Shown one piece after another: positions 1 to 64,000 of a stretch of DNA of 64,000 nt. Position 1 is the stretch's first letter. Each line of letters begins with the position of its first letter. The stretch is taken from positions 806,001-870,000 of the forward strand of contig NZ_OW711693.1 in assembly GCF_940670685.1 (NCBI RefSeq). The letters run 5' to 3'. The notes beneath the pieces were generated by a model. That model did not search any database. It had not been told where the DNA came from and was given only the letters and a program-made list of their open reading frames with translations. The translations under genes and the position numbers were made by a program. The stretch is from Anaeropeptidivorans aminofermentans (lineage in GTDB: Bacteria; Bacillota; Clostridia; Lachnospirales; UBA5962).

Positions 1-495
1 TATGAAAAATGGGTGAACTTTGTTAAGGCGTGAACTTTTACCAAAAAAATCCCGATAATTATGAACTTTCATTAAGAAATTATTAAAATAGAATAATAGT
101 CAATATGCAGTATTGTAAATAAAGGCGGATTAAGTGTATAATAAATTTATATGTTTAATATATAGTTCATGAATTTAAAAATTTGCTTATTAATGATAAG
201 AGGATGTGTATTTAAAAAACGATTTACAAGCTGGGGATTGTATAATTTTTTAGTTTGTTTAGTACAGTATGGACATATTCTTAATTTCGATTGTATTATA
301 TTTAACAGGTTTGAAAAGGGCTACAAGATACCTTGCGTCTTTTTTCAAGTTCGTTTAAGTATATAGTCTGTTTACTTTATGCTCCTGCAGATTTGTCTTT
401 AGAAGGTTTAAAATAAAAAGCAGAAGTAAATTGACAATAATATTATTCATAGGAATTCAAGTATACATAAATAGTGATGGATTTAGGAGGCTTTT
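1..495. other. AT-rich region without a convincing gene
   Basis: No supported gene lies before the small ORF at 496. The octamer TGAACTTT occurs three times within the first 70 bases (about 14, 31 and 62). A copy of the AAAATAA...AGTAAATTG motif described under repeats lies at about 409-436. A TTGACA hexamer at 431-436 could be a -35 box, but no good -10 sits 16-18 bases downstream. An open frame at 169-366 lacks a ribosome site and any recognisable protein character. Confidence 0.5.
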
Positions 496-648
496 ATGAT
501 AGATTTTATGGAAGAAATAAGCAAGTATAAACCTATTTTGGGAATAGGCGAGGTAGGCTCCTCTATACAGACAGACGAAATAAAGGACATGATGGATTTG
601 CTTCAGTATATTACCGATCAGGTCGCCCAGAAAAGTGACAAGGAGTAG
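496..648 (+). CDS. small hypothetical protein (50 aa)
   Basis: An ATG preceded by TTAGGAGG opens a 50-codon frame (MIDFMEEISKYKPI...) that ends 6 bases before the next gene. The product is acidic and helical-looking, with no transmembrane segment and no motif I recognise. Its strong ribosome site, and the fact that its last codons (AAGGAG) supply the ribosome site of the downstream TTG-start TPR gene, suggest that it is real and translationally coupled to that gene. Function unknown. Confidence 0.6.
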   Translation: MIDFMEEISKYKPILGIGEVGSSIQTDEIKDMMDLLQYITDQVAQKSDKE

Positions 649-654
649 ATAAAG

Positions 655-2046
655 TTGAATTGTCCCAATTGCAAGCAGGAAATCAAAGACAGTAATATCT
701 GCCCCAGCTGCGGAATCGATGTAGTTTTGTTTGAAAAGACCCTTAAAATATCCGACGTTCTTTATAATAAGGGGCTGAACCTTGCTAAGGTAAGGGATTT
801 GTCCGGGGCTTCAGACGCTCTTATGAAGAGCATACAGTTTAACAAAAACAATTATTATGCCAGAAATCTTCTCGGTCTTGTTTTTTATGAAACAGGGCAT
901 ATTGGTGATGCCTTAAAGCAATGGGTCATAAGCGCCTCTTTAATGAGCGAGATGAACCCTGCCGTGAAGTATATAGAAAGGGTTCAAAAAAGCCCTAAAG
1001 ATATGGACATGCTGGATGATGCCATAGAAATGTATAATAATGCCCTTGGCTATATAGACCAGAAATCCGACGATATCGCTATTATACAGCTTAAAAAAGC
1101 GATAGAGCTTAGCCCTAAATTTATTGATGCGATGAACTTATTGGCATTTTGCTATTTAATTCAAAATGAAAAGCAAAAGGCTTCTCAGCTTATCGTCAAG
1201 GTTCTTGAGCTTGATATTAATAACCCCATAGCATTAAATTATTATAATGAAGTATTTCCCAATAGACAAAGGCCGAAGCCTTCGGAAAAGAAAGAGCCAA
1301 AGAAGGTATCTCCCGTTACGTCAACAGCCATGCTTACGCCCGAAAGCAGAAAGAAGCTTTTTGGAAACAATTTTTACTTTGCCGAGTTTGTAAGCTTTTT
1401 TGCAGGCTGTATTTGCGTTCTTGCCCTTATGTATATCCTTGTGATTCCCGGGGCTACGGAGGAAAGGGATAATAAAATAACACAGCTCGAAGATAAAATA
1501 ACTTCCATGGAAGAGGCCCAAAAGACAAAAGAAACAGAACTTAACGACAAAATAACAGCTCTTACGGAAGAAAATACAAAAGTTAAAGAAGAAAATGCCC
1601 ATTTAAATTCAGAGGTTACGGTGCAGAGAAAGGTAAGTACATTAAACTCTGCGCTGGAGCTTTATTCTAACGGAGAAACGGGAGAAGCGGCGTCGGTTAT
1701 ATATTCCATCGACCCTACAGGGCTTGACGAAGAAAACATGACAAAATATGAAAATGCCAAGGAAGAGATATATAAGAAGGCGGCCTCTACTTATTATGAT
1801 CAAGGCGTATCAAGCTTCAATAAAGCTGAATATGAAGACGCAAGGCGCTCTTTTGAATCCTGCATTATCTATGCGGCGGAAGATGCCAACTTTATAGACG
1901 ATGCCGCCTATTTTCTCGGCCGTATAGCTGAAGAGGATAAGGATTTGGAAAAAGCCAAGCTTTATTATAATATGGTTTTGGAAAAATACCCTAATTCCAA
2001 TAGAACGAGCGCTACAAAAAACAGGATGAATGCAATGGAAGGGTAA
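655..2046 (+). CDS. zinc-ribbon / TPR membrane protein
   Basis: This 463-residue protein starts at TTG 655, about 10 bases after AAGGAG. Residues 3-20 form a zinc ribbon with two CxxC pairs (CPNC and CPSC). TPR-like helical pairs follow to about residue 200. A single hydrophobic segment near residues 245-265 is followed by a charged coiled coil (about 270-325). A second TPR block fills the C terminus, including a tetratricopeptide with the YgbF/BamD-like pattern (YFLGRIAEEDKDLEKAKLYY). The topology suggests a cytoplasmic N-terminal half and an extracytoplasmic C-terminal half. It is probably a scaffold, and no substrate can be inferred. A terminator follows directly, so it ends a short operon with the 50-aa ORF. 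Confidence 0.8.
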   Translation: MNCPNCKQEIKDSNICPSCGIDVVLFEKTLKISDVLYNKGLNLAKVRDLSGASDALMKSIQFNKNNYYARNLLGLVFYETGHIGDALKQWVISASLMSEMNPAVKYIERVQKSPKDMDMLDDAIEMYNNALGYIDQKSDDIAIIQLKKAIELSPKFIDAMNLLAFCYLIQNEKQKASQLIVKVLELDINNPIALNYYNEVFPNRQRPKPSEKKEPKKVSPVTSTAMLTPESRKKLFGNNFYFAEFVSFFAGCICVLALMYILVIPGATEERDNKITQLEDKITSMEEAQKTKETELNDKITALTEENTKVKEENAHLNSEVTVQRKVSTLNSALELYSNGETGEAASVIYSIDPTGLDEENMTKYENAKEEIYKKAASTYYDQGVSSFNKAEYEDARRSFESCIIYAAEDANFIDDAAYFLGRIAEEDKDLEKAKLYYNMVLEKYPNSNRTSATKNRMNAMEG

Positions 2047-2074
2047 TTATTTTATATTTTTAAAGAGACTAAAT

Positions 2075-2099
2075 AAAAGCCGGATTTTCCGGCTTTTTT
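2075..2099 (+). terminator. rho-independent terminator after TPR gene
   Basis: AAAGCCGG, a four-base loop region (ATTT) and CCGGCTTTTTT form a compact stem followed by T residues, 30 bases after the TPR stop codon. Confidence 0.85.
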
Positions 2100-2151
2100 A
2101 ATGAAAAGACTTATAGTATTCAGGGTTTTGGCATCAGAGACCTTTGTTAGC

Positions 2152-2548
2152 TATATATTAAATTTAAAGTTAACATGTTAAAGCCATATATTTCTTGATT
2201 CATATAAAATAGCGGCAATGTCAATTTGCTTTTCTCTTATTTTATATCCCTAAAAACCAGATGCTTATAATAGAAGAAACAGAACAAATGGCCTTTTCTA
2301 AAACTGCCTTTATTTGATTTTATATATTAAAAGCCTTATGATTATTGCAGTATAAAGATAATTTCACTGTGTTTGCGAAAGCAATCCATGTTTTTATACG
2401 AAGCAAACTTGGAAAAGGATACAGGCGTAAGCCTGTAACCCTTTTTTTATTGAGGTTTTCTTATGGTTATCAACCATGTTTTTTATTTGATAATGCTGAG
2501 GCTTAAGTGAATAGGCGTTTGTTGCTTCTTCATAATAAATTTATTATG
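2152..2548. repeat. degenerate copy of TATAGTAAATTT palindromic element
   Basis: The left end (TATATATTAAATTTAAAGTTAA) and the right end (TTGCTTCTTCATAATAAATTTATTAT) match the ends of the better copies at 41280-41361 and 47700-47927, including the AAAGCCATATAT and AATAGGCGTT inner motifs. The element is about 400 bases long, so it is either a long variant or an element carrying an insertion. It also holds the short motif TGTCAATTTGCTTTTCTCTT at 2219 and a terminator at 2412-2449. Confidence 0.5.
2412..2449 (+). terminator. orphan terminator-like hairpin
   Basis: The stem AAAAGGATACAGGC, loop GTAA and GCCTGTAACCCTTTTTTT form a strong intrinsic-terminator shape. No protein gene ends upstream after the terminator at 2099. 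It may end an untranslated RNA that starts inside 2100-2400. Confidence 0.7.
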
Positions 2549-2814
2549 CTTCTGATTTTTTACCCTATAAATATTGAAAGTTTTCGCAGACCAATATAAG
2601 TATAGCGCGTATATCTTAGTATAAAACAAGGAAAGAGTTTTAAGTTAAACACAAGAAATCAGCCGTTGATTTTATGCTATATCAAAACAGCCTTAAGGAA
2701 GCAATAAAATCTATTTTTCATAAACAGCTTTATATTCAAGCCATTTAAAATATAGGATTGTTGTTACCTTAATTAAAGTGTTTAGCTACAATTATTATTT
2801 GAAGGAGATGTATT

Positions 2815-3162
2815 ATGGGTGAATCTTTTATAAAAATAAACGAGAGACTTGCAGGAATGCTGGCATACGTTTTAGGCCCTGCCACAGGTTTATTCTTCTA
2901 TATAGGTGAAACTGTTTCAGGAAACAATAATAGAAATGTCAAGTTTCATGCACTGCAGTCTACAATTCTCTTTGGAGGACTATGGGTACTTACATTCCTT
3001 CTTGGAATAATAAGCTTTCTGCCTTTCATGGGCCTTTTAATAAGACTTATTGACCTTGCCTCTTTTGTAGCCTATGTATACCTTATATATTCAGCTTATG
3101 TAGGCAAGAATTTCAGAGTCCCTATTATTGGAGATGCCTGCCATCAGCAGGTTTACAAATAA
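2815..3162 (+). CDS. DUF4870-like small membrane protein
   Basis: This 115-residue protein has an excellent ribosome site (GAAGGAGATG) before ATG 2815. It has three or four hydrophobic segments (about 13-30, 50-68, 70-88 and 85-100). The motif KFHALQSTILFGG in the middle is typical of the DUF4870/Tic20-like family of small bacterial membrane proteins. Family role is not established. It is flanked by a long non-coding stretch and its own terminator, so it is probably monocistronic. Confidence 0.75.
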   Translation: MGESFIKINERLAGMLAYVLGPATGLFFYIGETVSGNNNRNVKFHALQSTILFGGLWVLTFLLGIISFLPFMGLLIRLIDLASFVAYVYLIYSAYVGKNFRVPIIGDACHQQVYK

Positions 3163-3173
3163 AGATTATTATA

Positions 3174-3204
3174 AAAATAAGCCTTCTTAGAAGGCTTATT
3201 TTTA
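3174..3204 (+). terminator. rho-independent terminator
   Basis: AATAAGCCTTC, loop TTA, GAAGGCTTATTTTTA. It lies 12 bases after the DUF4870 stop. The stem is symmetric, with flanking A and T tracts. Confidence 0.9.
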
Positions 3205-3506
3205 TGCATTTTACATAAGCGTATTTAGATAATAATATTTGTTTTCGGATATTACATATATTTTACTTTTCATATATGACAATACCTTGACAAAGGAAGG
3301 CTAATGTGTGAGAATATAGAAAACAAGGTAGAAATATAAACAAAAATCTGGGGTTTTGTCGAATTTTTTGCAGTCTTTACCCCTGTAGCAGCTGTATTTT
3401 TTAAGCCATAATTTAGGCGAAGAAGATGATAGAACAAAAAAGATTCTTAGGCTTCATTAACAAAAAGATATTTAAAGTTTTGGTTATAATTGCTGGGAGG
3501 AACTAA
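3205..3506 (+). promoter_or_regulatory. purM leader region
   Basis: A TTGACA hexamer at 3287-3292 could be the -35 of the pur operon, but the -10 region (GAATAT near 3312) is poor. AAGGAAGG is followed by ATG 3304 and an 11-codon frame (MCENIENKVEI, stop ending 3339), which might be a leader peptide. GGGGT (about 3352) can pair with ACCCC (about 3379), followed by a T-rich run. I see no match to the purine-riboswitch core. Confidence 0.3.
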
Positions 3507-4544
3507 ATGGGTATGGATTATAAATCCGCAGGCGTGGACGTTGAAGCGGGATACAAGTCGGTAGAGCTTATTAAAAGGCATGTGAAAGAGACCTATACGA
3601 AAGATGTTTTGAATGATTTAGGCTCGTTTAGCGGCCTTTTTTCCCTGTCGGCAGCAAAAGATATGAAAGAGCCTGTTCTTGTTTCAGGAACAGACGGTGT
3701 AGGTACGAAACTTAAAATTGCATTTTTAATGGATAAGCACGATACAGTCGGCATTGACTGCGTAGCAATGTGCGTAAACGATATCGTATGCTGCGGAGCA
3801 AGGCCGCTGTTTTTTCTTGATTATATAGCCTGCGGTAAGAATTATCCTGAAAAGATAGAGCAGATTGTAAAAGGCATATCTGCCGGCTGCAAGGAAAGCG
3901 GAGCTGCACTCATAGGAGGGGAAACGGCGGAAATGCCCGGCTTTTATCCTGAAGACGAATATGATTTGGCAGGATTTTGCGTAGGTATTTTAGATAAAGC
4001 GGATATTATTGACGGTAAAACGATTTCAGACGGCGATATTCTTATAGGCGTCGAATCCAGCGGGCTTCATTCAAACGGCTATTCCCTTGTACGCAAGGTC
4101 TTTGATATTTCCAAAGAAAATATAAGTAAATATTACGATGAATTAGGCTGCACCTTAGGGGAGGAGCTTTTAAAGCCCACAAGAATTTATGCCAAAACCG
4201 TTCTTGAGCTTATATCAAAGGTGAAGATAAAGGGTATCAGCAATATTACAGGCGGCGGATTTATAGAAAATATTCCCCGTATGCTTCCAGAAGGGGTCTG
4301 TGCTTTTATTAATGAAGGAACATGGGAAATACCCCCTATATTTAATTTAATAGCAGGTCAGGGCAATGTCTCTAAGGACGTTATGTATAACACCCTTAAC
4401 ATGGGAATTTCTCTAGTTATGGCTGTTTCTAAGGAAGATGCAGATAAGACTCTTTCGGTTTTAAAATCTCTTGATGAAAAGGCCTATATCATCGGCGAAG
4501 TAAGAAAAGATGATTCCAGGAGAATTGAAATATGTTACAGATAG
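3507..4544 (+). CDS. purM: phosphoribosylformylglycinamidine cyclo-ligase (AIR synthetase)
   Basis: PurM closes FGAM to AIR with ATP, the fifth step of de novo purine synthesis in the cytoplasm. The 345-residue length is standard. The glycine-rich [10 protein letters not shown] loop lies at residues 61-70. [24 protein letters not shown] and [15 protein letters not shown] are classic PurM signatures. The start ATG follows GGGAGGAAC. The 3' end overlaps purN by 13 bases, so the genes are translationally coupled. It is the first gene of purM-purN-purD. The other purine genes are not in the window. Confidence 0.97.
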
Positions 4545-5149
4545 CCGTTTTAGTATCAGGCGGCGGAACCAATCTTCAGGCAATCATAGATAAGATAAAT
4601 TCCGGTGAGCTTGACTGTAAAATTAATAGGGTCATTAGTGACAATAAAGACGCTTATGCTCTTGAAAGGGCAAAAAAGCATAATATTGATACAAAAGTTA
4701 TTGAATTTAATAAAGACTTCAATGAAAATCTGCTTTCGGCTCTTGAAGAAAGCAAAGCAGAGCTTATTGTTGCAGCCGGCTTTTTAAAGGTTTTAAGCTC
4801 TGAAATAATCCATAGATACAGACACAAAATAGTAAATATTCATCCTTCTTTAATTCCTTCTTTCTGCGGAAAGGGCTTTTACGGCATAAAAGTTCACGAA
4901 AAGGCATTGGAAAGAGGAATAAAAATTACAGGGGCTACTGTCCATTTTATCGACGAAGGTACGGATACAGGGCCAATAATAATGCAGCGGGCTGTTGCTG
5001 TTATGGATGACGACACACCGCAGAGCCTTCAAAAAAGAGTCATGGAGGAAGCGGAGCAGGCAATACTTCCCGAGTCTTTAAAGCTTATAGCAGAAGGCAG
5101 AGTTTATATAGAAAACGGCAAGGCAAAAATCAGGAGGATTATTGTATGA
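4532..5149 (+). CDS. purN: phosphoribosylglycinamide formyltransferase
   Basis: PurN transfers a formyl group from 10-formyl-THF to GAR, the third step of purine synthesis. The 205-residue protein shows the N-terminal phosphate-binding [12 protein letters not shown] loop (residues 8-19). By family alignment the catalytic triad is Asn102, His104 (VNIHPSL) and Asp145 (DEGTDTGP). The usual LLPSFPG is here LIPSFCG. ATG 4532 follows CCAGGAG, inside the end of purM. The stop overlaps the purD start by four bases (ATGA). Confidence 0.97.
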
Positions 5150-6411
5150 GGCTTTTAGTAGTTGGAGGCGGAGCCAGAGAACACGCGATCATATGGAAGC
5201 TAAATGCGGCTTCCAAGAAACATGAGATATACTGTGCTCCTGGAAACGCAGGAATTGGGTCAGAAGCCCACTGCATAGACATATCAGCTTCTGATATAGA
5301 AGGCTTAATTGCCTTTGTTGAAAAGAATCATATTGAATTTACGATAGTGGGCAATGAAGAACCCCTTTCCATGGGTATCGTTGACAGGTTTAATGAAAGA
5401 GGGCTTAAGATTTTAGGGCCCACAAAGAGTGCTGCGCTTATTGAGGCCAGCAAGGCATTTTCTAAAGATTTTATGGAGCGAAACCATATTCCCACGGCAA
5501 AATACAGAACCTTTTCAAACCGTGAAGAGGCTTTGCAGTATGCAGAAGATTCAGACTATCCTCTTGTAATAAAGGCCGACGGCCTTGCCTTGGGAAAAGG
5601 TGTAATTATATGCCAAACCTTTGATGAGGCAGCAACAGCCATTGACGAAATGATGGTTATGGAAAAATTTGGCGGTTCAGGCAGAAAAATAGTGATTGAA
5701 GAATTCCTGGAAGGGGAAGAAGTATCGGTTCTTGCTTTTTGCGACGGAAGGACTGCGATTCCTATGGTTCCTGCTCAGGATTACAAAAAAGCAATGGATT
5801 ATGATAAAGGGTTAAACACAGGGGGAATGGGTTCCTTCAGCCCCTGTAAGGTTTATACAAAAGAAATAGAAGAGTTCTGCTTTGAAAGAATACTCAAGCC
5901 TACTATAAACGCTATGCGTACAGAGGGAAGGCCTTTTCAGGGTATTCTTTTTTTAGGATTGATTTTAACCCAAAAAGGGCCCAAGGTCATAGAATATAAT
6001 GCAAGATTCGGAGATCCGGAAACCCAGTCCGTCATGTTAAGGCTTAAGACGGATTTGCTTGAAATCCTTTTAGCCTGTCAGGAAGGAACCCTTGATAAAA
6101 TAAAAATTCAGTGGGAGGATAATGCGGCAGTCTGTGTTGTTATGGCAAGCGGCGGTTATCCTGAAAATTACGAGAAGGGCTTTGAAATTAAAGGACTAAA
6201 TTTCTATAAATCTTCGCAGGACATTATTATTTTTCATGCAGGAACAAAAGAAAAGGGTACGAATATAATTACAAATGGGGGAAGAGTTCTTTCGGTCTGC
6301 GCCAGAGGAAAAACCATCGAAGAAGCCAGAAATAAAGCATATGAAGCGGCTGAAACAATCTCCTTCGACGGTGCTTTTTACCGTAAAGATATTGCTCTTA
6401 AAGGAATTTAA
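5146..6411 (+). CDS. purD: phosphoribosylamine-glycine ligase (GAR synthetase)
   Basis: PurD joins phosphoribosylamine and glycine using ATP, the second step of the pathway. It is a 421-residue ATP-grasp enzyme of standard length. The N-terminal VVGGGAREHAI lies at residues 5-15, the ATP-grasp VIKADGLALGKGVI near 145-158, and EYNARFGDPETQ with the metal ligands near 286-297. ATG 5146 follows AGGAGG and overlaps the purN stop. It ends the pur operon. A long hairpin without a T tract follows, so read-through into the flagellar locus is possible. Confidence 0.97.
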   Translation: MRLLVVGGGAREHAIIWKLNAASKKHEIYCAPGNAGIGSEAHCIDISASDIEGLIAFVEKNHIEFTIVGNEEPLSMGIVDRFNERGLKILGPTKSAALIEASKAFSKDFMERNHIPTAKYRTFSNREEALQYAEDSDYPLVIKADGLALGKGVIICQTFDEAATAIDEMMVMEKFGGSGRKIVIEEFLEGEEVSVLAFCDGRTAIPMVPAQDYKKAMDYDKGLNTGGMGSFSPCKVYTKEIEEFCFERILKPTINAMRTEGRPFQGILFLGLILTQKGPKVIEYNARFGDPETQSVMLRLKTDLLEILLACQEGTLDKIKIQWEDNAAVCVVMASGGYPENYEKGFEIKGLNFYKSSQDIIIFHAGTKEKGTNIITNGGRVLSVCARGKTIEEARNKAYEAAETISFDGAFYRKDIALKGI

Positions 6412-6441
6412 ATAAATTTTAAAAATTTTTATAATCTCATC

Positions 6442-6485
6442 ACAAGATATAGATGTTTAATCGCGATTAAGTATCTGTATCTTGT
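6442..6485 (+). other. 21-bp stem after purD
   Basis: ACAAGATATAGATG...ATC pairs with GATTAAGTATCTG...TTGT over 21 contiguous positions when read as plus-strand RNA, with three G-U wobbles and only GC between the arms. On the minus strand the wobbles would be mismatches, which favours a plus-strand RNA role. No T tract follows. It could be a purD 3' stabiliser, a processing site or a weak terminator. Confidence 0.5.
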
Positions 6486-6547
6486 GTCAAGTGCATTTTA
6501 GGGCGCAAAGTCAATCAATTACTACTATATTTTGTCTAAAAAAATGC

Positions 6548-6575
6548 TAAACTATTACGCGAATTATGCCGAAAA
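6548..6575 (+). promoter_or_regulatory. candidate SigD (sigma-28) promoter of the flagellar operon
   Basis: TAAA at 6548-6551, a 16-base spacer and GCCGAAAA at 6568-6575 resemble the SigD consensus TAAA-N15-GCCGATAT. It lies about 70 bases upstream of flgB. The sigma factor that would read it, SigD, is encoded 28 kb downstream in the same locus, which would make a positive feedback loop as in B. subtilis fla/che. Confidence 0.5.
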
Positions 6576-6642
6576 ACAAGTATTGAGCTTTGTGCGTTCC
6601 ACAAATATTTCTGCCCAATAAATTCAGAAAAAGGTGAAAAAT

Positions 6643-7020
6643 ATGGTATTTGATGGTATGTTTGCCAATAATTCCCTTATTGGTGCTGCTATGGGCGCCT
6701 CTAATTTAAAAAATTCAGTCATAGTGAACAACATAGCCAACGCTGAGGTTCCGGGGTTTAAAAAAAGTACCGTTGATTTTGAAACCCTTCTGGACCGGCA
6801 GCTTGATAAAGCGAAAGAGACAGGCTATGTGGATTTGGATAATTCAAAACCTCAGATTAGAAAAATAAACAAGAACTTTAGCTACAGGCTTGACGGAAAC
6901 AATGTGGATATAGAAAGTGAAATGGCCGAGCTATATAAAAACTCAGTGAAATATGATGTCATGGCAAATAGCTTGATAAACAACTATAAGAGAATCAATA
7001 TGGTGCTTACAAGCAAATAA
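6643..7020 (+). CDS. flgB: flagellar proximal rod protein FlgB
   Basis: FlgB forms the base of the axial rod that crosses the cell wall. The protein is 125 residues from ATG 6643, which lies 6 bases after AAGGTG. The upstream in-frame GTG 6634 has no ribosome site. The rod/hook N-terminal motif NNIANAEVPGFKKS lies near residues 28-41. The C-terminal helix (VKYDVMANSLINNYKRINMVL) is typical of axial proteins. It is the first gene of the flagellar operon, with the usual flgB-flgC-fliE order. Confidence 0.95.
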   Translation: MVFDGMFANNSLIGAAMGASNLKNSVIVNNIANAEVPGFKKSTVDFETLLDRQLDKAKETGYVDLDNSKPQIRKINKNFSYRLDGNNVDIESEMAELYKNSVKYDVMANSLINNYKRINMVLTSK

Positions 7021-7039
7021 AATATAGGGAGGCAGGACA

Positions 7040-7489
7040 ATGTCTGATTTTTTCGGTACTATGGATACAAGCGTTACCGGTCTTAGCGCCCAGCGCTTAA
7101 GAATGGATATTATATCTCAAAATATAGCTAACGCAAGCACCACAAAGACTGCGGATGGAACTCCGTATAAAAGAAAAAGCGTTTTGTTTCAGGAATTAAA
7201 GCCTGTGGATTTTTCAGGCTATTTTGTAGATGCGGTTAATAAGTACAATAAAAGTACCGGGAAAGGCGTAAAAGTATCAAAGATTATAACCGACGATACG
7301 CCAGGCGCGAAAGAATATAATCCAACACACCCCGATGCCGATGCCGATGGGTATGTGGAGCATTCAAATGTAAACATCGTCAGTGAAATGGTAAACATGA
7401 TATCTGCCCAAAGGTCCTATGAGGCTAATGTTACGGCATTTAACACGACCAAGGCTATGATTAATAAAACCATGGAGATAAACAAGTAA
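7040..7489 (+). CDS. flgC: flagellar rod protein FlgC
   Basis: A second proximal rod subunit of 149 residues. It has the axial motif SQNIANASTTKTADGTPYKRK (about 29-50) and the C-terminal ISAQRSYEANVTAFNTTKAM helix that polymerises with the N-terminal helix. ATG 7040 follows GGGAGGC, 19 bases after flgB. It acts outside the membrane after export by the flagellar type III system. Confidence 0.96.
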   Translation: MSDFFGTMDTSVTGLSAQRLRMDIISQNIANASTTKTADGTPYKRKSVLFQELKPVDFSGYFVDAVNKYNKSTGKGVKVSKIITDDTPGAKEYNPTHPDADADGYVEHSNVNIVSEMVNMISAQRSYEANVTAFNTTKAMINKTMEINK

Positions 7490-7513
7490 TTATTTTCCGG
7501 GAGGATTTATTAA

Positions 7514-7843
7514 ATGGATTCTATAGACAATAAATTATCGGGCTTGGATAAAATACATAATTATTCTTACATAGATAAAGGTTTAGACAATAAAGAAAAA
7601 AACATATCTGTAGGCTCCGGTTTCGGTGAATTTTTTAATGCTGCTGTAAATTTGTATGATGAAACCAGCAGATTTGAGCTTCAGGCCGAGAAGCTCCAGA
7701 CAGACTATATAGCCGGAAGGACGGACGATCTGGTAGCCGTTACTTTGGCTGAGCAAAAGGCATATACCGCTTTGTCGTTTACGCTTCAAATTACCAACAG
7801 GATCGTCGATTCCTATAAGCAAATTATGGCAATGCAGTTATAG
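7514..7843 (+). CDS. fliE: flagellar hook-basal body adaptor FliE
   Basis: FliE links the MS ring (FliF) to the rod. The 109-residue product has the family's C-terminal helical half (DDLVAVTLAEQKAYTALSFTLQITNRIVDSYKQIMAMQ). The N-terminal third is Asp/Lys-rich and poorly conserved, as usual for FliE. The start has GGGAGG upstream. It lies between flgC and fliF, the standard position. Confidence 0.93.
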   Translation: MDSIDNKLSGLDKIHNYSYIDKGLDNKEKNISVGSGFGEFFNAAVNLYDETSRFELQAEKLQTDYIAGRTDDLVAVTLAEQKAYTALSFTLQITNRIVDSYKQIMAMQL

Positions 7844-7878
7844 CCTTTATAAAATCACCAACGGAGTGAGGGAAAGCC

Positions 7879-9552
7879 ATGCAGGAGAGGTTGCAGAAAT
7901 TTTTTTCTAATATAAGTACCAATGTTTCAGATAAATGGAATAAGCTTGAGAAACCGCAAAAGATACGATTTTTTGCGGCTCTTGGCGTCTTAATCATATG
8001 TATAGGCCTCACGCTTTTCTTGACACTAAAGCCTAAATACGAAGTTCTTGTGGCGAACGAGGATATAACAACGATTTCCCAGGTCAAGACGGCTCTTGAT
8101 GAGGCAGGAATAAAAAATAAGGTTTTCGAGGGCGGGCGCTCCATAAAGGTAAGAGATAAGGACGTATTTGAGGCTCAGATTGCCGTAAGAGTGCATACGG
8201 ACGCATCGACTGCCATAGAGCCTGAGGAAGCCTTTACCACCCAAGACCTTTTTGCCAACAGCGGAATAGGCGTATCCGAAGGCGTAAAGAAGGAAATGAG
8301 CCGCGTCGCTCTTCAGGACAGGCTTGCCGCAATCATAAGGCGTATGCAGGGCATCGCCGATGCCATGATTGTTCTTAATATCCCTGAAACCAATGGGCTT
8401 TTTATTAAGGATAATCAGGTGACCACCGCATCGGTATTTATAACGGAAAGCGAAAAGACCACAAAAGAACAGGCTCAGGCCATCGCAAACACAGTTGCCG
8501 CCGGAGTTAAGGGTCTTACCCTTGATAATATAGTAATTACGAACCAATATAAAGAAGTGGTATTTCCCGTTGCAGATGAAAGCGAAGAGGAGAAGCTTGC
8601 CACGGAATACGAAAGAGAAATGCAGAGAAGAAGAGAGATGCAGTATGATATACTCACGCTTCTTTCTCCCATGTTTGATGATGTTAAGGTACATATCAAT
8701 CTTAAACTTGATAACAACAAAATAAAAGAAGAGGAAACAAGATATACGCCTTATACTGATGATGCCAGCACAGGTGTTCTTGCCTACAGCCAGAAAAATA
8801 CGGAAAGCGCTTCCGGCAGCGGAAATGCAGGAGAGGAACCAGGTTTATATTCCAATGACAGCGTTGCGGAAAGCTATCAGACACAAGCCGAATCGGGAAG
8901 CGATTTTAATGCATCTAAAAAAAGCAATACAGACGAATATAAAGTAAACGAGAGAAAAACCATAACCGAAAAAAGTGTGGGCGATGTGATTTTAAACGAG
9001 TCTTCCGCTTCCATTACGGCATTTAATTATAAAACCATACGCGAAGAGCAAATGAGGGCAAACGGCCTTCTTAACGATATAAGCTGGTATGAATATAAAC
9101 AAAACACAACGCCGAAAAGGCTTGATATTGACGAGGAGCTTGTAGAGGCCTTAAGAGTCGGTACGGGTCTTGAAAATCTCACCATTGTAGGGTATGAGGT
9201 ATATACCTTTGTTGACGAAGTTAAAGTACCCGTAGACTGGCAGCAAATCATCATCTACGTAATCCTTGTAATTCTCGTTCTTATGCTTGCTTACGGCTTG
9301 ATTAAGAGAAACCGTCAGGATATTGAAGAGGTTATTGTTGCCGCTAAAGAAGCTGAACCGGAGCTTGCAGTTGAAGACCTGCTTGTAAGTACCCAGCTTG
9401 AGGAGGCTAAGGAAGTAGAAGCGGAAAAATTGAAGGATATTGATTATACCCTTGAATCAGAGGTTAAAAAGCAGATTGATAAGTTTGTTGACGAAAAGCC
9501 TGATGCAGTTGCCCAGCTTCTTCGCAACTGGCTTCAGGAAGGTTGGGAGTGA
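7879..9552 (+). CDS. fliF: flagellar MS-ring protein FliF
   Basis: FliF builds the membrane/supramembrane ring on which switch and export gate assemble. The protein has 557 residues, the usual length. Transmembrane helices lie at about residues 31-50 and 455-474. Between them are the ring-building motifs (residues ~50-220, with SRVALQDRLAAIIRRM) and a Ser/Asn-rich loop (about 285-355). The cytoplasmic C terminus ends in VAQLLRNWLQEGWE, the segment that binds FliG. Confidence 0.97.
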   Translation: MQERLQKFFSNISTNVSDKWNKLEKPQKIRFFAALGVLIICIGLTLFLTLKPKYEVLVANEDITTISQVKTALDEAGIKNKVFEGGRSIKVRDKDVFEAQIAVRVHTDASTAIEPEEAFTTQDLFANSGIGVSEGVKKEMSRVALQDRLAAIIRRMQGIADAMIVLNIPETNGLFIKDNQVTTASVFITESEKTTKEQAQAIANTVAAGVKGLTLDNIVITNQYKEVVFPVADESEEEKLATEYEREMQRRREMQYDILTLLSPMFDDVKVHINLKLDNNKIKEEETRYTPYTDDASTGVLAYSQKNTESASGSGNAGEEPGLYSNDSVAESYQTQAESGSDFNASKKSNTDEYKVNERKTITEKSVGDVILNESSASITAFNYKTIREEQMRANGLLNDISWYEYKQNTTPKRLDIDEELVEALRVGTGLENLTIVGYEVYTFVDEVKVPVDWQQIIIYVILVILVLMLAYGLIKRNRQDIEEVIVAAKEAEPELAVEDLLVSTQLEEAKEVEAEKLKDIDYTLESEVKKQIDKFVDEKPDAVAQLLRNWLQEGWE

Positions 9553-9557
9553 TAAAT

Positions 9558-10586
9558 ATGCCTGAAAATATCGCAGCTTACATGGCCAGATATACCGGAA
9601 GACAAAAGGCCGGAATTTTGCTTATTACTCTTGGGCCTGAAAAATCGGCGCAGATATTTAAGCATCTTAAAGAAGAAGAAATAGAAGCTATTACCTTGGA
9701 AATAGCAAATATTACTACAGTTCTGCCGGAAGTTAAAGAAGCGGTGCTTGACGAATTTTATCAGATATGCCTTGCACAGCAGTATATTACGGAAGGCGGT
9801 ATCACTTACGCCAAACAGATTCTCGAGAAGGCCCTCGGAGAACAGAAGGCCTTTGAGATTATTTCAAAGATGACAAGCTCTTTGCAGGTGCGTCCTTTCG
9901 ACTTTGTAAGAAAGGCCGATGCCAACCAGGTTATAAACTTTATACAAAACGAGCATCCCCAGACGATAGCCCTTATTTTATCTTATCTTAAGCCGCAGCA
10001 GGCAGGGCAGGTGCTTTCAGAGCTTGCGCCGGAAAAGCAGGCAGACGTCGTAAGAAGAATTGCCGTTATGAACAGAACCTCCCCTGAGGTAATCAAAGAA
10101 GTTGAACATGCCCTTGAGAAAAAATTCTCAAACCTTGTTACAGAAGGCTATGCCACTATCGGCGGTATCGATTCCGTTGTAGATATATTAAACTCTGTTG
10201 ACAGAACAACGGAGAAGAATATTATGGAAACCCTTGAAGTTGACGATTACGAGCTTTCCGATGAAATCAGGAAGAAAATGTTCATCTTTGACGACATTAT
10301 CTCCCTTTCCAACAGAGACGTACAGCTTGTGCTTCGTCAGGATATTGACAATAAGGAACTTGCCATTGCCCTTAAAGGCGCCAATGAAGAGGTTAAGAAG
10401 CTTATCTTCTCAAACCTTTCAAAGCGCCTTGCAGCCATGATAAAAGAGGATATGGAATTTATGGGTCCTGTCCGCAAGGCGGATGTTGAGGAAGCTCAGC
10501 AGAAGATTGTTGCCGTTATCAGAAGGCTTCAGGATACAGGTGAAATTATTGTTGCAAGAGGCGGGGGAGATGAGGTAATTGTCTAA
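9558..10586 (+). CDS. fliG: flagellar motor switch protein FliG
   Basis: FliG is the rotor protein that contacts MotA. It starts at ATG 9558, 8 bases after GGGAG. A longer TTG start at 9543 would overlap fliF. The product has 342 residues, matching the family. TGRQKAGILLITLGPE marks the FliF-binding N domain. NEHPQTIALILSYL is the EHPQ motif of the middle domain. The C-terminal torque helix holds the charged IDNKELAIALKGANEEVKK region. Its 3' end overlaps fliH by 8 bases. Confidence 0.97.
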   Translation: MPENIAAYMARYTGRQKAGILLITLGPEKSAQIFKHLKEEEIEAITLEIANITTVLPEVKEAVLDEFYQICLAQQYITEGGITYAKQILEKALGEQKAFEIISKMTSSLQVRPFDFVRKADANQVINFIQNEHPQTIALILSYLKPQQAGQVLSELAPEKQADVVRRIAVMNRTSPEVIKEVEHALEKKFSNLVTEGYATIGGIDSVVDILNSVDRTTEKNIMETLEVDDYELSDEIRKKMFIFDDIISLSNRDVQLVLRQDIDNKELAIALKGANEEVKKLIFSNLSKRLAAMIKEDMEFMGPVRKADVEEAQQKIVAVIRRLQDTGEIIVARGGGDEVIV

Positions 10587-11409
10587 GATATTTAAGGCTT
10601 CGAACATAGTCGTCGACAAAAACAACAGAGTGAGCATTGCAGTTATGCCTGCGCCTGAGCCAGAGCCTATAAAAGAAGAGAAGACCCTCGAAAACAATAT
10701 AGCGGAAATACCGGAAGAATTGAAAGCCTCTCAAGAAAAGCTCCTTAAAGAAACAGAAATAATAATCCAAAAGAAGCTGAAAGAAGCTGAAATGAAAACC
10801 CAGGAAATAATTCAATCTGCTGAAGAAGAAAAAGCAGCGATTATAGAACAAGCACAGATTGAAGGCGAGGATTTACGCCTTAAGGCAATAAAGACAGGCG
10901 AAGAAGAAGCTGAAACCATACGAGAAGACGCAAGAAAAAAAGGCTATGACGACGGTATGGCCATAGGTGTTAAAAAGGGTGAAGAAATTAAAGAAGAAGC
11001 CCTTAAAATCAGAGAAGATGCCGTTAAATACAAAGAAGAACTAATCGAAAGCACCGAGCCGGAAATCGTCGAGCTTATTTTAGGTCTTGTGAAGAAGCTT
11101 GTTTCCGATGAAGTAGATATCAATCCGGATGTAGTGCTTCTGTTGATTAAAAAGGGACTAAGACAAGCCACCATGACGGGAGATATTTCCGTTCATATTT
11201 CCAAAGAAGATTTCGAACATGCCGTTAAAAATAAAAACAGTATTCTTGCCACTGTTGAAACCATGGCAAATATAGAATTTATGGAAGATATGGCCTTATC
11301 CAAAGGCCAATGCATTATAGAAACCTCCTTTGGCAGTATTAATTGCAATATAGAAGATCAGTATAAGGAACTAAAAAAGAATATGTATTTCATATTGAAA
11401 AACAGGTGA
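10579..11409 (+). CDS. fliH: flagellar export stator FliH
   Basis: FliH holds the FliI ATPase at the export gate, like the peripheral stalk of F-ATPase. The gene starts at TTG 10579 after GGGGGAGATGAGG, within the end of fliG. The 276 residues contain a long charged coiled coil (about 45-150) with GxxxG-like small-residue spacing and a C-terminal globular domain (VNPDVVLLLIKKGLRQ-like region, ~175-270). The order fliG-fliH-fliI supports the call. Confidence 0.93.
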   Translation: MSKIFKASNIVVDKNNRVSIAVMPAPEPEPIKEEKTLENNIAEIPEELKASQEKLLKETEIIIQKKLKEAEMKTQEIIQSAEEEKAAIIEQAQIEGEDLRLKAIKTGEEEAETIREDARKKGYDDGMAIGVKKGEEIKEEALKIREDAVKYKEELIESTEPEIVELILGLVKKLVSDEVDINPDVVLLLIKKGLRQATMTGDISVHISKEDFEHAVKNKNSILATVETMANIEFMEDMALSKGQCIIETSFGSINCNIEDQYKELKKNMYFILKNR

Positions 11410-11413
11410 TGTT

Positions 11414-12727
11414 GTGAGCCAGATGCTTGATTTAAAAAAATACCGCGGCTTGTTTGAACGCTCTTACATAAAAAAATTCGGAAGAGTAACTCAAGTAGTA
11501 GGACTTACAATTGAATCCATTGGTCCGGACGTTAACGTCGGGAGCAAATGCTTCATAAAAAGCAATAATGAAAAACCGCCTGTTATGGCGGAAGTGGTGG
11601 GCTTTGTAGATAATAAAATACTTCTGATGCCCCTTGGAAAAATGGAGGGCATCGGCCCCGGCTCTATTGTTGAAGCAAGCGATTTGCCTATTACCGTTAA
11701 AGTATCCGACGATATTCTCGGAAGGATTTTAAACGGCTTAGGGGATCCTATGGACGGCGGGCCTGATATTATAAACGGCAGGAATATGCCCATATCAAAT
11801 AATGCGCCGGACCCTTTGAAAAGAAACAGAATTGCAGAGCCGCTTCCTCTTGGCGTAAAGGCCATAGACGGTCTTTTGACCATTGGAAAGGGCCAGAGGG
11901 TAGGCATATTTGCAGGAAGCGGCGTTGGAAAATCCACCCTTATGGGTATGATTGCAAGAAATACAAAGGCCGATGTTAATGTCATTGCTCTTATTGGAGA
12001 GCGGGGAAGAGAAGTAAGAGAATTTATAGAAAAAGACTTGGGTGAAGAAGGCCTTCAAAGAAGCGTCCTGGTAATAGCCACCTCAGACCAGCCGGCCCTT
12101 GTAAGAATAAAGGCGGCCCAGGCAGCGACTTCCGTTGCAGAGTATTTTAGGGACAAGGGTTTAGATGTACTCCTTTTGATGGACTCTCTTACAAGATATG
12201 CCATGGCCCAAAGGGAAGTCGGCCTTGCAACAGGAGAACCTCCCGTTTCGAGAGGGTATACCCCTTCAGTGTTTTCTGTAATGCCTCAGCTTCTTGAAAG
12301 AGCGGGAAATTCCGATAAAGGTTCTATTACAGGTCTTTATACGGTTCTTGTAGACGGAGACGATCTTACAGAGCCGGTTACGGATACTGCCAGGGGAATT
12401 TTGGACGGGCATATCGTTTTAGACAGAAAAATAGCCAACAAAAACCATTATCCGGCAATAGACGTTTTAGCCAGCGTATCCCGTGTAATGGGTGATATAG
12501 TTACACCTGAACATAAAAAAAATGCCAATCTTATAAAAAAGACTATGGCTGTATATAGCGGTGCCGAGGATTTGATTAATATAGGCGCTTACGCCGCAGG
12601 CAGTAACCCCGAGATTGACTATGCAATAAAGAAGAACAGGGCAATTCAAGACTTCTTAACCCAGACAGTAGAAGAAAAATTTGACTTTGATGAAGTGACC
12701 GATCAAATGTCTCAGATAATTTCCTGA
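11414..12727 (+). CDS. fliI: flagellum-specific ATPase FliI
   Basis: FliI is the hexameric ATPase that energises substrate docking and unfolding at the flagellar type III export apparatus. It has 437 residues. The Walker A motif GSGVGKST lies at residues 168-175, followed by the Walker B region (DVLLLMDSLTRYAMAQRE) and the family signature PSVFSVMPQLLERAG. The start is GTG 11414 after AGGTGAT, 4 bases beyond fliH. It resembles F1-beta, but the context and the sequence TDTARGILDGHIVLDR mark FliI. Confidence 0.97.
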   Translation: MSQMLDLKKYRGLFERSYIKKFGRVTQVVGLTIESIGPDVNVGSKCFIKSNNEKPPVMAEVVGFVDNKILLMPLGKMEGIGPGSIVEASDLPITVKVSDDILGRILNGLGDPMDGGPDIINGRNMPISNNAPDPLKRNRIAEPLPLGVKAIDGLLTIGKGQRVGIFAGSGVGKSTLMGMIARNTKADVNVIALIGERGREVREFIEKDLGEEGLQRSVLVIATSDQPALVRIKAAQAATSVAEYFRDKGLDVLLLMDSLTRYAMAQREVGLATGEPPVSRGYTPSVFSVMPQLLERAGNSDKGSITGLYTVLVDGDDLTEPVTDTARGILDGHIVLDRKIANKNHYPAIDVLASVSRVMGDIVTPEHKKNANLIKKTMAVYSGAEDLINIGAYAAGSNPEIDYAIKKNRAIQDFLTQTVEEKFDFDEVTDQMSQIIS

Positions 12728-12751
12728 TTATATATTTAAGGAGCGGTTATT

Positions 12752-13189
12752 TTGGCTAAATTTACTTTTTCCATGGAAAGCATCCTTAAAATAAAATACA
12801 GCCTTGAGGAACAAAAAAAGCAGGAATTCGGCATGGCTATGAAAAAGCTGGAGGCAGAAAAAATCCTTTTAAATAGCCTCAATAAAAGGCGGGAAGATTC
12901 TGTCGCCACGTTTAAAGTAAATGTTTCCTCAGCTATAAACCCTAAGGAATCAGCCGACTTTTCAAATTACATAGAAGCTTTGAAATTTAAAATAGAAGAG
13001 CAGGCCATAAAAGTTAAAAGGGCCAATGCGGAAGTTGAGAAAAAAAGAGAAGAGCTTGTAGAAGCCACAAAAGAGAAGAAAAAATTTGAAAAGCTAAAAG
13101 AAAACCAGCATGAAAATTATATTATAGAAGAAAAACGAAGCGAACAAAGAGTTACCGATGAAATCGTCAGCTATAAATATAACAGCTAG
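12752..13189 (+). CDS. fliJ: flagellar export chaperone FliJ
   Basis: FliJ is the coiled-coil stalk of the FliI ring and an escort for export chaperones. The 145-residue product is almost entirely a charged helical coiled coil rich in Lys and Glu, beginning KFTFSMESILKIKYSLEEQKK. It starts at TTG 12752, 8 bases after AAGGAG. Sequence alone is low in information; the position directly after fliI makes the call. Confidence 0.88.
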   Translation: MAKFTFSMESILKIKYSLEEQKKQEFGMAMKKLEAEKILLNSLNKRREDSVATFKVNVSSAINPKESADFSNYIEALKFKIEEQAIKVKRANAEVEKKREELVEATKEKKKFEKLKENQHENYIIEEKRSEQRVTDEIVSYKYNS

Positions 13190-13227
13190 GCTTTGCCTTA
13201 TGGCATTGCCCTTTACCGGAGGCGTGT

Positions 13228-14103
13228 ATGGCGTTATTTAAGAAAAAGGAAAAAATTGAAGAGGCTAAGGACTTGGACGATGAGCTGTATGTAGAAGACA
13301 GCGACGCCTCAGAGGATTCTCCCATAAGGCCTATAGGTGAAGCCGTCGGAGAAGAACCTCAGGAAGCCTCTGATAAAAAAGAAAAAAAGAAAAAAGAAAA
13401 GAAGCCTAAAAAGGAAAAAAAACCTAAAAAAGAAGGCAAGAGTATTGGCAGAAGGCTTATTATGCTTCTTTTCATTACTGCTTTTATCGCCGGAATTTTA
13501 TATGGTGCCTATAGATTTAATTTGTTTGGCATGGGGAATATCAATTTTAAAAGCATAAGAGAAAAGCTTCCCATAGCTAATAATCTTATACTTCCCGATG
13601 ATTCTAAGCCTGATGCTGAGGAATTAAGCCTTAAAATTTCAGAGCTTGAGGGAAAAATAAAATCTCTTGAAGAAGAAAAATCAGACCTTGAAAAAAGAAA
13701 TGAGCTTTACGCCCAAGAGGTATTAAGGCTTAAAGAATTTGAATCCCAGCAGCTTGAATTCAGAGCGGAAAAGGAAGAATTTGACAGAATGATTGCATCT
13801 GAAAAACCTTCAGAATATGAGAAATTTTACAGTCAGATTTCTCCTGAAAATGCCGAAATAATATACAGAGAGATTGTTGGTGAAATAAGTTCTTCAAAAG
13901 AATTTAAAAAGTATATCAGCACCTTCCAGAATATGGACGAGTCTGCTGCCGCAGGTATATTTGAGAAAATGGTTTCAACCGATATTGATTTGGTGGTAAG
14001 CATATTGAAAGCGCTTCCGGCAGAGCAAAGCGCTTCCGTATTGGCGGCTATGAAGCCGGAAAGCGCCGCCATGGCAACAAAAAGGATGTACCCTGAGAAC
14101 TAA
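13228..14103 (+). CDS. MotE-like flagellar protein (YlxF position)
   Basis: This 291-residue protein has an acidic N terminus, a Lys-rich block (about residues 48-72), one transmembrane helix (about 74-95), a coiled coil (about 128-185) and a C-terminal MgtE-N/MotE-like domain (PENAEIIYREIV...LLKALPAEQSASVLAAMKPESAA). MotE-family proteins chaperone MotC in rhizobia, and B. subtilis YlxF occupies the same place between fliJ and fliK. It may link the stator or export apparatus to the membrane. Precise role unknown. Confidence 0.8.
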   Translation: MALFKKKEKIEEAKDLDDELYVEDSDASEDSPIRPIGEAVGEEPQEASDKKEKKKKEKKPKKEKKPKKEGKSIGRRLIMLLFITAFIAGILYGAYRFNLFGMGNINFKSIREKLPIANNLILPDDSKPDAEELSLKISELEGKIKSLEEEKSDLEKRNELYAQEVLRLKEFESQQLEFRAEKEEFDRMIASEKPSEYEKFYSQISPENAEIIYREIVGEISSSKEFKKYISTFQNMDESAAAGIFEKMVSTDIDLVVSILKALPAEQSASVLAAMKPESAAMATKRMYPEN

Positions 14104-14137
14104 TGTGAGGCCTGAATTTAAAAGGGCTTGACATATA

Positions 14138-14176
14138 CAGTAAATAAACTTCAAAAAAGACTAAATTTATTTACTG
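14138..14176. repeat. short inverted repeat before fliK
   Basis: CAGTAAATAAA at 14138-14148 and its exact complement TTTATTTACTG at 14166-14176 enclose 17 bases. It resembles the ends of the TATAGTAAATTT palindromes and may be a minimal member. It sits 58 bases before fliK. Confidence 0.5.
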
Positions 14177-14233
14177 GACCTAATATGTATAGCCGGCCGA
14201 GTGCCGGTCAAAGAAAATAATAGGAGGTGAAAA

Positions 14234-15592
14234 ATGAATATTACAGGAGCATTTTTTGAAGGAATGAATGTGAAGTCTCTTCAGCTTAAAGATGCAAGCA
14301 TATCCGATGGAAATGGATTTAAAGACACTTTTTCAAAGGTAAGCTCAAATACCAGAGAGCCTGTGGAAAATAAAACAAAGGCTCCCAAGGAAGCAAATAA
14401 CCAAAGGCCAAGGGAAGACGTTCAGAACAAGCCTTCAGAAGACGATACGCAAAGGGATAAAATCCAAAAGCCTGAAGTTAAGGAAGATACCGCTAAAAAA
14501 GAAGTTTCTTCTAAGGAAACAAAGGAAACCAAAGAGGCGGAAGTAATAAAGCCTGCTTTGGCGGAAGAAAAACCAGACCTTAACGCAGAAATTCTAGCTC
14601 TTATATGCGCCCAGCTTAATATTGAGCCCGAAAAGCTTCAAGACATGCTTAAAGAGCTTAATATCGAGCCTTCGGAGCTTTTAGAAGGCGGAAATATGAA
14701 TAAGCTTATTCAAAAGGTATTTGACGTTAATAATTCCGTAGAGCTTCTTAAGATACCGGATATTGAAAAAATTATCAAAAATCTTGAAGAGGAAATTTTA
14801 AAGCTTTCTAAGGATACGGTAAATATCCCGATAGAATCAGTTGAATCTGCAAAAACAGAAACTGTTAAGGCAATAAGTATTCAGCCGCCTAAAGAAGCAA
14901 CTCTTTCTGTAAGCTCAAGTAATGAAGAGACAGGCTTAACCGATACGGATTCATCGAATACCACAGCAGTAACTGCAGAAACAGTAAAAACTGTAAAGGC
15001 TCCTTCTTCTGAAAAAAATCAGGACCAGCCTGCAATGGATTTATCACAGGATAGCGGCGATGCTTTGCTTGAGAATACTCTTGAAATCAATGTCCATGGC
15101 ATCACCACAGATTTCAAAGCCGTAACAAATAATCAAATTAAGGCAGAAGCAGTTAAAAACGTAAATCCTCAGGAAGTTATAACCCAGATTGTGGACAAAA
15201 TTAAAATTGACGTTAAGGCCAATTCTTCAGAAGTGAGAATGACCATAAAGCCGGAGTCTCTAGGAGAAGTATCTCTTAAGGTTGCCACTGAAAACGGCAT
15301 TATTACCGCTCAGTTTATAGCGGAAAGCCAGAGGGTTAAAGAAATTATTGAATCTAATTTCAACCAGCTTAAAGATGCCTTAAACCAGCAGGGAATCAAT
15401 ATTTCCCAGATGTCCGTAAGTGTTTCCCAAGGGGATAAGGAAAAGCATATGCAGCAATTCCAGCAGGAAAAAAGCAAATCTCAAATGAGAATAAATGCTA
15501 TCCTTAACGGAATAGAGCAGGAAGGCCAGATGATTCCAGAGGAAATAGACACTAGAAAAATTTATCAAAACAAGGTTGAATATGTAATTTAA
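14234..15592 (+). CDS. fliK: flagellar hook-length control protein FliK
   Basis: FliK is secreted as a ruler that sets hook length and switches export specificity. The 452-residue protein has a long Lys/Glu/Pro/Ser-rich N-terminal part of low complexity (about 20-330) and a conserved C-terminal Flg_hook domain. The core VRMTIKPESLGEVSLKV lies near residues 335-351, followed by a Gln-rich tail (QFQQEKSKSQ). The start ATG has AGGAGGTG upstream. Position before flgD is standard. Confidence 0.93.
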   Translation: MNITGAFFEGMNVKSLQLKDASISDGNGFKDTFSKVSSNTREPVENKTKAPKEANNQRPREDVQNKPSEDDTQRDKIQKPEVKEDTAKKEVSSKETKETKEAEVIKPALAEEKPDLNAEILALICAQLNIEPEKLQDMLKELNIEPSELLEGGNMNKLIQKVFDVNNSVELLKIPDIEKIIKNLEEEILKLSKDTVNIPIESVESAKTETVKAISIQPPKEATLSVSSSNEETGLTDTDSSNTTAVTAETVKTVKAPSSEKNQDQPAMDLSQDSGDALLENTLEINVHGITTDFKAVTNNQIKAEAVKNVNPQEVITQIVDKIKIDVKANSSEVRMTIKPESLGEVSLKVATENGIITAQFIAESQRVKEIIESNFNQLKDALNQQGINISQMSVSVSQGDKEKHMQQFQQEKSKSQMRINAILNGIEQEGQMIPEEIDTRKIYQNKVEYVI

Positions 15593-15623
15593 AGACTTAA
15601 ATATCCGGGAAAGGAGGAAAACA

Positions 15624-16550
15624 ATGGCAGATACAAATTCAGTAAACACGTCAGGGCTTTGGACGGACTATATCAGCGGCGGAGATAAAAGCAGCTCAAA
15701 ATTAGGTTCAAGAGAAGTGAATTCCAATCTTGATAAGGACGCATTTTTAAGGCTTTTAGTAACCCAGCTTCAATATCAAGACCCTTTAAACCCCATGGAT
15801 GATAAGGAATTCCTCTCTCAGATGGCGCAGTTTACCTCTCTTGAGCAGATGAACAATATGAATGCAAGCGTATCGAAAAGCCAGGCCTTTTCTATGATAG
15901 GAAAGCTCGTAATCGGTACCATTTACGATGAAAAGACCAATACCTATGAAGAAGTGGCAGGACAGGTTCAATACGTTACGCTTAAAAAAGGCGAGCCTTA
16001 TCTCGTGATAAACGGCAAGGAAATGTCCGTAAACGATGTTGAAAACGTATACGAGATACAGCTTGACAGCATAAATTCAAATGTTGCAACTTCTCAGAGC
16101 CTGAACCTTATTGGAAAACATATTCAAACGATTATCAGGGATTCCAGCGGAACGCCTATAGAATATATCGAAGGCATCGTAAACTACATTAAATTCGATA
16201 AAGGCACACCGATTCTTATGGTTGGCAGTAAAGAGATCTATCCAAGTAACGTTATGGGAATATCCAACGGCAACATGCTTCTCGGTAAACCCATAAAAAC
16301 CGAATTTGGAGAAGGAACCATCGATTCCATAAAATACATAAATGGAGAACCTAAGGTTATAGCAAACGGCAATCAGGTGGATTTGGAGGACCTTGCACAT
16401 CTTTCTCAAGCTTATCTTTTGGTAGGCCAAGAAATAGGATATGGGAATATATCGGGCGAAGTTACCGGCATAGAGCTTATTAAAGGCGAGGTTTACCTGA
16501 ACGTAGGCAATGAATCTATTTCTTATAAAAAATATACGGGAATAGAGTAA
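15624..16550 (+). CDS. flgD: hook cap / scaffolding protein FlgD with repeat tail
   Basis: FlgD caps the growing hook and guides FlgE assembly. Residues 36-90 hold the conserved export/scaffold part (LDKDAFLRLLVTQLQYQDPLNP...FTSLEQM). At 308 residues it is longer than most FlgD proteins. The C terminus looks like four tandem modules of about 45-55 residues (91-143, 162-213, 219-260, 264-307), each with IG+xI, a GxVxxI strand and KGxPxLxV. The start has AAAGGAGG upstream. It lies between fliK and the TIGR02530 gene. Confidence 0.93.
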   Translation: MADTNSVNTSGLWTDYISGGDKSSSKLGSREVNSNLDKDAFLRLLVTQLQYQDPLNPMDDKEFLSQMAQFTSLEQMNNMNASVSKSQAFSMIGKLVIGTIYDEKTNTYEEVAGQVQYVTLKKGEPYLVINGKEMSVNDVENVYEIQLDSINSNVATSQSLNLIGKHIQTIIRDSSGTPIEYIEGIVNYIKFDKGTPILMVGSKEIYPSNVMGISNGNMLLGKPIKTEFGEGTIDSIKYINGEPKVIANGNQVDLEDLAHLSQAYLLVGQEIGYGNISGEVTGIELIKGEVYLNVGNESISYKKYTGIE

Positions 16551-16562
16551 GGCGGTATAAAT

Positions 16563-16940
16563 ATGAGCCAATATAATCAGATGATGATTCATAGAATCAA
16601 TAGCCAGACTACGGCGAAACCGGTAGAAAGAACCATTCAAACCAAGGCGGAGAGCTTCAGTGATATTTTAAATAAGAAGCTTGACGAAAGCTCGGAACTC
16701 CAGTTTTCAAAACATGCAACCTCCCGTATCGGCGGAAGAGACATCGATTTGACTGAGGAGCAGCTGAAAAGGGTTGAAGAAGGTGTTAAGGAAGCCGGCA
16801 GAAAGGGTATTAAAGATTCCCTTGTGCTTGTAGACGGCGTTGCCCTTTTAGTTAACGTAAATTCCAAAACGGTGGTTACGGCAATTAAAGGCGGCGGCAA
16901 AAATGTTTTCACCAATATTGACGGTGCAGTAATCGTATAG
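16563..16940 (+). CDS. TIGR02530-family flagellar operon protein
   Basis: This 125-residue protein matches the pattern of the conserved flagellar operon protein family found between flgD and flgE in Firmicutes. The core is FSKHATSRIGGRDIDLTEEQL (about 50-70) with a C-terminal strand LVDGVALLVNVNSKTVVTAI. It may be a hook-assembly factor, but its function is not defined. It starts 12 bases after flgD behind a weak GGCGG site. Confidence 0.85.
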   Translation: MSQYNQMMIHRINSQTTAKPVERTIQTKAESFSDILNKKLDESSELQFSKHATSRIGGRDIDLTEEQLKRVEEGVKEAGRKGIKDSLVLVDGVALLVNVNSKTVVTAIKGGGKNVFTNIDGAVIV

Positions 16941-17062
16941 CCGGACCTTTTTAAGGGGGCTTAATATTCCCGAACGACAGACGGAATATACTGCATGAGT
17001 ATCAATAACCTTGAAAAATACAGATAAAGGCTTGTGATATTTTTTAAGGGAGAGCTTAGGAT

Positions 17063-17098
17063 TATACTTAACAGTAAAGTGAAAGCAGGTTAAGTATA
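17063..17098. repeat. inverted repeat upstream of flgE
   Basis: TATACTTAAC at 17063-17072 and GTTAAGTATA at 17089-17098 are exact complements around a 16-base loop. Five more A residues follow. It lies in the 238-base gap before flgE. No T tract follows on the plus strand, so it could be an operator or RNA structure rather than a terminator. Confidence 0.45.
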
Positions 17099-17178
17099 AA
17101 AAACAATTAAAGTCCTTTGCAGCCGGGCGCAGTAAATAATAAAATATCCGGTCTGCTATCTAAGAGGAGGTCATTTAT

Positions 17179-18606
17179 ATGATGAGATCAATGTTTTCAG
17201 GCGTTTCCGGTCTGAGAACCCACCAGACAAAGATGGACGTTATCGCCCATAATATTTCAAACGTAAATACAGTAGGCTTTAAATCAAGCCGCGTTACCTT
17301 TAATGAAGTATTCAGCCAGACATTAAGAAGCGGAAGCGGCGCCAACGAAACTACAGGCCGAGGCGGAACAAACCCGATGCAGATAGGTCTCGGAACCAAT
17401 GTTTCATCCATAGATAAAAACATGACTACAGGCGCTACTCAAAGAACCGACAACGCTCTTGACCTGATGATAAACGGCGACGGCTTCTTCATCGTAGGAG
17501 ACAACAGCGGAACCTATTTTACAAGAGCAGGAGCCTTTGAAATAGGTGACGGCGGATACATAACCACAGGAAACGGCATGAGAGTATACGGCTGGGATAC
17601 AAAAACCGATGCCGACGGAACCGTAGGCATACAGAAGGACAGAGCCCAGCCTATACGGATAGCCGGTGAAAAGGAATATGTCTCCCCAACTACAACTAAA
17701 AACATAGACTTTGCAGGAAATATCAATACCCTTGCCATAACACAAGGCCCGGACCCCAAAAGGCATACCATGTCAGTAGCATTTTATGACAGCTTAGGAA
17801 ACAGATACGTTATGGATGCGGACCTTGAGTACTTAGGTGCAACGGCCGCAACAGGTACGGAGCCTGGCCTTTCCTCATGGAAATTAAGTTTCAGGCAGAT
17901 AGAAATTCCTAATTCAAGCCCTGCCGCAACAGCCATTGCCATGTATCCCAACGGAGACAGATCGGCAGACCCTGTTTTTATTGATGCTATAGCCCCACTG
18001 CAGATTACCTTTAACGACAGCGGTAAGTTTTACGGAAGTGTGGAAACTACTGCCGCTGCGACAGCGCCTGTTGCTGTGACTGGGGATGATATAGGAAATG
18101 CCCTGCAGAAAATAATAGTAGACCCTTTAACGACTCTTGCGCCGCCGGCTACCTTCGGAACTGCCGCAGGAGAAATTTCCTTAGATTTTAAGGGCCTGAC
18201 CCAGTTTGGAACCGAAAATACCAGCGCAAAATCTGCCATGGTAGACGGGAATGCTCCCGGGACCCTTCAAGGCCTCAGCGTAGGCTCTGACGGAAAAATA
18301 ACAGGAAGATATTCAAACGGCGAAACAAAGCTCATAGGCCAAATCCCTATAGCCATATTTAAAAACCCAGCCGGTATGGAAAAGATAGGAGAAAATCTCT
18401 ACGTTCCTACAGCAAACTCCGGTGATTTTGATGGCGTAGGCCAAGAAACAGGAGATATTATGGGCGGCGTTTTAGAAATGTCAAATGTGGATTTATCAAG
18501 CGAATTTACTGAAATGATTACGACCCAAAGGGGATTTCAGGCCAATTCAAGGCTTATAACCACCTCCGATGATATGCTTCAAGAGCTTGTTAACCTCAAG
18601 AGATAA
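17179..18606 (+). CDS. flgE: flagellar hook protein FlgE
   Basis: FlgE polymerises into the hook, the universal joint outside the cell. The 475-residue protein has the axial N-terminal motif (AHNISNVNTVGFKSSRVTF, about 25-43), hook beta domains (LMINGDGFFIV, DGTVGI) and the C-terminal ITTQRGFQANSRLITTSDDML helix. The ATG follows GAGGAGG. It is preceded by a 238-base gap and followed by a 311-base gap with strong hairpins, unlike the tight spacing elsewhere in the locus. Confidence 0.96.
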   Translation: MMRSMFSGVSGLRTHQTKMDVIAHNISNVNTVGFKSSRVTFNEVFSQTLRSGSGANETTGRGGTNPMQIGLGTNVSSIDKNMTTGATQRTDNALDLMINGDGFFIVGDNSGTYFTRAGAFEIGDGGYITTGNGMRVYGWDTKTDADGTVGIQKDRAQPIRIAGEKEYVSPTTTKNIDFAGNINTLAITQGPDPKRHTMSVAFYDSLGNRYVMDADLEYLGATAATGTEPGLSSWKLSFRQIEIPNSSPAATAIAMYPNGDRSADPVFIDAIAPLQITFNDSGKFYGSVETTAAATAPVAVTGDDIGNALQKIIVDPLTTLAPPATFGTAAGEISLDFKGLTQFGTENTSAKSAMVDGNAPGTLQGLSVGSDGKITGRYSNGETKLIGQIPIAIFKNPAGMEKIGENLYVPTANSGDFDGVGQETGDIMGGVLEMSNVDLSSEFTEMITTQRGFQANSRLITTSDDMLQELVNLKR

Positions 18607-18917
18607 TCTATACTAATTTAATTTATAGTTTGTTTGAATTTTTTCAGTGAAAAGTACAACAAGCGCTTTTAAAAAATTCAGCTTCTTTAAAACCTGATTT
18701 AATATAATATTAAATTGTCTTAAAATTTAAGAATTTACTTTATTGTAGCCTCTTTCCGGCTTGTCATAAAACGGCTGGAATAAAAGGATTGATGCCATAA
18801 GCCCGTTTTATGTTCTGATTTAATTTGGAAAGTAAATTCATTTTAATCCTGCGGCGTCAAAAGATGCCGCAGGATATAAGGAAATAAACAAAAATAGTTT
18901 ATTTTGGGGAGGAAAAT
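18607..18917 (+). other. flgE-flbD gap with two strong hairpins
   Basis: Two perfect stems occur. CATAAAACGG (18765-18774) pairs with CCGTTTTATG (18803-18812). ATCCTGCGGC (18846-18855) pairs with GCCGCAGGAT (18866-18875), and the second can extend through a G-U, U-A and C-G to an AAAA loop. Neither is followed by T residues. Such structures could block 3' exonucleases or be processing sites that set hook mRNA levels (inference). Confidence 0.55.
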
Positions 18918-19106
18918 ATGATTAGTATAACGAAGCTCAATGAATCCGAATTAATAATTAATTGTGATTTAATTGAATTTATCGAAGCCACACCGGATAC
19001 GACAATAACTATGACCACAGGCAGAAAAGTAATAGCCAAAGAGTCCATAGATGAAATTATAGATAGAATCATTGACTTTAAAAGAAAGATACACATTAAT
19101 CAATAG
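18918..19106 (+). CDS. flbD: FlbD/SwrD-family flagellar protein
   Basis: This 62-residue protein begins MISITKLN, with the family pattern IEATPDTTITMTTGRKVIAKESIDEI. In B. subtilis the homologue SwrD (YlzI) raises flagellar power and motor torque. It is encoded in the same position, between flgE and the motor or switch genes. ATG 18918 follows GGGGAGGA. It is 22 bases before motA, which fits a role in stator function. Confidence 0.88.
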   Translation: MISITKLNESELIINCDLIEFIEATPDTTITMTTGRKVIAKESIDEIIDRIIDFKRKIHINQ

Positions 19107-19128
19107 AACATAAAGGGAGGTTTTCACC

Positions 19129-19917
19129 TTGGAACTTGGTTCTTTAATAGGGTTTATTGGAGGCATCATCATTATAGTCATAGGTATGATTACTTCAACA
19201 GAGAATATAGCGGACCTATCTATATTTATCAATGCTCCGTCTCTGCTTATTGTATTTGGCGGAACGCTTGCTGTACTGTTGATTTCTTATCCTCTGTCTC
19301 AGGCTCTCAACGGTTTAAAGGCCATTAGACTTATTTTTTCCGTTCCGAAAAATGACCCTGAATCTGCTATAAAAAACATTATAGATTTGGCTAACCTTGC
19401 CAGGCGAGAAGGTATCCTTGCCCTTGAAGAAAAAACCAATTCAATGGACGATGCGTTTCTTAAAAAAGGCATTATGTTAATTGTAGACGGAACAGACCCG
19501 GAGCTTGTCCGCTCTATTCTTGAGACAGAAATTACATATATAGAAGCAAGGCATGCTCAGGTAAGAAATTTCTGGGTTGATATGTCAAGCTTTGGTCCTG
19601 CTTGGGGAATGATTGGTACGGTTATAGGGTTAATTCTTATGCTTGGGAATATGGACCCGGATACGCTGGGCTCTAAAATGGCGGTTGCCCTTATCACTAC
19701 ATTTTACGGCTCGGTTATATCTAACTTTGTAAGCCTTCCTGTTGCCAACAAGCTGAAGTACTACGATACAGATGAAACCCTTATTAAAGAGGTTCTCATA
19801 GAAGGAATGCTGTCTATACAGGCTGGAGAAAACCCCAGAATTATTGAAGAAAAACTTAAATCTTTCTTCCCGCCAAATATTAGAGGAAATATAGAAAGCG
19901 GAAGAGGTGGGGCATAA
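19129..19917 (+). CDS. motA: flagellar motor stator protein MotA
   Basis: MotA forms, with MotB, the proton- or sodium-conducting stator. The 262-residue protein has four hydrophobic segments (about 5-24, 34-53, 150-170 and 180-202), the cytoplasmic charged loop with LANLARREGILALEE, and the conserved GPAWGMIGTVIGLI in the third helix. The start TTG lies after AAAGGGAGG. Its TAA overlaps the motB ATG (TAATG), so the two are coupled. Stator genes inside the fla/che operon are common in Clostridia. Confidence 0.95.
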   Translation: MELGSLIGFIGGIIIIVIGMITSTENIADLSIFINAPSLLIVFGGTLAVLLISYPLSQALNGLKAIRLIFSVPKNDPESAIKNIIDLANLARREGILALEEKTNSMDDAFLKKGIMLIVDGTDPELVRSILETEITYIEARHAQVRNFWVDMSSFGPAWGMIGTVIGLILMLGNMDPDTLGSKMAVALITTFYGSVISNFVSLPVANKLKYYDTDETLIKEVLIEGMLSIQAGENPRIIEEKLKSFFPPNIRGNIESGRGGA

Positions 19918-20693
19918 TGGCAAGACCTAAAAAGTCGGCAGATGCTACTGCAGGTAACTGGATTGTTACATATTCCGACCTTATGACGCTATTGTTATGC
20001 TTTTTTGTTATGCTTTATGCCAGTGCCGGCTCAGGCATGAGCGGGGGCGATGCGGGCATTTTAAGGCGAATATCTGCTTCTGTGGGAAGCAGCATAGGTA
20101 TTCCCATGCTTGATAATAATTCAGGCTTTTCTGTGGGAAGCCTTCTCGGAAGCGGCATTACATATATGCCAAGTCTTTCAGAAGAGGCGCAGAGTGCCAA
20201 AGATGCTTATGAAAAAAGCCAGCAGGATATTAAAAATATGACGACGAATTTTAAAACGTATTTTGCGGATAAGGAGCAGCTTTCCGACCATGTGGAAATA
20301 GAGGCCGGAAGCACTTATGTAAAACTTAGCTTCAAAGAAGGCATTCTCTTTGATAAGGGAAGCGCCCAGCTTAAAAGGTCGGCTATTGATATTTTGGACC
20401 TTGTAAGTGCCGAGCTTAAAAATTATCCTGAAAATGCAATAAATATAGAAGGCCATACAGACAGCGACCCTATAAACACAGCTAAATATAAAGACAATTG
20501 GGCGTTATCCTTCGACAGGGCCGCCGAGGTTGGAAGATATTTTATAAATGAAAAAGGAATTGATCCAAGGAGAGTTGTTGCTATAGGTTACGGCGAGCAT
20601 GCTCCTTTAGCTCCAAACGATACTGAAGCAAACAAAGCCAAAAACAGGAGAGTTGAAATAAAGATTACAAGTGACAGCTTTTCTGAACAATAA
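19917..20693 (+). CDS. motB: flagellar motor stator protein MotB
   Basis: MotB anchors the stator to peptidoglycan. It has 258 residues, a single transmembrane helix (about 16-38) with the ion-carrying aspartate in the motif TYSDLMTLLLCFFV (Asp21), a plug/linker, and an OmpA-like peptidoglycan-binding domain (about 130-250; NIEGHTDSDPI, LSFDRAAEVGRYF, RRVEIKI). Ion type cannot be settled from this sequence alone. Confidence 0.95.
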   Translation: MARPKKSADATAGNWIVTYSDLMTLLLCFFVMLYASAGSGMSGGDAGILRRISASVGSSIGIPMLDNNSGFSVGSLLGSGITYMPSLSEEAQSAKDAYEKSQQDIKNMTTNFKTYFADKEQLSDHVEIEAGSTYVKLSFKEGILFDKGSAQLKRSAIDILDLVSAELKNYPENAINIEGHTDSDPINTAKYKDNWALSFDRAAEVGRYFINEKGIDPRRVVAIGYGEHAPLAPNDTEANKAKNRRVEIKITSDSFSEQ

Positions 20694-20723
20694 ATTAATG
20701 ATCGGCTTAAAGGAGAGAAGTGT

Positions 20724-21209
20724 ATGGAGAAGAACAAGAAAATGATGATTGTTATAATAGCCTTGCTTGTAGTTTTGCTGGCTGTTATCATAGGCTTTGC
20801 CGTTTTTACATTTAGAATGATAGGCTCCAATAAATCGGAGGCTCAGGAAAAGGTTCAGATGGCGCCCGATACCTCTATTTTACAAAGTGAAAATGTAGGA
20901 TTTACAACACCTCTTAATGTAAACCTTAAAAAAGGCGCAGACGGCGCAGAGCATGCCATAAGCATAAATGTTACCATCGTTATGGATTCTTCAGGAAAGG
21001 ATGATGGAGAGCTTATAACGAAAATTAAGGATTCAGAATATATCATAAGAGACGTTACCCTAACGGTTTTACGGAATAAAACGATAGATGAAATAAGAGA
21101 CGAAGATTCTATGGACATTATAAAACAGGAAATACTTACAAGACTTCAAGAAGAGTTTAAAACGAATATAATATATAAGGTGTACCTGGATAATTACTTC
21201 AGCGCATAA
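20724..21209 (+). CDS. fliL: flagellar basal body protein FliL
   Basis: FliL surrounds the stator and improves torque. The 161-residue protein has one N-terminal transmembrane helix (about 7-31), a short linker and a periplasm-side SPFH-like domain ending in EILTRLQEEFKTNIIYKVYLDNYF, which resembles the usual FliL C terminus (VY(F/L)xxFV(V/I)Q). The ATG follows AAAGGAGAG. It stands between motB and fliM as in many Firmicutes. Confidence 0.9.
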   Translation: MEKNKKMMIVIIALLVVLLAVIIGFAVFTFRMIGSNKSEAQEKVQMAPDTSILQSENVGFTTPLNVNLKKGADGAEHAISINVTIVMDSSGKDDGELITKIKDSEYIIRDVTLTVLRNKTIDEIRDEDSMDIIKQEILTRLQEEFKTNIIYKVYLDNYFSA

Positions 21210-21340
21210 CACAAAGCTTCAGGGCATGTAGATATTATATCGTTTTTGCTCATATAGCTTAAACAATGCAGCCAAGGCCGCAGATAAAGCTTATGTTTGT
21301 TTGGCTATAACCTTATTCAGAATGAAAAGCAGGTGAATAA

Positions 21341-22324
21341 ATGAGTGACATTTTATCACAGGGTGAAATAGACAATTTATTGAGCGCTTTAACCAGCGGT
21401 GACACTCCTATTGCTCTTAAGGAGGAAATTGGGTTCAATGAAATAAAGGCCTATGATTTTAAAAATCCTTCAAAATTCAGTAAGGAGCAGCTCAGAACCC
21501 TTGAAATTATATTTGATAATCTTTCAAGGCTTTTAACGAGCTATCTTACAGGGTATTTGAGGACAAATGTGTCTATTGAGGTTTTGACCTCAGAGCAGAT
21601 AACCTATAACAATTTCACCAACTCCTTAAGCAATCCCACCATTATCGCCATAGCTGATTTTGAACCCTTCAAAGGCTCTATAGTGCTTGAATTGTCAATG
21701 AATCTGGGCTATGCTATAATAGATAGAATATTGGGTGGGCCGGGATATCCCATGAATGAAAGCAGGGACCTTTCGGATATAGAAAAGACCCTTCTCGAAC
21801 GGGTTTTTGCTCAGATACTTTACTACATGAGAGAATCATGGGCAAATGTAGCTGAAATAACACCTAAGTTTGATAAGATAGAGACGAATGTGCAGTTTGC
21901 TCAGGTTTTGCCTCCAAATGAAGTGACAGCTCTTATTACCTTAGAATTTAAAGTAGGGGGCAGCACAGGTTTTCTTAACTTTTGCATACCTCATGTAGTA
22001 GTAGAGCCTATTATGCAAAAGCTCAATTCTACCAACTGGTTCACCACCATAAAGGACGAGGAAAAAGGCTCTTTATATAAGGAACACCTTGAGACAAGCC
22101 TTGAGAATGCCCGTGTCAATGTATCTGCAATCGTCGGGAAGACAACTGTAACCGTTAGAGATTTTATAAATCTTCAGGAAGGCGATGTTTTGCTTTTAGA
22201 TTCCTATGTAAATTCAGAAGTAAGCGTCAAGGTAGGAAATCTGGTTAAATTTTATGCAAAGCCCGGTATAAGCAGGGGGAAAAATGCCATACAAATAACA
22301 TCAATTAGAGGGAAGGAGGAGTAG
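21341..22324 (+). CDS. fliM: flagellar motor switch protein FliM
   Basis: FliM is the middle C-ring protein that binds CheY-P. Residues 5-14 (LSQGEIDNLL) are the CheY-binding peptide. The CheC-like middle domain holds DRILGGPGYP (about 128-137), and the C-terminal SpoA domain holds VTVRDFINLQEGDVLLLD. Length 327 is standard. It starts after a 131-base gap behind AGGTGA and is separated by 3 bases from fliY. Confidence 0.96.
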   Translation: MSDILSQGEIDNLLSALTSGDTPIALKEEIGFNEIKAYDFKNPSKFSKEQLRTLEIIFDNLSRLLTSYLTGYLRTNVSIEVLTSEQITYNNFTNSLSNPTIIAIADFEPFKGSIVLELSMNLGYAIIDRILGGPGYPMNESRDLSDIEKTLLERVFAQILYYMRESWANVAEITPKFDKIETNVQFAQVLPPNEVTALITLEFKVGGSTGFLNFCIPHVVVEPIMQKLNSTNWFTTIKDEEKGSLYKEHLETSLENARVNVSAIVGKTTVTVRDFINLQEGDVLLLDSYVNSEVSVKVGNLVKFYAKPGISRGKNAIQITSIRGKEE

Positions 22325-22327
22325 CCT

Positions 22328-23485
22328 ATGGCAGACATGCTTTCACAGGAAGAAATAAACGCGCTGCTTGGAAGCGCCGAAATAAATGACATGATAAATA
22401 AAAATACCGAGGAAACGGTCCCAGCGAAGCCGAAGGTTTTATCTGAAGAGCAAATCGACATAATAGGTGAAGTAGGAAACATCAATATGGGTACGGCCGC
22501 CACTACTCTGTCTGCGCTGCTTAACCAGAAAGTAACAATAACCACCCCCACGGTAGAAATGCTCAATTGGGACGAAATTTCAGATATGTACGACAGGCCT
22601 TGTGTGGGTGTTAAAATAGACTATACAAAGGGTATAGAAGGCACTACGATTCTCCTTCTGGAAATAAAAGACGTAAAGATTATATCAGACCTTATGATGG
22701 GTGGCACAGGAGAAGTAAGCGACGACCTTGAACTAACGGACATCGATTTAAGTGCCATAGGAGAGGCCATGAACCAAATGATAGGCTCCGGTTCAACTTC
22801 TCTTGCGTCACTTACAAAAACTACCATAGATATAGCGACTCCAAGGGCTTTCAGACTGGATTTTAATGATCAGACTTTTTTTGACGATTTAGAGGCGAGT
22901 AAGAAAGAAACGGTTGTAACATCATTTTTCAAGATGAAAATCGGCAATCTGATAGATAGTGTTATGATGCAGGCAATGCCTCTTGAATTCGCTAAAAGCA
23001 TGGTTGAAACTATGAAGGGAAATTATTCCGAGGCGCACCTGGAAGAGCCGGTGCCGGTGATAGAAGAACCTGCACCTAAGCCACAAGCTCCCGCAGTAGA
23101 CCCTTTTGTCAAGGAGGCTGAACCACCAATGGAAACTAGGCCATATAGACCTGAACCTGAACCGAAACCTTACCAGAATGTAAGTGCAAGACCAGTAGAA
23201 TTCCAAAGCTTTGATTATAGCGGCAGATCTTCTGCAAGAGAAAATATAGACATGCTTATGGACGTTCCCCTTGAGGTTGTGGTTGAACTGGGAAAAACCA
23301 GCAAGACCATCGAGCAGATTCTTGAATTTTCTCCGGGAATGGTAATAGAGCTTGATAAGCTTGCAGGGGAGCCGATAGACATTTTGGTTAACGGCAAATA
23401 CATAGCCAAAGGCGAGGTTGTAGTAATAGATGAAAACTTTGCAATCAGAGTAACATCGATTGTAAACAGTGACTTAAGAATATAA
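22328..23485 (+). CDS. fliY: flagellar switch / CheY-P phosphatase FliY
   Basis: FliY is the FliN counterpart of Firmicutes, with an added CheC-type phosphatase domain. It has 385 residues. The N-terminal peptide LSQEEINALLG resembles FliM's CheY-binding helix. Two active-site helices follow, with EVGNINMG (about 51-58) and AIGEAMNQMIG (about 145). A Pro/Glu-rich linker (about 240-290) leads to the C-terminal SpoA/FliN domain (MDVPLEVVVELGKTSKTIEQILEF). It is expected to remove the phosphate from CheY-P at the motor. Confidence 0.95.
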   Translation: MADMLSQEEINALLGSAEINDMINKNTEETVPAKPKVLSEEQIDIIGEVGNINMGTAATTLSALLNQKVTITTPTVEMLNWDEISDMYDRPCVGVKIDYTKGIEGTTILLLEIKDVKIISDLMMGGTGEVSDDLELTDIDLSAIGEAMNQMIGSGSTSLASLTKTTIDIATPRAFRLDFNDQTFFDDLEASKKETVVTSFFKMKIGNLIDSVMMQAMPLEFAKSMVETMKGNYSEAHLEEPVPVIEEPAPKPQAPAVDPFVKEAEPPMETRPYRPEPEPKPYQNVSARPVEFQSFDYSGRSSARENIDMLMDVPLEVVVELGKTSKTIEQILEFSPGMVIELDKLAGEPIDILVNGKYIAKGEVVVIDENFAIRVTSIVNSDLRI

Positions 23486-23570
23486 TGCATAAGATTGGGG
23501 GATTTTCCCTAAAAATATGCAAATAAAATGAATATTTGATAAAGTATTATAGCGAAATAAGCATAATTTC

Positions 23571-23579
23571 TGATATAAT
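23571..23579 (+). promoter_or_regulatory. extended -10 promoter before cheY
   Basis: TGA directly followed by TATAAT (23574-23579) forms a TGnTATAAT extended -10. No good -35 lies 17-18 bases upstream, which extended -10 promoters do not need. The same TGnTATAATG plus hairpin occurs at 57156. It could drive cheY and the export genes from within the superoperon. Confidence 0.5.
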
Positions 23580-23614
23580 GTAAATAAAATTAAGCGAAGC
23601 TTAATTTTATTTAC
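23580..23614. repeat. perfect 16-bp hairpin, copy 1 of promoter-hairpin module
   Basis: GTAAATAAAATTAAGC, loop GAA, GCTTAATTTTATTTAC: a perfect palindrome beginning one base after TATAAT. The transcript would begin inside the left arm or its first bases. A related copy with compensatory changes is at 57166-57198. A secondary pair ACGCAT/ATGCGT follows. Confidence 0.75.
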
Positions 23615-23735
23615 GCATGCATTTCCCAAAGAAAAAGGTATGCGTAACAAAATTATGTTTATGCTGCAATATTTATTTAAATGAAATTTATCGAATTCGC
23701 AATAATCTAACTTTATATTTTAGGAGTGAGAATAA

Positions 23736-24101
23736 ATGTCTGATAAGACTATTTTGTTGGTTGACGATGCAGCCTTTATGAGAATGATGCTTAAAGATAT
23801 TTTGACTAAAAACGGTTACAGCGTTGTAGGCGAAGCGGAAAATGGTATAAAAGCCATAGAAAAGTTTAAAGAGCTTAAGCCCGACCTTACAATACTCGAC
23901 ATTACAATGCCTGAAATGGACGGAATACAGGCAGCAAAGGGCATAAGAGCTGCCGATCCCAACGCTGTTATCATAATGTGTTCTGCAATGGGCCAGCAGT
24001 CAATGGTTATTGACAGTATACAGGCAGGAGCAAGAGACTTCATCGTTAAGCCCTTCCAGCCCAGCAGGGTTATTGAAGCCGTTCAAAAGGTTATAGGATA
24101 G
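23736..24101 (+). CDS. cheY: chemotaxis response regulator CheY
   Basis: This single-domain receiver of 121 residues binds FliM/FliY when phosphorylated and changes motor rotation. The acidic pair is Asp10-Asp11, the phosphoacceptor is Asp55 (LTILDITMPEMDG), and Ser83 and Lys105 complete the active site. ATG 23736 follows AGGAGTGAG. It is preceded by a 250-base gap with an extended -10 promoter and hairpin. Its cognate kinase CheA is not in this window. Confidence 0.93.
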   Translation: MSDKTILLVDDAAFMRMMLKDILTKNGYSVVGEAENGIKAIEKFKELKPDLTILDITMPEMDGIQAAKGIRAADPNAVIIMCSAMGQQSMVIDSIQAGARDFIVKPFQPSRVIEAVQKVIG

Positions 24102-24110
24102 AGGTTTGCG

Positions 24111-24518
24111 ATGCTGTATTTAAATGCGAGCTCGATTAACGGCGGCTGGTCTATGTTTTCAATGATAGCCCAGCTTTTTTTCATATTGTTGGTATTTGCA
24201 GCGGTAGTGGCTTTGGCGATTTTTTCCACGAAATGGGTTGCTTCCGCCAAATATATAAAAAGAGGGAACAATAATCTTCAGCTTATGGACTCTATGAGCA
24301 TAGGCTATCAGTCTGCTGTCCATCTTTTAAAATGCGGAAAGAAATATGTACTCATAGGCGTTACGAAAGAAAAGATTACAATGCTTACAGAAGTTCAGCC
24401 TGATGAGCTTGAAATAGCCGAAAAGCCTCAGGGAAGGCAAAAGGCTCATTTTGAAAAATATCTCGGAAGCTTCATAAAGACAGACGGTATCAGGAAAGAT
24501 GATGATAAAAATGACTAG
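24111..24518 (+). CDS. fliO: flagellar biosynthetic protein FliO/FliZ
   Basis: FliO helps assemble the FliP ring of the export gate. This 135-residue protein has one transmembrane helix (about 18-40), then a SpoIIIAG/FliO-like cytoplasmic part with LQLMDSMSIGYQSAVHLLKCGKKYVLIGVT, the family core. The order cheY-fliO-fliP matches Bacillus and Clostridium loci. The end overlaps fliP by 20 bases. Confidence 0.88.
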   Translation: MLYLNASSINGGWSMFSMIAQLFFILLVFAAVVALAIFSTKWVASAKYIKRGNNNLQLMDSMSIGYQSAVHLLKCGKKYVLIGVTKEKITMLTEVQPDELEIAEKPQGRQKAHFEKYLGSFIKTDGIRKDDDKND

Positions 24519-25299
24519 AAAAGGATTCAGGCAGATAATCTTACTTATCGTATTTGCCATTATGTTTTCTACGGCAAATAAAAGCCTTGCATATGCATCC
24601 TCTGGAAATATTGTTGAGATGCCAAGGCTTATTTTGGATTTTGGAAGCGGCTCCGGCGAGACGGACGAAGCGCCTGCCTCCGACTCAATTCAGCTGCTTT
24701 TTTTAATTACCATCATAGCCCTTGCCCCGTCTCTTCTTGTAATGCTTACTTCTTTTACAAGAATCATTATTGTTCTCCATTTTGTTCGTTCGGCCCTCGG
24801 AACCCAGCAGATGCCCCCCAATCAGATTTTAGTGGGCATAGCCTTGTTTCTTACCTTGTTTATTATGGGCCCTGTTTTTACAGAGGTTAATGAAACTGCT
24901 CTAAAGCCCTACGGAGCAAAGGAAATTACCCAGCAGGAAATGGTTGAAAGAGCAATGGTTCCCATAAGGGAATTTATGTTTAATCAGGTAGAGGATAAGG
25001 ATTTAGGGCTTTTTGTGGAGCTTTCCGGCGAGGAATATGCTTCAATAGAAGAAATCCCCAATAAGGTTTTAATTCCGTCTTTTATTTTAGGTGAGCTTTC
25101 AAAGGGATTTATATTCGGTTTTTTCATTTATATTCCTTTTATCGTAATTGATATGGTGGTAGCTTCTATCCTTATGGCTATGGGTATGATGATGCTTCCG
25201 CCGGCCATGATAAGCCTTCCCTTTAAGATACTCCTTTTTATTCTTGTGGACGGCTGGGCCTATATTATAGAAATTCTTGCTATGAGCTTTAGGACTTAG
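24499..25299 (+). CDS. fliP: flagellar export gate protein FliP
   Basis: FliP is the main subunit of the export gate pore. It has 266 residues, with an N-terminal cleavable-looking signal (about 1-33), a hydrophobic block (LLFLITIIALAPSLLVMLTSFTRIIIVLHFVRSALG, quoted in parts: TSFTRIIIVL is the family motif), and a C-terminal membrane pair (PFIVIDMVVASILMAMGMMM). AGGAAAG lies just before ATG 24499. ATG 24502 is an equally possible start. Confidence 0.95.
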   Translation: MMIKMTRKGFRQIILLIVFAIMFSTANKSLAYASSGNIVEMPRLILDFGSGSGETDEAPASDSIQLLFLITIIALAPSLLVMLTSFTRIIIVLHFVRSALGTQQMPPNQILVGIALFLTLFIMGPVFTEVNETALKPYGAKEITQQEMVERAMVPIREFMFNQVEDKDLGLFVELSGEEYASIEEIPNKVLIPSFILGELSKGFIFGFFIYIPFIVIDMVVASILMAMGMMMLPPAMISLPFKILLFILVDGWAYIIEILAMSFRT

Positions 25300-25309
25300 G
25301 AGGTGGAAT

Positions 25310-25582
25310 ATGACTCAAGATGCTGTAATAGATATCATTCAGCAAGCAGTTATGACAGTTATTTTAGTTTCAGCGCCGCCTCTTTTAATGGGCCTTGGGG
25401 TAGGGGTTCTGGTGAGTATTTTCCAGACCATAACTTCAATTCAGGAGCCTACCTTGGCATTTGTTCCTAAAATACTTGCAGTTTTATTATCTCTTATTAT
25501 TTTTGGATATTTTATGCTTACGACGCTTCAGGATTATGTGATGAATCTCTTTCAAATGATTCCTACGTATCTGACAGGCTGA
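25310..25582 (+). CDS. fliQ: flagellar export gate protein FliQ
   Basis: FliQ is a small export-gate subunit with two transmembrane helices (about 15-40 and 53-75). The 90-residue product has the family motifs LGVGVLVSIFQTITSIQEPTL and FVPKILAVLL. The start has a near-perfect GGAGGTGG site 10 bases after fliP. Confidence 0.95.
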   Translation: MTQDAVIDIIQQAVMTVILVSAPPLLMGLGVGVLVSIFQTITSIQEPTLAFVPKILAVLLSLIIFGYFMLTTLQDYVMNLFQMIPTYLTG

Positions 25583-25627
25583 AAGGCTTTAAAGGATAGA
25601 ATATCAGCAAGGAACTAAGCTTTCGAG

Positions 25628-26440
25628 ATGGGTTTTGAGTATATGGTAAACAGTATTTTCTTTACGGATTTCTTTAATAATATTGATATTTTAATGGTTA
25701 TTCTGGTTAGGCTTACGGGGTTTTTTATCCTTCTTCCTATTTTTTCGGGAACGACTATACCCAATACCGCTAAAATAGCCTTTATTCTGCCTTTGGGGAT
25801 TATGATATATTCCGGCGGAGCAGTTACGGAAATATCATATGATTCAAATACGGCAGGTCTTGTTTTCCTTCTCATTAAGGAATTTATGGTGGGGCTTACG
25901 CTATCTTTTGCCGTATATACCATATTTATGACCCTTTTTATGGCAGGCCAATTTATGGACTATCAGATTGGCTTTTCCATGGTAAGCATTTTTGACCCTG
26001 TTACGCAAATACAGGTTCCCATTACAGGTAATTTCCTATATATGCTTATTATACTGCTTCTTGTAAGAACAGGAGGTCTCCATGCCTTTATAGGGGTAAT
26101 ATTTAAAAGCTTTGAGGTACTCCCTGTGGGAACAGCAGAAATTTTCAGCAATAAATTCATAGCATCCTATATGCTAAGCCTTTTGACAGATTATTTTTCT
26201 CTCGGGGTTCAAATAGCCATGCCCATTGTAGGAGCGATATTCATCGTTGATATATCTTTAGGGCTTCTTGTTAAGGCGGCGCCCCAGATGAATGTTTTCG
26301 TTGTAGGTATGCCTATAAAGCTTTTGATAGGGCTTTATATTCTTTATTATATCATCCCGGTTTTTGCCGGGGTTTACGACCATTTATTTGAGCAGTCTTA
26401 TAAGGCTGTTATCAATATCATGGGAGGACTGAGCCCTTAA
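25628..26440 (+). CDS. fliR: flagellar export gate protein FliR
   Basis: FliR is a single-copy gate component of 270 residues with six to eight hydrophobic segments. It contains the motifs RLTGFFILLPIFSG near the N terminus and GMPIKLLIGLYI near the C terminus. Its ribosome site is weak (AAGGAAC far upstream). The stop overlaps the flhB start (TAATG), so FlhB synthesis is coupled to FliR, fitting their known tight association. Confidence 0.95.
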   Translation: MGFEYMVNSIFFTDFFNNIDILMVILVRLTGFFILLPIFSGTTIPNTAKIAFILPLGIMIYSGGAVTEISYDSNTAGLVFLLIKEFMVGLTLSFAVYTIFMTLFMAGQFMDYQIGFSMVSIFDPVTQIQVPITGNFLYMLIILLLVRTGGLHAFIGVIFKSFEVLPVGTAEIFSNKFIASYMLSLLTDYFSLGVQIAMPIVGAIFIVDISLGLLVKAAPQMNVFVVGMPIKLLIGLYILYYIIPVFAGVYDHLFEQSYKAVINIMGGLSP

Positions 26441-27612
26441 TGACAGATACAGATTGCAGCAAAGTCCCTTCTCCTATGAAAATTAAAGATACCAGTAAAG
26501 CAGAGTATCATACACCAACTTTGAAAATGAGGCTTTCCTTCTTCGCAGAAGGAGCCGGCGGAGAAAAAACCGAGGCCCCCACCCCGAAACGCCGTAAAAA
26601 GGCAAGGGAGGAAGGGCAGGTGGCCATGAGTCCGGAAGTCGGCACAGCCTTTCTATATATTGTTATTTTTACAGCAATAAAGAGCTTCATGCCTTCTGTA
26701 TTTAAGAATATACAGGAAGTCTTTTATATTTCCCTGGATAAAATTCAGGATTTTTCCAAGGCGCCCGATGTAAAATACGCAGTAGACCTTATTAACTTTA
26801 TGTTTTTAAGGATTATCATTATTGCGCTGCCGCTTCTTTTAGTGGCTTTGGTTGTAGGGCTTATATGCAATTTCCTTCAGGTCGGATGGAATCCTACCTT
26901 AAAGCCCATGCAGCCGAAGTTTTCAAAGCTTAACCCTATCGCAGGAATAAAGCGTATGTTTTCCTTCAGGGCAATTGTAAACTTCCTGAAATCCATATTA
27001 AAGCTTGGTATCATAGGATATGTAATTATTGATAAGCTTAGCAAGGAAATGGATTCAATACCTAATATAATCAATTTAAGCCTTATGGAGTCAGTCATTT
27101 ACATAGGGGGCATTGCTTCAGACCTTGGCGTCACCGTAGGGGTATGGTTTCTTATCATAGCGGCTCTTGATTTTTCCTATCAGAAGTTTAAACACGAAAA
27201 GGACCTTAAAATGTCCAAATACGAGATTAAACAGGAATATAAGGAAAGCGAAGGAGACCCCCAGATAAAAGGTAAAATCAGAAGGCGTATGCAGGAAGCT
27301 TCCATGAGAAGAATGATGCAGGCCGTTCCTACGGCAGATGTAATCATAACAAACCCTACCCATTACGCCGTAGCCATTTCCTATGACAGAGAAGGGCAGA
27401 AGGCCCCTTTGGTCGTTGCCAAGGGTGTAGACTATGTAGCCCAACGAATTAAGGAAAAGGCTAAGGAAGCAGATATTGAAATCGTTGAAAACAGAGAACT
27501 TGCGAGAGCGCTATACTCGCTTGTTGATATAGGCAAGGAAATACCGCCGGAGCTTTATCAGGCCGTTGCGGAAATACTTGCTTTTGTATATAAGCTTAAA
27601 AACAAGATTTAG
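26440..27612 (+). CDS. flhB: flagellar export switch protein FlhB
   Basis: FlhB controls the change from rod/hook to filament export by self-cleavage. The 390-residue protein has four transmembrane helices (about 68-230) and a cytoplasmic C domain with the cleavage motif Asn305-Pro306-Thr307-His308. The N terminus carries about 30 extra residues before the usual GEKTEAPTPKRRKKAREEGQ. A shorter start at ATG 26527 is possible but would not overlap fliR. Confidence 0.96.
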   Translation: MTDTDCSKVPSPMKIKDTSKAEYHTPTLKMRLSFFAEGAGGEKTEAPTPKRRKKAREEGQVAMSPEVGTAFLYIVIFTAIKSFMPSVFKNIQEVFYISLDKIQDFSKAPDVKYAVDLINFMFLRIIIIALPLLLVALVVGLICNFLQVGWNPTLKPMQPKFSKLNPIAGIKRMFSFRAIVNFLKSILKLGIIGYVIIDKLSKEMDSIPNIINLSLMESVIYIGGIASDLGVTVGVWFLIIAALDFSYQKFKHEKDLKMSKYEIKQEYKESEGDPQIKGKIRRRMQEASMRRMMQAVPTADVIITNPTHYAVAISYDREGQKAPLVVAKGVDYVAQRIKEKAKEADIEIVENRELARALYSLVDIGKEIPPELYQAVAEILAFVYKLKNKI

Positions 27613-27629
27613 ACAGAGGGGTGCAGTTC

Positions 27630-29678
27630 TTGAAACCTAGAGACGCCATAATCGGTATTGCCGTTATTTCGATTATAGCCATAATGATGATTCCACTTCC
27701 CATAGAGATGATGGACTTTTTGCTGATGATTAATATCGGTATCGCTCTTATTGTGCTTTTAGATGCCCTTTATTCGAATGACCCTCTGCAAATGTCCTTT
27801 TTCCCGACGATTCTTTTGATTATAACGATATTCAGGCTTGCTCTGAGTATCAGTACAACAAGGCTTATCCTTGGAAAAGGCTATGCAGGCAAGGTCGTTG
27901 AGGCCTTCGGCAATTTCGTTGCCGGAAATAATCTAATTTTAGGGCTTATTATGTTCCTGATTCTTGTAATCGTAAACTTTCTTGTTATTACGAAAGGCTC
28001 TGAGCGGGTATCGGAAGTTACTGCAAGGTTTACCCTTGATGCTATGCCCGGAAAGCAGATGGCTATCGATGCCGACTTAAATACAGGTCTTATTGACGAG
28101 GACGAAGCAAGGTCAAGAAGAAAGAAAATACAGGACGAGTCTAATTTTTACGGCGCTATGGACGGTGCCAGTAAATTTGTTAAAAATGATGCTATTGCAG
28201 GTCTTATTATAACCTTTATAAACCTCATCGGCGGCATTGCCATGGGGGTTTTAGGCTATGCCAGTGAAGACGGAGCGAGAATGAGCTTTGGTGAAGCCGC
28301 TCAGGTGTTTTCCCTTATGACCATAGGAGACGGCCTTGTAACCCAGATTCCTGCCCTTTGTATTTCAACGGCAATGGGTCTTTTGGTTACCAAGGCAAAT
28401 ACCGATGAAAAGATCAGCGTGGCCCTTGGCAGGCAGCTTTTTGGCCAGCCCATAGCCCTGATTATCGCCGGATTTGTTATGATAGGTTTCGGCATATTTA
28501 CCCCGATGCCTACGTATCTTTTCATACCCTTCGGCATATTTTTAATCATATGCGGTTATCAAATGGACAGAAGCAATAAGATAAAGAGCGTAAGCGAAGA
28601 AATCATTGCTTCCGATGACGAAGCGGAAGAAATAAGAAGGCCGGAAAACGTCGTAAGCCTTTTAAATGTAGACCCGATACTTTTAGCTTTTGGATACGGT
28701 TTGATTCCTCTTGTGGATTCCAGCCAGGGAGGAGACCTTCTCGACAGGGTTGTAATGATCAGGCGCCAAATTGCTTTGGAGCTTGGAGCCATTGTTCCTA
28801 TTATACGCCTAAGAGACGATATAAAAATCAACCCCAACGAATACAGGATACTGATAAAAGGCGTTGAGGTCGCCAAGGGGGATATCTTATTTGACCATTA
28901 TATGGCCATGAATCCCGGATATGTGGAAGAAGAAATTGACGGAATCGAAACGGTGGAGCCTTATCTTGGCCTTCCCGCATTATGGATAAGCGAAAGCCAG
29001 AGAGAAAGGGCGGAAGCCTACGGATATACGGTAGTAGATGCCCCGGCGATTATTGCTACCCATCTTACGGAAGTCATCAGGGATAATCTTCATGAGCTTA
29101 TTTCAAGGCAGGACGTTCAAACACTGATTGAAAATGTGAAAGAAAGCAATCCCGTCCTTATTGACGAGCTTGTGCCTAAGCTTATGTCTGTGGGGGATAT
29201 TCAGAAGGTTCTTGCAAACCTTTTAAAGGAATCCATATCCATAAGGGATTTGGTAAGCATATTAGAGACTTTGGCAAATTACGCCACCGTTACAAGAGAT
29301 ATAGACCTTCTTACGGAATATGTAAGGCAGGCCCTTAGAAGAGCCATTTCACAGAAGTTTTTCGACAGTGAAATGAATACGGTTATAACCCTTGACCCAG
29401 AGCTTGAGCAGGAGATTATGTCCAATATTCAGACGACAGAGCAGGGCTCTTATATCGCGCTTGACCCTTCCATGACCCAGAAAATATTCGACAGCCTTAA
29501 TTCTCAGGTTTCAAAGCTTGCTTCCATGGGGCTTCAGCCTATAATTTTAACGTCGCCTATTGTAAGAACGTATTTTAAACGCCTTATAGAGCAAACGATG
29601 CCGGAGCTTATTGTTTTAAGCTATAATGAGCTTGAGCCAAACATTGATATACAATCCATAGGGATGGTGAGCGTATAG
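27630..29678 (+). CDS. flhA: flagellar export gate protein FlhA
   Basis: FlhA forms the nonameric export gate ring that receives chaperone-substrate complexes. The protein is about 682 residues. The N-terminal half has eight transmembrane helices and the FHIPEP-type cytoplasmic loop (MPGKQMAIDADLNTG, EDEARSRR). The C-terminal cytoplasmic domain spans about 340-682. TTG 27630 lies 8 bases after GAGGGG and is preferred over GTG 27621, which overlaps that site. Confidence 0.96.
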   Translation: MKPRDAIIGIAVISIIAIMMIPLPIEMMDFLLMINIGIALIVLLDALYSNDPLQMSFFPTILLIITIFRLALSISTTRLILGKGYAGKVVEAFGNFVAGNNLILGLIMFLILVIVNFLVITKGSERVSEVTARFTLDAMPGKQMAIDADLNTGLIDEDEARSRRKKIQDESNFYGAMDGASKFVKNDAIAGLIITFINLIGGIAMGVLGYASEDGARMSFGEAAQVFSLMTIGDGLVTQIPALCISTAMGLLVTKANTDEKISVALGRQLFGQPIALIIAGFVMIGFGIFTPMPTYLFIPFGIFLIICGYQMDRSNKIKSVSEEIIASDDEAEEIRRPENVVSLLNVDPILLAFGYGLIPLVDSSQGGDLLDRVVMIRRQIALELGAIVPIIRLRDDIKINPNEYRILIKGVEVAKGDILFDHYMAMNPGYVEEEIDGIETVEPYLGLPALWISESQRERAEAYGYTVVDAPAIIATHLTEVIRDNLHELISRQDVQTLIENVKESNPVLIDELVPKLMSVGDIQKVLANLLKESISIRDLVSILETLANYATVTRDIDLLTEYVRQALRRAISQKFFDSEMNTVITLDPELEQEIMSNIQTTEQGSYIALDPSMTQKIFDSLNSQVSKLASMGLQPIILTSPIVRTYFKRLIEQTMPELIVLSYNELEPNIDIQSIGMVSV

Positions 29679-30875
29679 ATGAAACTTAAAAAATATGAGG
29701 GTTATTCGGAAGCAGAAGCCATCTCTGCGGCAAAGGCTGAACTTGGGGAAAATGCTGTTATTATAAGCATAAGGACCGCAAAGCCCGGTGGCCTTTTCGG
29801 ATTTTTAAAAAGAAAAGTAACAGAGGTTACAGCCGCCTTTGACGATGAGGAAGCCGAAAGGCAAAAGGAGCTTCGCATGAAGCAGGAAAGGCTGAATGAC
29901 GAAATGAATAAGCTTTTAGTGGAAAAAGAGCTTAGAAACAGAAAGATTTCCGACCAGCAGCAGGCCATCGAAAAGCTTCAGGCGGAGCTTAAAGAGGCAA
30001 GCTATAAATTAAGTCTTTCGGAGAGGAAGAGTGCCGCCGAAAGAGAGTATGCCAACAGCATTTTGCAGGCCTTTTACGACACCATGACAAATCAGGGGGT
30101 TTTGCCGGAAATTGCCGTTGAAGTTCTTGAAGAAGCACGGCAAATGTCGGAAAGAGAGAATATTAATATTAACTTGGCTGCCAAAATAGTGTATAATAAT
30201 ATTATAAATATTTTAGGCAGGCCCCAGCCGATTTTTTCAGAAGACGGCTCTGATACGCCTAAAACACTGTTTTTTATGGGGCCTACAGGCGTAGGAAAAA
30301 CAACGACAATAGCTAAAATAAGCGCTAATCTTATATTCAGACACAGGCTGAAAGTAGGGCTTATAACCTCCGACACCTATAGAATAGCAGCTGTTGAACA
30401 GCTGAAAACCTATGCCGACATCTTAGGCATAGAAACAGGAGTCGTTTATGAGCCTAAGGAGCTTGAACCCCACCTTGAAAAAATGTCCCCTATTTATGAC
30501 GTAGTATGTATAGATACGGCAGGAAGAAGCCACAGAAACGATGAAAGCCTAAACGATATCAGAGAGCTTTTAACCTATCTTGATGACTCATGCAGAAAAT
30601 ATCTTGTTTTAAGCTTAACAACCAAATATGAGGATTTAATAAGCATCATCAATAAGTTTTCTGAAATAGCGGATTTCAGGCTTATTCTTACCAAGTGGGA
30701 CGAAACTTTAAGCTACGGCACCATATTGAACATATGCTATAAAACAGGCAGAAAGGCTGATTATCTTACTATGGGCCAGAATGTACCCGATGATATAGAG
30801 CTTATGGAGCCTGAAATACTTGCAAGGGCCTTGCTTGGACTGGGGGACGGATTTAATGGCGGATCAGGCATATAA
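29679..30875 (+). CDS. flhF: flagellar SRP-like GTPase FlhF
   Basis: FlhF places and numbers flagella. The 398-residue protein has a B domain with coiled coil (about 55-125), an N domain and an SRP-type G domain. The P-loop GPTGVGKT lies at residues 201-208, and DTAGRSHR and LTKWDET are the further GTPase motifs. It starts at the codon directly after the flhA stop. Its partner FlhG follows and overlaps it by 20 bases. Confidence 0.96.
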   Translation: MKLKKYEGYSEAEAISAAKAELGENAVIISIRTAKPGGLFGFLKRKVTEVTAAFDDEEAERQKELRMKQERLNDEMNKLLVEKELRNRKISDQQQAIEKLQAELKEASYKLSLSERKSAAEREYANSILQAFYDTMTNQGVLPEIAVEVLEEARQMSERENININLAAKIVYNNIINILGRPQPIFSEDGSDTPKTLFFMGPTGVGKTTTIAKISANLIFRHRLKVGLITSDTYRIAAVEQLKTYADILGIETGVVYEPKELEPHLEKMSPIYDVVCIDTAGRSHRNDESLNDIRELLTYLDDSCRKYLVLSLTTKYEDLISIINKFSEIADFRLILTKWDETLSYGTILNICYKTGRKADYLTMGQNVPDDIELMEPEILARALLGLGDGFNGGSGI

Positions 30876-31743
30876 TTTAAGAAGCCTTATGAAAAATAAG
30901 GAAGCGCAGGAGAATAAAGAATTACAGCTTTCTGCCAGAGTTATTACCGTTACGAGCGGCAAAGGCGGCGTAGGAAAAAGCAATTTCACTCTTAACCTTG
31001 GCTTGTATATGAAAAGCCTTGGTAAAAGGGTTATCATAATCGATGCGGATTTCGGTCTTGCCAATATAGAGGTTCTTATGGGGGCAATGCCGAAATATAC
31101 GCTTTTAGACGTAATAAAAGGCAACTGCGGAATCATAGAGGCCCTTGCGGAAGGGCCGGAGGGAATAAAATTCATATCCGGCGGTTCGGGGCTTTCTCAG
31201 CTTGCAGATATGGACGAAAGTCAGGTGGCCAGCTTAATAGAAAGCTTAAGCCTTCTTGATAGCTTGGCAGATATTATATTGATTGATACGGGGGCGGGAA
31301 TTTCCAAACAGGTTATAAATTTTATATTGGCTTCCAAGGAAACCATCATTGTTACCACACCGGAGCCGACAAGCATCACAGATGCTTACGCCATAATAAA
31401 AACCATGAAGGAAAAGGAAAGAAGCCTTCCTGAAATCAATATCCTCGTCAACAGAACAGACGGAATTAAGGAAGGAACCGAGGTTTACAGCAAGCTTGAA
31501 AGGGTTTGCCGCCAATTCTTATCTATTGACGTTAAATATCTTGGCTATCTTCCCAATGATCCATATCTTGTTAAGGCGGTTAAAACTCAGGTTCCCGTTT
31601 CTATAGCTTATCCTGCTTCTCCTGTAGCAAGAAGGATTGCGAAAATAAGCGATGACCTTCTTTCGAAAAGCAGAAGCATAGAAGAAGAGGATAGAGGCGT
31701 TAAAGGCTTTATAAAAAACTTTATAAGGAAACTCAAGCAATAA
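30856..31743 (+). CDS. flhG: FlhG/YlxH MinD-like ATPase
   Basis: FlhG is a MinD-family ATPase that stimulates FlhF and limits flagellar number. ATG 30856 follows GGGGGA. Earlier in-frame starts lie deeper inside flhF and lack a ribosome site. Of 295 residues, 34-42 hold the deviant Walker A motif (SGKGGVGKS). The switch region has DADFGLANIEVL, and IDTGAGIS follows. The C-terminal IKNFIRKLKQ may be a membrane-binding amphipathic helix, as in MinD. Confidence 0.94.
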   Translation: MADQAYNLRSLMKNKEAQENKELQLSARVITVTSGKGGVGKSNFTLNLGLYMKSLGKRVIIIDADFGLANIEVLMGAMPKYTLLDVIKGNCGIIEALAEGPEGIKFISGGSGLSQLADMDESQVASLIESLSLLDSLADIILIDTGAGISKQVINFILASKETIIVTTPEPTSITDAYAIIKTMKEKERSLPEINILVNRTDGIKEGTEVYSKLERVCRQFLSIDVKYLGYLPNDPYLVKAVKTQVPVSIAYPASPVARRIAKISDDLLSKSRSIEEEDRGVKGFIKNFIRKLKQ

Positions 31744-31787
31744 AATATAAAAACATTATATTTTGATCGCCGAAGGGGGAAGGGCCT

Positions 31788-32459
31788 ATGCTGTATAAGA
31801 GCATAAAAACTGGAGACAGAGTTGAAATCCAGCTTAAAAGGGACTATAAAAACAGCAAAGTATATGTAAGCCAGGTTGAAGACGTCAGAAAAGATAAAAG
31901 GGTATTGGTATATATGCCCATAAGCTACGGAAAGATTATAGAAATTCCTCTGAATTTATCTTATGAATTTTTGTTTTTTACTGATGGGGGCCTTATTAAA
32001 TTTGAAGGTAAGGTTGAAAAATACATTTATGATGATAAATTTTCTTTCATGCTTCTTAAATTAGAATCGGAAGGCGAAAGCGTTCAGCGCAGAGATTACT
32101 ATAGGCTTCCCTGTGCCCTCACAATGAAATTTGCCAAATCTTCAAAGGACGGAGAAGAAGAGGAAGGAAGCGAAGAAGAGCTTCACTCCGGCGTAATAAA
32201 AGATATAAGCGGCGGCGGCATAAAATTTGTATCTAATTTTGACGTTGAGGAAAAGGATTTTATCAAATGTATCATTGATTTAAAGACGAATGAAATCGTA
32301 GTCCTTGGAGAAATCGTTCAGAAGTTTTATTTTCCCAAATCTAATTACAGATACCAGTATAGGGCAAAATTTTCAGGAATCCTTCCTTCTGCCCAGGAGC
32401 AAATCATACAATTTATATTTGAAGAACAAAAAAGGCAGCTTAGAAGAATGCAGGAATAA
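31788..32459 (+). CDS. PilZ-domain c-di-GMP receptor (YcgR/MotI type)
   Basis: This 223-residue protein has an N-terminal YcgR-N-like beta domain (about 1-95) and a C-terminal PilZ domain. The two c-di-GMP signatures are present: RxxxR at Arg102-Arg106 and DxSxxG at Asp139-Gly144. An acidic insertion (about 121-132) is unusual. B. subtilis MotI (YpfA) and E. coli YcgR brake the stator when c-di-GMP is high. Encoding in the fla/che operon supports such a brake role here. Confidence 0.92.
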   Translation: MLYKSIKTGDRVEIQLKRDYKNSKVYVSQVEDVRKDKRVLVYMPISYGKIIEIPLNLSYEFLFFTDGGLIKFEGKVEKYIYDDKFSFMLLKLESEGESVQRRDYYRLPCALTMKFAKSSKDGEEEEGSEEELHSGVIKDISGGGIKFVSNFDVEEKDFIKCIIDLKTNEIVVLGEIVQKFYFPKSNYRYQYRAKFSGILPSAQEQIIQFIFEEQKRQLRRMQE

Positions 32460-32667
32460 AAACTAAACTGCGTAAAACTGCAGCTAAACAATAAGCAAAG
32501 TAAAATTACTATATTCCAAGCAGTTTAACCTATTTTAAAGCAGGATTTAAACTGCAAGAATTGTTTTTTGCATATGCTTTAATCTTATTTAATGATAAAT
32601 TACCGTATGGCATTTATTTCCCAAGGTGCCAAAAGACGGAATAATTGATATTAGGAGGGGTGATGTT

Positions 32668-33291
32668 TTGAGCGAGGATTATGATATATTAACCAGCATG
32701 CATTTTGATGTACTACGGGAGCTTGGGAACATAGGCTCAGGAAATGCAGTTACTTCTCTTGCTAAAATGTTGGATAAAAAAGTTGATATGAGTGTTCCTT
32801 TAGTCCAATTCCTTAATCTTTCGGATTTGGCCGGTGCCATAGGAGGGCCAGAAAATTACGTCGCAGGGGTTCTTGTAATGTTAAGCGGCGGTCTTAACGG
32901 CATTATGATGTTTCTCCTTGAGCAAAAGGGCGCTAAGGTTCTGATTAATGAATTGTTTTCTAATATATCAAATAAGGATGCGGACTTACCTTTAGAAGAG
33001 ATAGAGCTATCGGCTCTGAAGGAACTTGGTAATATTTTGACTAATTCATATTTAAATTCTTTATCGGTTATGCTTAACCTTGATATAAAACCTTCTGTGC
33101 CTTCCCTTGCCATTGATATGGCCGGAGCAATACTTTCTGTTCCTGCCATAGAATTCAGCAAGGTTTCGGATAAGGTTTTATTTATAGATACGATTTTTAA
33201 AACAACCGATACAGATGTTGACGGATACTTTATACTGGTTCCTGAGTTTGACTCCTTTAAAATAATAATGTCAAATTTAGGGGTTTTATAG
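32668..33291 (+). CDS. cheC: CheY-P phosphatase CheC
   Basis: CheC removes phosphate from CheY and is activated by CheD. TTG 32668 sits 7 bases after TAGGAGGGG, giving 207 residues. The longer frame from 32626 has no ribosome site. Two active-site helices are visible: ELGNIGSGNA (Glu18, Asn21) and ELGNILTNSYLNSL (about 118). It is preceded by 200 non-coding bases. cheB, cheA and cheW, usual upstream neighbours, are absent. Confidence 0.93.
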   Translation: MSEDYDILTSMHFDVLRELGNIGSGNAVTSLAKMLDKKVDMSVPLVQFLNLSDLAGAIGGPENYVAGVLVMLSGGLNGIMMFLLEQKGAKVLINELFSNISNKDADLPLEEIELSALKELGNILTNSYLNSLSVMLNLDIKPSVPSLAIDMAGAILSVPAIEFSKVSDKVLFIDTIFKTTDTDVDGYFILVPEFDSFKIIMSNLGVL

Positions 33292-33292
33292 T

Positions 33293-33778
33293 ATGGACAA
33301 AGAAAAAATCATTGTCGGCATGGCAGACTTAAAGGCAGCCAAGCCTCCATTTATACTTACAACTTTGGGGCTTGGCTCCTGTGTCGGAATCGCGCTTTAT
33401 GATAAAGTGACAAGAGTTAGCGGCCTTGCCCACGCGATGCTTCCCGATAGTACTAAAATCAACAACAACTCGAACAAATCAAAGTTTGTTGATACCTCTG
33501 TAGTAGAGCTTATAAGAGAAATGACAAAGCTCGGAGCAAATAAAAAAAATCTTGTTGCAAAGCTTGCCGGCGGTGCCCAGATGTTTGCTTTCGACTCTAC
33601 CGTTGAAAGCATGAGAATAGGCGACAGGAACACAGAGGCAGCCATTAAGGTTCTGGGAGCGCTTGGAATCCCCCTTCTGGGAATGGATACAGGCAAAAAT
33701 TACGGAAGAACCATAGAGCTTCTTGAAGACGGTATGCTTCTCATTAAAACCATAGAGCATGGAACTAAAATCTTGTAA
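33293..33778 (+). CDS. cheD: chemoreceptor glutamine deamidase CheD
   Basis: CheD deamidates receptors and binds CheC. The 161-residue protein keeps the catalytic triad expected by alignment: Thr24, Cys30 (TLGLGSCVGIALYD) and His47 (GLAHAMLP). It starts one base after the cheC stop, so the two are coupled, as suits their complex. GGGGTTTT provides a modest ribosome site. Confidence 0.95.
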   Translation: MDKEKIIVGMADLKAAKPPFILTTLGLGSCVGIALYDKVTRVSGLAHAMLPDSTKINNNSNKSKFVDTSVVELIREMTKLGANKKNLVAKLAGGAQMFAFDSTVESMRIGDRNTEAAIKVLGALGIPLLGMDTGKNYGRTIELLEDGMLLIKTIEHGTKIL

Positions 33779-33862
33779 ATCAGTTAAAAATCCCCTGTGA
33801 ATTTTATGCTTAATAAAACTCATAAGCAGAAAGGATTCACTGTATAGAGATAGAGGTACATT

Positions 33863-34222
33863 ATGGATATTGGTAAAAAATTCCCTATTATAGTAAGTAC
33901 GCTTACAGGTATCATTACGATAATCTATTCCTTTGCAGCAGAATTTCACGCCTTTAAAACCATAAGAAGCCTATTGATTGTAATGGTCATAAGCTTTGTT
34001 TTATCCACCATCTTAAAGGTTTATCTGGATAAAAAGGTTTTTTATGAAGGAAAATCAGATACTGCTGGCAATGAACTTGATGATGAAACTTTAGAAGGCA
34101 CTGACCCTTTGTATGACATGAATATGACAGACTTTACAGCAAACGCGGATAATTTGGAAGATGATTCCTTGATAGAGGAAGAAGAGCCCCTTGAAAGCTT
34201 ATCCTATGATGGGGATAAATAG
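33863..34222 (+). CDS. hypothetical two-helix membrane protein
   Basis: This 119-residue protein has two hydrophobic helices (about 8-26 and 36-54) and a strongly acidic C-terminal tail (about 64-119). A clear AGAGGT site precedes ATG 33863. I do not recognise the family. Its place between cheD and sigD hints at a motility-linked role, and small membrane proteins occur at this position in other clostridial loci. A function cannot be assigned. Confidence 0.7.
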   Translation: MDIGKKFPIIVSTLTGIITIIYSFAAEFHAFKTIRSLLIVMVISFVLSTILKVYLDKKVFYEGKSDTAGNELDDETLEGTDPLYDMNMTDFTANADNLEDDSLIEEEEPLESLSYDGDK

Positions 34223-34305
34223 GCCTTGTTTTGTGGACAAGTCTGTGTTAAACGATTGGCTTTGTGATCGTCAGGAATATAATTATTCTCTTAGGTGGTG
34301 CTTTT

Positions 34306-35061
34306 GTGGACAAGAATGATAAGATTTGGTCGGCTTATGCCAAAACTAAAGACAGCGCCCTGAAGGAACAGCTGATAATAGAATACGCACCCCTTGTTAA
34401 GTATGTAGCAGGGCGATTAAGCGTGCATTTAGGCCATAAAGTTGAATACGAAGATTTGGCAAGCTATGGAATATTCGGCCTTATAGACGCCATAGATAAA
34501 TTTGACTACGGCAAGGGCGTTAAATTTGAAACTTACGCTTCCCTTAGAATAAGAGGGGCTATTATAGATAATATACGAAAGCTAGATTGGGTTCCAAGAA
34601 CATTAAGGCAGAAAAATAAGCAGCTTGAACAGGCCCTTCAGGAGCTGGAGCTTCAGTACGGAAGGGAGCCTACCGAAGAGGAATTATCGGAAAAGCTTGA
34701 TATATCAATAGACGAAACAAGAGAGCTTATCAGAAAAACCTCTATTTTATCCTTGGTTTCCTTGGATGATTATTTGAATCAAAATCATGAGGAAAGCCTT
34801 TCGCATAGAAATTCTGATACGGATACTCCCGAAAGCCAGTACGACAAAAAAGAAATCAAGAAAATGCTTGTGGATGCTATCGATAAATTATCTGACAGAG
34901 AGAAAAAGGTTATAACCCTTTATTATTTTGAAGATTTGACCCTAAAGGAAATCAGCTGTATTATGGGTGTATCCGAATCGAGAATATCCCAGATACATTC
35001 AAAGGCTGTGTTGAGGCTTCAGGCAAAACTAGGAAAGCATAAGTCTATACTCTATATGTGA
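34306..35061 (+). CDS. sigD: RNA polymerase sigma factor SigD/FliA
   Basis: The sigma-28 family factor for motility genes. GTG 34306 lies after TAGGTGG and gives 251 residues. The longer frame from 34264 encodes hydrophobic residues without a ribosome site. Region 2 holds YEDLASYGIFGLIDAIDKFDYGKGVKFETYA, shown here by its start YEDLASYG and DAIDKFD. Region 3 has WVPRTLRQK, and region 4 has LSDREKKVITLYYFEDLTLKEI. No flgM anti-sigma gene is present in the window. Confidence 0.96.
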   Translation: MDKNDKIWSAYAKTKDSALKEQLIIEYAPLVKYVAGRLSVHLGHKVEYEDLASYGIFGLIDAIDKFDYGKGVKFETYASLRIRGAIIDNIRKLDWVPRTLRQKNKQLEQALQELELQYGREPTEEELSEKLDISIDETRELIRKTSILSLVSLDDYLNQNHEESLSHRNSDTDTPESQYDKKEIKKMLVDAIDKLSDREKKVITLYYFEDLTLKEISCIMGVSESRISQIHSKAVLRLQAKLGKHKSILYM

Positions 35062-35179
35062 CAGGGCCTTTTTGCTTTTAAATCTCATAAAGGCTTGCTT
35101 TACCATATCATCAGGAGAAGGCAAATTGGCCGTATTCATTATGAAATCTGTTTGTTAAGTTTGCTGGGAGGTTATTCAC

Positions 35180-36772
35180 ATAAAAGCTGAAATTAACATC
35201 ATAAAAGGAGAGACTTTTTTACTTCTGGACGGTGAATTTCCAGATATAGACTCCCTTAAAAACACAATACTTTCAGAGCTATATAGAAATGGTATAACAA
35301 ATATAAAGCTTAACGACGATACATTAATTAAGCTTATGGATTCGGGCAAGGAAAGAAAATATTTAAGGATATCTTCTGAAGCTGCCCTTTTTGTAAAAGA
35401 TGAAGAAATATTTATTGACGTATCTGAGGACGCCATGAAATGCTATATTTATTTCACACCGCCTGAAAAGGAGGGCAGATGTCTTTCAGAAGAAGAAGTA
35501 CTTGCTTTTCTTACGAAAAGAAATATTGTGAGAATCAATCGCAGGGCGGTTCAGTCAGCCCTTGAAAAAAAAGATTATTCCCTGAAGTATTTAGTTGCGG
35601 AAGGGGTGTTTCCCCTTGACGAATACGACGGTTATATAGAAGTTTTATTTAATTATCATAAAAAGGACTATAAGCCTGCAATAACTGAAGACGGAAGAGC
35701 CGATTACAGGAATCTGAATTACGTAGAAAATGCCGTAAAAGGGCAGGTCCTCGCAAAAAGGATAGACCCTGTTCCTGGAAAAGAAGGAATAGACGTATAT
35801 GGCAGGGCGATTGCCTATAAAAAGGGCAAAGTAGCCCCGCAGCTGATTGCAGGAAGAAATACGTTTATCTCTGATGATAATAATCAGCTTATTGCTTCTA
35901 AAAGCGGAGAAATATTATATATGGGCAGAAGAATAAACATCTCTGAGGTGCTTGAGATAAATTCTGACATAGGCCCTTCCACAGGAAATATAAATTTTGT
36001 AGGCTCTGTTAAGATAAAGGGCAATGTGGCAATGGACTACGAGGTAAGGTCCGGCGGAAACATAGAGATTTTCGGAACCTTTGAAGGAAAAAGCCTTATA
36101 GCAGAAGGGGATATTACTGTAAGCGGAGGAATCCAAGGCAAGAAAAATACAGTTATTTCTGCTAAGGGCAATTTAAGCGCTAAATTCTTATCTGGGGCGG
36201 AGATTAATACAGGGGGAAGCATTTACTCCGACAGTATCCTCCGCTGTAAAGTAAGCTGCGGTGGAAGCATTGAGCTTTGCGGTCCTAAGACTATTCTATC
36301 CGGCGGAACTGCCGTGGTTCATAAATTTATCAGTTCAGACATTATAGGCTCTGCTATGGCGGCTCCTACAGAAGTTGTGGTAGGCCTTAATCCTGTGCTT
36401 TATACAAAATATATGGATATTACTCATAACCTTACAGAGCTTAAAGAAAAGGCCGAAGAATATGCTAAAAGCATCGGCGTATTCAAAAGAAACGGGCTTA
36501 TGGAACTTTCGGAAGAGAGAAAGAAAACCTATTACGGCTTTGTGCATTCCTTAAAATATACTCAGCAAAAAATATCGGAATTATCGGCGGAAGCCGTAAA
36601 AATAAAAGAAGCTTTGGATAATGAAAAAAATTCAGGAGAAATCTTAGTAAAAGAGATTATCCACGGCGGAGTAAAGATTCAAGTAGGCAATTCTGTCATG
36701 TATATAAGGGATTCTATTAAAAAATGCAGAATTACCAATGAAAACAATAAAATAGTAATTAAACACCAGTAA
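35180..36772 (+). CDS. FapA/DUF342-family protein 1 (apparent ATA start)
   Basis: The family core runs from ATG 35336 (478 residues), but the open frame continues upstream for 52 codons with protein-like sequence (INIIKGETFLLLDGEFPDID) and no ATG, GTG or TTG. GGGAGG at 35166-35171 lies 8 bases before ATA 35180, so translation probably begins there, giving about 530 residues. FapA-N region, a right-handed beta-helix with repeated GGxI/GNI turns (about 250-395) and a C-terminal coiled coil are visible. Such proteins are polymer-like cell-surface or shape-linked factors near sigD. A tandem paralogue follows. Confidence 0.8.
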   Translation: MKAEINIIKGETFLLLDGEFPDIDSLKNTILSELYRNGITNIKLNDDTLIKLMDSGKERKYLRISSEAALFVKDEEIFIDVSEDAMKCYIYFTPPEKEGRCLSEEEVLAFLTKRNIVRINRRAVQSALEKKDYSLKYLVAEGVFPLDEYDGYIEVLFNYHKKDYKPAITEDGRADYRNLNYVENAVKGQVLAKRIDPVPGKEGIDVYGRAIAYKKGKVAPQLIAGRNTFISDDNNQLIASKSGEILYMGRRINISEVLEINSDIGPSTGNINFVGSVKIKGNVAMDYEVRSGGNIEIFGTFEGKSLIAEGDITVSGGIQGKKNTVISAKGNLSAKFLSGAEINTGGSIYSDSILRCKVSCGGSIELCGPKTILSGGTAVVHKFISSDIIGSAMAAPTEVVVGLNPVLYTKYMDITHNLTELKEKAEEYAKSIGVFKRNGLMELSEERKKTYYGFVHSLKYTQQKISELSAEAVKIKEALDNEKNSGEILVKEIIHGGVKIQVGNSVMYIRDSIKKCRITNENNKIVIKHQ

Positions 36773-36842
36773 GTGTAGTGTATTATTATACTTTCCGGCG
36801 GTATGGAGACGTTGACCTTTTGATGACAAGGCGGGTGATTTG

Positions 36843-38249
36843 ATGCAAAGCTTTATGTTCCCTGTTGATGAAAGACTGATTATTAATGTCAGTGAGGATA
36901 GAATGAGTGCTACGGCTATTTTTTATCCTAGTGAAAAAGGAGGCAGACAACTAGAAAAGAAGGATATAATCACTATAATAAACGAAAGCAAAGTTACCTA
37001 CGGCATCGATCAGGAGCTTGTGGAAAGGCTTTCGGAAGGCCAGAGGGAATATAATAAGTTCTATGAAATAGCCAAAGGCTATGAAGGGGCAGAAGGAGAA
37101 GACGGAAAGCTGGAGTGTTTTTTTAACACAGGAGAAAAAAACTATGCGCCTAAAGTAGCAAGTGACGGCACTGTAGACTATAAGAATTTAGGTCTTATAG
37201 AATATGTGGAAAAAGGAACTCTTCTTGCAAGGATTACCCCTCCTACAAAAGGCATAAACGGGAAAGATGTATATGGAAGAGAGTTAAGAAGGCCCCATGG
37301 AAAGGCCGCCCCAAGGCTTCCCAAGGGCCGTAATACAGTAGTTTCCAAAGACGGCACGGAGCTTATTGCTTCTGAAAGCGGCCAGATATTATACATAAAC
37401 GGAATCGTAAGCATCATGGAATTTGTTGAAATAAAAGGCGATGTGAATAATGCCACGGGAAATATAAATTTCAATGGTTCCGTAGTAATCCATGGAAATG
37501 TACTTTCAGGTTTTAAAGTGCATGCCACGGGAAATATTGATATCAGAGGGTTTATAGAAGGCGGAGAAGTCGTAAGCGGCGGCAATATAAAAGTCGGTAA
37601 AGAAATCATCGGAATGAATAAATCTTACATTGAGGCAAAGGGAAATGTAAGCTGTATGCTTATAAAAAATGCTGACGTTTATGCCCAGGGAAATATTTAT
37701 TCAGACGGTATAATGCACTCTAATATAAAATGCGACGGAAGCCTTGAGCTGAAAGGCAAAAAGGGTATTCTCGTAGGCGGAAAGATCATTGTAAGAAAAG
37801 AAATAGACGTTAATATCATAGGCTCTCCCATGTCCACAAGTACAGATATTAAAGTAGGTATTGATGTTGAGTTATTTGATAAATATAAGACTCGTGCGGA
37901 AGAGCTTTTAGACCTGAAGAAACATTTTGAAGAAATTTCAACGGTTATTTCGGGGGTTAATAAAATTAAGGATGTCAATCTTCTTCCGGCTGCAAAAAAG
38001 AAATCCTATATTAATACTCTTTACGAGGCTCAAAGGCTAAAAAATAGAATTGACGAGCTTCAGACAGAGCTTATTGCGCTTAGAAGTGATCTTGATAAAT
38101 ATAAACACAGCGGCAGAATATATGCAAGGCAGATAATACATTCGGGCGTAAGCCTTCAGATAGGAAATGCCGTAATGAATATAAGAGACAGTGTCTACGG
38201 GGCCATTGTCGTAAACGAAGACGGGCATATTAAGCTTTTGTCTATTTAG
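36843..38249 (+). CDS. FapA/DUF342-family protein 2
   Basis: ATG 36843 after GCGGGTGATT gives 468 residues. It is clearly paralogous to the preceding gene: shared VDYKNL..IEYVEKGTLLARI, KGxxGKDVYGR, GKAAPRLPKGRNT and beta-helix GNI/GGNI repeats, then a coiled coil and IYARQIIHSGVSLQIGN near the end. It lacks the N-terminal extension of protein 1. Roles of this family in motility loci are poorly defined. Confidence 0.88.
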   Translation: MQSFMFPVDERLIINVSEDRMSATAIFYPSEKGGRQLEKKDIITIINESKVTYGIDQELVERLSEGQREYNKFYEIAKGYEGAEGEDGKLECFFNTGEKNYAPKVASDGTVDYKNLGLIEYVEKGTLLARITPPTKGINGKDVYGRELRRPHGKAAPRLPKGRNTVVSKDGTELIASESGQILYINGIVSIMEFVEIKGDVNNATGNINFNGSVVIHGNVLSGFKVHATGNIDIRGFIEGGEVVSGGNIKVGKEIIGMNKSYIEAKGNVSCMLIKNADVYAQGNIYSDGIMHSNIKCDGSLELKGKKGILVGGKIIVRKEIDVNIIGSPMSTSTDIKVGIDVELFDKYKTRAEELLDLKKHFEEISTVISGVNKIKDVNLLPAAKKKSYINTLYEAQRLKNRIDELQTELIALRSDLDKYKHSGRIYARQIIHSGVSLQIGNAVMNIRDSVYGAIVVNEDGHIKLLSI

Positions 38250-38270
38250 CTTTTGAAGGGAGGAATTATC

Positions 38271-38582
38271 ATGTCTATAAAACCGGTTGATTTTCAAGTT
38301 TCCATACCGAGAAGCTCTGAGGTAGCAAAAGTAGGCCAATTAACAGGCAGAGGAGACGAGGCGCAGCAGGTGTTTTCCCAGGAGCTTCAAAAGCAGGTCA
38401 AGCAGGAGAACAGCCAAATTATTAATACTCAAAAAACCGAGCATAATAAGATAGATAAAGACGGAAGAAATAAAGACAGGAACAGCCAGAAAAAGCAAAA
38501 GAAGGATTCCAAAGATAAAAAGAAGGAAACCGGCAAAAAATCTCAAGGTTCCAGTACCAGTCTTTACGATATAAGCATATAA
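38271..38582 (+). CDS. Lys-rich hypothetical protein
   Basis: ATG 38271 lies 8 bases after GGGAGG, giving 103 residues. The N terminus (SIKPVDFQVSIPRSSEVAKV) is ordered-looking, and the second half is nearly all Lys, Asp, Gln and Ser. Similar short proteins follow FapA genes in other clostridial fla loci by my recollection, but I cannot assign a family. It lies in the same operon as sigD and the SwrB-like gene. Confidence 0.7.
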   Translation: MSIKPVDFQVSIPRSSEVAKVGQLTGRGDEAQQVFSQELQKQVKQENSQIINTQKTEHNKIDKDGRNKDRNSQKKQKKDSKDKKKETGKKSQGSSTSLYDISI

Positions 38583-38594
38583 CAGAGGTGGATA

Positions 38595-39086
38595 ATGCTT
38601 GATATATTGATTTTTATATCAATGTTAACAGGAATTACATTAACTTTATATTCCCTTTTTAAAATTAGGTCCGAAGGCTCTGAAAAGGAAAAAAGCACTG
38701 ATACGGAAAGCTTATCCAGATATATGGAGGAAGCGGACGAAGCAGCTGAAGATTTACACAGGCTTTCTCAAGGGGTTATTGAAGAAATAAACGGCAAATA
38801 TCAGGAGCTTATTTATTTATATAATCTTATTGAAGAAAAGGAAAAAAAGCTTACAATACCGGAATTTGACGCCTATGCCGGAGATGATTATAAAAAAATC
38901 CCTACAAAATCAAAGGAAGCTTCCCCCCCGAAGACTTATTTTACCCATAATCCCCGATATGAAGAAATATATTCTCTTAAAAAATCGGGATTAAGCACAG
39001 GGGATATCGCTAAGAAGCTTAATATGGGCCAAGGTGAGGTTGCCCTTATTCTGGAATTAGGAAAGGATAATGAATATGCACCTTAG
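38595..39086 (+). CDS. DUF6115 / SwrB-like protein
   Basis: This 163-residue protein has an N-terminal transmembrane helix (about 2-20), a coiled coil (about 40-90) and a C-terminal helix-turn-helix-like motif (SLKKSGLSTGDIAKKLNMGQGEVALIL). The C-terminal motif and the location after sigD match SwrB (YlxL) of B. subtilis, which activates the flagellar export switch. The start has CAGAGGTGG. Overlaps the next gene by 17 bases. Confidence 0.75.
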   Translation: MLDILIFISMLTGITLTLYSLFKIRSEGSEKEKSTDTESLSRYMEEADEAAEDLHRLSQGVIEEINGKYQELIYLYNLIEEKEKKLTIPEFDAYAGDDYKKIPTKSKEASPPKTYFTHNPRYEEIYSLKKSGLSTGDIAKKLNMGQGEVALILELGKDNEYAP

Positions 39087-39603
39087 GAGCTTTACTTTAG
39101 GCCTTGGCGTAGGCATAATGATTATTTCCGCAATATTTTATGCAGGGACCCTTATTTTTAAGCCTGCGCCAGAAACAAAGACATTAACTCAGGAAGTGGC
39201 GCTTACAGACGCTCAGATAGAAGAAAGAGCAAGAAAAATGGGTATGATTTTTATTAAGGAGCTGCCTGTAAAAGGGGATGAAATTAAAAACACCCTTTCC
39301 GATGAGGAAATAATTGAACGGGCACTGGCACTTGGGCTTCAAGAGAAGGACAGCAAAGAAGGCATAAAGGAAAGTTCTCAGGAAGAGCCGAAAGAAACAG
39401 TAAAATTAACCATTTACTCAGGCGACAGCACTCAGCAAATATCCAATCTTTTATATGAAAAAGGCATCGTAGATGATGCAGAAGCCTTTACTAAATTTGT
39501 TCTTGAAAGCCAAAAGACCACAAGGCTTCGAGCCGGTGAATTTGAGCTTTATAAAAATATGAAATATGAAGATGTCTTATATGCGCTTACTAAAAAGAGA
39601 TGA
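39070..39603 (+). CDS. YceG/MltG-like LysM-type protein
   Basis: This 177-residue protein has one transmembrane helix (about 9-29), an acidic linker and a C-terminal domain with the pattern YSGDSTQQISNLLYEKGIVDDAEAF...RAGEFELYKNMKYEDVLYAL. That resembles the LysM-like N-terminal domain of endolytic transglycosylase MltG (YceG). The catalytic domain is absent. It may bind peptidoglycan near the basal body. ATG 39076 is an alternative start. It is the last gene before a strong terminator. Confidence 0.7.
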   Translation: MNMHLRSFTLGLGVGIMIISAIFYAGTLIFKPAPETKTLTQEVALTDAQIEERARKMGMIFIKELPVKGDEIKNTLSDEEIIERALALGLQEKDSKEGIKESSQEEPKETVKLTIYSGDSTQQISNLLYEKGIVDDAEAFTKFVLESQKTTRLRAGEFELYKNMKYEDVLYALTKKR

Positions 39604-39624
39604 TATATACTTCGCTCACTATAG

Positions 39625-39657
39625 AATAATACAGGCATATGCCTGTATTATTTTTTA
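39625..39657 (+). terminator. terminator of the flagellar superoperon
   Basis: A perfect 28-base palindrome (AATAATACAGGCAT and its complement) followed by TTTT. It lies 22 bases after the last gene of the locus. Confidence 0.9.
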
Positions 39658-39673
39658 TCTTTGCTTTGCTGTA

Positions 39674-39803
39674 TATAGTAAATTTCAAATGAAACAGTAA
39701 TAAAAATCGTATATTTTGAATGGCTTAAACATAAGGATTTTACATGTTTAAGCCGTTTATGAAAAATAGATTTTTATTACATCCTTCAGTGAAATTTACT
39801 ATA
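39674..39803. repeat. TATAGTAAATTT palindromic element
   Basis: Perfect 13-base terminal inverted repeats TATAGTAAATTTC and GAAATTTACTATA enclose 104 bases. Inner segments CAGTAATAAAAATC and GATTTTTATTAC also pair, so almost the whole unit can fold. A 73-codon open frame at 39744 is an artefact of this element. Confidence 0.8.
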
Positions 39804-40086
39804 AGCTGCGACAAACGTATGAAAAAACGGAGCAAGATTTGTAAATCTTCCTGCATGTATCGCCAAAGTTTTATTTTGGCAACAGGACAAACGCTTTTAT
39901 ACGTTTGTTCTGTGTATAAGTTTTTATTTATGGCTTTTTTATTTTTAACAGGTTATAATAATTGATATATTGAATAAAATTATATTATATTCTTTAGGCG
40001 GTATCTGAAAACAGGCTAACTTTTTTTGGCCTTTTTAGGTACACCAACAGAATATTTAATTATTTCACTCTATTGGGAGGCCTTTT
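39804..40086. other. non-coding region before S41 protease gene
   Basis: AT-rich, with TTGATA near 39963 and TTATAT about 17 bases on as a possible weak promoter. No gene is supported. Confidence 0.3.
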
Positions 40087-41274
40087 ATGGAAGGAAACAG
40101 ATCAAAATTTTTACAGGGAATGATTGCCGGAGTAGTTCTTGTTATTTTAGCCAATATCTTTGCTACGTCTGTGGTCCCTGTGCTCTTTAAAGAAAATGAG
40201 GTTTTATCTCAGGAGGTTTCAAAAAAGAAAATAGATGAAATACATAATTATATTAACAATTTTTATGTAGAAGATTATGATGAAAACGAGCTTGAGGAAG
40301 GCATGTATATGGGTTATGTTTACGGCCTGGGAGACAGATATTCATCTTATATGGATAAAGAAACCTTTAATAAATTTATGGAGCAGACCTCAGGCATTTA
40401 TGCCGGTATCGGCGCTGTAGTAAGCGATTCCGATGATGGAAGGGTTCTTGTAATATCGCCTTATGACGGTTCTCCGGCGGCAAAGGCCGGCATCCTGGCA
40501 GGCGATATTATAACGGAAGTAAACGGTCTTGATATAAGAAACGCCGGTGTTGATTCCGTAGTTGCTATGATGAAGGGCAAGGAAGGCACCAAAGTAAATC
40601 TTACCGTATACAGAAAAACCGATAACAGCCTTTTTGACGTGGAGCTTACCCGGGAAAAAATAACAGTTCCTACGGTAAGTTATGAAATGCTTCCTGATAG
40701 TATGGGATATATAAGGATTTCAGGTTTTGAAGGCGTGACCTACGACCAGTTTAAACATGCCCTTGAAGACCTTAAATCCCAGAATATGAATGGTCTTATT
40801 ATTGATGTGAGAAATAATCCCGGAGGGATTTTAGAAGAAGTTGCTAAAATATCCGATGAACTTGTTCCAGAAGGAATAATCGTTTATACAGAGGATAAAA
40901 ACGGAAATAAAGAATATCGGAATTCAGATTCCCAATATCTTGATATTCCCCTTGTGCTTTTAGTAAACGGCAACAGCGCATCGGCTTCCGAGGTTCTTGC
41001 AGGGGCTATAAAGGATTACGGCGTAGGCGCTATCGTAGGGGAGCAGACCTTTGGAAAAGGCGTTGTTCAAAGCCTCTATCCGCTGAAAGACGGAAGCGCC
41101 ATAAAGCTTACTACCGCAAGATATTATTCACCTAAGGGAATCTCCATTCACGGTGAGGGCGTTACCCCGGATTATGTTGTTCCTATGAATCAGGAGCTTT
41201 CCAACAGAGCAGGCTCTTTAGAATTTGATGAAGATATACAGCTTCAAAAGGCAGTTGAGCTTTTAAAGCAGTAG
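40087..41274 (+). CDS. S41 (CtpA/CtpB-type) carboxy-terminal processing protease
   Basis: This 395-residue enzyme is anchored by an N-terminal helix (about 10-32) and acts outside the membrane. A PDZ domain lies at about 95-180 (PYDGSPAAKAGILAGDIITEVNG). The serine-lysine-glutamine active site is Ser299 (NGNSASASE), Lys324 (FGKG) and Gln328, with the same spacing as CtpB S309/K334/Q338. GGGAGG precedes the ATG. It is a single gene outside the fla operon. Substrate unknown; in Bacillus, CtpB acts in sporulation signalling. Confidence 0.92.
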   Translation: MEGNRSKFLQGMIAGVVLVILANIFATSVVPVLFKENEVLSQEVSKKKIDEIHNYINNFYVEDYDENELEEGMYMGYVYGLGDRYSSYMDKETFNKFMEQTSGIYAGIGAVVSDSDDGRVLVISPYDGSPAAKAGILAGDIITEVNGLDIRNAGVDSVVAMMKGKEGTKVNLTVYRKTDNSLFDVELTREKITVPTVSYEMLPDSMGYIRISGFEGVTYDQFKHALEDLKSQNMNGLIIDVRNNPGGILEEVAKISDELVPEGIIVYTEDKNGNKEYRNSDSQYLDIPLVLLVNGNSASASEVLAGAIKDYGVGAIVGEQTFGKGVVQSLYPLKDGSAIKLTTARYYSPKGISIHGEGVTPDYVVPMNQELSNRAGSLEFDEDIQLQKAVELLKQ

Positions 41275-41279
41275 ATGTA

Positions 41280-41361
41280 TATAGTAAATTTAAAGTTAAA
41301 CAGTAGCAAAGCCGTATATTCATGCAGGCTTTTACTGCTTCTTCATAATAAATTTACTATA
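41280..41361. repeat. TATAGTAAATTT palindromic element (shortest clear copy)
   Basis: This 82-base unit has perfect 12-base terminal inverted repeats TATAGTAAATTT/AAATTTACTATA. Inner AGTAGCAAAGCC and GGCTTTTACT pair as a second stem. It begins 6 bases after the protease stop codon. Confidence 0.85.
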
Positions 41362-41392
41362 AAATAGTTTTTATTGACTTCTATTTATATAA

Positions 41393-41432
41393 AAAACAGG
41401 GAATAAAGCTTTTGCTTTATTCCCTGTTAATT
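41393..41432. terminator. bidirectional terminator between ctp gene and gdhA
   Basis: AACAGGGAATAAAGC, TTTT, GCTTTATTCCCTGTT is a perfect 15-bp stem with A and T flanks on either side. It serves the plus-strand protease and the minus-strand glutamate dehydrogenase. Confidence 0.9.
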
Positions 41433-41449
41433 TTATAGAAAATTACTTT

Positions 41450-42709
41450 TTAGGGGAAAATACCTCTAACCTTTTTCGCATTTACGATTCTCTCAAGAGC
41501 AACCATGTAAGCGGAGTTCCTTAAGGTAGTGTTCTTTTCAAGAGACTTAGCGTAAACTTCTTCAAAGGCCTTAACCATAACCTTTTCAAGCTCTGCATTA
41601 ACGTTTTCAACTTCCCATGCAAGAGACTGAATGTTTTGAACCCATTCGAAATAAGAAACAACAACGCCGCCTGAGTTTGCAAGGATATCAGGAACAACGA
41701 GAATGCCTCTGTCTTTTAAAATTGGGTCTGCGGAAACAGCAACAGGGCCGTTGGCAGCTTCAACAATAATTTTCGCTTTAATGTCGTTAGCGTTAGCTTC
41801 GTTAATCTGATTTTCCAAAGCAGCAGGAATAAGAACAACGGTTTCAAGCTCAAGAAGCTCTTTATTGCTGATAAACTTAATTCCTTCGCCCTTATAATCT
41901 TTAAGAAGAGTGCCTCTTACAGAGAGGAAGTCAAGAATTTCAGGAATATTAAGACCGTCTTCTTTGTAGATACCTGTGGAAACGTCACTTACAGCGATGA
42001 TTTTTAAGCCAAGTTCATTAAGGAGTCTTGCTGTCTGAGAACCAACGTTACCCATACCCTGAATAACTGTAGGTGTTCCCTTAGGCTCCATATGGAGTTT
42101 CTTAAGAATTTCTCTTGTGGCAATCATAACGCCGCGGCCTGTAGCTTCTGTTCTGCCGAGAGAACCGCCAAGCTGAATAGGCTTTCCAGTAACTACGCCT
42201 GGAACACTGTGGCCTTTAAACATTGAATATGTATCCATGATAACAGCCATAACGTCTGCGTTTGTTCCAACGTCTGGCGCAGGAATATCTATCTCCGGTC
42301 CTATAATAGGAAGGATCATTGCTGTGTAACGGCGTGTAAGTCTATTGATTTCCTTCTGTGACAATTTTGTAGGGTCAACTTTAACGCCGCCCTTTCCGCC
42401 GCCGTAAGGAACATTAACAACGGCACATTTAAATGCCATCCAACCGGCAAGAGCCTTAACTTCTTCCGCATTAACGTCCTGATGGTATCTGATACCGCCT
42501 TTAGCAGGACCTCTGAGTGTAGAATAATGAACCCTGTAGCCTTCAAATACCTTAATCGTACCATCGTCCATCTCAACGGGAACAGATACCTTAAGCTCTC
42601 TTTCAGGATAACGGATTACGCTGTAATCGCTTTCCTCATAGCCGAGCATGCCGGCAACGCTGTCGATGATCGTAAGCAAGTCCTCATAAGGATTATAAAC
42701 TTTTTCCAT
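41450..42709 (-). CDS. gdhA: glutamate dehydrogenase (Glu/Leu/Phe/Val family)
   Basis: It interconverts glutamate and 2-oxoglutarate plus ammonia with NAD(P). The 420-residue length fits hexameric NAD-type enzymes of amino-acid-fermenting clostridia. Visible catalytic residues include Lys94 (GWMAFK), Lys106 (PYGGGKGG) and Asp146 (IPAPDVGT). The Rossmann loop GMGNVGSQTA follows. ATG at 42709 follows GGAGATT. An upstream in-frame start near 42751 has no site. A near-consensus promoter lies at 42779-42807. Coenzyme choice is not shown by sequence alone. Confidence 0.94.
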   Translation of the reverse strand: MEKVYNPYEDLLTIIDSVAGMLGYEESDYSVIRYPERELKVSVPVEMDDGTIKVFEGYRVHYSTLRGPAKGGIRYHQDVNAEEVKALAGWMAFKCAVVNVPYGGGKGGVKVDPTKLSQKEINRLTRRYTAMILPIIGPEIDIPAPDVGTNADVMAVIMDTYSMFKGHSVPGVVTGKPIQLGGSLGRTEATGRGVMIATREILKKLHMEPKGTPTVIQGMGNVGSQTARLLNELGLKIIAVSDVSTGIYKEDGLNIPEILDFLSVRGTLLKDYKGEGIKFISNKELLELETVVLIPAALENQINEANANDIKAKIIVEAANGPVAVSADPILKDRGILVVPDILANSGGVVVSYFEWVQNIQSLAWEVENVNAELEKVMVKAFEEVYAKSLEKNTTLRNSAYMVALERIVNAKKVRGIFP

Positions 42710-42778
42710 GTCCAATCTCCTTGTTTTTAATTTTAATCTTATTCTAATCATAACACTAAGACTTTCTTTACTCCTAAT

Positions 42779-42807
42779 ATTATAACCTGTCCAATATAAA
42801 CAATCAA
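42779..42807 (-). promoter_or_regulatory. SigA-type promoter of gdhA
   Basis: On the minus strand TTGATT (42802-42807), a 17-base spacer and TATAAT (42779-42784). The start of transcription should lie near 42772, giving a leader of about 60 bases. Further upstream (42808-43100) is AT-rich and shows no gene. Confidence 0.75.
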
Positions 42808-43100
42808 GCCATTTTATAGCCCAGTATTTCTGAACTTTTTGCTATACATTATATTTTGAAATTCACACAATTTAAAGTTTCACTTAATTTTATATAAATT
42901 TTCATAATCTTTATCATGATTAATTTGTTAATCTTTTAATTTTCGAAAGTGAATTTTGCATAAAGAGATAATTCATTTTTTAGTATTTTCAATTGTCAAA
43001 ATGCCCTTTTCACTTAAAATAAAATTGAAAAAAATAAAACGAGGCAGTTTTCAGCCCTTTTTACTGATGAACATTACTAACAAATAATTAAAAGGTATGT

Positions 43101-44306
43101 TTAAAATGCACATAAGCAAATAGTGCCATTATTATATGTGTTTCTGATGTAGCCGCTGAAATTGCGGGGCGATATTTCGCCGAAAAAATAAAATGCCGTA
43201 AAATTAAGCCCTAGGCATCGAAGCTTTTCTTTAGCCAAATCTCCTTCCATATGATAATTCGGCGACATAACAAAATATCTTGAAAAGCAGGATATACAAA
43301 GAATTGTAGAATAGGTGCAGCCATACGCTTCTTCATTTTCCTTTATCTTTTTTATAAGATTATCTATAGCAGTAGAAAAGGACGCCGTAATATCGCTTTT
43401 TCTTAGAAAACCCACATTTGCGACGGCTCCTTCCTCGATGCTGCCAATGGAAATACCGCATCCTGTTTTTTCATCTATGCCTATTATGGTTCTCAAATAC
43501 TGATATTTTTCACCGTTTCTTGTGCTTTCTATTAAAAGAGGGGTGGGAATAAATTTCATGTTTTTTTCCTTATCCGCTGAAGAATGAAGGGAAATGCCTA
43601 TATTTTTTATATATTCTATAAATGTCATATCTCCCAGAGCATAAATGACATTATCTTTTGCTTTGGTAATGGTTCTTTTCTGGCCGCCTACGTTTAAAAG
43701 GCTGTAATCCGAGATAAAAATAGGATTTATATTGCCTGCAATCAGAAGGATTGCAAGCCTGTCGTCATAGGCGCCGCCTTTTAGAAAAAGCATTCCCTGT
43801 CTTCCGCGGCCACCGGTGGGCATTCCCCCGAAAGTAGGGATGTTAAAGGATGCAAGAGACAGAGCTTCAATATATTTATCTATTAATATATTTTCTTTAA
43901 AGCAGGGAATTGCAAATATCATCTTGGCGCGTTTTCCCAGAGCTTTTTCTCCTCTTAAATAGCAGCTTTCAATTTCACGATTTATATTTTTATGGTCTAT
44001 TTTTCCAGACAGCTCCACATGGAAAGAGCAGGTGTCGGAAGTAAGCACAGTCAAACAAATACACAATTCGTCATAGCCTTTGACTTTGTCAATGATTCCT
44101 ACGGTGGTGCTTCCGATTATTTCAAAATCAAACTTTTCATTTATTTTTTTAGCAAGAGAGAACTTATCAATATCATAATCGCTTAATAAAATACCGACGG
44201 TGTTTTTTTTAAGCTCAGTGCCATTATAAATTTGATTATACAGCTCGTCTGCCGCTTTATTAATATCGTCAAGCTCATATGTAAATGCGTTAAATGATTT
44301 CACCAT
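43101..44306 (-). CDS. FIST-domain sensor protein (possible NosP-like)
   Basis: This soluble protein of about 401 residues has FIST_N and FIST_C features: GSTTVGIID, PTFGGMPTGGRGRQG..LFLKGGAYDD in the N half, and YSTILCISCFSRYFVM and FYFFGEISP near the C end. No transmembrane segment is present. GGGGTGAT precedes ATG 44306; GTG 44303 is an equal option. It faces a hybrid histidine kinase gene across 590 bases. FIST proteins such as NosP sense nitric oxide through haem and control adjacent kinases in proteobacteria. Haem binding here is unproven. Confidence 0.8.
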   Translation of the reverse strand: MVKSFNAFTYELDDINKAADELYNQIYNGTELKKNTVGILLSDYDIDKFSLAKKINEKFDFEIIGSTTVGIIDKVKGYDELCICLTVLTSDTCSFHVELSGKIDHKNINREIESCYLRGEKALGKRAKMIFAIPCFKENILIDKYIEALSLASFNIPTFGGMPTGGRGRQGMLFLKGGAYDDRLAILLIAGNINPIFISDYSLLNVGGQKRTITKAKDNVIYALGDMTFIEYIKNIGISLHSSADKEKNMKFIPTPLLIESTRNGEKYQYLRTIIGIDEKTGCGISIGSIEEGAVANVGFLRKSDITASFSTAIDNLIKKIKENEEAYGCTYSTILCISCFSRYFVMSPNYHMEGDLAKEKLRCLGLNFTAFYFFGEISPRNFSGYIRNTYNNGTICLCAF

Positions 44307-44896
44307 ATCACCCCAATACAACTTATATCGTTCACTTTATAAAATGATTTGAGGTAAAATTAAATAATTCTGTATTATACTTGAATTTATATAAAACCAT
44401 AGCATTGCAATTTGATTTTTTCTTATTTCATGTTTATATCTTCTTCAATCAGATATTTATAGGGTCATAAAAGTAAATAGACTACATAACTGATTATAAT
44501 TACAAAAAAGGAGAAGTAAATTAGACGTAAATATACCAATAAGTTAAATTTCTTAAAAGCACAATTTATAATACTGGAAAGTTAGAAGAAAATAATCAAA
44601 ATTTCAATATTATATTTTAAAATATAGCATATTTTCAAATTAAATTTCACTTTTAATGTAGTTTTATAATTTTAAAAGCAATATTGCGCTTATCTTTTAA
44701 AAATATTATAATATAACTTAAACTCATGAAGCCAAGCATCTATTTGAAATGTTTTTTCATAAAAATGGAAAGGCATAGTATTATCTTCCGGTTCATCTTG
44801 AATAATCAATTATGGAATATTTTGCATATTCTTTTTAATCATCGAAAATAGAAAGTTTAAATTACATAATATAAGGGTTTGCCGGGAGGTGTAGAT
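44307..44896. other. AT-rich divergent promoter region
   Basis: About 590 bases separate the FIST and kinase genes. The sequence is very AT-rich, with several TATAAT-like hexamers (for example on the minus strand near 44375-44380), but no complete promoter pair stands out. No small gene with a ribosome site and start was found. The length suggests regulatory sites or an unannotated RNA. Confidence 0.4.
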
Positions 44897-47647
44897 ATGG
44901 AGTTTGGGCTTCCTTCTCATAGTGCCGGGGATCATGGGGACTATGAGGAGATAAAGGCAGAGAATGTGCGGCTTAAAAGGAAGATATCAAGGCTTGAAAG
45001 AGATAACAGATTTTTAGCTATTATAAATGAAAATGCCGAAAAGCTCAGGGTTTTTAACGAGAAAGAAAAAAATCTCCAATATCTCTATAACAAGCTCCTT
45101 CTTGAAAATTGCCCCAGCATTATTTTGCTTTTTAATGAAAGTCTTAAATTCGTTTTAGGGACAAATGTATGTGTTCCCGTTCTTAATTTCACAGATTTAA
45201 AAGAGCTTAATGAGCTTCCCTTTGAGCAGGTTTTCAGCAGGGCATTTCTTTCATCGTGGGTTTCTAAAACCCTGCATATATGCGAACAGGTTTTCACAGA
45301 AGAAGTACCGGTATTTTATCAGGACAGGATCCCTTTTTTAGATGGAGGATATTCTATTGCTCAAATCACCATAACCCCCGTAATCGACGAATATAAAAAG
45401 AATAAAGGCATCGTTTTCATCATGAACGATATAAGTGAGCTAATATCCGCAAAGGAAAGAGCGGAGGAAGCTTCCATGGCAAAAAGCACCTTTCTTGCCA
45501 ATATGAGCCATGAAATACGTACGCCGATGAATGCCATAAAGGGATTAAGCGAGCTTATGCTTATGACAAGGCTTGATAAGACCCAAAGCGACTATGCAAA
45601 CAATATCGTAAATGCTGTAAACAGCCTTCTTAAAATAATAAACGATATTCTTGATTTTTCAAAAATAGATGCAAATAAAGTAGAAATATTAAGCGTTACA
45701 TATGATTTGCCGTCTTTTCTGAGAGATGTGACCAATATAATAGGCCTGCAGGCGTCCGATAAGGGGCTTGATTTTGTAACGGATATAGACCCGGGGCTCC
45801 CGTCGGTTTTAAAGGGGGATGATGTAAGGCTTAGACAGGTGCTTTTGAATATACTTTCCAATGCCGTTAAATATACCCATAAAGGCTATGTGAAGCTTTC
45901 TGTAAAGGGGAAAAAGGAAGGAGACAGTGTAAAGCTCCTTTTTGAAATAGAAGATACGGGCATAGGCATTAGAGAAAATGAAGTAAGTAAGCTTTTTAAA
46001 GCCTTCAGCCAGCTGGACCTCTATACCAACAGGGAAATTCTCGGTACGGGTCTTGGCCTTGCCATCAGTAAGCAGCTTCTTAGCCTTATGAACGGAGAAA
46101 TATCTGTTGAAAGCCAATACGGCAAAGGCAGCATATTCAGTATTGAAATAAGCCAGGCCATAATAAATGCAGAGCCTATTGCAGAGGTTAAAAATCCTGA
46201 AGGCAAGAAAGTTCTTCTCGTGGGAAAAGGCTATACCCATGAATGCTATAAGGAAATGCTCCAAAGGGTATTTCTGACCTTTGACTGCTGCAGCGGCCCT
46301 AAAAATTTTGAAAGGCTTATAAATAGCGGCCAATATACCCATTGTATTTATAACTATTCTTTCGCTTCAAAAATAATTGAGAAGCATCAAAGAAAGCTTA
46401 TGAATACAAAGCTAATAGCCGTAAAGAATTTCAGGCTTGCATCGGGGCAGCCGTCCTACCCCAATATAAGTACTTTATTCGAGCCTTTACTTGTAACAGA
46501 GCTTGCAAGAGCAATTAATTATGATGATATTATGAAATCGCAGGGGAATACATTGCATAACGGTAGAATAGGTAATTTTTCAGTGAAAAACACGTCTGCG
46601 CTTATTGTAGACGATAATGAAATAAATCTAATGGTCAGCGGAGAGATTCTCCGCCATTACGGATTTGACGTATTGGAGGTAAACAGCGGAAGCCTTGCGA
46701 TTCGGGCTTGTATGAATGCAAGATTTGATATTATATTTATGGACCATATGATGCCTTCCATGGACGGAATCGAAGCCGCCAATCTCATACGCCAGATAGA
46801 CGAATATAACGCCACCATCCCTATTATTGCTCTTACGGCAAATGCCATAACGGGAATGAAAAGCTTTTTTCTGGAAAACGGCTTAAATGATTTTATAAGT
46901 AAACCTATAGAAATATCGGAGCTTGATAAAATTCTGCTTAAATGGGTCGATAATGACAATATTTTCTTCAGTAAAGAAAAAACAGCAGAAGAAGAAATAA
47001 ATCCCCCTAAATATCTTGGTGTTATAAAAAGAATAAAGGTTTTTGAAGACATGGGCATAAGAGTAGGAGACGCCATTAATAATTTTAACGGAAACGAAGT
47101 TATTTACCTGAATGTGCTTGATAATTTTGCCAAATACCTTCCTTCAAAAATAAAGAGAATTCAGAATTTTTGGACAGAGGAAGACTGGGGAAGCTTTGTG
47201 GCAGACGTCCACGGAATCAAAAGCGCCCTTGCCAACATAGGCGCAAAGGACATGTCTTTAATTGCCAGAAATCTTGAGATTGCTGCAAAGGAAATGAATA
47301 TTTTCTATGTGAACGAGCACGTTAAGAGCTTTCTTGACGATTTGAATATGCTCAATCAGAAGCTGGAGCTTGTGATGCCAAGCTATACCCTTTCTAAGGA
47401 TAAGGGTCCTGAAATGCCGGAGGCCCTTTATATAAAAAGCCTTGAAGAGATTATGCAAGCCATAGAAGACCTCGATAATTTATCGGCGATTGAAAAGCTC
47501 AAAACTATTTCAGAGCAGTGTTCTTCCGTCGAAAGACAGCACTTCATAAGAGAAATCAGTGATTTAATAGAATTATATGATTATGACAACGCAATTTATT
47601 TAATAAACAGAGTAATTCATGAAGGATTTGAAGAGGATTTAAAATAA
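44897..47647 (+). CDS. hybrid sensor histidine kinase with REC and HPt domains
   Basis: A 916-residue soluble kinase from ATG 44897 after GGGAGGTG. It has an N-terminal coiled coil (about 15-60) and a PAS-like part (about 60-185). HisKA has His205 ([11 protein letters not shown]). HATPase has [17 protein letters not shown] and [10 protein letters not shown] pseudo-receiver-like segment (about 430-545) is followed by a true receiver with Asp616 ([11 protein letters not shown]) and an HPt domain with His772 ([12 protein letters not shown]). An alpha-helical tail (~90 residues) follows. No membrane span exists, so input must come from the cytoplasm, for instance from the divergent FIST protein. 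Confidence 0.93.
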
Positions 47648-47699
47648 TTGCATGAATAATACAATAAAGCAAATAAATCAAAAAGCACGGAAGTTTTAT

Positions 47700-47927
47700 T
47701 ATAGTAAATTTAAAGTTAAATAGTAATAAAACCGTATATTTACTTTGACTCAAAATATATCGTTTTCTATAGAAATCTATATTTGAGTAGCATAAAAAGA
47801 TATGCCTTAGGGAAAGGGGAGCTAGGGCTCAAAGTAGGCAGTAGCGGAGCAGGATTTATGTGAATAAATCCAAATTTTATTCTTTAGGGAATAGGCGTTG
47901 TTACTTCTTTACAAGAAATTTACTTTA
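47700..47927. repeat. TATAGTAAATTT palindromic element (long copy)
   Basis: The left end TATAGTAAATTTAAAGTTAA and the right end AAGAAATTTACTTTA bound a 228-base unit. An inner hairpin CTCAAAATATA...TATATTTGAG is present, and GAATAGGCGTTGTTACTTCTT matches the right end of the 2152-2548 copy. It occupies the gap between kinase and MFS genes. Confidence 0.75.
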
Positions 47928-47973
47928 ATTAATTGCTGTAGATTTGTTTGACAATAACCCTCTGGAGGAAGAG

Positions 47974-49188
47974 ATGAACAGAAAGAAAAGAATGACTTTA
48001 TTTTTTGCGGTATATACGCTTTTTAGCCTTGGGGCTAATTTTGCGCATCCTGTTACGCCTACGATTTTTAACACTTTAGGCCTTAAAAGCTATATGTTTG
48101 GAATGGCTTTAGCTTCAATGCTTACCTCTAATTTTCTTTTTTCTCCTTTCTGGGGAAAGATTAATGATTTTTTTTCCAGCCGGACCAGTCTTTTAATTGG
48201 CTGCGCAGGATATGCCGTAGGGCAGATTCTTTTTGGCCTGTCCCAGACAGAAGCCCATTTTATTGCTGCAAGAATGTTTACAGGCATTTTTACAGGGGGC
48301 GCATTTGTAAGCGTGCTTACATACATTGTCAATACCTCCCAAACAGAGCTTGAAAGGGGCCGGGGTCTTGCCATTTCTGCTACGATACAGTCTCTTGGCG
48401 GTGCCTTCGGATATTTTATCGGAGGCTTTCTCGGCGAGATTGATACTTATCTTCCTGTATGGGTACAGGTAGCAACGCTTTCTTTAAGCGGCATTTTATT
48501 TTTTATCATTATGGAAAATGACGCCAGGGTTTCCATAAAAGAAATAAGCATTAAGTCCATTGCCAATGAAGCAAACCCTTTTGCGGCCTTTATCGCCAGC
48601 AGAAAATTTATGAATATTATGCTCTTTGTCCTTTTTATAGTCTGTGTGCTTCAAAATGTCGGCTTTACGGCCTTCGACCAGACATTTAATTATTATATAA
48701 AAGACCAGCTTAATTTCACATCAGGGGTAAACGGCGCTATAAAAGGTATTATGGGAATCATCACTTTAGCGGTTAACTCTACTGTGACACTATGGCTTCT
48801 TAATAAATCCGACATTAGAAAATCGGTTATATACATATTTATAATTATTGCCGTAAATATGGCTGGGGTCATCTTAATAGGTGCTACAATACCCTTTATG
48901 GCACTTAATATTATTTTATTCGGATTAAACGCAATCACCGTTCCTCTTTTGCAAAACATTGTAGCCGACCATGCAAATGGGGATATCCCCAATCGAAATC
49001 TTATAATGGGCTTTTATAATTCTATGAAATCTCTTGGCGGTATTATAGGGGCGGTATTTGCAGGGCTTCTTTATTCCATAGGGCCTAAGCTCCCCTTTGT
49101 AGGCGGCTTTGTATCCGTAGTAATAGCGCTGGCGCTTGCGTCAATGTATTATGCAAGATATAAGAAAGACCCCATTCCGGAAGAATAA
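47974..49188 (+). CDS. MFS transporter
   Basis: A 404-residue major facilitator protein with twelve predicted hydrophobic helices. ATG 47974 follows CTGGAGGAAGAG. An earlier TTG 47944 lacks a site and lies before that ribosome site. The family A-motif region (GKINDFFSSRTSLLIG) lies in the loop after helix 2. A drug- or sugar-efflux role cannot be told apart. It is probably monocistronic because a palindromic element begins 2 bases after its stop. Confidence 0.88.
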   Translation: MNRKKRMTLFFAVYTLFSLGANFAHPVTPTIFNTLGLKSYMFGMALASMLTSNFLFSPFWGKINDFFSSRTSLLIGCAGYAVGQILFGLSQTEAHFIAARMFTGIFTGGAFVSVLTYIVNTSQTELERGRGLAISATIQSLGGAFGYFIGGFLGEIDTYLPVWVQVATLSLSGILFFIIMENDARVSIKEISIKSIANEANPFAAFIASRKFMNIMLFVLFIVCVLQNVGFTAFDQTFNYYIKDQLNFTSGVNGAIKGIMGIITLAVNSTVTLWLLNKSDIRKSVIYIFIIIAVNMAGVILIGATIPFMALNIILFGLNAITVPLLQNIVADHANGDIPNRNLIMGFYNSMKSLGGIIGAVFAGLLYSIGPKLPFVGGFVSVVIALALASMYYARYKKDPIPEE

Positions 49189-49190
49189 GT

Positions 49191-49329
49191 TATAGTAAGT
49201 TTCTTATAAAGAAGTAACAAAAGCTGATTCATTAAAGACTAAAAAACACGGATTTCCTTTGGAAACAGTACATTTTTGAGTCTATAGGAATATACGGTTT
49301 TATTGGGGATTAATTTTAAATTTACTATA
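49191..49329. repeat. TATAGTAAATTT palindromic element (reverse orientation)
   Basis: TATAGTAAGTTT and AAATTTACTATA end a 139-base unit. The inner GGATTTCCTTTGGAAAC and TTTTTGAG segments match those at 54102-54244. Compared with 41280-41361 the inner part runs the other way. Confidence 0.75.
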
Positions 49330-49395
49330 AGCAAAAAACAGCGAAAGTCTTTTGTTTTTTGAGTAATTTTCTTTATATACAAAGGTAGTTATTTT

Positions 49396-49404
49396 TGTTA
49401 TAAT
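49396..49404 (+). promoter_or_regulatory. extended -10 promoter
   Basis: TGT followed by TATAAT (49399-49404) forms a TGnTATAAT motif, about 62 bases before the start codon of the endosialidase-like gene. No strong -35. Confidence 0.5.
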
Positions 49405-49466
49405 AAAATTCACATTTCAGTCAATACAATTTATTTATATAAATATTATTACTAGGAGGTTGCGCA

Positions 49467-49880
49467 ATGGCTGTTATAAACGAAATCATTAAATCCGTAG
49501 ACGGTGAAAGTCTTAGCTTCGGTGATTATCTTGCGGATGGAAAGAAAAAGTTTAATGATTTTGAGCTAGGCGGTAATTTATATAACGTAAGAACCCATAA
49601 ACTTGTGACAAGACTTGAAAAAAACGGAGGCCTTCTGATAGAAACGGTCCCAGGATCAACTGTTCACAATCTCAAAGAAAAAAACGATTGTATATCCTTC
49701 GACATAGAGGGTATTGAAAACACTCAGATTACTATGGAGCTTGAAGGGGAAAAGGAATATAAAATCATTGTTGATAATGTAAACGTTGGAAGCACAAAAA
49801 GCAGCAAATCAGGAAAAATTAATTTCTCTGTAGAGCTTTGTGAAAATCCTCAATGTGTAAAAATAGAGAAAATAAGCTAG
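49467..49880 (+). CDS. endosialidase-like conserved clostridial protein
   Basis: This 137-residue protein begins MAVINEIIKSVDGESLSFGDY and has a beta-rich pattern (FELGGNLYNVRTHKLVTRLEKNGG, GSTVHNL, TMELEGEKEYKIIVDNVNVG). It resembles small clostridial proteins named endosialidase catalytic beta chain, although enzyme activity has not been shown to my knowledge. ACTAGGAGG precedes the ATG. It has its own promoter and terminator. The gene is monocistronic, and its role is unknown. Confidence 0.75.
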   Translation: MAVINEIIKSVDGESLSFGDYLADGKKKFNDFELGGNLYNVRTHKLVTRLEKNGGLLIETVPGSTVHNLKEKNDCISFDIEGIENTQITMELEGEKEYKIIVDNVNVGSTKSSKSGKINFSVELCENPQCVKIEKIS

Positions 49881-49941
49881 AAAGCCATGATTTTAGATAC
49901 TTAAATTCCTTCTATGAGAACATAACTTATTATTTTTCTTT

Positions 49942-49975
49942 AAAAAAGGGCATCTTGATAGATGCCCCTTTTTCA
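49942..49975. terminator. terminator after endosialidase-like gene
   Basis: GGGCATC, loop TTGATA, GATGCCC with A tract before and CTTTTT after. It works for the plus strand and perhaps for both. Confidence 0.9.
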
Positions 49976-50016
49976 TATCCGGAATAATCTGATACAATAG
50001 AATATATTAAGAAATT

Positions 50017-50230
50017 TATAGTCAAATTCAAATGAAATGGGGGTATTGTCAAATCGCTTTTCTCTTATTTTATGCCCCGTTAGAGCAAGTACTTAATGCG
50101 GAATAAAAGCAATTTGACTATATAGTCGATTTCAACTGAAACGGTATTGAGGATTTCCGCTGTAGGAGCAAATGCCCGTTTGGTGAAGGCCTATATTATT
50201 CCACCATTGTTTCATATGAAATTTACTATA
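50017..50230. repeat. two adjoining palindromic elements
   Basis: The first unit (50017-50122) has ends TATAGTCAAATT and AATTTGACTATA and holds TGTCAAATCGCTTTTCTCTT. The second (50121-50230) has TATAGTCGATTTC and GAAATTTACTATA and shares the TATA overlap. It fills the gap before radA. Confidence 0.65.
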
Positions 50231-50274
50231 AAAAGGATACCATAGTATTTATAATTAAAGTTAAAGGAGCAGTC

Positions 50275-51648
50275 ATGGCAAAACAGAAAAGCGTTTATAT
50301 ATGTACTAATTGCGGCTATGAAACAGGGAAATGGCTGGGCAGATGCACTCAATGCGGTGAGTTTAATACCTTTGAAGAGAGTATTCCAGAGGTTAGCCGC
50401 TATGGCTCAAAGGAAAAAGGCAAAAGGTTTTCAGGGGGAAAGGGAGCTTTGAAACTTTCCGATATAAGCTCCATGGAAGATAAGAAACTATCGACGAAAA
50501 TAAATGAATTGGACAGGGTTTTAAGCGGCGGAATCGTTGAAGGCTCTTTGATGCTTATCGGCGGTGATCCGGGCATAGGAAAATCCACGATTATTCTTCA
50601 AATCTCCCAGACCATAGGCGAACAGGGGAAAACTGTCCTCTACGTATCGGGAGAGGAATCTGCAAAGCAGATAAAGCTAAGGGCGGGCAGGCTTTCCATC
50701 GATACGGAAAATCTGCTTATTATGAGCGAAACCAACCTTGAAGCCATAAATGAAGCCGTAAACAGCATAAACCCTGATTTTTTAATCATCGACTCTATAC
50801 AGACCATATATTCAGGTGATATTGCTTCCGCACCGGGAAGCGTTACTCAGGTCAGAGAATGCACCTCTCATTTTATGCACATATCCAAGGTCAAGGGCAT
50901 TTCCACCATAATCGTAGGTCATGTGACTAAGGACGGGGCTATAGCCGGGCCTAAAATACTTGAGCATATGGTGGATACGGTTTTATATTTTGAAGGGGAC
51001 AAGCTTGCTTCCTACAGACTTATCAGAGCTGTAAAAAACCGATTTGGTGCAACAAATGAAATAGGCGTATTTGAAATGCGGAAGGAAGGCCTTGCGGAAA
51101 TAGCAAATCCTTCCGAATACATGCTTACGGGAAGGCCCATAAATGCTCCGGGCTCTGTAATTACCTGTTCTGTGGAAGGCACTAGGCCGATTCTTGCGGA
51201 GGTTCAGGCCCTTGTGTCAAAAACAAGCTTCGGTGTTCCCAGAAGAACGTCTACGGGGGTAGATTATAACAGGGTTGCAATGCTTATGGCGGTTTTGGAA
51301 AAAAGAAGAGGAATGCAGCTTAGCGCCTACGACTCTTATGTAAATATAGCCGGCGGAATGAAAATAACAGAGCCTGCCGTAGATGCGGCCATTATAGCGG
51401 CTATTGCTTCAAGCTACCGGAATATTCCTGTAGCCTATGATACCCTTATTTTCGGGGAGGTAGGCCTTACGGGGGAAATGAGAGCCGTATCAAACGCCCA
51501 GACAAGAATAGCAGAGGCTTCAAAGCTTGGCTTTAAAACCTGTATTATGCCGAAGGCAAATACCAAAGGCATTAAAAATACCGAAAATATACAGGTTTAC
51601 GGAATATCAAATATCATAGAGCTTTTAGAAATAGCATGCCCCAAATAG
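50275..51648 (+). CDS. radA: DNA repair protein RadA
   Basis: RadA (Sms) is a RecA-like branch-migration helicase acting in recombination repair. The 457 residues start with a four-Cys zinc finger (CTNCGYETGKWLGRCTQC, 9-26). Walker A GDPGIGKST lies near 96-104. The signature KNRFG lies near 257, followed by a Lon-like C domain (SAYDSYVNIAGGM...FGEVGLTGEMRAV). AAAGGAGC precedes ATG. The end overlaps the longer frame of the next gene. Confidence 0.97.
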   Translation: MAKQKSVYICTNCGYETGKWLGRCTQCGEFNTFEESIPEVSRYGSKEKGKRFSGGKGALKLSDISSMEDKKLSTKINELDRVLSGGIVEGSLMLIGGDPGIGKSTIILQISQTIGEQGKTVLYVSGEESAKQIKLRAGRLSIDTENLLIMSETNLEAINEAVNSINPDFLIIDSIQTIYSGDIASAPGSVTQVRECTSHFMHISKVKGISTIIVGHVTKDGAIAGPKILEHMVDTVLYFEGDKLASYRLIRAVKNRFGATNEIGVFEMRKEGLAEIANPSEYMLTGRPINAPGSVITCSVEGTRPILAEVQALVSKTSFGVPRRTSTGVDYNRVAMLMAVLEKRRGMQLSAYDSYVNIAGGMKITEPAVDAAIIAAIASSYRNIPVAYDTLIFGEVGLTGEMRAVSNAQTRIAEASKLGFKTCIMPKANTKGIKNTENIQVYGISNIIELLEIACPK

Positions 51649-51656
51649 GTGATTTT

Positions 51657-52541
51657 ATGGAATATATACCTGCAAAAACCATAGTAACCCATAATAAAAG
51701 GCCGGACTATTGGTTCGGCTGTGAGTACAATATGAATATTTACAGAGGGTGCAGCCATGGCTGTATTTACTGCGATTCAAGAAGCGATTGCTATCAGGAT
51801 AAAAACTTTCATCAGGTTAAGGTAAAAGAAGATGCCCTTGCCATAATCAGAAACGACTTAAGGCGGAAGGTTAAAAAGGGGGTAGTGGCTACGGGAGCCA
51901 TGAGCGACCCTTATAATCCCCTTGAAGAAAAGCTTTGCCTTACAAGAAATGCCCTTGAGCTTATTTCGGCTTACGGCTTTGGCGCAGCTATAGATACCAA
52001 GGGAATACTGATTAAAAGAGATATCGATGTTTTAAAGGAAATAAAGGCCCATAGCCCTGTAATCGTTAAAATAACCATAACCACCTTAGACGATACTCTT
52101 GCAAAAATAATCGAGCCTGGGGCACCCACCACCTCTGAACGGCTTGAAGCCTTAAAAATGCTTTCAGAAGAAGGGATCTATGCGGGGGTTCTCCTGATGC
52201 CTGTGCTTCCCTTTATAAATGATTCAAAGGAAGATATTTTAAACTTACTGGAAGCCCTTAAAGCGGCAAAGGCTAAATTTATATATCCTTATTTCGGCCT
52301 TACCCTAAGGGATAGCCAAAGAGCGTATTTTTATAATATGCTGGATAAACATTTTCCTTTTGTAAAGGAAAGATATATCGAAACCTTCGAAAATAAATAT
52401 AAATGCCCATCATCCCGTTCAAGAGCGCTTTATTCCATGTTTAAAGCTTATGCTATAAGAAATAACATCCTTTATAATATGAAAGATATTATATATTCCT
52501 ATAAATGCGGCTATGAGAACACCCAATTATCCTTGTTTTAG
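51657..52541 (+). CDS. SPL-like radical SAM protein
   Basis: ATG 51657 after TAGGTGAT gives 295 residues. A longer ATG at 51636 lies inside radA. The radical-SAM cysteines are Cys32, Cys36 and Cys39 (CSHGCIYC). The following GVVATGAMSDPYNPLEEK and ITTLDDTLAKIIEPGAPT patterns are of the spore-photoproduct-lyase-like radical SAM group often annotated as DNA repair photolyase. Actual substrate unknown. Proximity to radA is suggestive only. Confidence 0.85.
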   Translation: MEYIPAKTIVTHNKRPDYWFGCEYNMNIYRGCSHGCIYCDSRSDCYQDKNFHQVKVKEDALAIIRNDLRRKVKKGVVATGAMSDPYNPLEEKLCLTRNALELISAYGFGAAIDTKGILIKRDIDVLKEIKAHSPVIVKITITTLDDTLAKIIEPGAPTTSERLEALKMLSEEGIYAGVLLMPVLPFINDSKEDILNLLEALKAAKAKFIYPYFGLTLRDSQRAYFYNMLDKHFPFVKERYIETFENKYKCPSSRSRALYSMFKAYAIRNNILYNMKDIIYSYKCGYENTQLSLF

Positions 52542-52714
52542 GGAGCATTAGGATTATTTTCATGCTGCTTTATATGAAATTGTTATTTTCTTCTGGAAAA
52601 ATTCATGTAAATTTAGTATAATAACTATAAGAGGCACATGCATAAAATTTGGTAAGAAGGTTAAATTTATACCAATAGCATTTTGCCTCATGGCAAATGA
52701 AGGGAGCTGTTAAT

Positions 52715-53266
52715 ATGCGTTACTCATTTACTAGCAGGGATTTTAATGCAGGAGACAATATCAAGGAAAAAACCATGCAGAAGATCGGCAGGCTCGAAAG
52801 AATCTTACCTGAAAACTGCGAAGTGTTTGTTACATTTTCTACCATTAAAATCAATAATAAAGTCGAAGTTACAATTCCTTTGAAAGGCAGGACCTTAAGA
52901 GCCGAGGTTACAGATGTAGATATGCTTAACGCTGTTGACAAGGTTGTAGATGCCCTTGAAAGACAGATGAAAAAGTATAAGGGGCAGCTTAACAACAAAG
53001 CAAGAAGGGATTCTTCTTTTATCGAGGAATATAATAACGTATTCAGCAGCCATGCAGAGGATTCAAAGGATTCAGACGAACAAAAGGTTTTAATTAAAAA
53101 GACGAAGAAATTTGCATTTAAGCCCATGGATGTTGAAGAGGCCGTTATGAATATGGAGCTTCTCGGTCACAACTTTTTTGTATTCAGAAACAGCAGAACC
53201 GAAGAAATCAACGTAGTATATAAAAGACATGACAGTACCTATGGCATTATTGAGCCGGAAGTATAA
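52715..53266 (+). CDS. hpf: long-form ribosome hibernation promoting factor
   Basis: HPF binds 30S subunits and makes 100S dimers in resting cells. ATG 52715 after AAGGGAGC gives 183 residues. The N domain (about 1-105) holds MRYSFTSRDF and VEVTIPLKGRTLRAEVTDVDM. The C domain (about 125-183) holds FAFKPMDVEEAVMNMELLGHNFFVFRN, which makes the dimer in long HPF. A possible -10 TATAAT is at 52617-52622 with a poor -35. A terminator follows. Confidence 0.95.
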   Translation: MRYSFTSRDFNAGDNIKEKTMQKIGRLERILPENCEVFVTFSTIKINNKVEVTIPLKGRTLRAEVTDVDMLNAVDKVVDALERQMKKYKGQLNNKARRDSSFIEEYNNVFSSHAEDSKDSDEQKVLIKKTKKFAFKPMDVEEAVMNMELLGHNFFVFRNSRTEEINVVYKRHDSTYGIIEPEV

Positions 53267-53279
53267 AAATATAATTTAT

Positions 53280-53301
53280 GCCCCCCGTAAGGGGGGCTTT
53301 T
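53280..53301 (+). terminator. terminator after hpf
   Basis: GCCCCCC, GTAA, GGGGGGC, then TTTT: an exceptionally GC-rich stem, 14 bases after the hpf stop. Confidence 0.93.
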
Positions 53302-53330
53302 AAATAGCCTACAGCAAAGCGGAGGAAGAA

Positions 53331-53918
53331 ATGGATATTATATTTGCCACAAAAAACAAAGGAAAATTAAAGGAAGTTAAAGCCATATTGGAAGGCTATA
53401 ATGTAATGGGCATGGAAGAAGCCGGAATAGAGATTGACGTTATTGAAGACGGAGAAACATTTGAGGATAACGCCATTAAAAAAGCAAAGGAAATTATGCT
53501 TATTTCCAATAAAATAGTTCTTGCAGACGATTCCGGTATAGAAATTGATTATCTTGATAAAAAGCCGGGGGTTCATTCTGCAAGGTTTTTGGGAGAGAAT
53601 ACCCCTTATACCATAAAAAATCAAAAGGTGCTTGAAATGCTTGAAAGCGCAAAAAAAGAAGAAAGAACGGCACGATATGTAGCTGTTATAGCAGCTGCGT
53701 TTCCCGATGGTACAGTACTTACGGAAAGAGGCATTATGGAAGGAGAAATTGCCCAGGAGCCAAAGGGAGAAAACGGCTTCGGCTATGACCCTATATTTTA
53801 TATACCGGAATATAAGCTTACGGTTGCTGAAATGGAGCCTGCCGAGAAAAATAAAATAAGCCATAGGGGAATAGCCCTTAGGGCCATAAAAAAGAGACTG
53901 GACGAGAAGATTTCGTAA
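53331..53918 (+). CDS. rdgB: XTP/dITP pyrophosphatase (RdgB/HAM1)
   Basis: It hydrolyses non-canonical purine triphosphates (XTP, dITP) to avoid their use in nucleic acids. The 195-residue protein begins DIIFATKNKGKLKEVKAIL, the family substrate loop T/S-x-N-x-x-K. ADDSGIEID (about 66-74) and GFGYDPIFYIPE (about 149-160) are the other signatures. CGGAGGAAG lies before the ATG. It starts 30 bases after the hpf terminator. Confidence 0.96.
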   Translation: MDIIFATKNKGKLKEVKAILEGYNVMGMEEAGIEIDVIEDGETFEDNAIKKAKEIMLISNKIVLADDSGIEIDYLDKKPGVHSARFLGENTPYTIKNQKVLEMLESAKKEERTARYVAVIAAAFPDGTVLTERGIMEGEIAQEPKGENGFGYDPIFYIPEYKLTVAEMEPAEKNKISHRGIALRAIKKRLDEKIS

Positions 53919-54101
53919 AGGCAGTACTCGCGGCTTTTACGTATAGCCAATTTGCCTTTATCCTGAAGTGAATATTAGACTTTAGAGGGCCTAAAATAAG
54001 AGAAAAGTAAATTGCAACATATTTATTCGTATGGCTGTAAGAGTGAAATAATTCAGAGTAAGTTTATAAATTATACGCTATTTAAAAAAGAGAAAGAATT
54101 T
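53919..54101. other. region between rdgB and repeat copy
   Basis: No gene seen. A copy of the AAAATAAGAGAAAAGTAAAT motif lies at 53991-54016. The rest is AT-rich. Confidence 0.4.
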
Positions 54102-54244
54102 TATTGTAAATTTAATATGAAGAAGCAGCAAAGCCTATTCTGTTCCCAGCAAGATTAAAAATAAGGATTTCCTTCGGAAACGGTACGTTTTTGAGCTTTT
54201 GTGAATATACGGCTTTGCTGCTGTTTAACTTTAAATTTACTATA
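54102..54244. repeat. TATAGTAAATTT palindromic element
   Basis: TATTGTAAATTT and AAATTTACTATA end a 143-base unit. Inner GAAGCAGCAAAGCC pairs with GGCTTTGCTGC. GGATTTCCTTCGGAAACGG and TTTTTGAG match the 49191 copy. It directly abuts the htpG terminator. Confidence 0.8.
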
Positions 54245-54248
54245 AACG

Positions 54249-54286
54249 AAAAAGGTATTGCAAAATTATTTTGCAATACCTTTTTT
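54249..54286. terminator. htpG terminator (bidirectional)
   Basis: AAAAAGGTATTGCAAAA, TTA, TTTTGCAATACCTTTTTT: a long AT-flanked stem directly beyond the htpG stop codon at 54292. It reads well on both strands. Confidence 0.9.
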
Positions 54287-54291
54287 AAGTA

Positions 54292-56151
54292 TTATTTATT
54301 TGCTATCATATCAAGTATTTTATTGTTTCTTTCAATAAATGCGCTCATTTCCTCCGGCGGAAGGGGCTTATGGCTCATCATTGCAAGGTCGTATATCTGG
54401 CGGCAGATTAGAAGCATATCTTCTTTTTTATTTTCATTATCCTTAAGGGCAAGAAGCGTTTTAACCAGGTTGTTATTATTGTTTATAATCAGAGTTTCCT
54501 GAGATTTAAAGCCTTCTCCTATGCCGGCAAACATTTTGCTCATTTCCTGCATTCTTCTGTCCTGCTCACTTAAAAGAACGATTGCCGGTGTATTTTCAGA
54601 TTTCAGGGTTTCTACCTCTATTTTTATGTCCTCGCCGATGGCATTTTTAAAAATTTCTGCAATGGCTTCGTTATTTTCGCTGCTTCCTTCTTCGGATTTA
54701 AGGTTTTTGCTTATTTCAGCATCTATTCTTAAGAATTTTATGCCTTCTGAATAAGATTCGATATAAGAAATAAAGGGATTGTCTATTACGGTATTTAATA
54801 TGAGCGGCTCTATGCCTTGTTCTTTAAAAAGCTTGATATATTGAGACTGCTGAACAAGGTCGGAGGCATAGTATATTTCCTTCGTATTGTATTTTTCCGT
54901 ATATTCATTTAAAGTGAGATGCTCTTCTGCCGTTGTTTTAAATAAAAGGCTGTCTTTAATTTTATCGTAGAAGGATTTATCCTTAATACAGCCGAATTTA
55001 ATAAAGATATTGACATCATCCCAGAATTTAGCGTAATTATCCCTATCCTTTTTAAATAGGGAATTCAGCTTATCTGCGACCTTCCTCGTAATATAGCCGG
55101 ACATTTTTGAAACATTGGCATCGTTTTGCAAGAAGCTTCTGGATACGTTAAGAGGAATATCGGGGCAGTCCAGAACGCCTTTTAAAAGAAGCAGGAATTC
55201 AGGAACTACTTCCTTCACGTTGTCTGCAACGAAAACCTGATTGCAGTAAAGCTTAATTTCTCCTTCCATAGGCTCAAAATCGTTTTTAAGTTTAGGAAAG
55301 TAAAGGATGCCTTTAAGGTTAAAGGGATAGTCCATATTTAAATGAATCCAAAATAAAGGCTCATTAAAATCCATAAATACAGTATGGTAAAATTCTTTAT
55401 ATTCTTCGTCTGTTACTTCAGAAGCCTTTTTAAGCCAAAGAGGCTTGGTGTCGTTTATGGGTAATGGCTCTGAAGTTTTTTCTTCCTCTTCGCCTTCTTC
55501 TTTTTCCTTAGATTTTTCATTTTCATCAATGAGATAGATTTCATAAGGCATGAAGCTGCAGTATTTTTTCAGAATCTCATTTAGTTTATAACGAGAGAGA
55601 AAGTCTTTGCTTTCTTCATTTATGTGAAGGGTTATTTCAGTTCCTCTTTCAGCCTTCGTACCTTCTGAAATTTCATATTCTATGCCGCCGTGGCATATCC
55701 ATTTGGCGGCTTTGGCGCCTTCTGCATAGCTTAAAGAGTCAATTTCCACCGTGTCTGAAACCATAAAGGCCGAATAAAACCCAAGGCCGAAATGGCCTAT
55801 AATTTCATTTTCAGCGCCAAGCTTATCCTTATATTTTTCAATAAAGTCCTCTGCGCCGCTAAAGGCGATTTCATTGATATATTTATTTATTTCTTCGGCG
55901 GTCATACCAATGCCGTTATCCATTATTTTAATGGTCTTATTTTCCTTATTAAAAGTAACCTTAACGGAAAACTTTTCTTCCGGGGAAACGAAAGGGGCCT
56001 CCCCCATATCCCTAAGCTTTATAAGCTTTGTAATAGCGTCGCAGCCGTTGGATACAAGCTCCCTTAAAAATATATCCATATCGGAATAAAGCCATTTTTT
56101 TATAATGGGCAAGAGATTTTCACTGTTTATGGATAAATTTCCTTTTTCCAT
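54292..56151 (-). CDS. htpG: chaperone HtpG (Hsp90)
   Basis: HtpG is the cytosolic ATP-dependent Hsp90 chaperone. The 619-residue protein has the GHKL ATPase N domain (about 1-215) with FLRELVSNGCDAITKL, IMDNGIGMT and GHFGLGFYSAFMVSD, then an acidic linker (KEKEEGEEEEKTSE, about 208-225), middle and C-terminal domains with ending NNKILDMI. AGGAGGAAAATCA precedes the ATG. A CIRCE-like operator and a good SigA promoter lie upstream at 56340-56402, so heat-shock control by HrcA is likely. Confidence 0.96.
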   Translation of the reverse strand: MEKGNLSINSENLLPIIKKWLYSDMDIFLRELVSNGCDAITKLIKLRDMGEAPFVSPEEKFSVKVTFNKENKTIKIMDNGIGMTAEEINKYINEIAFSGAEDFIEKYKDKLGAENEIIGHFGLGFYSAFMVSDTVEIDSLSYAEGAKAAKWICHGGIEYEISEGTKAERGTEITLHINEESKDFLSRYKLNEILKKYCSFMPYEIYLIDENEKSKEKEEGEEEEKTSEPLPINDTKPLWLKKASEVTDEEYKEFYHTVFMDFNEPLFWIHLNMDYPFNLKGILYFPKLKNDFEPMEGEIKLYCNQVFVADNVKEVVPEFLLLLKGVLDCPDIPLNVSRSFLQNDANVSKMSGYITRKVADKLNSLFKKDRDNYAKFWDDVNIFIKFGCIKDKSFYDKIKDSLLFKTTAEEHLTLNEYTEKYNTKEIYYASDLVQQSQYIKLFKEQGIEPLILNTVIDNPFISYIESYSEGIKFLRIDAEISKNLKSEEGSSENNEAIAEIFKNAIGEDIKIEVETLKSENTPAIVLLSEQDRRMQEMSKMFAGIGEGFKSQETLIINNNNNLVKTLLALKDNENKKEDMLLICRQIYDLAMMSHKPLPPEEMSAFIERNNKILDMIANK

Positions 56152-56222
56152 TGATTTTCCTCCTTATTTGGTTCATATTTCTTTAGGCTTTAGAAAAGCT
56201 AAGTATAGTAAAACCAAGTAAA

Positions 56223-56336
56223 TATAGTAAATTTATTCTGAAGAAATAACAAAAGCCTGTTCTCTATGGAAATCCGTATTTTTGAACTATGGAGAACGGG
56301 ATTTTGCGGCTATTTTACTTTGTTTAACTATATATA
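56223..56336. repeat. palindromic element inside the htpG leader
   Basis: TATAGTAAATTT (56223-56234) begins a copy whose other end is degenerate (TTTAACTATATATAAAT). CTATGGAAATCCGTATTTTTGAACTATGG resembles the inner part of other copies. It lies between the predicted htpG start site and its start codon, so it would be transcribed. Confidence 0.6.
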
Positions 56337-56339
56337 AAT

Positions 56340-56368
56340 ATAATAAGTAGTAGCATCAGAAAAGTCAA
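56340..56368 (-). promoter_or_regulatory. SigA-type promoter of htpG
   Basis: Minus strand TTGACT (56363-56368), a 17-base spacer and TATTAT (56340-56345): five of six matches at each box. The start would be near 56333, giving a leader of about 180 bases. Confidence 0.75.
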
Positions 56369-56375
56369 TAAAAAA

Positions 56376-56402
56376 TTAGCACTCAACGCCGTCAAGTGCT
56401 AA
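56376..56402. promoter_or_regulatory. CIRCE-like HrcA operator
   Basis: TTAGCACTC, nine bases and AAGTGCTAA: the CIRCE consensus TTAGCACTC-N9-GAGTGCTAA with a single mismatch and the exact 9-base spacer. It lies 7 bases upstream of the htpG -35 box. Confidence 0.88.
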
Positions 56403-56409
56403 CAAAAGT

Positions 56410-56871
56410 TTAATTATCGTAAACAACAGCGATTTTATTTTCTTTGAAAAAGTTTTTTATATATTCCTCCCAAACCAAATCCAGCTCTTTATTTAAGGCA
56501 AAGGTCTTTTGACTTGTGGCCGTGCTTAGATTAATTTCATTTCCGTTATAAATTAAATTAAGATATAAAGCGCCGGCATTTTGGTGAAGGACCTCTGCCT
56601 TTTCCTGAGGCATGGAAAATATAATTTTGATGGCTTTAGGCTTTTTATTTCCTTTGATGATGTCAAAGGCATAGGGCCTTAATTCTTCCCAAATACAGAA
56701 GTTTCTTGTTCTCTCGTCTTCTTCATCAGATGAGATTATGGCAGATATCTCAAATTTTGTAAATGTAATTATTTCTACACCTCTTACCTCAAAGAAATCA
56801 AATACATCCTTTTTAAACAGTGAAGCCATAAAATCCTTAACTTCACTTAGGGGAACTGAAAATGACAGCAT
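56410..56871 (-). CDS. DUF5721-family protein
   Basis: This 153-residue protein has the pattern VKDFMASLFKKDVFDFFEVRG, FCIWEELRPYAFDIIKGNKKPKAIKIIF and NAGALYLNLIYNGNEINLSTATS, which I recall from DUF5721 proteins of Lachnospirales and related clostridia. No catalytic motif or membrane helix is seen. GAGGATAAA precedes ATG 56871. It is tandem with htpG on the minus strand, but the promoter and CIRCE between them suggest separate transcription. Function unknown. Confidence 0.75.
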   Translation of the reverse strand: MLSFSVPLSEVKDFMASLFKKDVFDFFEVRGVEIITFTKFEISAIISSDEEDERTRNFCIWEELRPYAFDIIKGNKKPKAIKIIFSMPQEKAEVLHQNAGALYLNLIYNGNEINLSTATSQKTFALNKELDLVWEEYIKNFFKENKIAVVYDN

Positions 56872-57155
56872 TTTATCCTCCGTATCAATAGCCCTGTAAA
56901 TGTGAAAGACTTTCAGGGCTTATATTCAGGCCAAAAACAAGAAAAGTATTTGACCTTCGCCGAAAATTGGTTTTGCAGGCACCTGCGACGCTAAAACAAA
57001 GAGCTTACCAGATATTGTTTTAGCGTTTATCTTAGGCCTATATTGCAGTTCTATTAAAACAATAGTATAATTATAGCATTTCTTGCAAAAATATGAAATA
57101 GGAAAGATAGGCCCCTATTAAGCCTTTCCGGAGATTTGAAACAGATTATTTCATG
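56872..57155. other. non-coding region between DUF5721 and glnS promoter
   Basis: No gene seen. GACGCTAAAACAA (56988-57000) and TTGTTTTAGCGTT (57018-57030) can pair across a short spacer; CCTATA and AGGCCTA runs follow. Two minus-strand promoters could start here. Confidence 0.35.
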
Positions 57156-57164
57156 TGGTATAAT
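57156..57164 (+). promoter_or_regulatory. extended -10 promoter before glnS
   Basis: TGG followed by TATAAT (57159-57164): a TGnTATAAT box, as at 23571. The transcript would carry the hairpin at 57166-57198 at its 5' end and a leader of about 230 bases before glnS. Confidence 0.55.
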
Positions 57165-57165
57165 G

Positions 57166-57198
57166 GAAACAAAATTAAGCGAAGCTTAATTTTGTTTC
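57166..57198. repeat. perfect 15-bp hairpin, copy 2 of promoter-hairpin module
   Basis: GAAACAAAATTAAGC, loop GAA, GCTTAATTTTGTTTC. It differs from copy 1 at two stem positions, with matching changes in both arms. A partial second copy of the right flank (GATTTTGTTTCTGAATACATTTC) lies at about 57271-57293. Confidence 0.8.
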
Positions 57199-57398
57199 TG
57201 AATACATTTCTCGAAGAGGAGTGTATGAGTATATATGGCAAAAAAGGAAACTGGCAAATCAAACTGTATTTGATTTTGTTTCTGAATACATTTCCGAAGG
57301 GAAATGCAGGAGCAGGCAATAATTTGATTAGTATAAAAAAACTACGACTATAGTATAATTTATATATTATTTATCTTACGTAAAAGCAGGAGGTTATT

Positions 57399-59066
57399 AT
57401 GGAAAACAGGAGCGAAAGCAGCTTAAGCGAAACCGGCAATTTTATTCACGCTTATATTAACGAAGATTTAGAGGGAAGACTGAACCAAGTGCATACACGC
57501 TTTCCTCCGGAGCCTAACGGTTACCTTCATATAGGCCATGCCAAGGCCATTACTTTGAATTACAGCATTGCAAAAATGTACGGGGGAAAGTTCAATCTGC
57601 GTTTTGACGACACCAATCCGGCCAAGGAGGATACGGAATACGTAGAATCTATTATAAGGGATATTAAATGGCTTGGGGCGGACTGGGAAGACAGGCTTTA
57701 TTTTGCGTCGGATTATTTTGAGCAGTTTTATGAGATGGCAATTACGCTGATAAAAAAAGGCAAGGCCTTCGTCTGCGACCTTACAGCAGAGGAAATCAGG
57801 CAATACAGGGGAACATTAAACGCCCCGGGGAAGGAAAGCCCCTATAGAAACAGGACGATAGAAGAAAACCTTGATTTGTTTGAGAGAATGAAAAACGGGG
57901 AATTCCCCGATGGCTCCAGAACATTAAGGGCTAAAATTGACATGAGCTCTCCCAATATTAATATGAGAGATCCTGTTATTTACCGTATCGCTAAAATACC
58001 GCATCATAGAACAGGGGATAAATGGTGTATTTATCCGATGTATGACTATGCTCATCCCCTTGAAGATGCTATCGAGGGAATCACCCATTCCCTTTGCTCC
58101 ATGGAGTTTGAAGACCATAGGCCTCTTTATGACTGGTTCATCAATGAGCTTGATTTTGAGCTGAAACCAAGGCAGATAGAATTTGCAAAACTTTATCTTA
58201 CCAATACCATTGTAGGAAAAAGATATTTAAAGGCCCTTGTAGATAATAAAGAGGTTGACGGCTGGGACGATCCAAGGCTTGCGACCCTTTCAGGCATGAG
58301 AAGAAGAGGCTATACACCGGAAGCTTTGATTGACTTCCTTGAAAAAATAGGGGTATCAAAGGCCAACAGCAAGGTAGATTATTCCTTTCTTGAATACTGC
58401 GTAAGAGATGATTTGAAGCTTCGCTCAAAGGTAGTAATGGCGGTTCTTGACCCTGTGAAGCTTGTGATAACAAATTACCCCGAAGGGGAAGGGGAATACG
58501 TAACCCTTGAAAATAATCCTGAGGTTCCTGAAATGGGTACGAGAGAGGTACCTTTTTCAAGAGAGCTTTATATAGAGCGTTCAGACTTTATGGAAGATGC
58601 GCCTAAGAAATTCCACAGGCTTACGCCTGGGCAGGAGGTAAGGCTTAAAGGGGCATATTTTGTTACCTGTACAGACTTTGTGAAGGACGAAAACGGAAAT
58701 GTTACAGAGATACACGGCACCTATGACCCACAAACGAGAAGCGGCTCCGGCTTTGACGGCAGAAAGGTAAAAGGAACCATTCACTGGGTAAGCGCTCCTC
58801 ACGCCCTCAAAGTTACCGCAAGAGAATTTGACTTTATTGTTTTTGACGATGAAACAAGCGAAAACGGACTGAGGAAAAATCCTGATTCTCTTAAACTTTA
58901 TGAAAACTGCTACGTTGAGCCTTCTTTAAAAGAAGCAGCAGTTGAAGACAGGTTCCAGTTTATGAGGAACGGTTACTTTTGCATCGATTATAAGCTTTCA
59001 ACACCGGAAAATCTTGTTTTTAATGAGGTCGTAGCCCTTAAAAGCTCTTACAAGCCGGGAAATTAA
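57399..59066 (+). CDS. glnS: glutaminyl-tRNA synthetase
   Basis: GlnRS charges tRNA-Gln with glutamine. The 555-residue enzyme starts at ATG 57399 after GCAGGAGG. HIGH lies at residues 44-47 ([15 protein letters not shown]). The class I KMSKS counterpart is IVGKR at 271-275, whereas E. coli has [24 protein letters not shown] and the C-terminal anticodon-binding beta barrels ([14 protein letters not shown]) mark GlnRS rather than GluRS. No T-box leader is seen. A clostridial subfamily with GKR is known to me. Confidence 0.96.
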
Positions 59067-59112
59067 TATAATAAGCCAGTTAAATATTGCAGATATTGCG
59101 GGGGGAAGCACT

Positions 59113-60183
59113 ATGGCAGATTTATTTTCAAGCTTTAAATTAAAGAATAAGGAAATTCACAACAGGCTGGTTTATCCGCCGGTTGTCCGCTTCGGCCTTT
59201 CAAAAGGCGACGGCTTTGTAACAGAAGAAAATATCGAAAGCTACAAGTATATGTCATCGGGGGAAGCTGGCATTGTCATTGTAGAGGCTACTTGTATAAG
59301 TCTGAACGGAAGACTTAGAAAAAATCAGCTGGGCATATGGGATGATGAATTTATTCCGGGCCTTTCTAAAATAGCAGATGCTATCCATGAAAAGGGAAGC
59401 CTTGCTTTGATACAAATCCATCATGCGGGAATTAAAACCGACAAAAACTCAGCTGCTGTAGAAAATATTTTTACTGCAAGTCCTTTTGAGGATAAAGACG
59501 GCGTTGTTATAAGAGAAGCTTCCGAAGCAGAGCTTGAGAAGGTCATAGAAGATTTTGTAAATGCTTCTAAGAGAGCGAAAGCGGCAGGCTTTGACGGCGT
59601 AGAGATTCACGGCGCCCATGGGTATTTAATAAGCCAGTTTTTAAGCCATAATATCAATAAAAGAGAAGATGAGTACGGCAAAGATAAGGCCTTATTAGGG
59701 AAGAAAGTTATCAAAGCCGTAAAAGAAAATATGGACAGCGACTTTATCGTTGGAATGCGTCTCGGGGCAAATGAGCCTGATTTAAAAGGCGGCATCGAAT
59801 ATGCAAAGACTTTTGAAAAGGCGGGGGTAGACTATCTTCATATATCCTCAAACTTTTCCACAAAAGAGCCGGAAGATATGGAGATTATAGATGATGAATT
59901 TTCATGGATAGCCAATTTGGGCTTTAATATAAAAAAACATGTAAATATCCCTGTTATATGCGTTTTCGGCATAGATAAACCGGAAATGGCAGATGAAGTA
60001 ATAAAAAAGGGCTATGCAGATTTTGCCGCATCGGCCAAAGGCCTTTTATGCGATCCTATGTGGCTTTCTAAATATAGAACAGGGGATAAAATTAATCCCT
60101 GTTTAAAATGCAGGGTATGCTCATTTTATTCGGAAGATAAGCCCTGCCCTGCAAGAAAAAAGGCAGGTATTGTTACGCCTTAA
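59113..60183 (+). CDS. OYE-family NADH:flavin oxidoreductase
   Basis: This 356-residue FMN TIM-barrel enzyme shows QIHHAG (about 97-102, substrate-binding His pair), GVEIHGAHGYLISQFLS (about 160-176) and NKREDEYG. The C-terminal tail has cysteines (CLKCRVC, about 335-341, plus CPARKKAG) but lacks the long extension of 2-enoate reductases. GGGGGGAAG precedes ATG. Substrate not determinable. It is 47 bases after glnS. Confidence 0.88.
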   Translation: MADLFSSFKLKNKEIHNRLVYPPVVRFGLSKGDGFVTEENIESYKYMSSGEAGIVIVEATCISLNGRLRKNQLGIWDDEFIPGLSKIADAIHEKGSLALIQIHHAGIKTDKNSAAVENIFTASPFEDKDGVVIREASEAELEKVIEDFVNASKRAKAAGFDGVEIHGAHGYLISQFLSHNINKREDEYGKDKALLGKKVIKAVKENMDSDFIVGMRLGANEPDLKGGIEYAKTFEKAGVDYLHISSNFSTKEPEDMEIIDDEFSWIANLGFNIKKHVNIPVICVFGIDKPEMADEVIKKGYADFAASAKGLLCDPMWLSKYRTGDKINPCLKCRVCSFYSEDKPCPARKKAGIVTP

Positions 60184-60199
60184 AAAATAAAATATAATA

Positions 60200-60231
60200 A
60201 GCATATGAAAGCATTAATGCTTTCATATGCT
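60200..60231. terminator. 32-base perfect palindrome after OYE gene
   Basis: AGCATATGAAAGCATT and its exact complement follow the stop by 17 bases. The T tract is weak (GTATTCCTTTGG), so it may be a partial terminator or a protein-binding palindrome. Confidence 0.6.
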
Positions 60232-60278
60232 GTATTCCTTTGGTATATTTTGCCGAAGATTAAAGGAGAAATTTTTAA

Positions 60279-61580
60279 GTGACGGAAAATAAGAAGGTTG
60301 CGGCTTTAACCTTAGGCTGCAAAGTAAATTTATACGATACGGAGGCAATGCTTGAGCTTTTTAAAAAAAAGGGCTATGAGCTTGTGGAATTTTCAGAAAA
60401 AGCCGATGTTTATATTGTAAATACATGTACGGTTACCAATTTCGGGGATAAAAAATCCCGCCAGATGATACGGCGGGCTAAAAAACATAATCCTGAGGCT
60501 ATTTTAGTTGCCTGCGGCTGCTATGCTCAGGTGGCGCCGGAGGAGGTTTCTAAAATTGAAGAGGTTAACCTTATCATAGGCACAAAAGACAGGGCCAATA
60601 TTGTAAATATTGTGGAAAACTACTCCGCTTCAAAAGGCACGGAAAGCTGTGTTTCCGATATTATGCTGGAAAGGGAATTTGAAGAGCTTACGGTGGAAAG
60701 CCTTAGTGACAGGCAAAGGGCTTATTTAAAGATACAGGAAGGCTGCGACAGGTTCTGTACCTATTGCATCATACCCTTTGCAAGAGGCCCCGTAAGAAGC
60801 CGTTCCATTCAGTCCATTGCGGAAGAAGCCCAAAGACTTTCTGAAAACGGATATAAGGAAATTGTATTAGCCGGTATACATGTTGCTTCTTATGGAAAAG
60901 ATTTAGGAGATATTAATTTAGTTTCCGTCCTTAAAAAGATTCATGAGATTGACGGTATCAAGAGAATCCGTTTCAGCTCTGTAGAGCCTACGGTTATCAC
61001 CAATGACTTTATAAATGCCCTTAAAGCCATGCCTAAAGTATGTGAGCATTTTCACCTTTCTCTTCAATCCGGCTGCGACAATACTCTTAAGCGCATGAAC
61101 AGAAGGTATATGGCTGCTGAATATGAAAATGCGGTAAATCTCCTGAGAGAAAATTTCCCCGATGTAGGCATTACGACAGACATTATTGTAGGCTTTCCCG
61201 GAGAAACAGATGAGGACTTTAAAGAAAGTATGGTCTTTGCAAAAAGAATGAAGCTTTCTAAAATACATGTATTTCCCTATTCTCCTAAGGTAGGAACAAA
61301 GGCGGCTTTATTTAAGAATCAAATTCCTGAAAAAATAAAGCATGAAAGAGCGGCTTTAATGGGAGAAACCGGGGAAAAGCTTCAAATAGATTTTTTAAAG
61401 GGCTTTATCGGAAGAGAACTGGAAGTTTTGTATGAAGAGGAAAAAGACGGCGTATTTTCCGGTCATGCCTCTAATTACATAAATGTCAGAACAGAAAGCA
61501 GAAAAAATATTATAAACGAAATATTCAAGGTTAAAATAAAGGATATTGACAGTTTTTCTCTTATTTCGGAGGAAATTTAA
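60279..61580 (+). CDS. mtaB: tRNA t6A37 methylthiotransferase MtaB
   Basis: MtaB turns N6-threonylcarbamoyl-A37 of tRNA into its 2-methylthio form. The 433-residue enzyme has the MTTase cluster Cys14 (LGCKVN), Cys50 (NTCTVTN) and Cys81 (GCYAQ), the radical SAM triad Cys155, Cys159 and Cys162 (CDRFCTYC), and a C-terminal TRAM domain. LGCKVNLYDTEAML is typical of MtaB rather than MiaB or RimO. Start GTG after TTAAAGGAG. Confidence 0.95.
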   Translation: MTENKKVAALTLGCKVNLYDTEAMLELFKKKGYELVEFSEKADVYIVNTCTVTNFGDKKSRQMIRRAKKHNPEAILVACGCYAQVAPEEVSKIEEVNLIIGTKDRANIVNIVENYSASKGTESCVSDIMLEREFEELTVESLSDRQRAYLKIQEGCDRFCTYCIIPFARGPVRSRSIQSIAEEAQRLSENGYKEIVLAGIHVASYGKDLGDINLVSVLKKIHEIDGIKRIRFSSVEPTVITNDFINALKAMPKVCEHFHLSLQSGCDNTLKRMNRRYMAAEYENAVNLLRENFPDVGITTDIIVGFPGETDEDFKESMVFAKRMKLSKIHVFPYSPKVGTKAALFKNQIPEKIKHERAALMGETGEKLQIDFLKGFIGRELEVLYEEEKDGVFSGHASNYINVRTESRKNIINEIFKVKIKDIDSFSLISEEI

Positions 61581-61592
61581 CTAAAATGTAAT

Positions 61593-61621
61593 TTGCATAT
61601 TATTTGGTTTTGTATTATTAT
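61593..61621 (+). promoter_or_regulatory. candidate promoter of the ireB operon
   Basis: TTGCAT (61593-61598), a 17-base spacer and TATTAT (61616-61621). The -35 is weak (3 of 6), the -10 good. It lies 48 bases before ireB. Confidence 0.45.
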
Positions 61622-61668
61622 GAATATGTGTTAATTAGTTTGTTCTTATTCCCATGGAGTGTGATTAA

Positions 61669-61932
61669 ATGAAAAGATTAAGTGAAACTCAAAAGTTTAC
61701 CGAATTTGATAAAATCTCCAAAAACGAAGCAAAGGAAATTTTAAGAGAAATTTACTATGCGCTCAAGGAAAAGGGATATAACCCTGTGAATCAAATCGTA
61801 GGATATATACTTTCAGGTGACCCTACCTATATCACAAGCCACAGAAACGCCAGAGTGCTTGTAGGAAAGCTTGAAAGGGATGAGCTTTTAGAGGAAATGG
61901 TAACTTTTTATTTAGAGAATAATACTTTATAA
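61669..61932 (+). CDS. ireB: IreB-family regulatory phosphoprotein (UPF0297)
   Basis: IreB is a small phosphoprotein target of the PASTA kinase IreK in enterococci and affects envelope stress response. The 87-residue protein matches: [25 protein letters not shown] is the family core. ATG 61669 follows GGAGTGTG. The stop overlaps ruvX by one base. The order IreB-RuvX-DUF1292 is a well-known Firmicute cluster. Confidence 0.95.
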
Positions 61933-62393
61933 TGCGTATTTTAGGTCTTGATTACGGGGATAAGACAATAGGCGTAGCAATGAGTGATTTACTTGGAATA
62001 ACTGCCCAAGGTATTGAGATTGTCAGAAGAACGGATGAAAACAGCTTTAAAAAAAGCATCGCTCGTTTAAGAGAAATTATTAGAGAATATGAAATAAAAA
62101 CCATCGTTTTGGGATATCCTAAGAACATGGACAACTCTGAGGGCATAAGATGTCAAAAGACTTTGGAATTTCGTGACAGGCTCCAAAGAAATTTTAAAAG
62201 CATGGAAATAATATTATGGGATGAAAGGCTGTCAACAGTTGCAACTGAACGCAATTTAATTGCTTCCGGCATGAACTTTTTTGAAAGAAAAGAAGTAATT
62301 GATAAAATTGCAGCAGTCTATATCCTTCAGGGCTATTTAGATTATTTAAATAATAAAAACGGTGAAGGTGGATATAATAATGGAAAAGAATAA
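61932..62393 (+). CDS. ruvX: Holliday junction resolvase-like RuvX/YqgF
   Basis: This 153-residue RNase H-fold protein is of the YqgF family, linked to 16S rRNA 5' processing in E. coli and proposed as a junction resolvase. Motifs: ILGLDYGDKTIGVAMSD near the N terminus, VLGYPKNMDNSEG in the middle and LWDERLST (about 97-104). Its ATG overlaps the ireB stop. Confidence 0.94.
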   Translation: MRILGLDYGDKTIGVAMSDLLGITAQGIEIVRRTDENSFKKSIARLREIIREYEIKTIVLGYPKNMDNSEGIRCQKTLEFRDRLQRNFKSMEIILWDERLSTVATERNLIASGMNFFERKEVIDKIAAVYILQGYLDYLNNKNGEGGYNNGKE

Positions 62394-62694
62394 TGATGAT
62401 TTTGATGAATTCGATGAATTTGACGATGAAGATGTAATTGAATCCATTACAGTAACAGACGAAGACGGAAATGAAATAGAGTTTTATATTTTAGATGTCG
62501 TTGAGCATAAGGGCGGAACTTATCTTCTGGTAATAGAAGATATAGAAGACGACGATACGGAAGCCACCATCATAAAAGAGGTTGAAGTAGACGGAGACGA
62601 CGTAGTTTACGAGCTTATCGAAGACGAAGAGGAATTTAATATTATTGCGGAGCTTTTTGAGAATAATAACGAGGATTACGATATAGAGCTATAA
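62380..62694 (+). CDS. DUF1292 acidic protein
   Basis: ATG 62380 after AAGGTGG gives 104 residues and overlaps the ruvX end by 14 bases. A GTG 62362 start would lack a ribosome site. The sequence is extremely acidic (FDEFDEFDDEDVIESITVTDEDGNEIEF), with the DUF1292 core VVEHKGGTYLLVIED. It is the third member of the IreB-RuvX-DUF1292 cluster. Function unknown. Confidence 0.9.
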   Translation: MEKNNDDFDEFDEFDDEDVIESITVTDEDGNEIEFYILDVVEHKGGTYLLVIEDIEDDDTEATIIKEVEVDGDDVVYELIEDEEEFNIIAELFENNNEDYDIEL

Positions 62695-62702
62695 TTTATT
62701 TT

Positions 62703-62742
62703 CGCTTAGGGTGTTCCAATTTTGCCTTAAGCGTTGTTTTTT
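62703..62742 (+). terminator. terminator after DUF1292
   Basis: CGCTTAGGG and CCTTAAGCG pair with one mismatch and a 13-base loop, followed by TTGTTTTTT. Confidence 0.65.
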
Positions 62743-62844
62743 GTTAAAGGATTTATGGTAGACGAGGCTTTTTATTAGGAAAAGACTTTTATTTTGATTA
62801 AAAATCGGTTTTAGATTCGTTTAATATAAAATATGAAGATGATG

Positions 62845-62866
62845 CCTCTCGGCGGAAGAGGTTTTT
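62845..62866 (+). terminator. second terminator-like hairpin
   Basis: CCTCT, seven-base loop, AGAGG then TTTTT. It follows the first terminator by about 100 bases with no gene between, so it may be a backup or end a small RNA. The rest of 62867-63186 is AT-rich. A 66-codon frame at 62963 is not supported. Confidence 0.55.
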
Positions 62867-63186
62867 ATATATTCTTTAATTTAAAATGTCATGTTTATTC
62901 AATAAACCTTAGAGCAATAATAAAATAATGAAAATTTTATTATTGATTAGGTTCTTATTTTAATGTTTATTTTGAGAAAATCTTACAAGGCTTTTATTTG
63001 CGAACGGAACTTTAAGCCTTTTAAAGCCTATGCTTATTTAGGCATAAAAGCAAATGGACGGTACATAACTTTGAAAAAAGTTTTAGCCTTTTATAAGGCT
63101 TGTTATTTGTGTGTTTTTAAAGCTGTATTAAAACGTGAATACAGAGAACATATACTATATTAGAATAATTCGGAGGTGCAATTTAT

Positions 63187-64000
63187 TTGGCAGAGAAAAA
63201 AATTAACAAAAGTCCTGGCAAGCTTAAGGTAATTGCCTTAGGCGGACTTCAGGAAATCGGAAAGAATATGACCATATTTGAATATGGGAACGAAATTATC
63301 ATAGTCGATTGCGGCGTTGCTTTCCCACAGGACGATATGCTCGGCATCGACCTTGTAATACCGGATTTCACTTATCTTCAGAAAAACAGGGATAAGATAA
63401 AGGGTTTGCTTCTTACCCATGGTCATGAGGACCATATCGGTTCAATACCCTATTTTTTAAAGGAATTTGATGTTCCCATCTATGGAACAAGGCTTACTTT
63501 AGGCCTTTTGGAAAATAAGCTTAGAGAGCACGGGCTTCTTGAAAAGACCACCCTGAACTGTGTTAAGGCAGGGGATACGGTTAAATTTAAGAATTTTAAG
63601 GTAGAATTTATTTGTACTACCCACAGCATAGCTGATTCGGTAGCTATGGCTATCTATACCCCGGCAGGCTTGGTAGTTCATTCAGGCGATTTTAAAATAG
63701 ACTATACCCCCATTCACGGGGACGCTATAGATTTACAGCGCTTTGCAGAGCTTGGAAAAGAAGGCGTTCTCCTTTTCCTGTGTGAAAGCACGAATTGTGA
63801 CCAGCCGGGATACACCATGAGCGAAAAAACCGTAGGGCAGATTTTTGAAAGAATATTTGAAGAAAGCCCTACCCAAAGAATTATGGTTGCTACATTCTCA
63901 TCAAATATCCATAGAATTCAGCAAATCGTAAATTCTGCAGTAAAACATCACAGAAAGATTGCCGTTATGGGCAGAAGCATGGAAAATTCCGTTCGTACTG
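63187..64000 (+). CDS. rnj: ribonuclease J (N-terminal part, cut by window)
   Basis: RNase J is a 5'-exo/endonuclease central to Firmicute RNA decay. TTG 63187 lies about 9 bases after CGGAGGTG. The 271 visible residues show the metallo-beta-lactamase HxHxDH motif (His78, His80, Asp82, His83 in LLTHGHEDHIG), KVIALGGLQEIGKNM, HSIADSVA and HSGDFKIDYTP, ending in the beta-CASP region (MVATFSSNIHRIQ). The C-terminal part lies beyond the window. J1 and J2 cannot be told apart from this part. Confidence 0.95.
   Translation, partial: MAEKKINKSPGKLKVIALGGLQEIGKNMTIFEYGNEIIIVDCGVAFPQDDMLGIDLVIPDFTYLQKNRDKIKGLLLTHGHEDHIGSIPYFLKEFDVPIYGTRLTLGLLENKLREHGLLEKTTLNCVKAGDTVKFKNFKVEFICTTHSIADSVAMAIYTPAGLVVHSGDFKIDYTPIHGDAIDLQRFAELGKEGVLLFLCESTNCDQPGYTMSEKTVGQIFERIFEESPTQRIMVATFSSNIHRIQQIVNSAVKHHRKIAVMGRSMENSVRT

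Follow-up and report, generated by a model that had tools for sequence, protein, structure and literature searches.

A dispersed two-hairpin repeat with an extended −10 box upstream of many genes in Anaeropeptidivorans aminofermentans

In the Anaeropeptidivorans aminofermentans DNA analysed here (64,000 nucleotides, hereafter the window), two copies of a −10 box followed by hairpins stand before cheY and glnS. We found that both belong to a family of about 130 repeat units at 69 places, counted after overlapping opposite-strand matches had been removed. Among the genomes searched, the family has so far been found in this genome only. It is probably a lineage-specific, dispersed and tandemly amplifying repeat, which brings or directly follows an extended −10 promoter of the sigma-A type and from which the 5′ leader of the next gene is made. 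The initial annotation had read the two copies as a selected structure linking cheY and glnS. Its observation is confirmed, its interpretation is partly supported, and its scope is greatly enlarged.

The repeat unit and its family

All features of the two copies lie on the forward strand. In the cheY copy, the extended −10 box TGATATAAT, nearly invariant in the first units of the family, was read in the sequence at 23571-23579 (hexamer 23574-23579). It is followed by hairpin 1 (hp1, 23580-23614), a perfect 16-bp stem (23580-23595/23599-23614) with the loop GAA (23596-23598) that is also present in the family alignment. Hairpin 2 (hp2, 23613-23645) was located by the alignment and by the fold of an RNA beginning at 23586; in this copy it has Watson-Crick pairs in place of the usual tandem G.A. 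The degenerate tail −10 motif TTATGCTGCAAT (23659-23670) agrees with TTATGATATAAT at 9 of 12 positions and stands at a distance from hp2 that is fixed in the family. The gene cheY, called and matched to its protein family, occupies 23736-24101. No good −35 was seen in the upstream flank of this copy.

The glnS copy has a candidate −35, TTGAAA, at 57136-57141 (TTGAAA-N17-TATAAT), which agrees with a family-wide enrichment, and an extended −10 box TGGTATAAT at 57156-57164 (hexamer 57159-57164). Its hp1 (57165-57199) has a 16-bp stem (57165-57180/57184-57199) with an outermost G-T pair and the loop GAA. Fold and alignment place hp2 at 57199-57229, with a stem at 57202-57226, the tandem G.A and the closing pair 57199/57229. 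A second, degenerate and partial tandem unit follows at 57230-57317; it is a covariance-model match (genome 863230-863317, E = 2.6 × 10−5) and also a direct repeat. The gene glnS, again called and matched to its family, lies at 57399-59066.

Sequence and folds bear out the −10 box and the hairpin with GAA loop noted earlier for both copies, and hp1 folds far better than shuffled sequences (z = −8.3 for cheY and −8.0 for glnS). The two hp1 stems differ at two pairs, and both changes are compensated as had been described (T-A to G-C at 23581/23613, T-A to C-G at 23585/23609). The ATTTCxC-like bases noted downstream are present in both copies; it had been missed that they are the 5′ arm of hp2. 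A direct-repeat alignment of the two copies covers 76 nt at 80% identity, and thus the shared region extends well beyond the first hairpin.

A 96-bp query matched the same genome dozens of times (best non-self E = 5.7 × 10−17). From 16 copies we built a covariance model (85 positions, 27 pairs), and with it over 100 full-length units were detected in the chromosome of 3.76 Mb (best E = 4.7 × 10−23). The initial annotation had proposed such a search and had allowed that the motif might occur only twice; this is decisively not the case. As in a dispersed promoter-bearing repeat, numerous similar copies are thus scattered over unrelated sites of a single genome. The model was trained on part of the family, so that some weak members may be missing or wrong; the loci studied are the stretches fetched around its matches. 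Judged by eye, no bias between the halves of the chromosome was apparent.

Tandem head-to-tail arrays, whose period is roughly 82-90 bp, were found at 20 of the 69 places (about 30%). The largest has 10 units and lies 106 bp before ftsZ. In this array (genome 2585436-2586317) the 10 units lie between a promoter-bearing unit and ftsZ, and most inner units have TACAAT, not TATAAT.

The unit can be written as TTATG(R)TATAAT, hp1, hp2, about 13 nt and TTATGATATAAT, with a period of about 88 bp. Here, hp1 is a perfect palindrome of about 16 bp, and hp2 is an 11-bp stem with a tandem G.A and a GAA or AAA loop; hp2 is the better conserved of the two across the family. In the model, TG occupies columns 7-8, TATAAT 10-15, hp1 16-31/35-50 and hp2 53-63/67-77. 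Columns 51-52 and 78-79 form the tandem G.A, which is found in 60 of 90 units, while 10 have full Watson-Crick pairing. Columns 50/80 close hp2, and among 87 units this pair is C-G in 42, T-A in 29 and T-G in 8; much of the change may come from two subfamilies, so these counts do not represent many independent events. A second −10 motif stands at a nearly fixed distance past hp2 at 34 of 69 places, compared with 6 of 69 control stretches. TGnTATAAT is almost invariant in first units. In homogeneous arrays, inner units have degenerate −10 boxes and bodies nearly identical to that of the first unit.

No terminal inverted repeats were seen at the unit ends, which carry direct repeats of TTATGATATAAT. 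As a sign of target-site duplication, we asked whether the variable base matches between the two −10 boxes; the result was not significant (p-value = 0.13), and a duplication would be inseparable from the element ends. The idea that inner units are copies begun at the transcription start was considered, with breakpoints clustering near columns 20-24. However, several inner heads resemble degenerate full heads, and we do not claim this origin.

Position relative to genes and promoter signals

Gene calls were made with our own simple caller based on codon usage. By these calls, the gene downstream of the element was co-directional at 56 of 69 places (p-value = 1.7 × 10−7), and a cruder caller gave 55 of 69. 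Thirteen places have no co-directional gene after them. Among co-directional neighbours the element followed the genes in 30 cases and opposed them in 5 (p-value = 2.2 × 10−5), and divergent gene pairs (26 places) were more frequent than convergent ones (8).

In the upstream flank, TTG-like −35 bases are enriched at 17-bp spacing, with T at 59% and G at 41% at the −35 positions. A similar pattern was seen at other TGnTATAAT promoters (13 sites only). TTATG before TATAAT is more conserved at the element sites than at these other promoters. The promoter and 5′-leader position suggested by the initial annotation thus agrees with the near-invariant box in first units, the −35 enrichment and the co-directional genes, which together give a promoter motif aimed at the neighbouring gene. 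From consensus and position, we infer that the promoter may be used.

The genes behind the element are diverse. Forty downstream proteins were scanned and 38 matched families, several of them below the curated cut-off. They include pgi-like, dnaX, ahpC, proS, deoC, nagA, tdh, cheY, glnS, lexA and ispF, and also dxs, rubrerythrin, purH, clpP, guaB, ftsZ, recX-like, ftsK-like, mtnN, cls and others. Many are core genes (ftsZ, dnaX, lexA, guaB), their functions are unrelated, and no coherent regulon emerges. The proposed link between cheY and glnS is therefore not supported, because their copies are members of a large family before functionally unrelated genes.

If the element works as proposed, the left TATAAT would be used together with a −35 from the flank. 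Transcription would start about 7 nt past this box, at about 23586 for cheY, a position predicted from consensus spacing alone, and at about 57171 for glnS. With such a start, the RNA would open with a 10-bp hairpin flush at its 5′ end, and hp2 would come next. The family may have spread by some copy mechanism, possibly transposition, and copies would have been retained where a usable promoter resulted. The arrays may have grown through slippage or unequal exchange.

The two hairpins as RNA and as DNA

We examined which part of the unit may be selected. In the fold of the RNA from 23586, the upper 10 bp of hp1 and hp2 form, and the lower stem does not. The predicted RNAs from 23586 and 57171 both have the flush 5′ hairpin and fold better than shuffled sequences (z = −5.0 and −4.5). 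The initial annotation had taken the compensatory changes as a sign of a selected RNA 5′ end. However, both changed pairs have 5′ sides (23581 and 23585) that precede the start which it had itself proposed, 23586, so that an RNA starting there cannot form them. Moreover, hp1 is strand-neutral.

The lower hp1 stem is paired at 91% in units with TATAAT compared with 75% in units without it, while the upper stem shows no difference (95% and 96%). The difference in the lower stem would be expected if a cause at the DNA level acted on the promoter unit, or if the inner heads had drifted. The hp1 loops occur in both orientations (TTT 26 and AAA 13, GAA 9 and TTC 4, AGA 5 and TCT 5), and hp1 has no strand preference and no excess of GU over AC. 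Template switching at short-loop palindromes is known to homogenise the arms and to invert the loop or spacer (PMC8604942). The covariation and the inverted loops of hp1 would fit such template switching on DNA, and we infer that the compensatory changes of hp1 come at least partly from it. A function of hp1 as an intrinsic terminator was dropped, because in GC-rich variants (for example at 2129060) the stem is not followed by a U-tract.

The pattern is different in hp2. The ratio of purine-rich to pyrimidine-rich loops is 57:12 in hp2 and 39:47 in hp1, and GU exceeds AC in hp2 (43:19, p-value = 0.003). These p-values are optimistic since the rows are related by descent, and the pair counts are flattered by an alignment that was fitted to the structure. 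Because of its strand-biased loop, its excess of GU and its kept tandem mismatch, hp2 is most likely the part that is selected as a folded single strand, whether RNA or DNA.

Origin of the family and comparison with known repeats

With the covariance model, 38 related genomes gave weak matches only, and the 14 weak-match loci that were inspected look like terminators or consist of a single hairpin. GuaB led to ten more genomes, which gave nothing beyond three weak matches in one genome. Its nearest named relatives come from uncultured Clostridia, Epulonipiscium and Defluviitaleaceae, as would be expected for a probable Lachnospirales-like clostridium as the source. Some of these ten may be among the 38, so that up to 48 relatives were covered, none of them another species of the same genus. 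Rfam, searched at gathering and relaxed thresholds, yielded nothing convincing and no match above the gathering score, and phages, plasmids and viral contigs gave no matches or short chance matches only. At orthologous genes of the related genomes searched the element was not seen, so the conservation of a regulon RNA was not found.

The gap between fliY and cheY is 250 bp here and 3-121 bp in 18 relatives, none of which has the element (19 were compared, and one gave no CheY match); these relatives are too distant for the junctions to be aligned. Since the extra length (over 120 bp) is greater than one unit, other sequence was gained as well. Within the genome, a search for empty sites by comparison of flanks turned up just IS copies and dispersed repeats of other kinds. 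One further dispersed family, with the ends TATAGTAAATTT...AAATTTACTATA, is MITE-like with a TA target and has many copies in the fetched loci; its copies in the window lie at 39674-39714, 41280-41361, 47700-47740, 54102-54245 and 56223-56263. Another repeated intergenic sequence lies at window positions 2198-2267, 50026-50095 and 53942-54014.

We also looked for a parent transposon and read 20 IS200-like copies among 26 Y1 transposase matches; their ends differ from those of the unit. These 20 copies fall into four groups (genome 974778, 1040740, 1748935 and others). By eye, nearly all their left ends stand directly after a terminator-like hairpin with a T-run, as if intrinsic terminators were the insertion target. 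At genome position about 912100, one IS200-like copy stands at the left edge of a family unit and replaces the bases before TATAAT; hp1 may have served there as a terminator-like target.

A non-autonomous transposable element might target host TATAAT sequences, with the stretch from hp1 to the tail TATAAT inserted right behind an existing −10 box, in the manner of ssDNA-type elements, which go in on the 3′ side of a fixed target. The promoter position would then follow from target choice. The −35-like bases lie outside the conserved element and resemble those of other TGnTATAAT promoters, direct repeats of TTATGATATAAT mark the two ends of the unit, and the strand-specific hp2 structure and the orientation bias toward genes would also agree. 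However, TTATG is more conserved at the element sites than at other such promoters, the short gap in relatives makes a pre-existing promoter between fliY and cheY doubtful, and the inspected IS200-like elements have other ends. We consider this origin unlikely. The first reading, in which a regulatory or mRNA-stabilising 5′ RNA structure is selected as such and cheY, glnS and the other targets form one regulon, appears quite improbable. It would account for the leader position, the well-folding predicted RNAs with their flush hairpin and the strand-specific features of hp2, but the pairs that covary precede the proposed start, hp1 lacks strand asymmetry, the genes are unrelated, and relatives with the same genes lack the element.

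The family could also be a decaying selfish repeat without effect on genes, in which template switching alone keeps hp1 palindromic and the orientation relative to genes reflects a bias of insertion or retention. The loops in both orientations, the lack of a GU excess in hp1, the known ability of template switching to homogenise arms and invert spacers (PMC8604942) and the other dispersed repeats in the genome agree with this. But TATAAT is nearly invariant in first units and degenerate in the inner units of homogeneous arrays, the tandem mismatch of hp2 is kept though template switching would erase it, and the orientation bias is 30 to 5, which makes such a repeat very unlikely. A dispersed repeat associated with a promoter and forming the leader is the reading we prefer.

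In a limited search of the open literature, the closest known kind is that of small dispersed repeats which make promoters and structured leaders, above all CREE; an earlier description of the family may exist. CREE/NEMIS (Correia repeat enclosed elements) of Neisseria are likewise small dispersed repeats near genes that form RNA hairpins and make promoters, and a native −35 is combined with a −10 that their first bases supply. However, CREE end in inverted repeats and target TA sites, and the units described here have no such ends as far as seen. By description, the family also differs from CREE in its two distinct hairpins in fixed order, its direct-repeat bounds of TTATGATATAAT, its head-to-tail arrays and its different phylum. 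REP/BIME and REPIN sequences are dispersed intergenic palindromes, some of them clustered. The family is similar in this respect, but no associated single-copy RAYT-type transposase was identified; the Y1 matches mostly belong to IS200-like elements that are present in several copies and differ in their ends.

BOX elements of Streptococcus pneumoniae are likewise dispersed and modular, with structured RNA and internal modules that vary in number, and genes downstream can be stimulated by boxA and boxC (PMC3049150). Convergent gene pairs are the places where BOX is over-represented (PMC3049150), whereas our family is mostly upstream of genes, and its arrays, unlike BOX, repeat the whole two-hairpin body. 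ERIC sequences are also intergenic palindromic repeats, whose RNA can alter transcript stability depending on orientation (PMC2229807); no promoter at their edge is described in the text consulted, and by this description they are set apart from the family.

The family might be a self-spreading repeat that has captured promoters and 5′ leaders at dozens of unrelated genes, core genes among them (ftsZ, dnaX, lexA, clpP, guaB, glnS), with the number of tandem hairpins tuning the expression of each gene; we offer this only tentatively, as possible but rather doubtful. The family also calls for caution, in that compensatory changes in a short-loop palindrome can arise from template switching on DNA and are alone no proof of a selected RNA. 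Should the left −10 boxes be in use, a single lineage-specific repeat would have rewired the transcription starts of dozens of unrelated genes. With unit numbers from 1 to 10, its many copies form a natural series in which to measure how a promoter arises from a repeat and how tandem hairpins act within a leader.

Follow-up and report, generated by a model that had tools for sequence, protein, structure and literature searches.

In the Clostridia, the CIRCE operator of HrcA holds a near-fixed place upstream of the -35 box of htpG, and this class-wide operator geometry, which is special to htpG, carries the value of the finding more than any single site does. The site from which the analysis started lies in Anaeropeptidivorans aminofermentans, in a stretch of 64,000 nucleotides that was analysed whole and is called the window here. 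It is likely to be a true HrcA operator, placed ahead of the core promoter, from where it would repress htpG, and the prediction that htpG of this organism belongs to the HrcA/CIRCE regulon is sound. The features concerned are as follows.

54292-56151, minus strand: htpG (Hsp90), 619 amino acids; NF003555 at 661 bits (cut-off 371), and PF00183
56159-56165, minus strand: htpG ribosome-binding site AAGGAGG, by direct reading
56256-56300, no strand assigned: hairpin of a dispersed short repeat in the predicted htpG leader, core GGAAATCCGTATTTTTGAA
56340-56345, minus strand: -10 box TATTAT, spacer 17, by direct reading
56363-56368, minus strand: -35 box TTGACT, by direct reading; TTGAC stands at this place in most CIRCE loci (counts below)
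56369-56375, minus strand: gap TTTTTTA, 7 bp from CIRCE to the -35 box, forming the T-run of a possible terminator and an A+T-rich upstream promoter region
56375-56403, minus strand: the CIRCE inverted repeat read as a hairpin resembling an intrinsic terminator, with 13 pairs, 4 being G-C, and a T-rich tail after it
56376-56402, minus strand: predicted CIRCE operator, TTAGCACTT-N9-GAGTGCTAA on the htpG strand, one mismatch, conserved before htpG in other genomes
56410-56871, minus strand: upstream co-directional gene for a DUF5721 protein, 153 amino acids (PF18988, E 4.2e-29)

A sequence-only reading of this region had described a CIRCE with one mismatch beside htpG, 7 bases upstream of a TTGACT-17-TATTAT promoter facing that gene, and both the operator and its distance from the promoter were confirmed, the latter by direct reading. 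On the plus strand, positions 56376-56402 read TTAGCACTC-N9-AAGTGCTAA, against a consensus for comparison of TTAGCACTC-N9-GAGTGCTAA; 17 of the 18 CIRCE positions are matched, and the mismatch falls in the promoter-distal arm. This is the sole CIRCE match at up to three mismatches in the window, whereas the mean over 100 shuffles was 0.01. A chance match as the source of this CIRCE is ruled out by the window shuffles, the matches elsewhere in the genome and the shuffled palindromes described below. The same reading had called the promoter strong and near-consensus. The motif is indeed there (10 of 12 positions) and is conserved, but the match alone does not rise above chance, as 12 promoter-like sites were found in 53800-57400 against 13.5 expected; support for TTGACT-17-TATTAT therefore comes from its conservation. 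Counting 7 bases past the -10 box, the start of htpG transcription is predicted at about 56333, and CIRCE would then span about -69 to -43 with its centre near -56. The overlap of operator with core promoter or start that is seen at groE and dnaK is absent here, the operator ending 7 bp upstream of the -35 box. This upstream place is a variant position, overlap being no criterion for HrcA binding.

The -10 box is separated from htpG by 188 bases, and the start codon lies 224 bp past CIRCE. The dispersed repeat in this 224-bp stretch goes beyond what the sequence-only reading had described, as does the terminator-like combination of inverted repeat and T-run after the DUF5721 gene. The repeat family has 40 scored matches in the organism's own genome, this copy included, the weaker of which are doubtful, and the core GGAAATCCGTATTTTTGAA was found at 0-2 mismatches in 9 of the 10 copies read, again with this copy among them. 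The leader hairpin was also considered as an RNA thermometer; the leader has a folding energy of -31.7 kcal/mol (z -2.2, equalled in 4 of 200 shuffles), and the hairpin is a member of a dispersed repeat family. A leader of about 180 bp with a hairpin repeat, as the CIRCE-linked promoter would give, also suits a reading in which htpG is transcribed mainly from another promoter past the repeat, for example TTTACT-18-TATACT (56231-56202), which matches at 9 of 12 positions and stops 50 bp short of the start codon, the CIRCE-linked promoter being minor. However, promoter-like matches here number as expected by chance, the CIRCE-linked promoter is the one that is conserved, and long leaders occur at other loci too (for example, L016, L022 and L052), so we regard this reading as most improbable.

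The absence of hrcA had been named beforehand as a point that would speak against HrcA control, and the gene is present in the genome (TIGR00331, 325 bits against a cut-off of 197.2). At up to three mismatches, CIRCE occurs at five places in the single contig of 3,757,330 bases, and a reversed control pattern at one. The five places have no mismatch at groESL and at hrcA, one at htpG and at hsp20, and two, lopsidedly placed, at mcsA; the genes that we take to be groES, groEL, hsp20 and mcsA were named from their reading frames. The search before groESL and dnaK that had been proposed thus returned perfect CIRCEs before groES and hrcA, together with the one-mismatch site before an hsp20-like gene, and these are all the CIRCEs with 0-1 mismatches in the 3.76-Mb genome other than that of htpG. 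At groES, hrcA and hsp20, CIRCE lies near the start codon, downstream of promoter-like sequence; among these genes and htpG, only htpG has CIRCE upstream of its promoter. The lopsided site (G000:C1:147399-147425, or L005 1501-1527) overlaps TTGATG-16-TATAAT before what are presumably, from their frames, mcsA and mcsB; it is a possible link of HrcA to the protein-arginine kinase operon, or a product of chance. Just past the CIRCE-preceded hsp20 gene stand two transposase-like frames (L004 2159-2647 and 2780-3025), which look to be of the IS200/IS605 type. Beyond htpG on its other side, a long A+T-rich inverted repeat at 54248-54286, terminator-like on both strands, lies between the convergent htpG and RdgB/HAM1-family genes. 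The proposal that htpG is under HrcA is supported by the hrcA gene, by this CIRCE set and by the conservation described next; what did not hold is that such control would be peculiar to this organism, as htpG has already been placed in the HrcA regulon for Clostridium in the accessible parts of two papers (PMC3828012, PMC8336468).

Before htpG, CIRCE at up to three mismatches was found in 63 of 107 distinct loci, some of which carry little upstream sequence and are unable to show its absence. The loci were chosen as best HtpG matches and not at random: they come from 80 species genomes (the best of 587) and 30 relatives (the best 30 of 50 genomes with an HtpG match), the organism's own genome included, minus three repeats (L089, L091 and L102, on the same contigs as L007, L009 and L011). 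Start codons of L087-L116 were guessed from the open frame, and their start distances, some of them negative, were not used. A set of 103 loci, each with 500 bp or more of upstream sequence, retains the three repeats, so that three contigs are counted twice in it. In this set CIRCE was found at 63 loci, as against a mean of 0.025 and a maximum of 3 for shuffled palindromes, and the best CIRCE match inside the htpG gene had at least six mismatches in 103 of 103. No CIRCE was found within 500 bp of htpG at 40 of the 103, among them five titled Clostridium (L013, L026, L027, L056 and L073). The window's own family has the site in two of the five genomes examined (G000 and G001), and G004, G005 and G006 showed no CIRCE within about 600 bp of htpG. 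A second class-wide sample, the best 30 of 112 HtpG matches, gave CIRCE at 17 of 26 new htpG loci; three others were left out as repeats, L262 with CIRCE at gap 7 and L238 and L257 without CIRCE.

The position of the promoter relative to these operators is close to constant. Downstream of the htpG CIRCE, 57 of the 63 loci have TTGAC after a gap of 6-8 bp (6 bp in 4 loci, 7 bp in 48 and 8 bp in 5), and the scan of the 103-locus set found TTGAC at no other offset between -12 and +40. The 17 CIRCE loci of the second sample have TTGAC at gap 7 in 13 and at gap 8 in 1, and TTGAA at gap 7 in 3. The six loci without TTGAC at gap 6-8 are L081 and five Peptostreptococcaceae-like ones (L030 Romboutsia, L039 Eubacterium tenue, L041 Terrisporobacter, L044 Asaccharospora and L025, an uncultured Peptostreptococcaceae bacterium). 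In these five, the right arm of CIRCE contains the -35 box: TTGACA or TTGATA begins 13 bases ahead of the end of CIRCE, and a -10 box follows after 16-17 bases. This -35 stands 20 bp, or about two helical turns, from the gap-7 place, and its position inside the operator fits occlusion. A groES-like arrangement at htpG, with the promoter upstream and CIRCE in the leader, is not favoured, TTGAC being downstream in 57 of 63.

This spacing is peculiar to htpG when compared with hrcA and groES. A search for perfect CIRCE followed by TTGAC within 30 bp, which demands perfect arms and so leaves the window's site uncounted and all of G000-G006 at zero, found such a site in 219 of 392 genomes of the order. 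Among the 150 matches listed, in which a few CIRCEs appear twice, the gap is 7 in 114, 21 in 18, 8 in 3 and 6 in 1. Neighbourhoods were read at 50 of the listed sites, of which 40 were gap-7 sites and the other 10 lay at hrcA (8) or groES (2), and 39 of the 40 gap-7 sites precede htpG. The exception, L217, has a perfect CIRCE at 1399-1425 with TTGAC at gap 7 and no HtpG, GroES, GroEL, HrcA or Hsp20 match; the next frame of at least 90 amino acids begins 955 bp downstream of this CIRCE. In the same order, CIRCE was present at 28 of 30 hrcA loci and 28 of 30 groES loci (own genome included), and TTGAC was found within 45 bp downstream of none of these 56 operators. Promoter fits, sought only within 60 bp upstream of CIRCE, placed a -10 box ending 7-13 bases before the operator in 28 of 28 hrcA loci and 5-15 bases before it in 22 of 28 groES loci, although the latter fits are weak (8-10 of 12). 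TTGAC at gap 7 before htpG, as against none at these hrcA and groES operators, indicates that htpG has a fixed operator geometry of its own. The upstream-of-minus-35 place, noted at first for one site as a departure from the usual downstream one, is thus kept by htpG throughout the class, and in the order it is unlike that at hrcA and groES. The spacing probably has a function, as the gap length is near-constant while its letters vary (24 distinct 7-mers in the 48 gap-7 loci) and the distance from CIRCE to the start of the HtpG match ranges between about 70 and about 400 bases.

The inverted repeat also resembles an intrinsic terminator. The stop codon of the co-directional DUF5721 gene ends 7 bp before CIRCE, and the hairpin, which starts 6 bp past that stop codon, folds at -14.6 kcal/mol (z -5.5). 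A DUF5721-like frame stands within 2.2 kb upstream of htpG at 32 of 107 loci, 23 with CIRCE and 9 without. T-rich gaps (at least 5 T of 7) occur at 36 of the 63 htpG CIRCE sites, and at least 5 T in the next 8 bases were found at none of the 56 hrcA and groES sites, as expected if a terminator in the leader would be harmful. With upstream orientation called roughly, from stop-to-stop frames within 400 bp, T-rich gaps number 30 of 45 at co-directional and 6 of 16 at divergent loci (Fisher p 0.07); at four of the loci called divergent, a DUF5721-like frame in the same direction as htpG stands 450-600 bp beyond. The 13-pair hairpin with its T-rich tail, and this distribution of T-rich gaps, would be explained if the repeat were the DUF5721 terminator only and its likeness to CIRCE accidental. 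We give that explanation hardly any credence: a match at 17 of 18 positions is set against 0.01 expected at up to three mismatches, CIRCE is kept at the 16 loci roughly called divergent (15 with TTGAC at gap 6-8), and it is also kept where the gap is A-rich. Termination was accordingly rejected as the sole function and retained as a secondary role. The A-rich gaps at some loci indicate that such double use is not general; in this genome, the inverted repeat and T-run probably also end the DUF5721 transcript.

The usual description of HrcA is of a roadblock that covers the core promoter or start site, and a layout with the repressor at -56 and the -35 box left free is unusual for it. During normal growth, HrcA at about -69 to -43 would abut the -35 box and cover the region of the RNA polymerase alpha C-terminal domain, and would so keep htpG from being initiated at a high rate. 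When heat or unfolded proteins stress the cell, HrcA would become less active and htpG would be induced together with groESL, hrcA-grpE-dnaK and hsp20. The near-constant 7-bp gap would follow if the repressor had to keep one position, and one helical phase, with respect to polymerase. HrcA binding, repression and a polymerase clash at htpG are what we infer from the operator and its spacing. A centre near -56 is also typical of factors that touch the alpha C-terminal domain, and HrcA there might do more than block: by touching that domain or sigma region 4 it could set the basal htpG level, through weak activation or by holding polymerase at the promoter, and htpG would be regulated unlike groESL and dnaK. 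A spacing near-fixed at 7 while the gap sequence varies, and a site distinct from the downstream CIRCEs at hrcA and most groES loci, agree with such a contact, and two reports of htpG out of step with HrcA genes (PMC3408451, PMC4406174, accessible parts) would fit it. However, HrcA acts as a repressor in the available descriptions (PMC3828012, PMC7464140), htpG of C. acetobutylicum rises with the other HrcA genes under stress (PMC3828012), and pure repression by contact also predicts fixed spacing; we consider an added role of this kind distinctly unlikely.

Repression from the upstream site thus remains the preferred reading. A footprint of 30-40 bp, as described for Campylobacter HrcA in the accessible part of PMC7464140, would when centred on CIRCE reach the gap and not the -35 box, which suggests that HrcA would touch or crowd sigma region 4 and the alpha C-terminal domains. 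No solved HrcA-DNA complex was found, and the sole sequence match among solved structures is 1stz, an HrcA homolog. The 40 of 103 loci without CIRCE, the presence of the site in 2 of 5 genomes of the own family and a promoter match at chance level speak against the operator reading. A broader proposal, in which HrcA has a second mode at htpG in the Clostridia, by phased upstream contact with polymerase and perhaps as a dual regulator, with an operator that also serves to terminate the gene before it, is speculative and rather unlikely. The near-invariant 7-bp gap at htpG, beside the usual layout at hrcA and most groES loci, suggests one repressor with two geometries, which would offer a natural comparison for the effect of operator position and helical phase on repression strength and on the order of chaperone induction.

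Published reports, as far as their accessible parts go, place htpG both inside and outside the HrcA response. In C. acetobutylicum, htpG (CAC3315) was predicted to be under HrcA and was raised with HrcA genes under butanol and butyrate stress (PMC3828012), and a CIRCE was reported before hsp90 (Clocel_0510) in C. cellulovorans (PMC8336468). Heat raised htpG in C. botulinum (PMC3806222), and heat and furfural induced it in C. thermocellum (PMC3848806); the accessible parts of these two papers draw no tie to HrcA. Two cases in which htpG did not follow the HrcA genes count against the repression reading: C. beijerinckii hsp90 was unresponsive to ferulic acid when other HrcA genes responded (PMC4406174), and a shift of C. 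difficile to 41 degrees left the htpG transcript as it was while raising groES, groEL, dnaK, dnaJ, grpE and hrcA (PMC3408451), which cites earlier work for an increase of the HtpG protein. Both C. thermocellum (PMC3848806) and C. difficile (PMC3408451) htpG are listed as class IV. No description of a fixed upstream CIRCE position at htpG was found in the literature searched, which lay outside most subscription papers and RegPrecise.

Several known systems share part of this arrangement. In B. subtilis, also a Firmicute, the same gene is placed in class IV, under positive control and outside the HrcA genes (via the accessible part of PMC3408451). At the groES and hrcA promoters of Campylobacter and Helicobacter, a heat-shock repressor likewise sits upstream of the core promoter according to the portions seen of the reports; that repressor is HspR, with another operator, whereas HrcA there covers the core promoter and start site. 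The groESL operon of L. plantarum shares with this htpG site the operator type and the variant arm TTAGCACTT, but its CIRCE starts 3-4 nt downstream of the transcription start (PMC1676014, accessible part), in contrast to the htpG CIRCE, whose near end lies some 43 bp ahead of the predicted start. Closest is the Clostridium HrcA regulon, in which hrcA-dnaK, groESL and htpG stand together and an HrcA site or CIRCE lies upstream of htpG; the accessible parts of PMC3828012 and PMC8336468 do not say where the operator stands with respect to the promoter, whereas here it is 7 bp upstream of the -35 box. HrcA control of clostridial htpG is thus already in print, and the geometry is what is added.
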